DNA of 41,026 bases, from the NCBI GenBank assembly GCA_017889635.1, contig JAGGAC010000045.1, forward strand, positions 1 to 41,026, read 5' to 3'. The first letter of the stretch is position 1. Each line of letters opens with the position of its first letter. Source of the DNA: Bacillota bacterium. GTDB taxonomy: Bacteria; Bacillota; Negativicutes; Sporomusales; CTSoil-080. The position numbers and the translations under genes are program-made. This document shows, piece after piece, positions 1 through 41,026 of this stretch. The notes beneath the pieces are model-generated. The model ran no database searches. It worked only from the letters and a program-made list of their open reading frames with translations, and was not told where the DNA came from.

Positions 1-89
<89 letters not shown>

Positions 90-95
90 TAAGAT

Positions 96-171
96 TCCTC
101 GATAGCTCAGCTGGTAGAGCAATCGGCTGTTAACCGATCGGTCGTAGGTTCGAGTCCTACTCGAGGAGCCA
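96..171 (+). tRNA. tRNA-Asn (GTT)
   Basis: A full cloverleaf is visible. The acceptor stem is TCCTCGA with TCGAGGA, the anticodon stem is ATCGG with CCGAT around the loop CTGTTAA, and the T arm contains GGTTCGAGTCC. The anticodon GTT reads Asn codons. The terminal CCA is encoded. It lies 6 bases after the 5S end, so it is probably processed from the rRNA transcript. Confidence 0.96.
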
Positions 172-177
172 ATTAAT

Positions 178-253
178 CGCGGGATGGAGCAGCTGGCAGC
201 TCGTCGGGCTCATAACCCGAAGGTCGCAGGTTCAAATCCTGCTCCCGCAACCA
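178..253 (+). tRNA. Initiator tRNA-Met (CAT)
   Basis: A cloverleaf with anticodon CAT and encoded CCA. Two initiator hallmarks are visible: an unpaired C1-A72 at the end of the acceptor stem, and three consecutive G:C pairs next to the anticodon loop (CGGG with CCCG). It is therefore initiator rather than elongator tRNA-Met. It is the last gene of the rRNA/tRNA unit. Confidence 0.94.
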
Positions 254-260
254 TGAAATC

Positions 261-293
261 AAAAGCCCACGAAAATATTCGTTGGGCTTTTTT
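261..293 (+). terminator. Rho-independent terminator of the rRNA/tRNA unit
   Basis: AAAAGCCCA and TGGGCTTTT form the arms of a hairpin followed by a T run, 8 bases after the tRNA-Met CCA end. Confidence 0.9.
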
Positions 294-313
294 ACTATTT
301 TAAATGGTTTTTT

Positions 314-366
314 AAAAGTAACTGACTAAGGTAGCTTGTTTAATTGCACCTTAGTCAGTTACTTTT
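314..366. terminator. Perfect 19-bp inverted repeat, probable bidirectional terminator
   Basis: AAAAGTAACTGACTAAGGT at 314-332 is exactly complementary to 348-366, with a 15-base loop. A T run follows on both strands. It lies 20 bases beyond the first terminator, so it is either a back-up terminator for the rRNA unit or a relic of a lost gene end. Confidence 0.7.
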
Positions 367-435
367 TTTATAGTATATAATTACTCTAGGATACTAGTGA
401 ATACTCAGCATCTAAATAGATAATAGTGGATTGGC

Positions 436-541
436 TGTGGATAAAGTTGTGAATAAGCAGGAAAACTGTTGATAACTTTTGTATTGAGCCTGATATTTTG
501 TAATGTCTAAACTGCTATTTGCTTTGACGAATTAATCCACA
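436..541. promoter_or_regulatory. Cluster of DnaA-box-like 9-mers
   Basis: The 9-mer at 436-444 is an exact DnaA box (TTATCCACA) on the minus strand. One-base variants follow in the same orientation: 448-456 (TTATTCACA) and 467-475 (TTATCAACA). A plus-strand variant, TAATCCACA, lies at 533-541. The rest of the gene-free stretch 367-827 shows no gene. This could be a DnaA titration or regulatory site; no AT-rich unwinding element or dnaA/dnaN gene is seen, so an origin is not claimed. Confidence 0.5.
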
Positions 542-707
542 GGTGTTTCAAGATGCTAGAAGCTGACAATAAGGAACTAGGGGATTATCAATCCAGGTTA
601 TTATCTTTCAAGGATACTATCTGAGCGGTTTTTAGAGAGAAATTTAACGCTGAAGGATAATGGTGAATATTCATAGATTTATTTATAATGTAAGTACTTG
701 GATTAAT

Positions 708-737
708 TTGACGAAAAATGTTGCAATATAAGATAAA
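708..737 (+). promoter_or_regulatory. Possible promoter ahead of the broken chemoreceptor gene
   Basis: TTGACG at 708-713 is followed after 18 bases by GATAAA at 732-737. It would drive the chemoreceptor remnant that starts about 90 bases downstream. The -10 match is imperfect. Confidence 0.3.
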
Positions 738-827
738 ATTATAACAGGGTTATTATGCTGCAGGAACTATCCGAATTAATGATCGCAGAATGAGGTAAGG
801 CGTCTGACCAAAAATGGGGGCATAACT

Positions 828-1091
828 TTGAGATTTGACATGAGATTAAGGATAACAACTATTCGCGTACGACTGCTTGTTATTACCTTATCATTTATGG
901 TGGTATCACTGAGCGTATTGGCCGGAATTAGTTGCTACTTCGCTAAGCAGGTGCTTTTAGAAAGTGTACATGAAACGACGATGTCTTTTGGTACCGACAA
1001 ATCAAGCAGGAGCTTAATCTTGGAGTTATCAAACTAGAAGGAAATTATTGGTATACTATCGGATAAGGTTGCTGGTGAGTCTATGGACTAA
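828..1091 (+). pseudogene. Remnant of a methyl-accepting chemotaxis protein (N-terminus only)
   Basis: The frame opens with a short basic N-terminus (best start ATG at 840) and one hydrophobic membrane segment (LLVITLSFMVVSLSVLAGI). It continues AKQVLLESVHETTMSFGTD, which resembles the start of the periplasmic Cache sensor of Firmicute chemoreceptors. A TAG at 1035-1037 breaks the frame, which then reads on for 17 codons (KEIIGILSDK...) to TAA at 1091. The rest of the sensor, the HAMP and the signalling domains are missing. A terminator 50 bases later is probably that of the original gene, so an internal deletion is the simplest history. Confidence 0.6.
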
Positions 1092-1142
1092 CAATATGAC
1101 TATGTTGAAGATTATTGTATTACTATACGAGTGATGAAATTG

Positions 1143-1176
1143 ACCGTCTAGCTGTGATTTCAAGCTGGGCGGTTTT
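1143..1176 (+). terminator. Terminator after the chemoreceptor remnant
   Basis: The 11-base arms at 1143-1153 and 1163-1173 pair throughout when G:U pairs are allowed, and TTTT follows. It separates the decayed gene from hprK. Confidence 0.65.
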
Positions 1177-1295
1177 GGATTATACGGTTTATTTTTTAGA
1201 AATATAGCCTGGATAAAGGAGATTTCTACCTATCATGGCGAAATAATAAATTGTTACCAGGATATAACTAACCGCCAAAGGAGGTGGTTAAGACT

Positions 1296-2189
1296 ATGCT
1301 TGATGTGAAACAGCTGGCTGATGAATTTGAGTTTGAAGTCAAAGCTGGTGAAAACGGTTTAACAAAAGAGATTACTGAATATACATTAAAACGTCCCAGT
1401 GCAGAATTGTTAGGCTATTTAACTTATTTGATGCCTCAACGTATTCAAATTTATGGTCAGACGGAGCTTGGGCTTTTACAAGAACTTGATATCAGAGGAA
1501 TGCAGATTAATTTGGGCCAGGTACTGGTATCTGAAGTGCCTTGTGCAATATTTACACGAGGCTTGCAGGTTCCTAATGAAGTTCTTGAACTTGCAAATGA
1601 ACGAAATATTCCGGTGCTTTCGACAACTAGGTCGACAACTCAATTGTTTTATTTATTGATTCGTTATCTTACAAATAAATTAGCGCCAAGTACGTTGATT
1701 CATGCTGTATTGGTCGATATATACGGTGTAGGGGTGCTGATCACCGGTGAGAGCGGAATCGGAAAAAGTGAAACAGCCTTAGAGTTAATTAAAAATGGGC
1801 ATTTATTGGTTGCCGATGATGCTGTGGAAGTAAGGCGGATTGATGAAGACAGTATTCGTGGAAGTGCGCCAGAGAATATTCGCCACTTACTTGAGGTGCG
1901 CGGCCTAGGGATCATGGATGTAACTCAACTGTTTGGTACAGGCGCTGTACGGGATGAGAAAGATATCCAGCTGATTGTTAATTTGGAAGAATGGCAAGAT
2001 GGGAAAATGTATGATCGACTTGGCATTGATCCACCGCCAACTCGCGAAATTTTAGGTATCAGTGTGCCGGAAATGACTATTCCGGTCCGACCTGGGCGAA
2101 ATTTAGCTAACATTATTGAGGTAGCGGTGATGAAAAATCGGCTACGGACATATAAGTTCAACAATTTACCTGGTTTATTGCGTGACTAA
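1296..2189 (+). CDS. hprK: HPr kinase/phosphorylase
   Basis: Bifunctional enzyme that phosphorylates or dephosphorylates the regulatory serine of HPr, the master signal of carbon catabolite control in Firmicutes. The 297-residue protein has the usual length. It shows the P-loop GESGIGKS at about residues 151-158 after DIYGVGVLIT, and the HprK signature region RGSAPENIRHLLEVRGLGI. An upstream in-frame GTG at 1284 lies inside the ribosome site AAAGGAGG (1277-1284), so the ATG at 1296, 11 bases beyond it, is the better start. It heads a co-directional cluster that includes its substrate HPr. The next gene starts 13 bases after its stop. Confidence 0.96.
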   Translation: MLDVKQLADEFEFEVKAGENGLTKEITEYTLKRPSAELLGYLTYLMPQRIQIYGQTELGLLQELDIRGMQINLGQVLVSEVPCAIFTRGLQVPNEVLELANERNIPVLSTTRSTTQLFYLLIRYLTNKLAPSTLIHAVLVDIYGVGVLITGESGIGKSETALELIKNGHLLVADDAVEVRRIDEDSIRGSAPENIRHLLEVRGLGIMDVTQLFGTGAVRDEKDIQLIVNLEEWQDGKMYDRLGIDPPPTREILGISVPEMTIPVRPGRNLANIIEVAVMKNRLRTYKFNNLPGLLRD

Positions 2190-2202
2190 AGGGTGTATTT
2201 AG

Positions 2203-3057
2203 GTGAGTGACGAAAGTTATGTTGTAAAAAAAGCATTAAATAATAATGCAGTAGTTGCCTTTGATCAAGGACGACGGGAAGTAATTCTCAGCGGCAAAGG
2301 CATTGGTTTTCAGTGCGCTAAGGGAGATATCATACAACGCAATCCAAATATTGAAAAGGTTTTTGTACTGACATCTGAAGGTGAGCGCGAGCAGATGCTA
2401 AGGCTCTTTGTCGAGAATGATGAAGGCGTCATGCGAGTTGTTACTGAATATGTGCACTATGTTGAAAAGCAACTTGAGGGGACTTTATCTAACCATTTTT
2501 TGGTTGCCTTAATAGATCATCTTGCTTTTGTTATTAAACGCCTGCAGCAAGGAGTAAATATTAACAATCCGTTTTTATATGATGTACGTATTCTTTATCC
2601 GCAGGAATATGCCTTGGCGCAAGAAGGAGTAGCTCTTTTGCAGGAACGGCTAAAGATTGCCATTCCGGAAGATGAAACGGCCTTCCTGGCCCTGCATCTT
2701 CATTGCGGCAGGATCAAACGGAATCTTAGTCAGATGAACCGATTTAATGATTTGATTGCCAAGCTAATTCGGATTATTGAAATGGAATTGGTCTTGGAAA
2801 TTGATAAAACTAGTTTGGATTATGCCAGACTGCTGACCCATATCCGCTTTGTGATAGAGCAGGCTGAAAGCCGGCTTCCATTTGAACGCGAAAGTCGTTT
2901 GAGCAAGGTATTGCAAAGGGAATATCCGATATGTTATAATATCGCCTGGAAGTTAGTGAAAATTTTACAAAATGAATTGAGTGCAGATATTCCTGAAACT
3001 GAGGCTGGTTATCTCACACTTCATCTTCAGCGAATAGTGGAACGTTCAAAGGACTGA
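2203..3057 (+). CDS. glcT: BglG/SacY-family transcription antiterminator, GlcT-like
   Basis: RNA-binding antiterminator of 284 residues. An N-terminal co-antiterminator RNA-binding domain (about 1-60, containing AVVAFDQGRREVILSGKGIGF) is followed by two PTS regulation domains (about 70-165 and 172-284). The conserved PRD histidines that PTS proteins phosphorylate are visible: His106, His165/167, His213 and His274. Translation starts at GTG 2203 behind AAAGGGTG. The target is very likely the RNA site 11 bases downstream of this gene, because that site overlaps a terminator in front of a glucose-type PTS gene. The GlcT assignment rests on that site and on the context; other BglG-type specificities cannot be excluded from the protein alone. 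Confidence 0.85.
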   Translation: MSDESYVVKKALNNNAVVAFDQGRREVILSGKGIGFQCAKGDIIQRNPNIEKVFVLTSEGEREQMLRLFVENDEGVMRVVTEYVHYVEKQLEGTLSNHFLVALIDHLAFVIKRLQQGVNINNPFLYDVRILYPQEYALAQEGVALLQERLKIAIPEDETAFLALHLHCGRIKRNLSQMNRFNDLIAKLIRIIEMELVLEIDKTSLDYARLLTHIRFVIEQAESRLPFERESRLSKVLQREYPICYNIAWKLVKILQNELSADIPETEAGYLTLHLQRIVERSKD

Positions 3058-3067
3058 ATACTTTTAA

Positions 3068-3098
3068 TCGTGTGACTGATTCGATCAGGCATGAGTGA
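3068..3098 (+). promoter_or_regulatory. Ribonucleic antiterminator (RAT) site for the GlcT-like protein
   Basis: The stretch GTGACTGATTCGATCAGGC followed by ATGAGTG has the features of a BglG-family RAT hairpin, and resembles, as I recall it, the RAT ahead of Bacillus ptsG. Its 3' part (GGCATGAG) is also the left arm of the following terminator, so the two folds exclude each other. Bound protein would block termination and allow expression of the IIBA gene. Confidence 0.8.
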
Positions 3099-3145
3099 AT
3101 TTCTTAAGGGGCAAAATACCTTGAGAATATTGCTCATGCTTTTTT
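3089..3145 (+). terminator. Conditional terminator controlled by the RAT
   Basis: GCATGAG (3089-3095) pairs with CTCATGC (3133-3139). The inner arms TTCTTAAGG (3101-3109) and CCTTGAGAA (3119-3127) also pair. TTTTTT follows. It lies between glcT and the IIBA gene. Confidence 0.85.
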
Positions 3146-3169
3146 GATGCTTTCCTAAAGGAGAACATT

Positions 3170-3955
3170 ATGGATGATGACTTTAGCAAAAAAGCGCGGT
3201 CTAATTTCCTTGATAGCACAGCCTCAGATGTTGTTATTGCGTTCGGTGGACGCGAGAACATAAAGACCGTTGACGCCTGTATTACTAGGCTTCGGGTAGC
3301 TGTAAAGGATTCTTGTCTGGTTGACAAGGCTCGTTTAAAACAGTTAGGGGCTGCCGGGGTTTTTGAGGCCGGGAACTGCTTTCAGGCCATATTTGGACTA
3401 AAAGCAGATTCGTTGAAAGAGCGAATTCAGAAAATTATAGTCATTGGAGATGTTGCACCGTCTGTATCAAATCAACCTAAGCGGGACCATAAATTTGCAG
3501 GCGAAACTGGGAGACATTTCATTTATGCACCGCTTTCTGGGACTGTGATAAATTTAGCTGAAGTGCCTGACAAGATTTTTGCTGAGAAACTTATGGGTGA
3601 TGGTTTTGCTATTATGCCTACAAGTGATCTTATTTGTTCGCCTATTAAAGGCTCTGTGGTTCAGTTTTTCCATACGCGGCATGCAATAGTGCTTGAAGGC
3701 GGCGGTTTGGAGGTGCTCATCCATGTAGGGATAGACACTGTGAAACTTGGCGGAGCTGGTTTTCACCCACTAGTTAAAGAGGGTGAAGAAGTAGATATTG
3801 GTACTCCGCTTCTGGAAGCGGACTTTGGCTTTATCAGCAAATATGCAAAATCTATTGTTACGCCAATTATCTTTACGCAGTTTCGGGGGAAAACTTTAAA
3901 GGTAACTAATACTATGGCTGTAGCCGGACAAACAATAGTTTGTACGGTTTGGTAA
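3170..3955 (+). CDS. PTS glucose-type EIIBA protein lacking a IIC domain
   Basis: Phosphotransferase component of 261 residues. The N-terminal IIB domain carries the phospho-cysteine motif DACITRLRV with Cys37. A linker (about 92-115) leads to a glucose-type IIA domain (about 116-261) with both active-region histidines, His171 (TRHAI) and His185 (LIHVGIDTV). PtsG/NagE relatives also have a membrane IIC domain of about 350 residues; none is present here or nearby, and no membrane segment is seen. Start ATG 3170 follows AAAGGAG. Expression is probably controlled by the RAT and terminator just upstream. It may serve a IIC encoded elsewhere or act as a phospho-relay or sensor. Confidence 0.88.
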
Positions 3956-4008
3956 TATTCAGAATGTAATATAGAATAATCAATTAGCGAAAGGTATGGT
4001 ACTAGAAT

Positions 4009-4266
4009 ATGGAAAAATCAGTTGTAATTAAGAATCCTACAGGTTTACACGCTCGTCCGGCAGCACTGCTTGTTCAGAAGGCAAGTTCATTTCGCTGTAA
4101 TGTCAGTTTGGTTAAGCAAGGGAAAAAAGCAAATGCTAAAAGTATTATGAATGTGATGGCTTTAGGGGTAGGGCAAAATGATGAAGTGCTTGTTGTTACC
4201 GAAGGCGAACAGGAGGCAGAAGCACTGCAGGCGATTGTAGAGTTATTGGAAGGGCTTAAAGACTAA
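4009..4266 (+). CDS. ptsH: Phosphocarrier protein HPr
   Basis: Small cytoplasmic phosphocarrier of 85 residues that passes phosphate from enzyme I to EIIA domains. The active-site motif TGLHARPAA contains His14, and the regulatory motif AKSIMNVMALGV contains Ser45, the residue expected to be phosphorylated by the kinase encoded at 1296. The ribosome site is weak (AAAGG, 14 bases before the ATG). ptsI begins 17 bases after its stop, so the two general PTS genes are co-transcribed. Confidence 0.97.
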   Translation: MEKSVVIKNPTGLHARPAALLVQKASSFRCNVSLVKQGKKANAKSIMNVMALGVGQNDEVLVVTEGEQEAEALQAIVELLEGLKD

Positions 4267-4283
4267 AGTAGGAGGACAATAAA

Positions 4284-6020
4284 ATGGAATGTAAGGGTAT
4301 AGCCGCTGCCTCTGGTTATGGTTTAGGCCGGGCCTTTTTGCTGGAAGACCAAGAAGTCCGGGTAATAAGACAGACTATTTCTTCGGATGCTGTTGATCGC
4401 GAAATAGCACGACTGGAAGAGGAAATCCGCCAAGCCATTGCCGAGCTTGAAACGGTGCGGGATACTGCCAGGCAAAAACTTGGCGATGACGCCGCTGCTA
4501 TTTTTTCGGCTCATATTATGATGCTAGAAGATCCGGAATATCTTGGCGGGATTATCGAAAAGATTAAACAAGCGATGATTAATGCCGAAGCCGCAGTTGA
4601 GGAAGTGACAGCAGAGTTTGTTGCGATATTTTCCGGAATGGATAACGAGTATATGCGCGAGCGGGCCGCTGATTTAAAAGATGTAGCTGGCCGTCTGCTG
4701 CGGCGTCTGTTAGGAATAAAAACGATGTCCTTGGCGGATATTGCCGAAGAGGTTGTCTTGTGTGCGCATGACTTAACCCCATCAGATACTGCGCAGCTCG
4801 ATCGTGACAAGGTTGCCGGGTTTGTGACTAATATCGGTGGGCGAACTTCTCATTCGGCGATTATGGCCCGGTCAATGGGCATTCCGGCTGTTGTTGGCCT
4901 CAAAGATATTGTCACGAAAGTTAAGGCCGGGGATTTTGTCATTGTTGATGGCAATGAAGGCAAAGTATTGGTTAATCCGCCGGAAGGTATTATTCAAGAG
5001 TATCGCGCGAAAAAGGAAAAGTTTGCGGCCCGTCAACGTGAATTTGAAAAACTGCTTAATGAAAAGTCGATAACTAGCGACGGAGTTCAGGTAGAGCTCG
5101 CAGCCAATATCGGCAACCCTGAAGATGCCAAGGGAGCGATAACTAACGGCGCCGAAGGGGTTGGCTTGTATCGTACTGAGTTTTTATATATGGGAAGAGC
5201 TGAATTTCCATCAGAAGAAGAGCAGTTTAAAGCCTATAAAGAAGTCGCGATGCTGTTTGGCAAAGAGCGACCTGTGGTTATTCGAACCCTTGATATTGGC
5301 GGCGACAAGGAACTGCCTTATCTAGAAATGCCGAAAGAAATGAATCCGTTCTTAGGCTATCGAGCTATTAGGTTGTGTCTTGATCGGCCGGAAATATTTA
5401 AAACTCAGCTTAGAGCCATTCTTAGGGCCAGCGCTTACGGAAAAGTCAAGATGATGTATCCAATGATCGCTACATTGCAGGAACTTCGGGCTGCTAATGC
5501 CATTTTAGCAGAGGTCAAACAGGAGCTGTCCAAAGAGAACATTAGTTTCAATCCGCAGATGGAAGTTGGGATTATGGTTGAAATTCCAGCGGTTGCAGCA
5601 CTGGCGCATCAATTTGCCAAGGAAGTGGACTTTTTCAGTATTGGAACAAATGATTTAGTTCAGTATACTTTGGCGGTTGACCGGATGAATGAAAAAATCT
5701 CTTATCTTTATCAGCCATTAAATCCATCGGTATTAAGTCTGATTCAGAATGTTATTTCCGCAGCGCATAACGAGAAAAAATGGGTGGGAATGTGCGGCGA
5801 AATGGCTGGCGATTTGACGGCTATCCCGATTTTATTGGGGATGGGGCTTGATGAATTCAGTATGAGTGCGAGTTCAATTTTGGCCGCACGGGCCTTAATC
5901 CGCCAATTATCCAAGGCCGACGCTGTTGATATCGCCCAGGCAGCGCTGAAAATGGATGATGCGGAAGCTATAAAGGCTTATGTTGAGCAAAAGGTTTCAT
6001 TCATTGCTGGGCTTAAGTAG
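4284..6020 (+). CDS. ptsI: Phosphoenolpyruvate-protein phosphotransferase (enzyme I)
   Basis: Starts the PTS phosphorelay by moving phosphate from PEP to HPr. The 578 residues match the family length. The N-terminal HPr-binding and phospho-His domain ends in GGRTSHSAIMARSMGIPAVVG, with active-site His190. The C-terminal PEP-binding barrel shows EGVGLYRTEFLYM, the IGTNDLVQYTLAVDR region and the catalytic-cysteine motif MCGEMAGD. Start ATG 4284 has a good ribosome site (AGTAGGAGG). pfkA begins 15 bases after its stop, an unusual linkage that joins the PTS to glycolysis. Confidence 0.97.
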   Translation: MECKGIAAASGYGLGRAFLLEDQEVRVIRQTISSDAVDREIARLEEEIRQAIAELETVRDTARQKLGDDAAAIFSAHIMMLEDPEYLGGIIEKIKQAMINAEAAVEEVTAEFVAIFSGMDNEYMRERAADLKDVAGRLLRRLLGIKTMSLADIAEEVVLCAHDLTPSDTAQLDRDKVAGFVTNIGGRTSHSAIMARSMGIPAVVGLKDIVTKVKAGDFVIVDGNEGKVLVNPPEGIIQEYRAKKEKFAARQREFEKLLNEKSITSDGVQVELAANIGNPEDAKGAITNGAEGVGLYRTEFLYMGRAEFPSEEEQFKAYKEVAMLFGKERPVVIRTLDIGGDKELPYLEMPKEMNPFLGYRAIRLCLDRPEIFKTQLRAILRASAYGKVKMMYPMIATLQELRAANAILAEVKQELSKENISFNPQMEVGIMVEIPAVAALAHQFAKEVDFFSIGTNDLVQYTLAVDRMNEKISYLYQPLNPSVLSLIQNVISAAHNEKKWVGMCGEMAGDLTAIPILLGMGLDEFSMSASSILAARALIRQLSKADAVDIAQAALKMDDAEAIKAYVEQKVSFIAGLK

Positions 6021-6995
<975 letters not shown>

Positions 6996-7109
6996 AGATT
7001 TTTCATTTATATATTTTTTTACTAACGTAATTCGTAGTGCCAATTATTAATAGAATAGATAAGCAGGTAGGCTTTAAGCAGTTTAACGAAAACGCTGGAG
7101 GGAAAGATT

Positions 7110-8477
7110 GTGACCAAGGAAATAGCCTTTGATTATTCCTATGCACTGCCTTTTATTCAAAAAGAAGAGCTTTTAAGGATTGAATCACAGGTTTCTTTGG
7201 TGCATGAGAAATTGCATCAAGCAACCGGAGCAGGTAATGATTATTTGGGTTGGTTGGACTGGCCTGTAAACTATGACCAAGAAGAATATGCGAGAATAAA
7301 ACAGGCCGCGGCTAAAATTAGCGCTTCATCAGATGTACTGATTGTCATTGGTATCGGTGGTTCATATCTTGGTGCTAAAGCAGCATTAGAAATGCTGAAT
7401 CATACTTTCTATAATCAACTGCCAAAAGATAGACGAAAAACACCGGAAATATATTTTTTGGGACACCAGCTTAGCTCAGCCTATTTGGCCAATCTCTGGG
7501 ATATATTAGAAGGAAAAGATATTTCGGTTAATGTAATATCGAAGTCTGGCACAACGACTGAGCCGGCTGTTGCTTTTCGGTTTGTTCGTGAATATATGGA
7601 GAAAAAATACGGCAAAACCGGAGCCAAGGAAAGAATATTTGCCACAACCGACTGTAAGCGCGGCGCTCTGAAGCAAATGGCGGATGAAGAAGGTTACGAA
7701 ACTTTTGTTATACCTGATAATGTAGGTGGAAGATTTTCTGTTTTAACTGCTGTTGGCTTACTTCCTATCGCTGCGGCTGGCATTGACATAGATCAAATAA
7801 TGGCTGGAGCCAAAATGGCTCGTGAGCTATATGGTAAAGCTTCAATTGATAGCAACCCATGTTACCAATATGCTGCTGTTCGTAACCTGTTTTATGCTGA
7901 AGGAAAAACGATAGAACTCTTAGTTAACTATGAGCCGTCGCTTCAATATTTTGCGGAATGGTGGAAACAACTGTTTGGTGAAAGCGAAGGCAAAGAGCTG
8001 AAGGGCATATTTCCGGCGGCAGTTGGTTTTACTACCGACCTTCATTCAATGGGGCAGTATATCCAGGAAGGAAAACGGAACTTGTTTGAAACGGTGTTGT
8101 GGGTAGCGGATAATGGACCGGAAAAAATCGTTAATGAAGAAACGAAGAATCTCGACGGGTTAAATTTCCTGGCAGGAAAAAGCCTCCAGTTTATTAATCA
8201 GCGGGCGATGGAAGGAACTGTGCTGGCCCATACCGATGGTGGTGTGCCTAATCTTATTATTCGGGTACCAAAGCTTGACGCATATTATTTTGGCCAGTTA
8301 GTGTATTTTTTCGAAAAGGCCTGCGGAATAAGCGGCTATCTTTTAGGAGTAAATCCTTTTAACCAACCAGGGGTTGAAGCTTATAAGAAGAATATGTTTG
8401 CTCTTCTTGGCAAGCCTGGTTTTGAGAAGGAAAGACAAGCGTTAGAGCTTAGACTGAATAAGCAAACTGCTGAATAG
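7110..8477 (+). CDS. pgi: Glucose-6-phosphate isomerase
   Basis: Interconverts glucose 6-phosphate and fructose 6-phosphate. The 455 residues fit the Firmicute form, shorter than the enterobacterial one. Motifs include [25 protein letters not shown] and the sugar-binding [17 protein letters not shown] 7110 is placed 7 bases after GGAGGG. It lies between pfkA and pyk in the same direction. Confidence 0.96.
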
Positions 8478-8505
8478 AAGAAATTATGAAAGGCGGTTGA
8501 TTTGA

Positions 8506-10257
8506 GTGAAGAAAACGAAAATAGTCTGTACGGCCGGGCCTAGTACCGACAAGCCCGGAGTTTTTGAAAAAATGCTGGCTGCTGGGATGAATGTGGTCAG
8601 ATTTAATTTTTCGCACGGTTCGCATGAAGAGCAAGCCGGGCGGATTGATATGGCCAGGAAAGCTGCAGCTCAAAGCGGCAAAAATATCGGTCTATTACTT
8701 GATACTAAAGGACCGGAAATGCGGCTGGGGAGATTTGCTGCAGGCAAAGTTACTCTTACTGCCGGAGCAACTTTCATTCTTACCGGAAAAGAAGTTAATG
8801 GCGACGAAAATATGGCGTCAGTAAGCTATTCTGAACTTCCTAAGGAAGTAGCGCCAGGGAATTTTATTCTACTGTCTGACGGGTTAATTAGTTTGAAAGT
8901 AGAAAAAGTAGAAGGCGATAAAATCGTTACTACTGTTCAGAACAGCGGGCAAATTAGTGATCTAAAACGCGTAGCCGTTCCAGGGGTAGGTATAAAACTG
9001 CCCTTTTTGTCTGAACGTGATGAGGCCGATATTTTGTTCGGGGTCGAAAAGGACATGGACTTTATTGCGGCGTCTTTTGTTCAGCGCGCGGAGGATATCC
9101 TAGCTATCAGAAAAGTGCTGGAGTCTGCCGGGGCGGCAATGGACATTATCGCCAAAATCGAAAATGCCGAAGGGGTCAAGAACATTGACGAAATTCTTAA
9201 AGTTGCGGACGGAGTAATGGTTGCCAGGGGCGATCTGGGGGTAGAAATACCAGCCGAAGAAGTGCCGTTAATTCAAAAACAACTTATCGAGAAATGTAAT
9301 AAGGCTGGAAAACCGGTCATTACTGCCACTCAAATGCTGGAGTCAATGACTGCTAATCCCCGTCCCACAAGAGCCGAGGCAAGTGATATTGCCAATGCCA
9401 TATTGGATGGAACCGATGCAATAATGCTGAGCGGTGAAACTGCATCAGGCAAGTATCCGGTGGAAGCTGTCGAAACTATGGCCAGAATTGCGATACATAC
9501 TGAAGACGCGTTAAATTATGGCTGTATATTACAGAGCAAGGGAATTGGCGGGCACTCTACCACTACTAATGCTATCAGCCATGCTACTGTACAGGTATCA
9601 CACGAACTTGGGGCTGCGGCAATTATTACTGCGACCCAGTCGGGTTATACTGCGAGAATGGTTTCTAAATACCGGCCAAACGCGGCAATTGTAGCCGTAA
9701 CTCCATTGGAAAAAACGTTGCGGCGGTTGACTCTTCTGTGGGGTGTTCATCCTTTGCTTGGCGGAGACTCGGCTGACAGTGATAAAATGGTAACTGAAGC
9801 GGTTGCTGCGGCGTTGACGACACAATATGTTAAAGAAGGGGATCTGGTGGTTATTACTGCTGGTTTGCCGGCGCGTATGTCCGGGACAACGAATATGATT
9901 CGGGTGCATACTGTTGGCAATATACTTGTGCGCGGTGTCGGTATTGGACAGAACGCAAAAACCGGTAAGGTTTGCTTGGCAGTAAATGGCCGCGATTTGG
10001 CGCAGCGGTTTCAGTCAGGCGATATTCTGGTGGTCAGCGGTATTGATGACGAAACAGCTGGTTATGCTGCCAAAGCAGCGGCAATTGTAGCCGAAGAGGG
10101 CGGTCTAACTTCACATGCGGCAATAATTGGCATTAGTTATGGTTTGCCTGTAATTGTCGGGGCGGATGGGGCTACCAACCTTCTAACCGATGGCATGGTA
10201 GTAACGGTCGATGCGGCCCGTGGGTTAGTATATCAGGGAGAAATTAACGCAAGATAA
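8506..10257 (+). CDS. pyk: Pyruvate kinase with C-terminal PEP-utilising domain
   Basis: Last step of glycolysis, PEP plus ADP to pyruvate plus ATP. Its 583 residues are longer than the E. coli enzyme because an extra C-terminal domain is present (about 500-583, with GGLTSHAAIIGISYGLPVIVG), as in Bacillus and Geobacillus pyruvate kinases. The core shows TKIVCTAGPST, IAKIENAEG, ARGDLGVEIP and TATQMLESM. Start GTG 8506 follows GAAAGGCGG. It ends the sugar cluster and is followed by a strong terminator. PEP connects it with enzyme I upstream, since both use that substrate. Confidence 0.97.
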   Translation: MKKTKIVCTAGPSTDKPGVFEKMLAAGMNVVRFNFSHGSHEEQAGRIDMARKAAAQSGKNIGLLLDTKGPEMRLGRFAAGKVTLTAGATFILTGKEVNGDENMASVSYSELPKEVAPGNFILLSDGLISLKVEKVEGDKIVTTVQNSGQISDLKRVAVPGVGIKLPFLSERDEADILFGVEKDMDFIAASFVQRAEDILAIRKVLESAGAAMDIIAKIENAEGVKNIDEILKVADGVMVARGDLGVEIPAEEVPLIQKQLIEKCNKAGKPVITATQMLESMTANPRPTRAEASDIANAILDGTDAIMLSGETASGKYPVEAVETMARIAIHTEDALNYGCILQSKGIGGHSTTTNAISHATVQVSHELGAAAIITATQSGYTARMVSKYRPNAAIVAVTPLEKTLRRLTLLWGVHPLLGGDSADSDKMVTEAVAAALTTQYVKEGDLVVITAGLPARMSGTTNMIRVHTVGNILVRGVGIGQNAKTGKVCLAVNGRDLAQRFQSGDILVVSGIDDETAGYAAKAAAIVAEEGGLTSHAAIIGISYGLPVIVGADGATNLLTDGMVVTVDAARGLVYQGEINAR

Positions 10258-10275
10258 TAAATGAGAGCAGAATAT

Positions 10276-10320
10276 AAAAAAAGTGGCTTTACCTTCGACG
10301 AAAAGGTAGGCCACTTTTTG
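10276..10320. terminator. Terminator at the end of the sugar cluster
   Basis: AAAAAGTGGC with TACCTT pairs with AAGGTA and GCCACTTTTT. It lies between convergent pyk and the membrane-protein gene, and can serve both strands. Confidence 0.9.
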
Positions 10321-10336
10321 TGTTAGTTAGCTGTTA

Positions 10337-10675
10337 TTAATAGCGCAAACGGTCGGTAATGACATTTAGTACCGAGATAATAAATGCGGTTATAAAGGCA
10401 AGCCCAAACGAGGGAATGTAAAGAGAACTTACCAACCAGGTGGTTAACATTACAAGTAGACCGTTAATAACTAGTGTAAATAAGCCTAATGTTACGAGAT
10501 TTATGGGAAGGGCGATTAAAAGTAAAAAGGGACGCACTAAAAGGTTAATTAGGCCCAGGGCAAAACCTGCGCCAAATATCGTTTCCGGTGATGCAAAAGA
10601 TATAGCGGGAAATAGCCGGCTGGCTATATAAATGCCTGCCATGTTAACAAGGCAGCGAATAACGAATTTTTTCAT
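10337..10675 (-). CDS. Small four-helix membrane protein (phage holin 4-2 superfamily)
   Basis: A 112-residue protein with about four hydrophobic segments, including LINLLVRPFLLLIALPINLVTLG. This pattern belongs to the widespread PF04020-type membrane family, often named phage holin family IV but common on ordinary chromosomes; its role is not established. The start ATG (complement of 10673-10675) follows GAGGT. No phage genes are nearby. The 280 bases between it and the next gene upstream (10676-10953) hold no convincing gene. Confidence 0.8.
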   Translation of the reverse strand: MKKFVIRCLVNMAGIYIASRLFPAISFASPETIFGAGFALGLINLLVRPFLLLIALPINLVTLGLFTLVINGLLVMLTTWLVSSLYIPSFGLAFITAFIISVLNVITDRLRY

Positions 10676-10953
10676 GATTATACCTCAACTAATGTAATGA
10701 AATTGAAATTTTATAGTGGTCATTTGAAAAATTAATGAGTTGACAACGCCTCATTTGGCGAAGTTCGCGGCAAAGATTTAAGGTGATTGTTATAAATGAT
10801 AATGGCAGCTTGTGCTGGGGAAATAATACTCCCCATAGCGAGAACAGGTCGGAGGCAGCTTGCAGTAAATCTTCAAAAACGAAGAGTGGCAAGGGCAGAA
10901 TGAGGTTAAGTGATTTATTATGTATTCGAGTTATTAAAAAGTAACTAGGTCGA

Positions 10954-11373
10954 TTATTCCACATATATTTCGACCTTGGTTCGTCCTGACTTTTCGTCTT
11001 CGGTGTCAATATCAACCAGCTTACCGTCAACTAAGCCTTGGTCAATAAGTTTAGACAGTTCGTCAAAGTTTATTTGAGTCAAGTCAATGCCCTTTTTAAG
11101 CATTTCCTGACGGGCGTCTTCGGGGATGACTTTCAAGCCGATATTTGCAAATTTGGTTGCAACTTTGAATAGACTCAATGGAAGATTGACATTTACTTTG
11201 GTGTTATTTTGTCCGGTGATAACGCGTATGTGTAAGATATGTCCAACGTTTTCAATAGTGCCACTAGGCTGACGGTTTCCATCGTCCATTGCTTTTAGAA
11301 GTTCAAGTCCCTCAGACGCGGATATCTTGCCATTTTGAATCAGTTCCAGGATTTTCATTCGTTCATCACTCAT
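10954..11373 (-). CDS. SHOCT-like domain protein of unknown function
   Basis: A 139-residue soluble protein. The N-terminus MKILELIQNGKISASEGLELLKAM is a SHOCT-like short helical segment. The middle (HILHIRVITGQNNTKVNVNLPLSLFKVA) is predicted beta-rich, and the C-terminus ends in KVEIYVE. Proteins of this type are usually encoded beside DUF2089 proteins, as here: the DUF2089 gene ends 35 bases upstream on the same strand and has a similar short IENGKITSEEAEKEL segment. Start ATG follows GAAGGTG. A joint stress or envelope-related role is possible but unproven. Confidence 0.75.
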   Translation of the reverse strand: MSDERMKILELIQNGKISASEGLELLKAMDDGNRQPSGTIENVGHILHIRVITGQNNTKVNVNLPLSLFKVATKFANIGLKVIPEDARQEMLKKGIDLTQINFDELSKLIDQGLVDGKLVDIDTEDEKSGRTKVEIYVE

Positions 11374-11407
11374 GGATACACCTTCTCGATTATTGATAAT
11401 GCTATTT

Positions 11408-11794
11408 TTATGTTTTACGCAGCTCTTTTTCAGCCTCTTCGGAGGTTATTTTCCCATTTTCGATAGCATCCCAAATTTTCTGGCGGCGGATAGCGGGGTG
11501 TTGATACTCTTCTTTGTTGCCGAGATAGCCGAGCGCCTGTAAAACACTGTCTAAGCGGCTACGAACGCTGGGATACGATATACCTAGTTCCTTTTCTACG
11601 TCTTTAATGTTACCGCGGCATTTGAGAAATGCTTCAATGAATTCGATTTGCTCATCAGGCAGGCGGCAAAATTTGCATGGCAAAAAATCGCCTTCAATTT
11701 TTGTTGTACAATTCTTGCAGGCAAGTTTTGTTATTGTTATGTTCTTATTGCAGACCGGACAGTGGGTTAAAAGTTTATGGCTAATGAGTATCAC
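11408..11794 (-). CDS. DUF2089 family protein, zinc-ribbon plus helix-turn-helix
   Basis: About 128 residues. An N-terminal zinc-binding part (CPVCNK..CKNC, then CKFC) is followed by a helix-turn-helix-like segment (IEFIEAFLKCRGNIKDVEKELGISYPSVRSRLDSVLQ) and a short SHOCT-like tail. It looks like a DNA-binding regulator, probably of itself and its neighbour. The start is uncertain. The upstream ATG at 11824 has no ribosome site. GTG at 11794 is used here, but GAGGTG itself would be well placed for an ATT start at 11785, whose product (ISHKLLTHCPVC) matches the usual family start better. Confidence 0.78.
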   Translation of the reverse strand: MILISHKLLTHCPVCNKNITITKLACKNCTTKIEGDFLPCKFCRLPDEQIEFIEAFLKCRGNIKDVEKELGISYPSVRSRLDSVLQALGYLGNKEEYQHPAIRRQKIWDAIENGKITSEEAEKELRKT

Positions 11795-12104
11795 CTCGCG
11801 ATTAATGCAAGCTAAATATAACATCCATATTAAGGAATATCAATATATAAATTAAAAATATTAATTTTTAACTGCGAAATTATAAAAATATTTAATATGA
11901 ATATTGATAATATTAATAATTGATGAGCTATATAGACTTTCTACTTCCATAAGAACGCTAACAAGGTAGAGGGCGCATTAAAATACGTCCCAAGTAAGCT
12001 TGCTGGAGGCCTTGCCTGGAACTAATAATATCCAGGTATGAACTTACCTGCTGGGCGGTAATACTTTATTTAACGTTAGATAATGGCTTAAGGTGGTTTT
12101 TGCT
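11795..12104. other. Gene-free AT-rich spacer with an RNA-like inverted-repeat block
   Basis: Between the divergent DUF2089 and acyltransferase genes. 11830-11940 is very AT-rich and probably holds the DUF2089 promoter. 11985-12059 has nested complementary segments: CCCA 11989-11992 with TGGG 12052-12055, GTAAG 11994-11998 with CTTAC 12043-12047, and TGCCTGGA 12013-12020 with TCCAGGTA 12031-12038. I do not recognise it as a known riboswitch. Confidence 0.5.
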
Positions 12105-12232
12105 TTATCCGATGAATAACCCGTTCTAATACTCCATCCTCTACAGCATGGAGTAAAGAACGGCTAATTCCCTGGATAATTCGACTAAAATTCAGATGGG
12201 GTAAAACCCCACCTGAATTAAGTCTCATTTAT
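12105..12232 (-). repeat. Dispersed two-hairpin repeat, copy A
   Basis: On the minus strand it runs from ATAAATGAGACTTAATTCAG to CATCGGATAA and is nearly identical to the copies at 25207 and 39997. Hairpin 1 is formed by ATTCAGGTGGGG and CCCCATCTGAAT. Hairpin 2 has CCGTTC/GAACGG and CTCCA/TGGAG arms with a loop ending AGAGGA, all enclosed by TTATCC and GGATAA. It lies just before the acyltransferase gene, which reads the other way. Confidence 0.88.
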
Positions 12233-12259
12233 AAGCTTGACTAGTATAGAGGAGTAGCT

Positions 12260-13123
12260 ATGTCCTATTATGTAGCAAAATTTCTTAGTCGTATAGTCTG
12301 CTTATTGCCGGGCGTAATTCGCGGCAAACTTGGTGATTGGCTGGGTGAAGTGTGTTGGCCGCTGGTTCCCGGTAGACGCAAAGAAATGGCGGTTAAGAAT
12401 GTAATGCTTAGTTTGGGGCTTGACCGACCTGCTGCGTTAAAGCTGGTTAAGCAGAGTGCAACTCGCTTTGGGCGTATGCTTATGGAGGTGCTTTATTTTC
12501 CCAGGCTTAATAAGGATAATATTCATAAGTATGTTACCATTGAGGGACGGGAGTATTTGGATGAAGCTTTGTCGTATGGAAGGGGCGTTATTTTATCAGG
12601 TGGTCACTCTGGTAATTGGGAGATATTAGGACAGGCCTTGGCTTTAAATGGCTATCCCTTTGTGGGGATACCACAAAAACAGACCAATGCCGCGATGGAT
12701 AGATTTATTAACGAGTATCGTAAGCTTTCAGGCATGCGTTTGGCGTATAAGACTGATGTCCGTGAGATGATTAGGTTGATGGATAAGGGCGGAATGCTTG
12801 GTCTGATGTTGGACCAGGATGCAAAGGAGAAAGGGGTTTTTGTCAAGTTTTTTGGGCGTCCGGCTACCGCGGCCGCAGGGTCGGCAGTATTGGCGCGAAT
12901 GAGAAACGCTCCTATTGTTCCAATTTTTATCACCGCAAATGGCGACGGAACGCATACTGTTCTTGTTCACCCCTTGATTTGGGTTGATAAGACTGAAGAC
13001 AGGGATGAAGCTATTTCTATTACTACGCAAAAGCTTACAGATATTATTGAGGATCATATTCGCCAGTTTCCTCATGAGTGGTTTTGGCTTCATGACCGCT
13101 GGAAGACAACACCGGTGAGGTAA
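12260..13123 (+). CDS. Lysophospholipid/lipid A acyltransferase, LpxL (HtrB) family
   Basis: A 287-residue membrane-associated acyltransferase. The HSGNWE motif (about residues 116-121) is the HX4D/E catalytic signature. It is followed by GIPQKQTNAAMDRFINEYR, GLMLDQDAKEKGVFVKFFG and the family-typical ending FPHEWFWLHDRWKT. Family members add a late acyl chain to lipid A, so the gene argues for an outer membrane with LPS. Start ATG 12260 follows AGAGGAG. It stands alone between two copies of the dispersed repeat. Acyl-chain specificity (LpxL or LpxM type) cannot be read from the sequence. Confidence 0.87.
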   Translation: MSYYVAKFLSRIVCLLPGVIRGKLGDWLGEVCWPLVPGRRKEMAVKNVMLSLGLDRPAALKLVKQSATRFGRMLMEVLYFPRLNKDNIHKYVTIEGREYLDEALSYGRGVILSGGHSGNWEILGQALALNGYPFVGIPQKQTNAAMDRFINEYRKLSGMRLAYKTDVREMIRLMDKGGMLGLMLDQDAKEKGVFVKFFGRPATAAAGSAVLARMRNAPIVPIFITANGDGTHTVLVHPLIWVDKTEDRDEAISITTQKLTDIIEDHIRQFPHEWFWLHDRWKTTPVR

Positions 13124-13147
13124 ATTAGGCAAGGAACAATACGGGTT

Positions 13148-13217
13148 ATAAATGAGACTAAAATTCAGAGGGGGTTTTAACCCCCTCTGAATTTTAGTCT
13201 CATTATCCATCGGATAA
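13148..13217 (+). repeat. Dispersed repeat, short copy D (hairpin 1 plus closing ends)
   Basis: It has the same outer ends as the full repeat (ATAAATGAGACT and CATCGGATAA) but lacks hairpin 2. Hairpin 1 is a perfect palindrome of 26 bases per arm, AATGAGACTAAAATTCAG... with its exact complement. It lies 25 bases after the acyltransferase stop and may serve as its terminator. Confidence 0.85.
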
Positions 13218-13257
13218 AAAAAGGCGCTGTCGCAATTAGTGGTTGATATTCGCATAC

Positions 13258-13297
13258 TTCCAGTTTATCTGATACAATAAATATACATAAACTGGAA
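13258..13297 (+). promoter_or_regulatory. Inverted-repeat operator candidate before the cat-like gene
   Basis: TTCCAGTTTAT (13258-13268) and ATAAACTGGAA (13287-13297) are perfect 11-base arms 18 bases apart. The spacer contains a possible -10 box, TACAAT (13273-13278). The 18-base spacing suits a repressor dimer or a stem-loop in the mRNA leader. Confidence 0.5.
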
Positions 13298-13323
13298 AGA
13301 TTCATAAAGGAGACGACATAATT

Positions 13324-13953
13324 ATGGCTAATAATTATAAGGTTATTGATGAAGATAATTGGAAGCGGGCGTTACACTGTCAAATATTTAGAAACAGCAT
13401 TGAGCCTTCATATTGTGTAACTTTTGAATTGGATATAAGCGATTTCTTAGCAAGAGTTAAAGCGATGAAATATTCGTTTACAATGACTCTAATCTTTATT
13501 GTTTCAAAATGTGCCAACGAAATTGAGGAGTTTAAATACCGCTTCGTAGATGGTCAGATAGTGCTTTATGATAGAATTGACACTTCCTTTACGTATATTA
13601 ATAAAGATACCGAGCTTTTTAAGGTTGTTAATGTTAAAATGCAGGATACAGTGGAAGAATATGTTGCCATAGCTAGCAAAACGGCTAAAAATCAAAAAGA
13701 GTATTTTACAGGGCCATTAGGTAATGCTGTATATCAGTTTTCGCCATTCCCATGGGTATCGTATACCCATATTTCACATACTAATTCTGGGAAAAAAGAT
13801 AATGCTACACCACTATTTGACTGGGGAAAATATTTTGAAAGAGGCGGGAAGGTGATGCTTCCTTTTTCTGTTCAAGTGCATCATTCCTTTGTAGATGGAA
13901 TACATATTGGAAAGTTTGCTGATTCTTTGCAAAATCATTTAAATATGTTCTAA
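13324..13953 (+). CDS. Chloramphenicol acetyltransferase family protein
   Basis: A 209-residue protein, close to the 213-220 of classical CAT enzymes, which inactivate chloramphenicol by acetyl-CoA-dependent O-acetylation as trimers. The C-terminal motif VQVHHSFVDGIHIG carries catalytic His187 and structural Asp191 (HxxxDG). At the position of the transition-state serine (FTSF in classical CAT) this protein has His149 (YTHI), so resistance activity is not assured. Start ATG 13324 follows AAAGGAG. No mobile element is adjacent and AT-rich codon use fits the host. It may be a chromosomal relative with another acyl acceptor. Confidence 0.82.
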   Translation: MANNYKVIDEDNWKRALHCQIFRNSIEPSYCVTFELDISDFLARVKAMKYSFTMTLIFIVSKCANEIEEFKYRFVDGQIVLYDRIDTSFTYINKDTELFKVVNVKMQDTVEEYVAIASKTAKNQKEYFTGPLGNAVYQFSPFPWVSYTHISHTNSGKKDNATPLFDWGKYFERGGKVMLPFSVQVHHSFVDGIHIGKFADSLQNHLNMF

Positions 13954-14026
13954 TTTATTTAGTGAGATTATGAGCATAGTGTGCGAGAAAATATTCTAAT
14001 CTATTGCGTTATTTGGAAAATATGCA

Positions 14027-14066
14027 AATAAGAGAGTGCAAATTAAACGCACTCTCTTATTATTTT
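14027..14066. terminator. Terminator after the cat-like gene
   Basis: ATAAGAGAGTGC (14028-14039) and GCACTCTCTTAT (14049-14060) are perfect arms followed by TATTTT. Confidence 0.85.
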
Positions 14067-14247
14067 GCGGATATCTGAAGAGAAAAGTGCACAATATATT
14101 TGAAAAACATAGTAATTGGAAATATAAATATAAGCAATAAATTATTTTGGTATAAAGAATATTGGACTATAATACAAAAAAATGGTAGGAAAAGGAAATG
14201 AGAATATCGAACCAAAACATGAATAAAATAAAACAGGGAGGGATACT

Positions 14248-14961
14248 ATGAAAAATTTATTAGTACGGGTATTAACAGTAATAATAGTGCTGGTTGTTCT
14301 ATTTTGTCCTAAGGGTATTGTTAATGCTGCCAAAACTACCAAGATATTAGATGAAGATACAAAAATAACGCCGCCGGGAGTCATGGCAACAATTTGGATG
14401 TTTATACCGGAATTTAAGAAAGGAACTACAGTTATTTTAAATGATAATGATGAAGTATTAGAAGGTACTTTAACATCCTATGAAATTCTCACGAGTGCAG
14501 CAAAAGTATCAAATTGCTATATTAATCTTAGTTTTAAACCAAGATCGAGAGTAACCTTTAATGATGAAGGCAAAGTAATCAAAGGTACAATAGAACGTGC
14601 CGTACTTCCGGTTGGTCAATTAAGTTCTGTGATGGTGAAGGACGGCACTGAAGTTAGTTTTCATGATAATGGTATATTGGCCACCTTTACACTGGTGCAA
14701 GATACGTATTTACGTCCAGTAGGGTGGCGGCAAACGTTGAGGGTAAATTTTAGAAATAAAGTAAAGTGTTCAGGATTAGTCGAGTTTAAGGGTGAGACAC
14801 AAGTTGAGTTAAATGAAAAAGGAGAAGTGACAAAGGGCACATTGAATAAAGATACAAGACTACTTTCGCCTGACGGAAGTATAAATGTTTATGCAGCGAG
14901 TACGACTGTGGAGTTCGATGAAAATGGTGTTGTAATTAAAGCCGTAAAACCAGCGAATTAA
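14248..14961 (+). CDS. Secreted repeat protein of unknown function, paralogue 1
   Basis: I do not recognise the family. The 237-residue protein starts with a clear signal peptide (about 1-28, basic start, hydrophobic core, VNAA cleavage area). The mature part has about five copies of a short motif, hydrophobic-x-(F/L)-(N/H/D)-(D/E)-x-G-x-V-x-K-G-T-(L/I), near residues 62-75, 101-115, 135-149, 185-199 and 220-234. This suggests a repetitive beta structure like MORN or antigen-type hairpins. Start ATG 14248 follows GGGAGGG. The next gene encodes a paralogue with the same leader, so a tandem duplication occurred. Probably periplasmic or surface-exposed. Confidence 0.7.
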   Translation: MKNLLVRVLTVIIVLVVLFCPKGIVNAAKTTKILDEDTKITPPGVMATIWMFIPEFKKGTTVILNDNDEVLEGTLTSYEILTSAAKVSNCYINLSFKPRSRVTFNDEGKVIKGTIERAVLPVGQLSSVMVKDGTEVSFHDNGILATFTLVQDTYLRPVGWRQTLRVNFRNKVKCSGLVEFKGETQVELNEKGEVTKGTLNKDTRLLSPDGSINVYAASTTVEFDENGVVIKAVKPAN

Positions 14962-15001
14962 AAAATTGATAAAAATAGAAGATAAAACAGGGCGGGATAC
15001 T

Positions 15002-15778
15002 ATGAAGAATTTATTATTACGGTTATTAACCGGGACGGTGGTGCTAGCCTTTATATTTTTCTATTATTATGGCAGTGTTGATGCTGCTGCGATTACCAAA
15101 ACATTAGATGAAAATACAGTACTAACACCACCAGGAATGATTGTGGCTAACCTTACGGAATTTAAAAAGGGGACTGTTGTTACTTTAAACGGAAATGGAG
15201 AGGTTATTGAAGGTACATTATTGCGTAACACCTCGCTCCCAGTAGTTGGGGCTGCTCAAGACTATTATGTGAGTTTGATTACTCAATATAGGGCCTATTA
15301 CATTTTATGGCCAAAGGTTCTTGAATTTAAAAACGAAACTAAAGTTACTTTTAATAATAAAGGTGAGGTTGTAAAAGGTACAGTAGCCAAAGGCTTTGGT
15401 GGGGGTGAGGTTTTATTTCCTCTCGGTCAAAACAGCGAAATATTGATAAAACCTTTTACTGAAATAAGTTTTCATGAAAATGGGATGATAGCAACTTGTA
15501 CCATTGCATTTGCACCACTTCTACGGCCTGTTGGTTGGCAACAAAATTTAAGTGCGGGGTATACAAAAAATATAGCATGTCCTGGATTTATTCAATTTCA
15601 AGAAGAAACACAAGTTGAACTAAATGACAAAGGCGAAGTTATTAAAGGAACACTAAAAAACGATACAAAACTGCCTTCGCCTGACGGAAGCATAAATGTT
15701 TATTCTGCAGGTACAATGGTGGAATTCAATGAAAATGGTGTTGTGGTTAAAGCAGTAATCAGCAAAGTAAAAAAGTAA
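15002..15778 (+). CDS. Secreted repeat protein of unknown function, paralogue 2
   Basis: A 258-residue homologue of the preceding protein. Both have a signal peptide (about 1-27, ending VDAAA), a KTLDE(N/D)T-x3-PPG segment after it, the repeated V-x-F-N-x-K-G-E-V-x-K-G-T motif, the (L/R)RPVGWQQ-like segment and a shared end with LPSPDGSINVY. ATG 15002 is preferred over an upstream start at 14966 because the leader AAACAGGGCGGGATACT repeats that of the first paralogue almost exactly. It has an extra stretch around LVAKGFGGGEVLFPLGQ. The function is unknown; the pair is probably co-transcribed, 40 bases apart. Confidence 0.7.
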   Translation: MKNLLLRLLTGTVVLAFIFFYYYGSVDAAAITKTLDENTVLTPPGMIVANLTEFKKGTVVTLNGNGEVIEGTLLRNTSLPVVGAAQDYYVSLITQYRAYYILWPKVLEFKNETKVTFNNKGEVVKGTVAKGFGGGEVLFPLGQNSEILIKPFTEISFHENGMIATCTIAFAPLLRPVGWQQNLSAGYTKNIACPGFIQFQEETQVELNDKGEVIKGTLKNDTKLPSPDGSINVYSAGTMVEFNENGVVVKAVISKVKK

Positions 15779-15834
15779 CAAAAAATAAAAGATAAAATAT
15801 AAAAGGCTGTCGCACAAAAACAGCCAATAAAAAA

Positions 15835-15876
15835 ACAAAAAATGGCTTCCGGCTAATGCCAGCTGCCATTTTTTGT
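15835..15876. terminator. Terminator after the secreted paralogues
   Basis: AAAAAATGGC..CCGGC pairs with GCCAGCT..GCCATTTTTT. A smaller GGCTGT/ACAGCC hairpin lies just before it at 15804-15825. It can act on both strands. Confidence 0.8.
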
Positions 15877-15910
15877 TGTAAAGTCAAGTTTGTGACAACC
15901 CCGAAATTAC

Positions 15911-16120
15911 AACCAGATTATACAGCAAACGGGACTGTATATTAACTGGTTATGCCTGTACATCAGAGAAATGATCCCGGCAGATGATTCGGTTCGGTTA
16001 CCAAAGCCAAAACCCGCAAATACCGAAGTGATATCGGTAAGCGGGAAAATATGCCCTATGATGCAAAAAGCGATAGTTATCGTTGCCGCAGGGGTCGCCA
16101 AATTCAAGCGGTATATATGC
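15911..16120 (+). pseudogene. Degenerate transposase fragment (DDE type, perhaps IS1182-like)
   Basis: Two frames carry transposase-like pieces. From 15911 the translation is NQIIQQTGLYINWLCLYIRE then MIPADDSVRL, typical of a transposase N-terminus. From about 15998, in another frame, ENMPYDAKSDSYRCRRGRQI resembles the central YD..D.Y.CP.G segment of IS1182-like enzymes, with the first Cys present and the CP changed to CR. The middle and the C-terminus are missing. It is a dead remnant with an internal deletion. No intact terminal repeats were found. Confidence 0.5.
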
Positions 16121-16162
16121 CCTTAATTGCCTGTGGATTCTTATTTTTCTTCCTGTTTTATA

Positions 16163-16217
16163 CAAAAAGGCGTATCGCTCCGCGTTTTTTCTAAAAACGG
16201 TTTGCGACACGCCCTTT
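16163..16217 (-). terminator. Terminator of the efflux operon
   Basis: On the minus strand AAAGGGCGTGTCGC pairs with GCGATACGCCTTTTT around an inner CGTTTTT/AAAAACG hairpin. It lies directly after the TolC-like gene. Confidence 0.8.
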
Positions 16218-16228
16218 GGCAAAGGTGA

Positions 16229-17599
16229 TTATTTTATTGTGCCCATTGCTTTATCAAGCTGTGCTCGACTGGTGTTGTAATCATAGAGGGCTTGAATATA
16301 GTTGGTTTTGGCCTGGATCATTGCCAGTTCAGCATCAATTACGTCAAGGTTGGTGCCAACGCCGGCTTCATAGCGTTCCTGGGCCAATTTGTAATCGGTT
16401 GCGGATTGATGGACTGCTACCTGGTTGTTGGTAATGCGTTCAGCGGCTTCCTGTACGCTGAGATAGGCCTGGCAAACTTCCAGTGAGACTTTATCGATTA
16501 ACTGGCGGGTTTGTTCCTGGGATTCGGTTACCTCATGTTTGGCCTGCTTGATTTCGGTTTTGGTCAGGCCGTTATCAAATATATTAAACTGAACGTTTAC
16601 GCCAACCAGCCAGCTGTTTTTGCCTTTACTGGTAGATGGGGCAGTGTCAGTCCAGGTTTCGGTACCAACTAAGGCTACGGTCGGCTTATTGCCGCTGTCG
16701 GCAATTTTCACTTTATCGTTGGCCATGGCAATTTTCAGGTTTGCCTGAGCCATTTCCGGACGGTTTTTTAAGGCGACAGCTATGCTATCGTCAACCGTTG
16801 GGGTGTAGGGCTTGTAGCTGAATTTATCGGCCAAGGTTGCTTCATTGTGCAGTGACAAGCCGATGACCTTGTTAAATTTGTAGCGGGCCATTTTATAACT
16901 GTTTTGAGCTTTGATGAGATTGTTGCGGGCATTGGCCAGCCGGACCTGCGTTTGCAACACATCAGATAAAGACACTGTACCGGCATCATAATGATTTTTG
17001 ACATTCTTAAGATGCGCGTTTAGATCATTCACTGCTTGGCTGGCAACATCTTCTAAGTTGCGGGCCTGCAGCACAGTGAAATAAGATGTGGTTACATCCA
17101 TGGTAAGCTGCTGTTTAGCTGAGGTGGTGCCAAGATCGGCCGCAGCGGAGCCGTGCTTGGCAAGATTAATGCTGTTTTCTATTTTACCGCCGGTATAGAC
17201 TGGCAGGGTCAGTTTTAATTGGTGCTGGTAAGCATTATAAACTTTGGTCCATTCGGGGTAGTCGATCAGGACATTATTACTACCGTTGAAGTAGTAGGAG
17301 TATGGGTAAGTTGTAGTGGTATTATTGTACCAGGAGGCAGGGGTGTCGGTGCGGGCCAGGGTATAATTATATCCTAAGGACAAGCCATTGTAGGCGCGGG
17401 CTTTGTTGACACTCCAGGCTGCTTTTTCCTGGTTGGACTGGGCAATTTTCATGGCCGGATTATTTTCCAGAGCTAGAGCGATACTGTCAGAAAGGGTTAA
17501 GGTTTTCGGGTCAGGTTCGGCATGCACTGGCTGCATTGCCGCTGTCATAAGTACGGCTGACAGGAGCAGGCTCATGCAATATTTATTGTAGCGGTTCAT
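16229..17599 (-). CDS. TolC-family outer membrane efflux protein
   Basis: A 456-residue outer-membrane channel. A signal peptide (about 1-27, cleaved near VHA) precedes the duplicated outer-membrane-factor repeat: LTLSDSIALALENNPAMKIAQSNQEKA near the start and TVDDSIAVALKNRPEMAQANLKIA in the second half, each followed by long coiled-coil helices. Late in the protein, AQERYEAGVGTNLDVIDAELAMIQAKTNYIQALYDYNTSRAQL is characteristic. Start ATG follows AGGAGG. It is the last gene of the minus-strand efflux operon and forms the exit duct for the upstream adaptor and permeases. A two-hairpin repeat lies between it and the permease gene. Confidence 0.92.
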   Translation of the reverse strand: MNRYNKYCMSLLLSAVLMTAAMQPVHAEPDPKTLTLSDSIALALENNPAMKIAQSNQEKAAWSVNKARAYNGLSLGYNYTLARTDTPASWYNNTTTTYPYSYYFNGSNNVLIDYPEWTKVYNAYQHQLKLTLPVYTGGKIENSINLAKHGSAAADLGTTSAKQQLTMDVTTSYFTVLQARNLEDVASQAVNDLNAHLKNVKNHYDAGTVSLSDVLQTQVRLANARNNLIKAQNSYKMARYKFNKVIGLSLHNEATLADKFSYKPYTPTVDDSIAVALKNRPEMAQANLKIAMANDKVKIADSGNKPTVALVGTETWTDTAPSTSKGKNSWLVGVNVQFNIFDNGLTKTEIKQAKHEVTESQEQTRQLIDKVSLEVCQAYLSVQEAAERITNNQVAVHQSATDYKLAQERYEAGVGTNLDVIDAELAMIQAKTNYIQALYDYNTSRAQLDKAMGTIK

Positions 17600-17667
17600 C
17601 AGAAAAACCTCCTAGGCCGGTTATGTTCGCTAAATATTTAGCAGCGCGAATTTCCGGTTTTTAAATT

Positions 17668-17794
17668 ATCTCGTTAACAGCCTGTAAGACTCCGTCCTCT
17701 TAGTCGGAGATCAACAGGCTATAACACTCGAACTAAGTTCGTTCTAAGCATTCGGTGGAGGCAATAACCCCCTCCGAACGCAAGACTCACTTAT
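17668..17794 (-). repeat. Dispersed two-hairpin repeat, divergent copy E
   Basis: On the minus strand it begins ATAAGTGAGTCTTG and forms hairpin 1 from GCGTTCGGAGGG and CCTCCACCGAATGC. Hairpin 2 is AGCCTGT..CTCCG / CGGAG..ACAGGCT with loop ACTAAGAGGA, and the end is ACGAGATAA-like. The primary sequence differs strongly from copies A-C, but the order of hairpins, the loop end AGAGGA and the outer ends match. Confidence 0.7.
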
Positions 17795-17855
17795 ATCTCG
17801 TTAACAGCCTGTAAGACTCCGTCCTCTTAGTCGGAGATCAATAGGTTATAACACT
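17795..17855 (-). repeat. Tandem second copy of hairpin 2 (E')
   Basis: This 61-bp block repeats 17668-17728 with only two base differences (caacaggcta versus caataggtta), in the same orientation. It holds only hairpin 2 and lies 10 bases after the stop of the permease gene at 17866. Confidence 0.85.
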
Positions 17856-17865
17856 TAGCAAAAAA

Positions 17866-19032
17866 TTATAGTGCGATGTTTGACTGGGTGGCGTTAATTT
17901 CAAACTGACGCCGCTTTTTGGCATAGACTAATGTCGAAAGGGCAGTCAAGGTTACGCCAAGCAGTAGTAGAATGATAATGTTACGGTAGAGAAGCGGCGA
18001 GTGGCCGGCCAACATGATGTCACGAACAGCATCGGAGAGGTAAAACAGCGGGAAGATATACGCTATTGTTTGACTAAAGCTGTCCATGGACTGTAGTGGC
18101 CAGACATAGCCGGATAAAGTAAATGCCGGAACTGCATAGGTCAAAGAGAGTTTGGTAAAGGTTATTTCACTCTCGCAAAAGGAAGCAACCAGACTGCTAA
18201 AACCGATTGCGGTCAGAACGAAAGTAATTGCCAGTAAAAATAGGCTGGTTAAGTCACCTCTGAAGGGAATATCAAAAACTTCAATTGAGACAAGCAGGGT
18301 AATAAAGAAGGAAAGTGTCGCCAAGACGAAATACGGCAAAAGTTTGGCGGTCATAACTTTAAGTGGCTGGCAGGGTGCCAACTCGCGAAGGTTTTGGTAT
18401 TCGCTGATGATACTAGCGCCTACGGCTAAGAAGATTCCTTGTTGAAAAGCGGCCATTGCCAGGCCGATAACAAAAAAGTTTAGATAACTAAGCGTGGGGT
18501 TGTTAAGAACCCTTAGCGTAAAATTAATCGGAGTGGTTTTGTTGGCGGCAAGATCAGCGGGAAGACCGGCCGATTCCGCCAATTTGGCGCTTACTTTTTG
18601 GTTAAAGGCCGCCAGAATTTCCTGGGTGCTTGTTGTTATGGTATTGGTTATAACTAAATTTGCGCCATTGGCAACAAGTAAAACAGGGGACGATTTGTCA
18701 GCCGTTATGTTGCGGGAAAAGTCGTGGGGGATATGAATGGCTGCATAGGCTGTTTCTTCGTGGAGATAGTTCTCCATTTCCTCTTGGGTGGCAGGCTGGG
18801 CGACAATTTGGAACTTTTCCGAGTCGGCAAAAGACTGGATTAAGGTCCGACTGAGCTGGGACTGGTCTTCATCATATATGACCAACGGTACATCTTTTAC
18901 AACATGGGTGCCATACATTAGACCAAATATTACTAAATAAGCAATTGAGGCGCCAAAGATGAAATTGGTTCGCCTGAAGTCTTTGCGCAGCATTTGGAGT
19001 AGTTCGCGTTTAAGGATTTGCCACCATTTCAT
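17866..19032 (-). CDS. ABC-2 type transporter permease (second of pair)
   Basis: A 388-residue inner-membrane permease of the ABC-2/YhhJ-YbhR type. One N-terminal membrane segment, a long extracytoplasmic region (DVPLVIYDEDQSQLSRTLIQSFADSEKF is typical), then about five C-terminal membrane helices with FTLSGYVWPLQSM. Start ATG 19032 follows AGGAGGG and overlaps the TGA of the preceding permease in an ATGA junction, a sign of coupled translation; an earlier start at 19050 would put the ribosome site inside the gene. The two permeases are paralogues and probably form a heterodimer. No ATP-binding subunit is encoded in the operon. Confidence 0.9.
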   Translation of the reverse strand: MKWWQILKRELLQMLRKDFRRTNFIFGASIAYLVIFGLMYGTHVVKDVPLVIYDEDQSQLSRTLIQSFADSEKFQIVAQPATQEEMENYLHEETAYAAIHIPHDFSRNITADKSSPVLLVANGANLVITNTITTSTQEILAAFNQKVSAKLAESAGLPADLAANKTTPINFTLRVLNNPTLSYLNFFVIGLAMAAFQQGIFLAVGASIISEYQNLRELAPCQPLKVMTAKLLPYFVLATLSFFITLLVSIEVFDIPFRGDLTSLFLLAITFVLTAIGFSSLVASFCESEITFTKLSLTYAVPAFTLSGYVWPLQSMDSFSQTIAYIFPLFYLSDAVRDIMLAGHSPLLYRNIIILLLLGVTLTALSTLVYAKKRRQFEINATQSNIAL

Positions 19033-20183
19033 GTTAAGCCCTCCTGGCATTCTGAAGCATACTTTTGGCGGCGCCAGGAAAATGACAATATCGCTAGTAA
19101 GCAGAAGACACCGCCGAAGATAAACAGAATTAAGGTATTGCGGAAAAGATCAGGTGCATAGGCCGCCAAGAGGATATCACGGATAGTTATTGCCGCATAG
19201 GTAATCGGCAATGTTGCGGCGTAGATCTTGCCGATACTGTTCATAGCGAACTGGGGCCAGCTATAGCCACAGCAGAGAAACGACGACATGATATAGATAG
19301 CGGCATTTTGCATAACCGATAGTACGTTGGGGGCAATAGCTGAAATAAATAAACCCAGATTGGTAATCGCAAAGGTAAAGGCGCTGCCGATTAATAATAG
19401 CTCTAACATACTGCCGCGCATCGGTATGCCGAAACAGCTGATCAGAATACCGATAAAAGCAAGATAAGATAAGATTGACATCAGCCAGCAGGGCAGCAGT
19501 TTCCCAATAATGATGGCTGGAGCCGACAGTTTCCGGCGGCGAGATAAGTGAGCGTATTCTGCAGTCAGCAAGGTGCAGGAAACCATAAACATGGCTATCT
19601 GAAGGCCGTTTACACTTAGGCCAACCAAGACAAAATTGCTGTAAGATGCTGTAGGATTGTTGATTATTCTTAGGCCGAGCCGTACCGGAGCAACTGTTTT
19701 AAGAGCTTGTGCCGGTGGTTGGTTGACGCCTTCAAGCAATTTCTGACCAGCCGCTGCCGCAAAAGTCTGGATAATCTCCTGGCTGGTAGAAATGACATTA
19801 TTGGCGAACATCAGGTTTGTGGCATTGGTTTCCATAAGTACATTAGCGGCCTGACTAAGTTTGATATCACGGGAAAAATTTTCTGGAATGACAAGTGTCG
19901 CCATGGCATTATTGTTCGCCAGACTTTGCTCAAGGCTTTCTTGAGAGGTTACTTGGGCAATGATATTATAGCGTTCGGAATCGGCAAAAGCTTGAGCTAA
20001 GGCCCGGCTTGACGCTGTTTGGTCCTGGTCGTAAATCGCGAGGGGGATATTTTTCACAACATTGGAACTGTAGAGAAAGCCAAAAAGAGTGGTATATAAA
20101 ATAGGTATGCCAAACAGGATTAAGATCGTTGAACAGCGATTTTTAAAGAGTGATCTGAATTCATTGGCAAGTATGTTAAACAT
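19029..20183 (-). CDS. ABC-2 type transporter permease (first of pair)
   Basis: A 384-residue paralogue of the next permease, with the same layout: MFNILANEFRSLFKNRCSTI leads into a membrane helix, then NIPLAIYDQDQTASSRALAQAFADSERYNI, then five C-terminal helices with MSSFLCCGYSWPQFAM. The ATG at 20183 is preferred over the TTG at 20201, since it follows GGTGGA and starts one base after the stop of the adaptor gene. With the HlyD-like adaptor and TolC-like duct it should export a hydrophobic or toxic compound across both membranes. Confidence 0.9.
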   Translation of the reverse strand: MFNILANEFRSLFKNRCSTILILFGIPILYTTLFGFLYSSNVVKNIPLAIYDQDQTASSRALAQAFADSERYNIIAQVTSQESLEQSLANNNAMATLVIPENFSRDIKLSQAANVLMETNATNLMFANNVISTSQEIIQTFAAAAGQKLLEGVNQPPAQALKTVAPVRLGLRIINNPTASYSNFVLVGLSVNGLQIAMFMVSCTLLTAEYAHLSRRRKLSAPAIIIGKLLPCWLMSILSYLAFIGILISCFGIPMRGSMLELLLIGSAFTFAITNLGLFISAIAPNVLSVMQNAAIYIMSSFLCCGYSWPQFAMNSIGKIYAATLPITYAAITIRDILLAAYAPDLFRNTLILFIFGGVFCLLAILSFSWRRQKYASECQEGLT

Positions 20184-20184
20184 A

Positions 20185-21207
20185 TCATTTTCCACCGTCA
20201 ATTACTTTGAACCGCATTCCGGGGCGTAGTTTGTCGGAGTTGACCTGAATTTTGACATTGAAGGTTATTATGTCGTTATCGCCACGTTCGTTGGTTGCCC
20301 GGTAAGTAGCAAACTCAGCTTTTTTACTGATGTCGACCACTGTTCCTTGTACCGTAAGGTTGCCGTCGCGGCCCTGGAGCTTGAGGGTCTGATTCAGCTC
20401 GTAATTACTTAATTCAGTTTCTTTTATTTTGAGGTTAACCCAGTTTTCAGCAGGGTCCTGGATTGAAACCAGCGGCATTCCCGATGAAACCATTGCGCCT
20501 TCTTCAACATATTTGGCGGTGACAATTCCGGCAAACGGCGCTTTGATTTCAGTTTCGTCTAATGCAACCTCGATTTGTTGTAAGTAGGCTTGGGATTGTT
20601 CTAGTTTGCTTTGAGAAGCAACCTCGGTATTGCGGCTCATATCAGTTTGTAAGAGTCCGGCTTGAGCCTTGGCTACAGCGGATTCGGCCTGGGCATACCC
20701 TGACTGAGCCGCTTGGTATTTGGCTTGATAAGTTTCGAATAGTTGCCGGGATATAGACCCGGAGGCTATGAGCTTGCTGAATCTTTTATAGTCTGCTTCA
20801 GCAAGCGTCAAATCGGCCGCTGCTTTATTAAGTTGGGCTTTTGCTGTGTCAAGTGTAGCCTGGGCGGTTTGATCCTGCAGGGAAGTAGCTGTTGACGCTT
20901 GGACCGTCTGCGATTCCAATGCTTTAATGGCGGCACGGGCTTGATTAGCTTGGGCAGTTATATCGCGGTTATCAATGCGGGCAAGTACTTGGCCCTTTTC
21001 TACATGGTCGCCTTCTTTAACAAGCATTTGGACTACCCGACCGGGAATTTTCGAATTGATGTCAACTTCTTTGGCATCAGCTCGGCCCCAGACCTCTGTA
21101 TTGGGTGAAGGCTTGCCGCAGCCGCTTACGATGGCTGACAGCATGGTTATTGCCAGGCTGAAAGCCAGCCAGCGATTAAAGCCAGCGGTGTGATTTCTTT
21201 GAAGCAT
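20185..21207 (-). CDS. HlyD-family membrane fusion protein, predicted lipoprotein
   Basis: Periplasmic adaptor of 340 residues. The N-terminal signal ends in a lipobox (IVSGC, Cys30), so it is probably lipid-anchored. Then comes a split biotinyl-lipoyl domain (INSKIPGRVVQMLVKEGDHVEKGQVLARID and IKAPFAGIVTAKYVEEGAMVSSGMPL) around a long alpha-helical coiled-coil hairpin, and a C-terminal beta part ending LRPGMRFKVIDGGK. ATG 21207 follows GGAGG. Its position before two ABC-2 permeases resembles the E. coli ybhGFSR and yhiI-rbbA-yhhJ systems, but the ATPase gene of those systems is absent here. Confidence 0.91.
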   Translation of the reverse strand: MLQRNHTAGFNRWLAFSLAITMLSAIVSGCGKPSPNTEVWGRADAKEVDINSKIPGRVVQMLVKEGDHVEKGQVLARIDNRDITAQANQARAAIKALESQTVQASTATSLQDQTAQATLDTAKAQLNKAAADLTLAEADYKRFSKLIASGSISRQLFETYQAKYQAAQSGYAQAESAVAKAQAGLLQTDMSRNTEVASQSKLEQSQAYLQQIEVALDETEIKAPFAGIVTAKYVEEGAMVSSGMPLVSIQDPAENWVNLKIKETELSNYELNQTLKLQGRDGNLTVQGTVVDISKKAEFATYRATNERGDNDIITFNVKIQVNSDKLRPGMRFKVIDGGK

Positions 21208-21235
21208 TCTACCAACCTCCAGATTAAGTTAACTT

Positions 21236-21826
21236 TCACATATCATGGTTTTGCAGCGGGTTTAACACAAACGATTTCCAAACGAGCGAGACAGCTTTTT
21301 TATAATCGAAATTAGGGTATCTAATTACTCGCGCCAGGTAACCATCAAGCAGACAAAAGTAAGCATGGGCCATTTCTTCCGGTGACTCGGGATGAAATAT
21401 CTTATCGGTAATGCCTTGACGAAAGATGATGGCGATTTCTTCCAATAGTTCTTCGTTTAGACTGTGCATAGAGTCTAGTGCATTTTTAGCACATTCAGCA
21501 GGTGGGAAGAGCCATAACCTAACTAAAAAAGAGAGGTTATCTTTGTTGTTTATATAGTGGGTGCTAACAGTGAAAAAGATGGCCTCCAAACGCTTATCGG
21601 CTGGTTGGTTGGCTGACGTTTTCAAGGCGTCAAACCAACATGCTCGGTAATCATTTTGAACGTTTTTTACAATTTCCAGGAATAATTCCATTTTACCAGG
21701 ATAATGAGCGTAAATCGAAGGTTTTTTTATCCCAATTTTATTGGCTATTTCCGATAGGGCGGTAGCATCATAACCCTTTTCTGCAAATAGCGACAAAGCA
21801 ACTTGTTGAATTTTTTGTGATGTCAA
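21236..21826 (-). CDS. TetR/AcrR-family repressor of the efflux operon
   Basis: A 196-residue regulator. The N-terminal helix-turn-helix shows the TetR pattern (ALSLFAEKGYDATALSEIANKIGIKKPSIYAHYPGKMELFLEIV). The C-terminal ligand domain is not specific enough to name a ligand. It starts at TTG 21826 after GAGGTG. As the first gene of the operon, 28 bases before the adaptor gene, it probably represses its own operon through the dyad at 21844-21863. Confidence 0.9.
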   Translation of the reverse strand: MTSQKIQQVALSLFAEKGYDATALSEIANKIGIKKPSIYAHYPGKMELFLEIVKNVQNDYRACWFDALKTSANQPADKRLEAIFFTVSTHYINNKDNLSFLVRLWLFPPAECAKNALDSMHSLNEELLEEIAIIFRQGITDKIFHPESPEEMAHAYFCLLDGYLARVIRYPNFDYKKAVSLVWKSFVLNPLQNHDM

Positions 21827-21843
21827 TTTATCACCTCACCGTT

Positions 21844-21863
21844 TAACTACCTATCGTTAGTTA
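21844..21863 (-). promoter_or_regulatory. Candidate operator of the TetR-type repressor
   Basis: TAACTACCTATCGTTAGTTA is an imperfect 20-bp palindrome (8 of 10 pairs match), 17 bases upstream of the tetR start. Its length and position fit a TetR-dimer site. Confidence 0.55.
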
Positions 21864-22110
21864 GTTTACTATGACTTTGCTTAGGTGTCAATATATTAGT
21901 TTAGAAGAATATTGTATAATTTCTAAAAATTTATAAAACAAGACATAAGTTTTTCGAAAATTTTAGAAAAGGTTTTTTTTGCTTATTTTGTTTGAAAAAC
22001 CTCGCTTAATATAACGAAAGTTAACTTGCTATTCTAAGATTTTTGAAACTGATATTTGAAGTTTAAATCATGAATACTTAAACTAGCGTAATTTAGCAGT
22101 AAAAATTTGT

Positions 22111-22126
22111 TGGCACGTAATTTGCA
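22111..22126 (+). promoter_or_regulatory. Sigma-54 (-24/-12) promoter
   Basis: TGGCACGTAATTTGCA matches the sigma-54 consensus TGGCACG-N4-TTGCA at every defined base, with the correct spacing between GG and GC. It lies about 115 bases upstream of the transporter gene. A sigma-54-dependent activator is encoded 4 kb downstream. Confidence 0.9.
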
Positions 22127-22155
22127 ACAAGTATAGAGAGCGTTGGTTTCATAGC

Positions 22156-22191
22156 TATCCGAAATAGGCGATTTGCCGGGGTCTCATTTAT
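22156..22191 (-). repeat. Possible remnant of the dispersed repeat (ends only)
   Basis: On the minus strand ATAAATGAGAC (22181-22191) is an exact match to the left end of the repeat, and TCGGATA (22156-22162) matches its right end except for one base. The hairpins are missing. It lies in the 5' leader of the sigma-54 operon. Chance resemblance cannot be excluded. Confidence 0.35.
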
Positions 22192-22242
22192 GGAAAGGAG
22201 GGTAGCAGTTTAGTATAAGTATTATTAAGGGGGTAATATTAA

Positions 22243-23534
22243 TTGCTTGCAATTTTAGGTATTATCACGATTCTGGTGCTATTAATAGCAATAATCTCAA
22301 AAAAACACTTATCGCACTTATTGCTGTTCCGGTTATTGCATCATTAATTGGCGGATTTGGGCTTGCTACAAGTAAATTTATTATTGACGGGATAAAAAAC
22401 ATCGCTCCAATGGCCGCTATGTTTATTTTTGCGATACTCTTCTTCGGCGTTATGAGTGACGCTGGGTTATTCGATCCAATCATTGATCGTATTTTGAAGA
22501 CTGTGGGAGCTAACCCGTCGAGGATATTAATGGGCAGTGCTCTGTTGGCGCTATTAATTCATCTGGACGGTTCAGGTGCGGTCTGTTTTTTAATTACTAT
22601 TCCAGCCATGCTGCCTATTTACGAAAGGTTGGGAATGGACAAGCGGCTTCTTTGCTTAATGGTATCGTTGGCTGCCGGTACTAATTATTTACCCTGGACC
22701 GGTCCGACACTAAGGGCAGCAGCTGCCCTTAAGGTACCGGTAACCGATGTTTTTACTCCGCTGGTAATTCCTCAGATAGTGGGGCTGCTCTATGTATTTG
22801 GCTTGGCGTACATTCTTGGTAAAAGGGAGGCGCGCCGGCTTGGAATTGTAGGTAGTGCAGAAACTGACGTAGTACTTAAGCGTGAGCTTAAGGATGAGGA
22901 GAAAGTGCTCAGGCGGCCCAAAATGTTCTGGCTTAATGCGGTACTTGCATTGGTGGTCATGGGGACGATGATTGCCGGGGTAGTCGATCCGGCACCGATG
23001 TTCATGGCAGGTGCTGTAATTGCGTTAATGATAAACTATCCGCAAGTAAGTCAACAAAAAGCCCGCGTAGATGCTCATGCGAAAGCGGCGTTGATGATGG
23101 CCAGTATCCTCTTGGCGGCCGGAGCCTTTGTCGGCATAATGACCGGCACAAAGATGATTACTGCTATGGCTCAGGCGGCGGCTTCATTTGTTACTTCGAA
23201 TATGGCGCAGCACATTCCGTTTGGGATTGGCCTTATTTCAATGCCGCTGAGTCTTTTGTTCGATCCTGATTCATTCTACTTTGGCGTGCTGCCTGTGGCC
23301 GCTGAAGTGGTTAAGATGTTTGGGATTCAGCCATTGGCGGTAGCTCAAGCGGCGCTGATGGGGCAAATGACTGTAGGTTTCCCGGTTAGCCCATTAACAC
23401 CTGCTACTTTCCTTATTGTTGGCTTAACCGGGGTTGAACTGGGTGAGCATCAGAAGTTTGCAATTCCTTTCCTATGGGTTGGTTCGATAATAATGACAAT
23501 TACTTGCGCAATTGTTGGCGTTTTTCCGTTCTAG
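22243..23534 (+). CDS. CitMHS-family carboxylate transporter, frameshifted at an A7 run
   Basis: Inner-membrane transporter of the citrate-metal:proton symporter type, about 430 residues. Translation begins at TTG 22243, 9 bases after AAGGGGG, and gives a strong membrane helix ([20 protein letters not shown]). At 22299-22305 seven A bases interrupt the frame, and a -1 shift is needed to continue into [19 protein letters not shown] and the long remaining frame. Later motifs include [19 protein letters not shown] and [18 protein letters not shown]. The rest is intact, so this is a homopolymer sequence error, a slippage-decoded gene or a fresh mutation. It shares an operon with the AtuA genes; the substrate is unknown but probably a di- or tricarboxylate. 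Confidence 0.82.
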
Positions 23535-23566
23535 AAGATAGGCTAAATTTTTAAGAGGTGTGGGAT

Positions 23567-24904
23567 ATGAAAAAAATATTAATTGGTTCAGGTGCTGGTT
23601 ACTCAGGGGACCGGATTGAACCGGCGGTTGAGTTGGCGGAAAAAGGCAATATTAATTACTTAGTTTTTGAATGTCTTGCAGAACGGACAATCGCTATTGC
23701 CCAGCAAGCAAAATTGAAAGATCCTAATGCTGGCTATGATGCCTTGTTAGTGGATAGGTTCAAAGCTGTTTTGGGTATTTGCCACAGAAATAAAATTAAG
23801 ATTATTACTAACATGGGGGCCGCAAATGCTGTGGCAGGGGCCAAAAAAATCAGGGAAATTGCTGAAGAATTAGGTCTATCTGGGTTAAAAATTGCAGCAG
23901 TCAGCGGTGATGATGTGCTGAATGTCGTCAGAGACGGGGACTACGCTATTATGGAAACCGGGGAACCTTTAGCTACAATAAAGGACCAACTGGTTTCTGC
24001 AAATGCTTATCTTGGTGCTGAGCCAATTGTTGAGGCGCTTCAAAATGGTGCTGATGTTGTTATTACCGGGCGTGTATCTGATCCGGCGTTGTTTATGGCG
24101 CCAGCAATTTATGAGTTTGGCTGGTCAATGGATGACTGGAACACTTTGGGACAGGCTACTTTGTTAGGGCATCTTTTGGAATGCGCCGGTCAGATTACTG
24201 GCGGTTATTTTGCCGATCCTGGCTACAAGGATGTGGCTGGTCTGGCCCGACTGGGATTTCCTATTGCCGAAGTCCAGGAAGATGGCAGTTTTGTGGTTAC
24301 TAAAGTACCTGGTTCCGGCGGTCAGGTTAAGCTTGCAAATTGCCAGGAACAGATGGTATATGAAATTCATGATCCGAAGGCGTATATTACGCCAAATGTG
24401 GTAGCTGATTTTAGTGCTGTTCAGATGACTGAGGTTGGTAAAGACCGGGTACTGATTAGCGGCGGAAAAGGTGCGCCGAAGACTGATTTTCTGAAGGCGT
24501 CTATTGGTTATAAAGACAGCTTTATTGGTGAAGGCCAGATAAGCTATGCCGGTCCTGGAGCGGCGGCCCGCGGCCAGCTGGCGCTGGACATTGTGGCTGA
24601 ACGATTAAAATTGATGGGCGTTGATTATCAGGAAATAAGGTTTGATCTCATCGGGGTAAATGCCCTGCATGGACCAAAATTGTCGGCTGGACATGAGCCA
24701 TACGAAGTACGGGCAAGGGTTGGCGGGCGAACGAAGAATATGCGGGAAGCCGTTCGTATTGGTAATGAAGTTGAGACCCTGTACACTAATGGGCCAGCAG
24801 GCGGCGCAGGAGCATGGAAATCAGCCCGGGAAGTTGTGGCCATGGTATCGGCACTTGTTCCGAGGTCTTTAGTTAGTTATTCTATTCAGTATGAGGTGTT
24901 GTAA
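23567..24904 (+). CDS. AtuA-family (DUF1446) protein
   Basis: A 445-residue cytosolic protein. It starts MKKILIGSGAGYSGDRIEPAVELAEKGNINYLVFECLAERTIAI and contains TNMGAANAVAGAKKI, DVVITGRVSDPALFMAPA and HLLECAGQITGGYFADPG, all typical of the acyclic terpene utilisation AtuA family. In Pseudomonas, AtuA belongs to the citronellol/geraniol gene cluster, but its reaction is not established. No terpene-CoA carboxylase genes are present here, and pairing with a CitMHS transporter points to a carboxylate substrate instead. ATG 23567 (RBS AGAGGTG) is chosen over an unsupported start at 23558. It ends one base before the next gene. Confidence 0.88.
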   Translation: MKKILIGSGAGYSGDRIEPAVELAEKGNINYLVFECLAERTIAIAQQAKLKDPNAGYDALLVDRFKAVLGICHRNKIKIITNMGAANAVAGAKKIREIAEELGLSGLKIAAVSGDDVLNVVRDGDYAIMETGEPLATIKDQLVSANAYLGAEPIVEALQNGADVVITGRVSDPALFMAPAIYEFGWSMDDWNTLGQATLLGHLLECAGQITGGYFADPGYKDVAGLARLGFPIAEVQEDGSFVVTKVPGSGGQVKLANCQEQMVYEIHDPKAYITPNVVADFSAVQMTEVGKDRVLISGGKGAPKTDFLKASIGYKDSFIGEGQISYAGPGAAARGQLALDIVAERLKLMGVDYQEIRFDLIGVNALHGPKLSAGHEPYEVRARVGGRTKNMREAVRIGNEVETLYTNGPAGGAGAWKSAREVVAMVSALVPRSLVSYSIQYEVL

Positions 24905-24905
24905 T

Positions 24906-25214
24906 ATGAAATTACGTGAAATTGCTCATTCCCGTACCGGCGACAAGGGAAATATCTCGAATATATCAGTTATTGCATATAAACCGGAGGAGTATTCACT
25001 TCTGGAAAAGTATGTGACGGCAGAACGGGTGAAAGAGTTTTTTTCTGATATTGTTAAGGGCGAAGTAGTGCGTTACACTATGCCGAATATCGGGGCGTTA
25101 AATTTTGTTATGTATAATGCTCTTGGCGGAGGGGTAACCCGTACGCTGGCCTTGGACATCCATGGAAAATCACTTAGTTCGTCGCTTATGAACATGGAGA
25201 TTCCGGATAAATGA
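24906..25214 (+). CDS. Small AtuA-related protein
   Basis: A 102-residue protein beginning MKLREIAHSRTGDKGNISNISVIAYKPEEY and ending in a segment with NIGALNFVMYNALGGGVTRTLALDIHGKSL. This matches the ferredoxin-like domain fused to the C-terminus of some AtuA proteins and encoded separately in many Firmicutes. ATG 24906 overlaps the end of atuA and uses GAGGTG within it, so the two products are probably made together as a complex. Its TAA stop lies inside the first four bases of the dispersed repeat. Confidence 0.85.
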   Translation: MKLREIAHSRTGDKGNISNISVIAYKPEEYSLLEKYVTAERVKEFFSDIVKGEVVRYTMPNIGALNFVMYNALGGGVTRTLALDIHGKSLSSSLMNMEIPDK

Positions 25215-25335
25215 GACTTAATTCAGGTGGGGTTTTAACCCAAACTGAATTTTAGTCGAATTATCCAGGGAATTAGCCGTTCTTTACTCCAGCCTGTAGA
25301 GGATGGAGTATTAGAACGGGTTATTCATCGGATAA
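25207..25335 (+). repeat. Dispersed two-hairpin repeat, copy B
   Basis: It begins at ATAA (25207-25210), which includes the stop codon of the AtuA-related gene, and runs to CGGATAA (25335). Hairpin 1: ATTCAGGTGGGGTT / AACCCAAACTGAAT, slightly damaged. Hairpin 2: CCGTTC and ACTCCA arms pair with TGGAGT and GAACGG around a loop ending AGAGGA. Nearly identical to copies A and C. Confidence 0.9.
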
Positions 25336-25384
25336 GTTGTAAGCCGGTTAGATGTGTTAGCGGGTATTAAGCTATTTTAGCAGT

Positions 25385-25436
25385 AAGCCTTAAAGGGGGA
25401 AAAGATGTTTAACATCTTTCCTCCTATTGGCTTTTT
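25385..25436 (+). terminator. Terminator of the transporter-AtuA operon
   Basis: AGCC..GGGGGAAAAGATGTT pairs with AACATCTTTCCTCC..GGCT, followed by TTTTT. Confidence 0.8.
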
Positions 25437-25478
25437 AATAAGTAGTGAGAATGACTATAAAATTGGGGATGTGGATTG

Positions 25479-26330
25479 ATGGCTGAGCAACTAACAGGGA
25501 CAGAGATAATGGACATGATGATGAAATTAGCTCCTTATATTAATGATTTTGTGGCCGGTGATATCGGAATTTCTATTACTAGGGATGGAATGTATGTTAA
25601 GTATGTTCCCGGAAAAAGTATGGATTTACGTACTCCTGTCGGTGAACCGGTTTTGAAGGGTGGAACTAAACAAGCGCTGGAAACAGGAAACCGGGTAGTT
25701 AAGGTGATTTCCAGCGAAAAGTCAGCGTTTGGTATTCCTTATGTAGCTTGCGCCACGCCGATGAAGGATGGAGAACGGGTGGTCGGGTGCATTACCACAA
25801 CGCAAAGTGTCAATTCCATGGAAAGAGTAGCAATGGTTTCTGGTGATGTTGCAGCATCCAGTGAAGAGTTTACTGCCGGAATGCAGGAATTAGCCGGACA
25901 GTCGGCAGAGGTTGAGAAGGCGTGCGACAGGTTGGAGCAGCTTGGGGAAAATCTGTTGACAACAGCAAAGCAAACCGATGAAATTATCGATTTTATTCGC
26001 AATGTTGCCAGTCAGACTAATTTGTTGGGACTTAATGCGGCAATAGAAGCAGCACGAGTCGGTGATGCCGGCCGTGGTTTTAGTGTGGTAGCAGAAGAAG
26101 TACGTAAACTTGCGATTGTTAGTAGTGAGTCTGCTAACAAAATAGCCGACTCGCTGGGACGTATGCATAATGCGATTAAAAATTTATCGCAAGAAATTGT
26201 AACAATAGATCAAGTTATCGGCGGACAGAATTCCAGCATCGGGGAAATGGCTAAGGCCAGCGAAAACATGGCGGCTACAGCTGTTGAGCTATCAGAAGTT
26301 GCACAGGAAATGTTTCAGGTAACGGAATAA
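25479..26330 (+). CDS. Soluble methyl-accepting chemotaxis-like protein
   Basis: A 283-residue cytoplasmic protein with no membrane segment. An N-terminal sensor region (about 1-115, with [20 protein letters not shown] and [24 protein letters not shown]) precedes a short chemoreceptor signalling domain. The conserved hairpin tip is present as [42 protein letters not shown], so it could bind CheA/CheW. It lacks HAMP and full methylation helices. ATG 25479 follows GGGGATG. Its position between a carboxylate uptake operon and a sigma-54 activator suggests sensing of the same compound, an inference. Confidence 0.88.
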
Positions 26331-26377
26331 TATATATTGATGTTCAAAAAAAATTGCCAAAAGATGTTGTTGTTTCT

Positions 26378-26406
26378 GGCCGGTTCTGTTTAGAATCGGC
26401 CTTTTT
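26378..26406 (+). terminator. Terminator after the chemoreceptor-like gene
   Basis: GGCCGGTTCT and AGAATCGGCC form a 10-bp stem with a 4-base loop, followed by TTTTT. Confidence 0.9.
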
Positions 26407-26510
26407 GGATGAGCTTTTTACTAAAGGTTAGTGAATACTTAGAACTGTGCTGTAGACAGGCTAATGGACATTATGTTGGTAAAAGCTGTATTATTTTTAA
26501 GGGGATGGGA

Positions 26511-26539
26511 TTGCATTCCAGAGCTTACTTTGTTATAAA
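26511..26539 (+). promoter_or_regulatory. Sigma-A type promoter of the sigma-54 activator gene
   Basis: TTGCAT and TATAAA lie 17 bases apart, about 45 bases before the activator's ATG. Confidence 0.55.
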
Positions 26540-26583
26540 TTAGTTTAAGGATTTGGTAATTTGCGACTGTTGAGGAGTAATAT

Positions 26584-27981
26584 ATGAACTTAGATGAACA
26601 TAACGACTCTGATAAGGCCCAAGATGTTTTTTCTTCAATTCAGACAACTGAGCAGTGGTATATACAAGTCTTGGACTCAATAAACAACGGAATTTTGGTT
26701 GCTGATCAGAATATGCTGGTTCGATATATTAATGCCGAATATACTCGGATTACGGGGGTAATATATGAACAAATTGTAGGAAAAATTCTTACTGATGTTC
26801 GGCCGGGGGCTATGCTTCCTCAGGTGGTAGAAGACGGGAAGCCATTGGTTGGAGTGTACCGGAAGGAAGGCGATATTGAGTATGTTGTGGACATGGCGCC
26901 GATTGTTGTAAAGGGCGGGATAATTGGTGCCGTATCGGTGGTAAAAGATATAACTGAAGTAAGAAGGCTTTCGCAGGAAATACAAAAGGTTACGAAAAAA
27001 ACCGATCATTTGAAGACCATGGTGGATCACATGTATAAAGCGAAATACATTTTCGCTGATATAATCGGCAACAGTGAGGCAATTGCCGAAACAATAAGGG
27101 TTGCTAAACTAGTTGCTCGCGGTGAGGCTGATGTACTCTTAAGCGGGGAAAGCGGCACCGGTAAGGAAGTGTTTGCGCAAGCGATACACAATTCCAGCAG
27201 CCGGGCGTCAGGTCCATTTGTGGCGGTAAATTGCGCCACGATTGCGCCAACACTGATTGAGAGTGAGTTATTCGGTTATGAGGAAGGCGCTTTTACAGGG
27301 GCGAAAAAAGGCGGCCGGCCGGGTCTGTTTGAGACCGCCAGCGGCGGAACGATTTTTCTTGATGAAATCGCCGAGCTTAGTCTGGAGACTCAGGCTAAAC
27401 TGCTGCGGGTTTTGCAGGAGAGAGCGGTGAGACGAGTTGGTGAAACGAATGAGATTCCGATTGATGTAAGGGTTATTTCAGCTACTAATAGGGACCTTGA
27501 CAGTATGGTTAGGGCTAATTCATTTCGCCAGGATTTGTATTATCGTCTTAATGTGTTAAGCATTTTTTTACCGCCGCTAAGGGAACGCGGCAGTGACATA
27601 GCTGTCATGGGTCAGGTGTTTTTGCGTTCGCATGAGCGTATTTTGGGGCGGAGTTTCCGACTGGACAGCGATACTAAGCTAGCCCTTTTACAGCATGAAT
27701 GGCCGGGAAATGTACGTGAATTGAAAAATGTTATTGAGTATGCTATCAATATGTGTGAGGATGGCTATATTACACCGCAGCATCTGCCAAAATGGTTAAA
27801 GAGTGATAATCGGCAGCAGAAACCATCAACAAGTTTAGCAAAATTGGTGCAAGAGTTTGAGCGTAAGACCATTTTTGAAATGATCGATAAATATGGGGCA
27901 ACGACCACGGCTAAGCGTCAAATAGCTGAAGAACTGAATATTTCAGTTGCCACGCTTTACAATAAAATTAAAGAACCATAA
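26584..27981 (+). CDS. Sigma-54-dependent activator with PAS sensor and Fis-type HTH
   Basis: A 465-residue enhancer-binding protein. A PAS domain (about 25-130) is followed by a linker helix, an AAA+ ATPase (about 155-395) and a C-terminal Fis-type helix-turn-helix (about 425-465, [23 protein letters not shown]). Walker A GESGTGKE is at 188-195, the sigma-54 contact loop GAFTGA at 235-240, and Walker [13 protein letters not shown] follows. No receiver domain is present, so the PAS domain probably senses a ligand directly. The only consensus sigma-54 promoter noticed is at 22111, upstream of the transporter-AtuA operon, which makes that operon the likely target. ATG 26584 follows GAGGAG. Confidence 0.93.
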
Positions 27982-28257
27982 AGTATTGAACTGCTCAGTT
28001 TGGATACTCTTATTTAAAAAAATCTGACTAATAAAACTGCTTGGCTTCTGCTGAAACCGTAATGGTGAGTCTCTCCCTCTTAGACGGCGATAGACCGACC
28101 TTTGTTAAGATGCAGGTTATTCCAAGATGTGACGAGTAAAAGCTATAGAAATAACCGGATATTGGAATATCATGGCGTTACAGCTTTATTGACCTCCAAA
28201 ATCAATTTGAGCTTAACATTCTCAGGTTTATAGCGCCGATTCGTCGGCGGTGGCCAT
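27982..28257. other. Gene-free spacer with a degenerate repeat-like hairpin
   Basis: A weak hairpin, AGTATTGAACTG/CAGTTTGGATACT (27982-28008), may terminate the activator gene. On the minus strand 28064-28096 contains GCCGTCTAAGAGGGAGAGAC, similar to hairpin 2 of copy E with the CTAAGAGG loop kept. CGCCGA/TCGGCG at 28233-28248 may end the MFS transcript. No gene is seen. Confidence 0.4.
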
Positions 28258-29727
28258 TTATTGACCGTCCGCGCGATTTTGTGCCGGCTTTTGTACGTGA
28301 TTGTGTTTGAAAAAGAAGGAGAGAATTACGCCGCCAATCAGAATGGCTACCGATACGAGCATGGAGGTCTTGACGCCGACCATCAGCCCCAGCGCCTGGG
28401 TTGCCGCGTTGCTGTTGCCGGCCGCGCTGAAATAACCGGCCTGTGCTGCCGACATGACTGCAATCATAAGCGCAGTGCCGAACGCGCCGCCGATTTGCTG
28501 GAGTGTGTTGCTGATTGCGGTGCCGTGCGGGTATAGCTCCGGAGGAAGCTGATTAAAACTGTGTGTCTGCGTGGGCGTGCCGATGAGGCCAGCGGCGACA
28601 AGCCCCAGGCAGTGCAGCAGAATAACAATCGGAATGGCGATGGTAGCGCTCAGTGCCTGGGAAAATATGAAGAACACGACGGTTGACAGAATGAATCCGG
28701 GAAAAATCAGCACTCGCGGTCCGTATTTATCATAAAGGACGCCGACAACCGGTGAGATAACGCCATTGATCAGCCCGCCCGGCAACATGATGATTCCGGC
28801 GGTCATGGCGCTCAGGCCCATGGCGACTTCCATAAACAGGGGCAATATCAGCATGCTCGAAAAGTACACCATCTGCGTGATGATGATCAGCAGAATGCCG
28901 ATTGTAAACATTGGGTAGCGAAACGCCCGCACGTCGAGCATCGGTTCTTTAAGCTTGAGCTGACGGACGGAAAACACGATCAGGCCGAAAATGCCGCAGA
29001 ACAGCGGAATTACCATCAACGCAATGTTTGTACCGCCGATATTGCTTACCCCATAGAGCAAACCGGCAAAGCCAATGGTGGAAAGCATGACCGAAAGAAT
29101 GTCCAGCCGGGGCTTGGTAAGCTGTGTCACGTCGGCAAGAAAAATCGCGCCGAATATCAGTACCAGAGAGCTGAAGGGCAGAAAGCCCAGAAACAACCAT
29201 CGCCAGCCCAACGACTGTACGACGATGCCAGAAAGGACCGGCCCGATCGCTGGTGCGAAAAACATCACGAGGTTAAAAAAGCCCAGCGCTTTCCCGCGCC
29301 TTTCGACCGGATTGATTACGAGCAGGGTGTTGATGATATTCGGAACCAGCATGCCTGTTCCGATGGCCTGCACAATGCGGCCGGCAAAAAGCAGGGGAAA
29401 CGACGGCGCGAACCCACAAATCAACGTGCCGAGAATATAAAAGATCATTGCGAGTTCATACAAAAGCTTTGTTCTGATCGTCTGGATGAAAAAAGCCGAA
29501 ACAGGGATTAAAACTGCCATAATCAGCATATAGCCTGTGCTCAGCCATTGTGCGGTAATTGCCGTTACGCTAAACTGCTCCATGATGCTTGCAAGCGCCA
29601 TGTTCAGCACGGTTTCGCTAAGCATGCAGAAGAACCCAGAAATTACGAGAATCGCCGTAATCAGACCAACATTGATGTGTTTAACACTCACATCCAAGTC
29701 GGAAGCATTTGTTCGTGTTGTTGACAT
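28258..29727 (-). CDS. MFS drug exporter, DHA2 (EmrB/QacA) type
   Basis: A 489-residue inner-membrane proton-driven exporter with about 14 hydrophobic segments. Family motifs include SETVLNMALASIMEQF, AQWLSTGYMLIMAVLIP in the first helices, LLFAGRIVQAIGTGML and GPAIGPVLSGIVVQSLGWRWLF (motif C). The ATG at 29727 is preferred: GGAGG lies 11 bases before it but only 2 bases before the ATG at 29736. The gene is clearly richer in G and C than its AT-rich surroundings and uses many GCC/GCG/CGC codons, which suggests horizontal acquisition. No regulator is linked on the same strand. Confidence 0.9.
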   Translation of the reverse strand: MSTTRTNASDLDVSVKHINVGLITAILVISGFFCMLSETVLNMALASIMEQFSVTAITAQWLSTGYMLIMAVLIPVSAFFIQTIRTKLLYELAMIFYILGTLICGFAPSFPLLFAGRIVQAIGTGMLVPNIINTLLVINPVERRGKALGFFNLVMFFAPAIGPVLSGIVVQSLGWRWLFLGFLPFSSLVLIFGAIFLADVTQLTKPRLDILSVMLSTIGFAGLLYGVSNIGGTNIALMVIPLFCGIFGLIVFSVRQLKLKEPMLDVRAFRYPMFTIGILLIIITQMVYFSSMLILPLFMEVAMGLSAMTAGIIMLPGGLINGVISPVVGVLYDKYGPRVLIFPGFILSTVVFFIFSQALSATIAIPIVILLHCLGLVAAGLIGTPTQTHSFNQLPPELYPHGTAISNTLQQIGGAFGTALMIAVMSAAQAGYFSAAGNSNAATQALGLMVGVKTSMLVSVAILIGGVILSFFFKHNHVQKPAQNRADGQ

Positions 29728-29837
29728 TTTGTACATATCCTCCAGTATAGTAAGATCGAAAATATCTTATCAAAATAATTATTAAAAGTCTTCCAATTCA
29801 AAGATTATTAGAGTATTAAAGGATTAAAGGAATAAAA

Positions 29838-29928
29838 ATCTAACTATCCTTAAGGTTCCTGCTGGCCATAGGGATAGTTAGATAAAAAAATACCTTGTTC
29901 AAAGGGGAGTATGTCTTTTGGACAAGGT
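29838..29928. promoter_or_regulatory. Two tandem hairpins in the divergent control region
   Basis: ATCTAACTATCC (29838-29849) and GGATAGTTAGAT (29872-29883) are perfect arms. ACCTTGT (29892-29898) and ACAAGGT (29922-29928) form a second stem with CAAA/TTTG inside. On the minus strand each is followed by a T run, so they resemble terminators in the leader of the MFS gene, perhaps attenuators. On the plus strand the second hairpin adjoins TATAAT at 29933-29938, ahead of the molybdoenzyme gene. Confidence 0.45.
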
Positions 29929-29980
29929 TTGTTATAATAAGTGTAAACGCTAGTGAAATAAACTTGAATGGGAGTTATTT

Positions 29981-32155
29981 ATGGGAGAAACAAAAGTAAT
30001 AAAGACTGCATGTAGAAACTGTCATGGCGGGTGCGGTGCACTTGTAACGGTGGAAGACGGGGTTGTTACAAAGATAGTTCCTGATAAGGAATCGCCAATA
30101 AGTAAAGGTCGCATGTGTCCGAAAGGTTTGGCGGGAATAGAACTTTTGTATCATCCAGATAGATTGAAATATCCCATGAAGAGAGTTGGTAAGCGTGGCG
30201 AGGGCAAATGGGAAAGAGTAACCTGGGATGAGGCTTATGACATTATTGTTGAAAATATTAAAAATATTGAAAATAAATATGGTATAGAAAGCTTGGCAAT
30301 AGCACAGGGGACTGGTCGTCATCACCTGAACTATGTTGTTAGATTTGCTAATACCTTAGGAACGCCAAATTGGTTTGAACCAGGCACAGCCCAGTGTTTT
30401 TTCCCTCGTGTCAGCACAGGCGAAATTACTTATGGCTATCTGCCGGTAGTAGATTATTATAGCGAAGTCAATCCAGGGTGCATTTTGGTTTGGGGTGCTA
30501 ATCCGGAAGTTAGCGGCGCTGACTGTGAGAGCCAATTTCGGTTTAAAGATGCTGTAATAAAAGGTTCCAAGTTAATTGTTGTTGATCCTAGACGAACAAA
30601 GACTGCTGAAAAAGCTGACCTTTGGCTGCAAATTAGACCTGGGACTGATGATGCTTTGGCCCTGGGGATGATGAATGTAATAATTAATGAAGAACTTTAT
30701 GATAAGGAATTTGTAACAAAATGGTGTTACGGCTTCGAGGAATTAAGACAACGTGTCCAGGATTATCCGGTAAGTAAAGTTTCGGAGATAACCTGGATAC
30801 CGGAAGAAAAGATTATAGAAGCTGCACGATTATTTGCGACAACCAAGCCTTCGGCTTTAGAGTGGGGCTGCGCAGTTGAACATACCCCTAATTGTTTCCA
30901 AACCGTTAGAGCTATGGCCCTTATTCCCGCTATAACCGGTAATATTGATATTAAAGGCGGATTTATTGAGGGCATGCATTTATTGCCGCCCCCGGATGTT
31001 AACTTGAGTCATTTATCTCAGGAACAAAGACTTAAGCGAATGGGTGAAAAACATTACAAATTATTGGCCGGGGCTCATCGAGACTTTCCTGCTGCCCATA
31101 TTCCTACGGTTTTTGAAGCAATGCGAACAGGAAAACCTTATCCGGTGCGGGGGCTGATGTTATGTGGCAATAATGGCTTAATCGGTTTTGCCGATAGTCG
31201 TAGAACTTACGAAACATTAATGGGGTTAGATTTCATCTCTTCGCAGGAACTATTTATGACTCCAACTTCGCAACTTGCCGATGTAGTGCTTCCTGTAGCA
31301 AGCTGGCTGGAATTAGATGCTATATACAGCGGGCCGACAATGGGTGATCACATTGCATTAGCACAAAAGAAAATAGTTCGTACGTATGAATGCAAGGCTG
31401 ATGAAGAGATATTTATCGATATTTGTAAACGGCTTGGTCGTGATTATGGCGCAAATACTGTTGAGGAGATTCATGATTCACAGCTGGCGGCAGTTAGAGC
31501 TAGGTATCCGGAATATGCCGATCTGGATATTAATAAGTTCAAAGAATTAAGTTATATTGAAGTACCAATTGAATACAAACAATATGAAAAAAATAATCGC
31601 GGGTTCAATACCCCCACCGGAAAAGTTGAGTTATTTTCAACAATACTGAAAGGGTTGGGGCATGATCCATTACCTTATTACGAAGAACCGCCTGAAAGTC
31701 CCTACAGTACCCCGGAGCTTGCTAAGGAGTATCCGTTGATATTAAATACAGGCGGCCGTTCGCCCTTTTACTTCTTATCTGAGAATAGACAAATGAAGTC
31801 TTTGCGAAAACATAGTCCGTTTCCCTTGGTGGAGATTCATCCTGAGACAGCTCTCCGGTATGGTATTAATGATGGCGATTGGGTATATATTGAATCGCCG
31901 CGAGGCAGGATTACGCAAAAGGCAAAATTGACTGCTGGAATTGACCCAAGAAGTGTAAATTGCGAAATTGGCTGGTGGTATCCGGAGAAGAAAGATCGTA
32001 CTGACTTCGGGGTATGGGAATCTAATGCTAATATACTGACCAGCATGGAACCTCCATTTGATCCACAAGCAGGCACCTATCAGCTGCGAGCTTTGTTGTG
32101 TAAAATATATAAGAATCACCAGCAAACCGATGTTGATTTTAATCCCGGGTTTTAG
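29981..32155 (+). CDS. Molybdopterin-dependent oxidoreductase (DMSO reductase superfamily), stand-alone
   Basis: A 724-residue catalytic subunit. It begins with a [4Fe-4S] motif (Cys11, Cys14, Cys18, Cys46; CRNCHGGC...MCPKG), followed by the bis-MGD Mo/W domains and the C-terminal dinucleotide-binding barrel (YPLILNTGGRSPFYFLSENRQ, VEIHPETALRYGINDGDWVYIESPRG). Cys139 in GTAQCFFPRV is a plausible metal ligand. There is no Tat signal, so it is cytoplasmic. No iron-sulfur or membrane-anchor subunit and no maturation gene is adjacent. Stand-alone relatives include acetylene hydratase and transhydroxylase-like enzymes; the substrate cannot be told from the sequence. ATG 29981 has a modest ribosome site (GGGAG). 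Confidence 0.87.
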   Translation: MGETKVIKTACRNCHGGCGALVTVEDGVVTKIVPDKESPISKGRMCPKGLAGIELLYHPDRLKYPMKRVGKRGEGKWERVTWDEAYDIIVENIKNIENKYGIESLAIAQGTGRHHLNYVVRFANTLGTPNWFEPGTAQCFFPRVSTGEITYGYLPVVDYYSEVNPGCILVWGANPEVSGADCESQFRFKDAVIKGSKLIVVDPRRTKTAEKADLWLQIRPGTDDALALGMMNVIINEELYDKEFVTKWCYGFEELRQRVQDYPVSKVSEITWIPEEKIIEAARLFATTKPSALEWGCAVEHTPNCFQTVRAMALIPAITGNIDIKGGFIEGMHLLPPPDVNLSHLSQEQRLKRMGEKHYKLLAGAHRDFPAAHIPTVFEAMRTGKPYPVRGLMLCGNNGLIGFADSRRTYETLMGLDFISSQELFMTPTSQLADVVLPVASWLELDAIYSGPTMGDHIALAQKKIVRTYECKADEEIFIDICKRLGRDYGANTVEEIHDSQLAAVRARYPEYADLDINKFKELSYIEVPIEYKQYEKNNRGFNTPTGKVELFSTILKGLGHDPLPYYEEPPESPYSTPELAKEYPLILNTGGRSPFYFLSENRQMKSLRKHSPFPLVEIHPETALRYGINDGDWVYIESPRGRITQKAKLTAGIDPRSVNCEIGWWYPEKKDRTDFGVWESNANILTSMEPPFDPQAGTYQLRALLCKIYKNHQQTDVDFNPGF

Positions 32156-32202
32156 TTAATGCATTAAAATTGCTATATGGATTTATATAAATATCGATAA
32201 AT

Positions 32203-32262
32203 AAGACTAGCCATAGAAAGAAACTCGCCGAATTTAGGCGAGTTTCCTTTTATGGCTAGTCT
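32203..32262. terminator. Bidirectional nested terminator
   Basis: AGACTAGCCATA (32203-32214) pairs with TATGGCTAGTCT (32251-32262), and the inner GAAACTCGCC (32220-32229) pairs with GGCGAGTTTC (32237-32246). It separates the convergent molybdoenzyme and zinc-ribbon genes. Confidence 0.85.
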
Positions 32263-32284
32263 ATTATGGTTGATTATGAAATTC

Positions 32285-32533
32285 TCAGATAGGTGATTGT
32301 CTTTTCCAAGCAGGAAGCTTTGTCATCATTGATTTCGCAGCAAGATTGGCTGCTTTTTCTTCTAGTCCTTGGGTTTTAATGATAAAGGTGGTCAAAGAGT
32401 TTAATTTCTCATCATAGGATTGCATTGTTCCATCCGGACGTGAGCAGTACCGACAATACTCTTTTGCGGAATCCCCCATAGCAAAATCTTCTGGATTTTT
32501 CATAGGCATGCCGCAGGCAATACATTGTTTCAT
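32285..32533 (-). CDS. Small zinc-ribbon protein
   Basis: An 82-residue protein with two CxxC pairs (CIACG at residues 4-7 and CRYC at 27-30) and MPMKNPEDFAMGDSAKEYC between them, as in the putative zinc-ribbon family often encoded beside regulators. The rest is helical and ends AAKSMMTKLPAW. Start ATG follows AGGAGG. It lies 25 bases downstream of the TetR-type gene on the same strand, so the two are probably co-transcribed. The function is unknown. Confidence 0.82.
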   Translation of the reverse strand: MKQCIACGMPMKNPEDFAMGDSAKEYCRYCSRPDGTMQSYDEKLNSLTTFIIKTQGLEEKAANLAAKSMMTKLPAWKRQSPI

Positions 32534-32558
32534 TTTATTAGGCCTCCTTATATTTTGG

Positions 32559-33146
32559 TTATATAGTAATTAAGTCAATATAATGTTGTAATAATTCGTG
32601 TCGGTAGCGCTTTAAAACAGAACCGCTGGAACAAAATAAGTCACCATTGGTGATGTAATAATGAATTAGGCCAATCCACGTATTATAAAGTAGGTGTACA
32701 GGAAGTTTGCGGACAATACCTTGATCTAGCTCTTTTTGGGCAGCTATGCCGATATGAAATGAAATAGTGGATTGAATCATGACATATGTATTGGTAACAT
32801 TTGCAGGCAGTAGACGCCTTTCGATAATCAAGCGTGTGTAAAAAGGCTCAAATTCAATTAAACCTGTTATGTGGGCATCTAAAATTTTAGATAAGCTACT
32901 ATTTGTATCAATCAATTCATGAAGTCGCTGTGTAATTTGGCTTCCGAATTCCTCAACGGCGGCAGTTAATAAGTCTTCCTGTGTTGAAAAGTGTGCGAAT
33001 ACCGTCCCGTGTGAAACATTTGCATGTTTGGCAATATCGGCAGTTCGGGTTGCCAGTATGCCAGTTTCACCAAACTGCTTAATTGCTATTTCTAGCAAGT
33101 GTTTTCTGGTCAAATTTTTTTGCTGCTGTCTTTTATTTTTTAACAA
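32559..33146 (-). CDS. TetR/AcrR-family transcriptional regulator
   Basis: A regulator of about 195 residues. Its helix-turn-helix is LEIAIKQFGETGILATRTADIAKHANVSHGTVFAHFSTQEDLLTAAV. The start is set at TTG 33146, 8 bases after AAAGGAG. A longer frame reaching 33221 is ruled out because it would begin inside a consensus promoter (-35 TTGACA, -10 TATAAT at 33193-33221). It is followed by the zinc-ribbon gene. The ligand and the wider targets are unknown. Confidence 0.87.
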   Translation of the reverse strand: MLKNKRQQQKNLTRKHLLEIAIKQFGETGILATRTADIAKHANVSHGTVFAHFSTQEDLLTAAVEEFGSQITQRLHELIDTNSSLSKILDAHITGLIEFEPFYTRLIIERRLLPANVTNTYVMIQSTISFHIGIAAQKELDQGIVRKLPVHLLYNTWIGLIHYYITNGDLFCSSGSVLKRYRHELLQHYIDLITI

Positions 33147-33192
33147 GCTACTAACTCCTTTGGATGAGCTGAAACTCATTGACTTGTTACTC

Positions 33193-33221
33193 ATTATATT
33201 TGCAACGGTATTTTCTGTCAA
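33193..33221 (-). promoter_or_regulatory. Consensus sigma-A promoter of the TetR/zinc-ribbon pair
   Basis: TTGACA (33221-33216) and TATAAT (33198-33193) are exact consensus boxes with a 17-base spacer on the minus strand, about 50 bases before the TTG start at 33146. Confidence 0.88.
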
Positions 33222-33243
33222 TAGTTAAAATTATATTCATGGT

Positions 33244-33345
33244 CAGCAGCTTTTAGGACAGGCCTGCCGACATTTGACAGATTTAACCGGCATTTCTGTT
33301 AGGGTTGATAAGGAAGGGCTGCGACGTCTTGCTATGGCTTATTAA
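33244..33345 (+). pseudogene. Possible 3' end of a lost gene
   Basis: A 33-codon frame without a start reads QQLLGQACRHLTDLTGISVR then VDKEGLRRLAMAY and stops at TAA 33343-33345. It is followed 8 bases later by a good terminator, so it looks like the tail of a truncated gene. I do not recognise the family. Confidence 0.35.
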
Positions 33346-33353
33346 TATAGATA

Positions 33354-33393
33354 AAAGGGATATTCGCGCTGTGCAGGCTGCGAATATCCCTTT
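33354..33393. terminator. Bidirectional terminator
   Basis: AAAGGGATATTCGC (33354-33367) and GCGAATATCCCTTT (33380-33393) form a perfect 14-bp stem. It serves the SnoaL-like gene on the minus strand and would have ended the lost gene on the plus strand. Confidence 0.88.
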
Positions 33394-33404
33394 GGTGCGT
33401 TAAG

Positions 33405-34049
33405 TTAATATGCTGTTTTGGGATCAAAGGTTTCATACGGCTTAGGCGGAGCCGGTTCAAGCTGGGTGACGGCATTGACATTGTATGACCAGGTGGTGGT
33501 GGGAGGGCGGTCAGGTTTATATTCATCCGGAAGTTCCGGCGTCTGATGGACGTCGCCTAGTTCCGCCCAGCTTTTTTCAAAGGGGCACATAAACATGCCG
33601 TATACGTGGAGGTGCCAAATCTTCCATTCGCCATCTTCGTTGATGAAGTCGCAGCCATAGCGCATCCAGGCCCAATAAGCCTTGATGGATTTATCTGGTG
33701 TAAATGGTCCGCCGGTTATATGCCCGGGCGAAACCCACACTGCTTTGGCGGTTTTGGCGTCACCGGCAACTTCGATAACCGGTGTTGTCAGTGTATGTAC
33801 AGCCATTACACCAGGTCCTACGATGATGTCGGCATGATATTTTGAGTACAGGCGTACGATGCCTTCATACCCTTCGTAGATGCCAAAAGACATTTCTGCT
33901 CTGACATCAGAAGCTTTTTTGGCAAAAAGCTCGGTAATTTCGTGGTATCTTCCTGCTGTTAAGAGGTACGAATATCTACCCATCAGGTTTTGTATCTTGC
34001 TTTCGGCGACTAAACGTGCAATTTGATTCTCCAAGGATTGCTTTTCCAT
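33405..34049 (-). CDS. SnoaL-like/NTF2-fold protein
   Basis: A 214-residue soluble protein. The N-terminal IARLVAESKIQNLMGRYSYLLTAGRYHEITELFAKKA and the later GEWKIWHLHVYGMFMCPF are typical of the SnoaL_4-type NTF2-like fold, found in small-molecule hydratases, isomerases and dehydratases. A proline-rich tail (PELPDEYKPDRPPTTTW...) extends it beyond the usual 130-150 residues. ATG 34049 follows AGAGGA. It is divergent from a LysR-type regulator about 250 bases away, the usual layout for a regulator and its target. The substrate is unknown, perhaps an aromatic or phenolic compound. Confidence 0.78.
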   Translation of the reverse strand: MEKQSLENQIARLVAESKIQNLMGRYSYLLTAGRYHEITELFAKKASDVRAEMSFGIYEGYEGIVRLYSKYHADIIVGPGVMAVHTLTTPVIEVAGDAKTAKAVWVSPGHITGGPFTPDKSIKAYWAWMRYGCDFINEDGEWKIWHLHVYGMFMCPFEKSWAELGDVHQTPELPDEYKPDRPPTTTWSYNVNAVTQLEPAPPKPYETFDPKTAY

Positions 34050-34230
34050 GTCTCAATTCCTCTCTTAATTTTGTATTTAGATTAAGCTGGTTTATGGTTC
34101 AATCCAAAGTTTTATCGTGAGTCGTTTAGCTTTAATTATATGATAACTCTGAAAATTAACTTTGAGAAATACTAAGTTAGTCTCACACTTATAGCTTATT
34201 TGTTATAAATCAAGCAACTTATATTGTTAT

Positions 34231-34259
34231 TTGCTCGGAACAGTCAATTATTATATAAT
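34231..34259 (+). promoter_or_regulatory. Putative promoter of the LysR gene and nearby dyad
   Basis: TTGCTC (34231-34236) and TATAAT (34254-34259) are 17 bases apart. The dyad TTATAGCTTATTTGTTATAA (34189-34208) upstream may be a LysR-type binding site shared with the SnoaL-like gene. The rest of 34050-34295 shows nothing else. Confidence 0.5.
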
Positions 34260-34295
34260 TTTAATCAGATTATATTGAGAAGGGGGCTGAGAACG

Positions 34296-35195
34296 ATGGA
34301 TATTCGGCAATTGCGCTATTTTATTTCTGTTGCCAATCACCTAAATTTTACTGCTGCCGCAAGGGAATTACATATGGCTCAGCCGTACCTCAGTAAGCAG
34401 ATTGCCGAACTAGAAATGCAAATCGGCCTAAAGTTATTTGTACGAAATACGCGTTATGTCGAATTAACTGTAGCTGGAACCGAGCTGTTGAAAGAAGCTA
34501 TTACTATTGTGCTTCGGGCAGAAGCGGCTGTAAGCAAGGCCCGCCTGGCTGCTCAGGGCAGTGTTGGAAGTCTGAAAATCGGGTTTATGGGTCCGCTTGA
34601 AAAGGAGATATTACCGAAACTAATAAAAAAATTCCGGCAGAGCTATCCAAGCTGCCACATGAATTTTGCCAAACTTGGCTGGGGGCCGCTTAACGACGCG
34701 TTGACCGGAGGTACTTTGGATATTGCGTTTACCATGTCTTACGGCTTGGAACGATTACAAGGAGTTTGCTGGCGGCCTAGCCGTTATTCCTATCCGTTGT
34801 CATTGATAGTCCCGGAGGAACATCCGTTGGCAGAAAAGGACATAATCCATATTTCAGAGCTGGCTGATGAAGATTTTGTTGTTCTTTCGCGTTCAGAATG
34901 TCCGCTAGCCTATGAACATATGCGGCAGACTTGTATCGCTAATGGGTTTTACCCTAGAATCGTGGGTGAGGCCTCGCTCTTGGAAACATTGCTATTAATG
35001 GTTGAGACCGGCATTGGCATTTCTATACAGACCAAGCATACTGCGGCATACGCCAATCCCGGTCTAAAATATATTGCGCTGGATGGCTGCGCATTTATTA
35101 ATGATTATGTAGTTGCTTGGCGTAAGACAACTACGAATGCTCTGGTGCCGTTATTCCTGGAGACGGTGGCCAAAGAGCATTTTGTGATCGAATAA
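34296..35195 (+). CDS. LysR-family transcriptional regulator
   Basis: A 299-residue regulator. The N-terminal winged helix-turn-helix is MDIRQLRYFISVANHLNFTAAARELHMAQPYLSKQIAELEMQIGLKLFVR, and the C-terminal part (about 90-295) is the two-lobed effector-binding domain, similar to CatR/BenM-type regulators by its SLKIGFMGPLEKEILPKLIKKF opening. ATG 34296 follows GAAGGGGG; an earlier start at 34224 would place the promoter-like TATAAT inside the gene. It probably controls the divergent SnoaL-like gene. Confidence 0.92.
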   Translation: MDIRQLRYFISVANHLNFTAAARELHMAQPYLSKQIAELEMQIGLKLFVRNTRYVELTVAGTELLKEAITIVLRAEAAVSKARLAAQGSVGSLKIGFMGPLEKEILPKLIKKFRQSYPSCHMNFAKLGWGPLNDALTGGTLDIAFTMSYGLERLQGVCWRPSRYSYPLSLIVPEEHPLAEKDIIHISELADEDFVVLSRSECPLAYEHMRQTCIANGFYPRIVGEASLLETLLLMVETGIGISIQTKHTAAYANPGLKYIALDGCAFINDYVVAWRKTTTNALVPLFLETVAKEHFVIE

Positions 35196-35232
35196 CAGCG
35201 GCTGAATTTTGTAATCGCCAAACGGCGTCAAG

Positions 35233-35988
35233 CTAATATAATACTTGGATTGAGTGTTTCTGAAACAGGTCGATCCATTCGCTGTCAGGTTCTATGTCTG
35301 TGATAACATAGTCTACATTTTCAAACCCAAATAGTTTTATAAAGGCTGTTTTATTGAATTTGGTATGATCAGCAAGCAGAATTACTTTCGCCGCTTGCTT
35401 GATCATGCTTTTTTTTAGGTCGCCTTCCGGTTCATTGGATTCCATCATTCCTTTATCCAGAGACAATCCCTTGCAACTAATAATAGCCATATCGACATAA
35501 TAATTTTTAATTGTGCTATGGGCAATTGGACCGGTTAAGGCCAGGGAGTGGGCGCGCAGCGTTCCGCCGGTAGAAATAATGGTAGGATTCGAACCAATAA
35601 AATCATGGGCTATTTTAACTGAGTTGGTGATGATGGTTAGGTTTTTTTTGCCTTTTAACGAGTAGATTAGTTCTAAGCAGGTAGTGCTGGCGTCAACCAT
35701 AATGGTGTCGCCGTCGTTGATTAAATCAGCAGCTTTCTGGGCAATTGCCTGTTTGATTTCATGATTCATGGAAGTCCGCGTAGGAAAGGGCAAATCCTCG
35801 TTTGTATGTTGGCTCAGAACTGCTCCGCCATAGGTGCGGGTCAATATTCCTTCGTTTTCGAGCTTTTCTAAATCACGGCGGATGGTTTCTTCGGTGACAC
35901 TAAACAACTGACTTAAATTTGATACATGTACTTTCTGTTCTTTGCGAATACGTTCAACTATATTTTGACGGCGCTCGATTGCCAGCAT
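35233..35988 (-). CDS. DeoR-family regulator of rhamnose genes
   Basis: A 251-residue repressor. The DeoR-type helix-turn-helix is RRQNIVERIRKEQKVHVSNLSQLFSVTEETIRRDLEKLENEGILTRTYGGAVL. The C-terminal sugar-phosphate-sensing domain has DGDTIMVDASTTCLELIYSLKGKKNLTIITNS and the late ADHTKF motif. Two ATGs occur in a row; the second (35988) is 7 bases from GAAGG, against 4 for the first (35991). It is divergent from rhaB and so is probably the rhamnose regulator (the RhaR role in Bacillus), responding to a rhamnose-pathway phosphate. That specificity is inferred from context. Confidence 0.88.
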   Translation of the reverse strand: MLAIERRQNIVERIRKEQKVHVSNLSQLFSVTEETIRRDLEKLENEGILTRTYGGAVLSQHTNEDLPFPTRTSMNHEIKQAIAQKAADLINDGDTIMVDASTTCLELIYSLKGKKNLTIITNSVKIAHDFIGSNPTIISTGGTLRAHSLALTGPIAHSTIKNYYVDMAIISCKGLSLDKGMMESNEPEGDLKKSMIKQAAKVILLADHTKFNKTAFIKLFGFENVDYVITDIEPDSEWIDLFQKHSIQVLY

Positions 35989-36032
35989 CATGATACCTTC
36001 TCTCTGTCTATCAATAAAGTAGTGGTAGTTCT

Positions 36033-36061
36033 AGTATAATGTGAGTTCTGACAAAAAACAA
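36033..36061 (-). promoter_or_regulatory. Putative promoter of the DeoR-type gene
   Basis: On the minus strand TTGTTT (36061-36056) and TATACT (36038-36033) are 17 bases apart, about 45 bases before the start. A CAAAGAAAA copy lies close by at 36071. Confidence 0.45.
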
Positions 36062-36070
36062 ACATTATAT

Positions 36071-36247
36071 CAAAGAAAATAGCATATTTAGCTATAAATG
36101 TATTGCGTAAAGAGCACTATAAAGAGCATGATAGTTGAATTGCATGCCATGCAGTTAAGGAACAACAAAACCAAACAAAGAAAAAACAACATCGTGCTAT
36201 AAATTAGAAATGAAAAGTATCTTTGATTTTGTTGACAACAAAGAAAA
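36071..36247 (+). promoter_or_regulatory. Three CAAAGAAAA direct repeats, candidate DeoR-type operators
   Basis: CAAAGAAAA occurs at 36071-36079, 36176-36184 and 36239-36247, all in the same orientation, spaced 105 and 63 bases apart, that is ten and six turns of B-DNA. The third lies in the spacer of the rhaB promoter, the first beside the regulator's own promoter. Apart from these sites and the two promoters, the 35989-36380 spacer shows no gene. Confidence 0.55.
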
Positions 36248-36260
36248 ATGCAAATAAAAT
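36232..36260 (+). promoter_or_regulatory. Promoter of the rhaBAD operon
   Basis: TTGACA (36232-36237, exact) and TAAAAT (36255-36260) are 17 bases apart. The mRNA would have a leader of roughly 110 bases before the rhaB ATG. Confidence 0.75.
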
Positions 36261-36380
36261 AGTCTTAGATTCAAATGTTTGTGAATTGAAAAAATAACAT
36301 GTGGGGTATTGAGTTTAGTGTAAGTGTACTGTACAGGAATGTAAGCAAATTGATAGGCAATGAAAAGTAGGGGTGTCAGT

Positions 36381-37841
36381 ATGCAGAAGCATATCGCGGT
36401 GGATATTGGGGCATCAAGTGGTCGCCTGGTACTGGGAACGCTTGAAGATGGCCAAATCAAATTGGAAGAGTTATATCGCTTCGATAATTCAATTGGTGAA
36501 ACGAACGGAAGCTATTTTTGGAATATTGACAAATTATATCAGGAAATTATTAAAGGATTACAGGCGGCTAAAGCAGCCGGTATTGAAGAATGCACGCTGG
36601 GGTTTGACACATGGGCGGTAGATTATGTGTTGGTGGATGAGAACGGAAATAGAGTGCAGGAAGTCTACGCCTATCGGGATGACCGTACTAAAACGGCGAT
36701 CGAGGAAGTAGCGCAGCATATATCACTTAATGAGATTTATCAAAAAACCGGCATTCAGTTTTTAAGCTTTAATACGTTATTTCAGCTCTATGTACATGAT
36801 AAAGCAGAACTGGCCAAAGCCCACAAAATATTACTTGTTCCTGACTATTTATATTATCTTTTTTCCGGAAAGTATGTTAACGAAAAAACCAATGCCTCTA
36901 CTACTCAACTTCTAAATCTGGCAACTAAAGATTATGATGAAGATTTATTGAAGCTGGTGGGGGTGCGGCGTGAGCAATTTGCCGAATTAACTGAGCCTGG
37001 TCAAAGTCTGGGGCCGATCTTGGAGAAACTGCGGATTAAGTATGATTTGCCGCGGTGTGAGCTAATTTGCGTGGCTTCGCATGATACGGCTTCAGCCGTT
37101 CTGGGGGTACCGGCGGTTGAGGAACATTTCGCTTATCTGAGCAGCGGGACATGGTCGTTAATTGGTTTGGAGAACACTGCGGCGATAGCGAATGAAATGT
37201 CTTATCAAAACAACTATACTAACGAATGGGGCGCTTACGGGACTTACCGTTTCCTGAAAAACATCATGGGACTGTGGATGATTCAGGAGGTTCGCCGCAA
37301 TCTAGGCAATTATTATTCGTTTGCTGATCTTGTTGTGGAAGCAGAAAAAGCTGTGCCCTTTAAGTTTTTGGTTGACTGTAATAATGAACGGTTTCTAAAT
37401 CCGGAAAGTATGATCAGGGAAATTCAGAATTATTGCCGTGAAACCGGGCAAGGGACTCCGGAGTCGGCAGGAGAGTTAGCAAGATGCATCTTCGACAGTC
37501 TGGCGCTAACCTACCGCCTGGCACTTGAAGAAATTTGTTCAATTGCTGGTTGCCGGGCAGGGTGCCTTCATATTGTTGGCGGCGGCGTGCAAAACGAGTT
37601 GCTTTGCCAGCTAACTGCCGATGTTGCTCAAACTGCGGTAGCTGCAGGGCCTGTTGAAGCTACGGCGCTTGGTAATCTTTTGGTACAGATGATTAGTACC
37701 GGAGGGCTGAAAGATATAAAAGCAGCCCGAGAACTAATCATGGCATCTTTTGCGATAAAAATGTATCAGCCTGGCAAAATAGCCAATTTGGAGGCAGTAT
37801 ACCAAAATTTCCGGAGATTAGTAGCAAAGCCGATAGTTTAG
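36381..37841 (+). CDS. rhaB: Rhamnulokinase
   Basis: Phosphorylates L-rhamnulose to L-rhamnulose 1-phosphate. The 486 residues match the FGGY-family enzyme of E. coli (489). It shows the N-terminal phosphate loop AVDIGASSGRLVLG, the sugar-binding LGFDTWAVDYVLVDENG, the central CVASHDTASAVLGVP and YLSSGTWSLIGLE, and the C-terminal ATP-site IVGGGVQNELLCQLTAD. ATG 36381 follows AGGGG by 7 bases; the ATG at 36360 has no ribosome site. First gene of the rhaBAD operon. Confidence 0.95.
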   Translation: MQKHIAVDIGASSGRLVLGTLEDGQIKLEELYRFDNSIGETNGSYFWNIDKLYQEIIKGLQAAKAAGIEECTLGFDTWAVDYVLVDENGNRVQEVYAYRDDRTKTAIEEVAQHISLNEIYQKTGIQFLSFNTLFQLYVHDKAELAKAHKILLVPDYLYYLFSGKYVNEKTNASTTQLLNLATKDYDEDLLKLVGVRREQFAELTEPGQSLGPILEKLRIKYDLPRCELICVASHDTASAVLGVPAVEEHFAYLSSGTWSLIGLENTAAIANEMSYQNNYTNEWGAYGTYRFLKNIMGLWMIQEVRRNLGNYYSFADLVVEAEKAVPFKFLVDCNNERFLNPESMIREIQNYCRETGQGTPESAGELARCIFDSLALTYRLALEEICSIAGCRAGCLHIVGGGVQNELLCQLTADVAQTAVAAGPVEATALGNLLVQMISTGGLKDIKAARELIMASFAIKMYQPGKIANLEAVYQNFRRLVAKPIV

Positions 37842-37884
37842 AAGGACCAGAAAATATAAGTGAAAGAGAAGTGGGGCACTAAAT

Positions 37885-39138
37885 ATGGAAGCAAAGCTTG
37901 AAAAACGTTATCAAGAAGCTAAAGAAATATACGCCGGCTTAGGCGTGGATACCGATGCGGTATTGGCCAAGCTGGAACAAGTAAAAATTTCGTTGCATTG
38001 CTGGCAGGGGGATGATGTCCGCGGCTTTATTAACAATAAATCGTTATCCGGCGGTATTTCAGTTACCGGCAGTTATCCCGGAGCAGCCCGCACGCCTGAT
38101 GAGTTGCGGCAGGATTTAGAAAAGGCCTTGTCGCTTATTCCCGGCAAACATAAGATCAATCTGCATGCCATTTATGCCGATACCGATGAAGAAGTAGAAC
38201 TTGATAAGCTAAAACCACAGCACTTTGCCCGGTGGGTAGAGTGGGCCAAAAAAGAGGGCTTGGGGCTGGACTTCAATCCAACTTGTTTTTCGCATCCGAA
38301 GTTTCAAAATGGCCTGTCCATCAGCCATCCTGATGCTGATATCAGGAATTTTTGGATCAGGCATTGTCAAGCGTCCCGTAAAATCGGCGAATATTTCGGT
38401 AAAGAGTTAGGTCAGACCTGTGTGACCAATTACTGGTTCCCTGACGGATCTAAAGATATCCCGGTTGACCGTATGGCGCCGCGGAAGCGAATGAAAGCGG
38501 CTTTGGACGAGGTCTTTTCTGCTGACATTAATCCGGCGTACAACCTGGATGCTGTGGAAAGCAAACTGTTTGGCATTGGTGTAGAAAGCTATGTTGTTGG
38601 CTCACATGAATTTTGCATGGGTTATGCTTTGAAAAACAACAAACTAGTATGTTTGGATGCCGGTCATTTCCATCCGACCGAGACTATTTCTAATAAACTG
38701 TCGGCGGTAGCGCTGTTTGATACCGACATTTTGCTGCATGTCAGCAGGCCGGTGCGGTGGGACAGCGATCATGTAGTTATCATGGATGATGAACTGCAGG
38801 AAATTGCTCATGAATTGGTGCGCAACGATTTATTGGGAAAAACGCATATTGGACTTGATTATTTTGATGCCAGCATTAACCGGGTGGCTGCTTGGGTTAT
38901 CGGGGCCCGCAATATGATTAAGGCGCTGCTGCGGGCGATGCTTGAACCAACGGCGATGTTGGCGGAGGCAGAAGCAAATTTTGATTTGACAACCCGCTTG
39001 GCGATGCTGGAAGAACTGAAGTCTTACCCCTTTGGCGCGGTTTGGGACTACTACTCAGCGAAAATGGGTGTCCCGGTGCGGGAAGCCTGGTTGCAGGAAG
39101 TAAAACAATATGAAGCTGAAGTACTTAGCAAAAGGTAA
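37885..39138 (+). CDS. rhaA: L-rhamnose isomerase
   Basis: Converts L-rhamnose to L-rhamnulose with bound divalent metals. The 417 residues match the family (about 419). It opens with [41 protein letters not shown] and contains [36 protein letters not shown], the metal-site region [21 protein letters not shown] and [21 protein letters not shown]. It lies 43 bases after rhaB in the same operon; no transporter or mutarotase is seen within the window. Confidence 0.96.
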
Positions 39139-39169
39139 TAATTGATCCAGAATAAATAGGAGGCGTAAT

Positions 39170-40000
39170 ATGGGAACAACTAACATAGAGTATAATATAC
39201 CGTTTGTCCAAGAAGTGATGGAAGCTACCCGCAATATGTGGGAGATGGGTTGGGATGAACGTAACGGCGGTAATATCAGTTATCTCGTAGACGAAGCAGA
39301 AGTAAAAAAATATATCGATGTAACTAAGGTAAAGCGCACGCTTCCTTTAGAATTCCCGGTCAAGGAATTGGCTGGAAAATATTTTGTTGTTACAGGGACC
39401 GGCAAGTATTTTAAAAACGTGACCTTAGCGCCTGACGTTAATCTGGGAATAATCCGTGTGGCAGCTGACGGAATGTCGTTTGATATTGTATGGGGCTATG
39501 CTGATGGCGGACGTCCGACCAGTGAACTGGCGGCTCACTTTATGAGCCATATTGAACGCTTGAAAAAGGACCCCCAGCACCGCATAATCATGCATTGTCA
39601 TTCTACCAATGTAATTGCGATGACCTTTGTCCATGACTTATCGGAAAAGGCCTTTACTAAAACCCTATGGCAAATGTGTACCGAGTGTCTGGTGGTTTTC
39701 CCTGACGGTGTCGGCGTTCTGCCTTGGTTTGTGCCGGGAACCAATGAAATTGGCCGGGCTACGGCGGAGAAAATGAAAGATTGCCGACTGGTGGTATGGC
39801 CTCAACATGGCATTTTTGGTGCCGGGACAACGATGGACGAGACTTTCGGCCTGATCGAGACAGTAGAAAAAGCAGCTGAAGTTTATATGCTGGTAAGTTC
39901 TCATCGTGAGGGAATCAAACAGACAATTACTGACCAAGAGCTAACCGACTTGGCTAAAGCCTTTGGTGTGACGCCAGTAGCCGGGGTGCTGAAGGTATAA
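39170..40000 (+). CDS. rhaD: Rhamnulose-1-phosphate aldolase
   Basis: Class II zinc aldolase that splits L-rhamnulose 1-phosphate into dihydroxyacetone phosphate and L-lactaldehyde. The 276 residues match E. coli RhaD (274). The start region has [20 protein letters not shown]. The zinc ligands are seen in [13 protein letters not shown] and in [21 protein letters not shown], and a Glu in the PTSELAAHF segment is the likely catalytic base. ATG 39170 follows AGGAGG. Its TAA stop is the second to fourth base of the dispersed repeat copy C. Confidence 0.96.
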
Positions 40001-40126
40001 ATGAGACTTAATTCAGGTGGGGTTTTAACCCCCTCTGAATTTTAGTCGAATTATCCAGGGAATTAGCCGTTCGCGTGCTCCAGCCTGTAGAGGATGGAGC
40101 ACACGAACGGGTTATTCATCGGATAA
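39997..40126 (+). repeat. Dispersed two-hairpin repeat, copy C
   Basis: It begins ATAAATGAGACTTAATTCAG, with the TAA being the rhaD stop, and ends CATCGGATAA. Hairpin 1 is intact (GGGGTTTTAACCCC core). Hairpin 2 arms are CCGTTCGCGTGCTCCA and TGGAGCACACGAACGG; several bases differ from copies A and B in both arms so that pairing is kept. It lies inside the rhamnose operon, 22 bases before the next gene. Confidence 0.9.
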
Positions 40127-40148
40127 AAAGATATAAGGGGTGATTAGT

Positions 40149-41026
40149 GTGGTAAATCGTATCGTACTTAATGAAACTTCTTATTTTGGGGCAGGCGCAA
40201 TCAGTGTTATTACGGACGAAATTAAGCAGCGTGGGTTCAAAAAAGCATTTGTGGTAACCGATAAAGATTTGATAAAGTTTAATGTTGCCCAAAAAGTTAC
40301 CAAGCTGCTTGATGCAGCTGACGTACCCTATGAACTTTATGACAATGTAAAAGCCAATCCTACCATTCAGAACGTGCAGACCGGTGTCCAGAAGTTTAAG
40401 GCGTCAAATGCTGATGTGCTTATTGCCATCGGCGGCGGGTCGCCGATTGATACCGCGAAAGGCATCGGTATTGTCGCCAATAACAGTGAATTTGCTGATG
40501 TAAAGTCCCTTGAAGGCGTGGCTGCTACAAAGAACCGGAGCGTGCCGATTATCGCCGTTCCTACCACCGCCGGTACGGCTGCTGAAGTAACAATAAATTA
40601 TGTAATTACCGATGAAAGTGCTGTAAAAAAGATGGTTTGTGTCGATCCCAAGGACATTCCGGTCCTTGCGGTGATTGATCCGGAAATGATGACTTCGATG
40701 CCTAAAGGTCTTACTGCCGCAACCGGAATGGACGCTCTTACTCATGCTATCGAAGGGTACATAACAAAGGGCGCTTGGGTACTGACCGATATGTTTGAAC
40801 TGAAGGCAATGGAGTTAATTGCCAAACATCTGCCTAAGGCCGTGGCTGAGCCGAATAATATTGAGGCCCGCGACGGAATGGGAACAGCGCAGTATATTGC
40901 TGGCATGGGTTTTTCCAATGTCGGGCTGGGAATTGTTCACTCCATGGCTCACTCGCTGGGAGCAGTATATGATACACCGCATGGTGTGGCCAACGCACTG
41001 CTGCTGCCTTATGTAATGGAGTATAA
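40149..41026 (+). CDS. fucO: Lactaldehyde reductase (iron-dependent alcohol dehydrogenase), 3' end beyond window
   Basis: Reduces the L-lactaldehyde made by RhaD to 1,2-propanediol with NADH. Translation from GTG 40149 (8 bases after AAGGGG) gives 292 residues of an expected 382 or so, with no stop before the window edge. The start MVNRIVLNETSYFGAGAISVI, the nucleotide loop IAIGGGSPIDTAKG and the iron ligands in ATGMDALTHAIEGY (Asp, His), GIVHSMAHSLGA (His) and DTPHGVANALLLPYV (His) are typical of FucO. It belongs to the rhamnose operon although repeat copy C lies between it and rhaD. Confidence 0.94.
   Translation, partial: MVNRIVLNETSYFGAGAISVITDEIKQRGFKKAFVVTDKDLIKFNVAQKVTKLLDAADVPYELYDNVKANPTIQNVQTGVQKFKASNADVLIAIGGGSPIDTAKGIGIVANNSEFADVKSLEGVAATKNRSVPIIAVPTTAGTAAEVTINYVITDESAVKKMVCVDPKDIPVLAVIDPEMMTSMPKGLTAATGMDALTHAIEGYITKGAWVLTDMFELKAMELIAKHLPKAVAEPNNIEARDGMGTAQYIAGMGFSNVGLGIVHSMAHSLGAVYDTPHGVANALLLPYVMEY

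Follow-up and report, generated by a model that had tools for sequence, protein, structure and literature searches.

The window (the whole stretch of 41,026 nucleotides analysed here) contains a GlcT-type antitermination switch placed between an antiterminator gene and a glucose-family PTS gene that encodes IIB and IIA domains but no membrane IIC domain. In our judgement the chances are somewhat better than even that this is a standard glcT-RAT-terminator-ptsGHI region with a ptsG minus IIC, and that the soluble IIBA reports general PTS phosphorylation to GlcT. That the switch works without a transport domain is plausible and, from the comparisons made here, the most likely reading, although unproven. 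The IIC-less GlcT/RAT locus is a variant of a known switch. No case of a natural EII without EIIC linked to GlcT was found in the open-access literature searched.

The genes follow the order hprK, glcT, switch, IIBA, ptsH, ptsI, pfkA, pgi and pyk (see table). The intergenic gaps are short as far as pfkA; that between pfkA and pgi is 114 bases and that between pgi and pyk 28 bases. Two genomes of the same order, G305 and G306, serve as the main comparison. HprK is 76% identical to that of G305, and pfkA also adjoins ptsI in G306, where it is 80% identical. An earlier note on this DNA had proposed that the switch controls only IIBA. This may be too narrow, as ptsH, ptsI and pfkA are the next genes on the same strand, separated by short gaps, and may be co-transcribed with IIBA.

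Table. Features of the switch and of the surrounding gene cluster in the window
Feature	Coordinates	Strand	Basis
hprK, HPr(Ser) kinase/phosphorylase	1284..2189	+	TIGR00679, 355.8 bits, cut-off 240
glcT-type antiterminator (CAT-PRD1-PRD2)	2203..3057	+	PF03123 and two PF00874
Promoter-like TTGCAA-N18-TATAAT, TG before the -10, within glcT	2911..2940	+	10/12 match
RAT (ribonucleic antiterminator), GlcT type	3069..3096	+	Core match to Bacillaceae, G305 and G314
Intrinsic terminator, left arm common with RAT	3087..3145	+	Fold, shuffle z, pairing across loci
Soluble EIIBA, glucose family, no EIIC	3170..3955	+	PF00367 and PF00358
ptsH, HPr	4009..4266	+	PF00381, TIGR01003
ptsI, enzyme I	4284..6020	+	TIGR01417, 742.7 bits
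pfkA, 6-phosphofructokinase	6036..6995	+	TIGR02482
pgi, glucose-6-phosphate isomerase	7110..8477	+	NF010697, 718.9 bits
pyk, pyruvate kinase	8506..10257	+	TIGR01064, 605.4 bits

The best NCBIfam model for the glcT product is GlcT (NF047357, 306.9 bits), with LicT second (220.4 bits). The score is 13 bits short of the equivalog cut-off of 320, which is a naming threshold, and on this sequence match the protein is named GlcT-type and not as an equivalog. It aligns to 3RIO (CAT-PRD1 of a B. subtilis-type GlcT) and to the LicT PRDs, and the phosphorylatable histidines of both PRDs line up with those of Bacillaceae GlcT. Its CAT domain is the only one in the genome, and the protein is 64% identical to the GlcT of G305.

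The switch itself sits between the glcT stop codon (3057) and the ATG of IIBA (3170). The RAT sequence, CGTGTGACTGATTCGATCAGGCATGAGT, has a core that agrees with those at Bacillaceae glcT-ptsG loci and is predicted to fold into a hairpin (-8.6 kcal/mol). The 3' half of the RAT (GCATGAG) doubles as the left arm of the terminator, whose overall stem (3087-3141) comprises an outer part (3087-3098/3130-3141) and an inner part (3101-3109/3119-3127), with a T6 run at its end (3140-3145). The computed fold of the terminator (3086-3142) is -27.3 kcal/mol. Over the 113 bases from 3058 to 3170 the minimum free energy is -36.9 kcal/mol compared with a shuffle mean of -20.8 (z -4.84), and none of 200 shuffles folds as well as the native sequence. 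The architecture is therefore that which the earlier note had described: a RAT-like sequence overlapping the left arm of a terminator with a T6 run, upstream of a PTS gene.

In an alignment of 11 loci the cells of the RAT hairpin and those of the terminator outer stem are both 98% paired. Covariation in the terminator stem is limited to one double change (G-C to A-U in Peribacillus), not above the level of shuffles, and the RAT is nearly invariant across loci, which makes its covariation signal weak. The evidence for the switch is sequence identity and pairing. Allowing up to 3 mismatches, a search of the genome with a 20-base RAT core gives a single site. With up to 2 mismatches, a slightly degenerate version of 21 bases matches 5 of the 380 genomes of the class (3 of them exactly), while its reversed control pattern has no match in the genomes listed. 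No Rfam family scores above its own cut-off at the switch (the bglG cis-element reaches 18.9 bits, with a cut-off of 80). A simple terminator scan did not call the terminator because the hairpin loop exceeds the length which the scan allows. At 3071-3076 the RAT of the window, like that of G305 (locus L061, 4894-4899), has GTGTGAC, whereas G306, G314 and almost all Bacillaceae have GTGTTAC. This one-base difference from the Bacillaceae RAT is located in the internal loop and might follow the CAT domain.

The switch RNA could start at the promoter-like site within glcT. The TATGYTATAAT portion of this site is found again in many Bacillaceae and in G305, but its conservation is ambiguous because the same bases encode conserved CYN residues.

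IIBA is a protein of 261 amino acids in which PTS_EIIB and PTS_EIIA_1 are the only domains. PF02378 (EIIC) was not detected in it, so that the membrane domain of a PtsG-type EIICBA is missing, as the earlier note had recognised; with this domain content IIBA is by itself no transporter. Its sequence includes no hydrophobic membrane anchor. The active-site cysteine of EIIB and histidine of EIIA are present: Cys37, Arg40 and Arg42 (IIB) and His171 and His185 (IIA) are invariant among the 16 sequences compared. The AlphaFold model has a mean pLDDT of 82, with both domains mostly confident and the N-terminus and linker of low confidence. The gene has its own AAAGGAG just 5' of the ATG, and between this start codon and the terminator stem there are 28 bases.

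We also searched for a cognate IIC elsewhere in the genome. Two proteins carry PF02378 and neither belongs to the Glc family. The first, judging by its neighbours (a family-4 glycosidase, a YdjC deacetylase and IIB and IIA of the lactose type), belongs to a chitobiose/cellobiose-type PTS; the second is a fructose IIBC beside a fructose IIA and a 1-phosphofructokinase. No Glc-family IIC was found in this PF02378 profile search, which did detect the Glc-type IIC in G305 and G306 as a positive control; the G305 IIC used as a query (a search with no positive control of its own) had no match in the genome. Loss of the cognate IIC thus appears well supported but is not absolute, because the genome is a draft of 152 contigs (99.2% complete). 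The same genome contains one PF00367 IIB, one PF00358 IIA, one CAT domain and one RAT, and GlcT is therefore the only evident client of IIB. We considered whether the IIA might serve IIA-less permeases; this was rejected since there is no other PF00367 IIB in the genome.

The relatives indicate how this arrangement may have arisen. In Bacillaceae the switch precedes the full transporter, as previously noted for Bacillus: the RAT loci fetched by IIBA similarity are followed by full IICBA frames of approximately 680-750 amino acids. The order is hprK-glcT-RAT/terminator-IICBA-ptsH-ptsI in G305 and glcT-RAT/terminator-IICBA-hprK-ptsH-ptsI-pfkA in G306, and in each the IICBA is the sole PF02378 IIC of the genome. 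Since both have the same switch before a full IICBA, the most likely and simplest history is that the window lineage lost IIC. Together with the absence of any other Glc-family IIC from the genome, this supports the earlier suggestion that the switch outlived the transport domain. Among the best matches in the 380 genomes of the class most are full-length frames, and the 276-amino-acid frame of the window is the only IIB-IIA form found at a GlcT/RAT locus; the inspection covered all but a few short frames on small contigs.

Frames of approximately 190 amino acids with a glucose-type IIA domain only are found in three other genomes of the class (G070:C14, G071:C90 and G081:C4). Two of these have no GlcT relative at E <= 0.001 and the third has a weak PRD-type match. 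Compared with these IIA-only genomes, retention of IIB along with IIA in the window fits a GlcT-directed role. Full-length HprK is present in 4 of the 28 genomes of the order (G001, G002 and G290-G314), namely the window genome, G305, G306 and G314, and in the first three of these hprK lies inside the glcT/pts cluster. This distribution suggests that the glcT/pts module moves or is lost as a unit.

Other parts of the window were also inspected. A broken frame with stops (837-1190), located between tRNA genes and hprK, resembles by eye the N-terminus of a methyl-accepting chemotaxis protein. In the segment 12260-17599 a lipid A acyltransferase gene precedes a gene of the chloramphenicol acetyltransferase family (PF00302), and an outer-membrane efflux protein is encoded at 16229-17599. 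The acyltransferase and the efflux protein point to a diderm Firmicute, probably one of the Negativicutes. An FGGY-family kinase gene and an L-rhamnose isomerase gene (36360-39138) probably form a rhamnose catabolic cluster.

According to the textbook model, GlcT responds to glucose since the sugar, on entering through IIC, draws phosphate away from IIB. GlcT of B. subtilis is phosphorylated on PRD1 by EIIGlc~P, which blocks antitermination at the overlapping RAT and terminator; when glucose is imported, the phosphate is drained and read-through can occur (PMC12445079). For the window we propose that the membrane IIC domain of ptsG was lost and that the remaining IIBA is soluble and translated on its own. 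EI and HPr, encoded in the same cluster, would phosphorylate IIA at His185; IIA would hand the phosphate to Cys37 of IIB, and IIB would phosphorylate PRD1 of GlcT. With a highly phosphorylated PTS, GlcT would be inactive, the terminator would form and transcription would end before IIBA. If HPr-His~P were drained by fructose or chitobiose uptake, by low PEP/pyruvate or by Ser-phosphorylation of HPr, GlcT would be unphosphorylated and would bind the RAT, blocking the left arm of the terminator. Read-through would then enter IIBA, ptsH, ptsI and perhaps pfkA. Since phosphate can pass in either direction between HPr, IIA and IIB, other PTS sugars, a low PEP/pyruvate ratio or HPr Ser-phosphorylation could still set the state of GlcT. 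The output of the switch would be the general PTS phosphorylation state and not glucose entry. Observed here are the sequences, the architecture, the fold potential of the RNA, the conserved residues, the failure to find a Glc-family IIC in the genome and the IIC present in relatives; RNA binding, phosphate flow, the direction of the response and the extent of read-through are the parts which we infer.

Relative-rate tests bear on both this relay and its alternatives. We compared the window with G305 using five Bacillales outgroups, which are themselves related so that the tests are not independent. Unique changes are approximately two- to threefold more numerous in the window IIBA than in that of G305 (35 against 17 at the lowest ratio, 33 against 11 at the highest; p 0.001-0.018). 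HPr and EI show no rate difference with any of the five outgroups, and GlcT shows no increase with four of them (the discordant one, L026, gives 29 to 8, p 0.0008). IIBA is also changed at 10 of 68 columns that are invariant in all the others, the most of any sequence compared. This pattern fits altered constraint after loss of IIC with the phosphotransfer chemistry preserved. It could also mean that IIBA is relaxing, which would count against the relay. In addition, as IIC no longer offers an outlet to sugar, IIB might remain in its phosphorylated form and keep GlcT inactive. Points in favour of the relay are the intact and conserved RAT and terminator, the retained catalytic residues, the aligned PRD histidines and the absence of consistent acceleration in GlcT, HPr and EI. 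Further points against it are that the IIC-less form was found in one genome only and that an engineered EIIBA without EIIC functioned poorly in B. subtilis (see below).

The main rival explanation is that the switch is vestigial, loss of IIC having left GlcT and IIBA with no signal and with parts that have yet to decay. IIB~P would be permanent or IIBA inactive, read-through would be constant and ptsHI would be transcribed mainly from other promoters. The faster evolution of IIBA, its altered invariant positions and its occurrence in a single genome are in keeping with this, as is the separate promoter of ptsHI in B. subtilis (PMC12445079). So is the poor function of engineered EIIBA: when cut from EIIC in B. 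subtilis, whether cytoplasmic or membrane-anchored, it gave no glucose growth, but this assay measured transport and not GlcT control (PMC6148471). However, the reading frame, ribosome-binding site, catalytic residues, RAT and terminator are all intact despite approximately 20 excess substitutions in IIBA, and the GlcT rate is raised with one outgroup only; we regard a vestigial switch as unlikely, although a real contender. It is less probable still that IIBA acts in trans with a membrane partner, either an unassembled Glc-family IIC or an IIC of another family, and still supports transport. Split EII systems exist and the draft assembly leaves some room for such a partner, but the profile that recognises the Glc type in the relatives finds lactose- and fructose-type IICs here and no Glc type, the G305 query (run with no positive control of its own) is without a match, and each of the two IICs is accompanied by an IIB and IIA of its own. 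An assembly misjoin between the terminator and the IIB region that removed the IIC coding sequence seems very improbable. The assembly is a draft and the genome is the only one of its kind in the comparison, but IIBA starts with its own AAAGGAG and ATG at a short distance from the terminator stem, the searches for IIC brought up no stray piece of a Glc-type IIC at another place in the genome, and the surplus of changes in IIBA points to a genuine shift of constraint.

The locus can be compared with several known systems. It shares with B. subtilis glcT-ptsGHI the order glcT, RAT/terminator, EII, ptsH and ptsI, the overlap of RAT and terminator and the CAT-PRD-PRD regulator, but differs in the EII without IIC, in hprK upstream and in pfkA, pgi and pyk downstream. 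The switch is also shared with G305 and G306, as are hprK, ptsH and ptsI, but these two genomes carry a full IICBA, whereas the IICs of the window genome are of the chitobiose and fructose types. Permease-less regulatory PTSs (the Brucella PTS, PMC2937029, and PTSNtr) would resemble the locus in having a phosphorelay without its own permease and a proposed role in regulation. However, these use Ntr/Man-type components, whereas the window has a GlcT-type RAT/terminator as the would-be output, and other PTS permeases remain in its genome. SacX/SacY of B. subtilis (PMC6148471) would be similar in that the EII is mainly a sensor for a PRD antiterminator, but SacX is a membrane EII sensing sucrose and the EII of the window has no membrane part.

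We put forward only tentatively, at rather less than an even chance, that the switch is now a transporter-independent sensor of global PTS phosphorylation in which IIBA relays from HPr~P to GlcT and tunes the HPr/EI/glycolytic cluster. A natural combination of GlcT, RAT and IIBA without IIC uncouples the relay from transport. Should this combination still be responsive, the switch would be able to read the general state of the PTS; if it is unresponsive, it would provide a clear example of a regulatory circuit surviving its signal.
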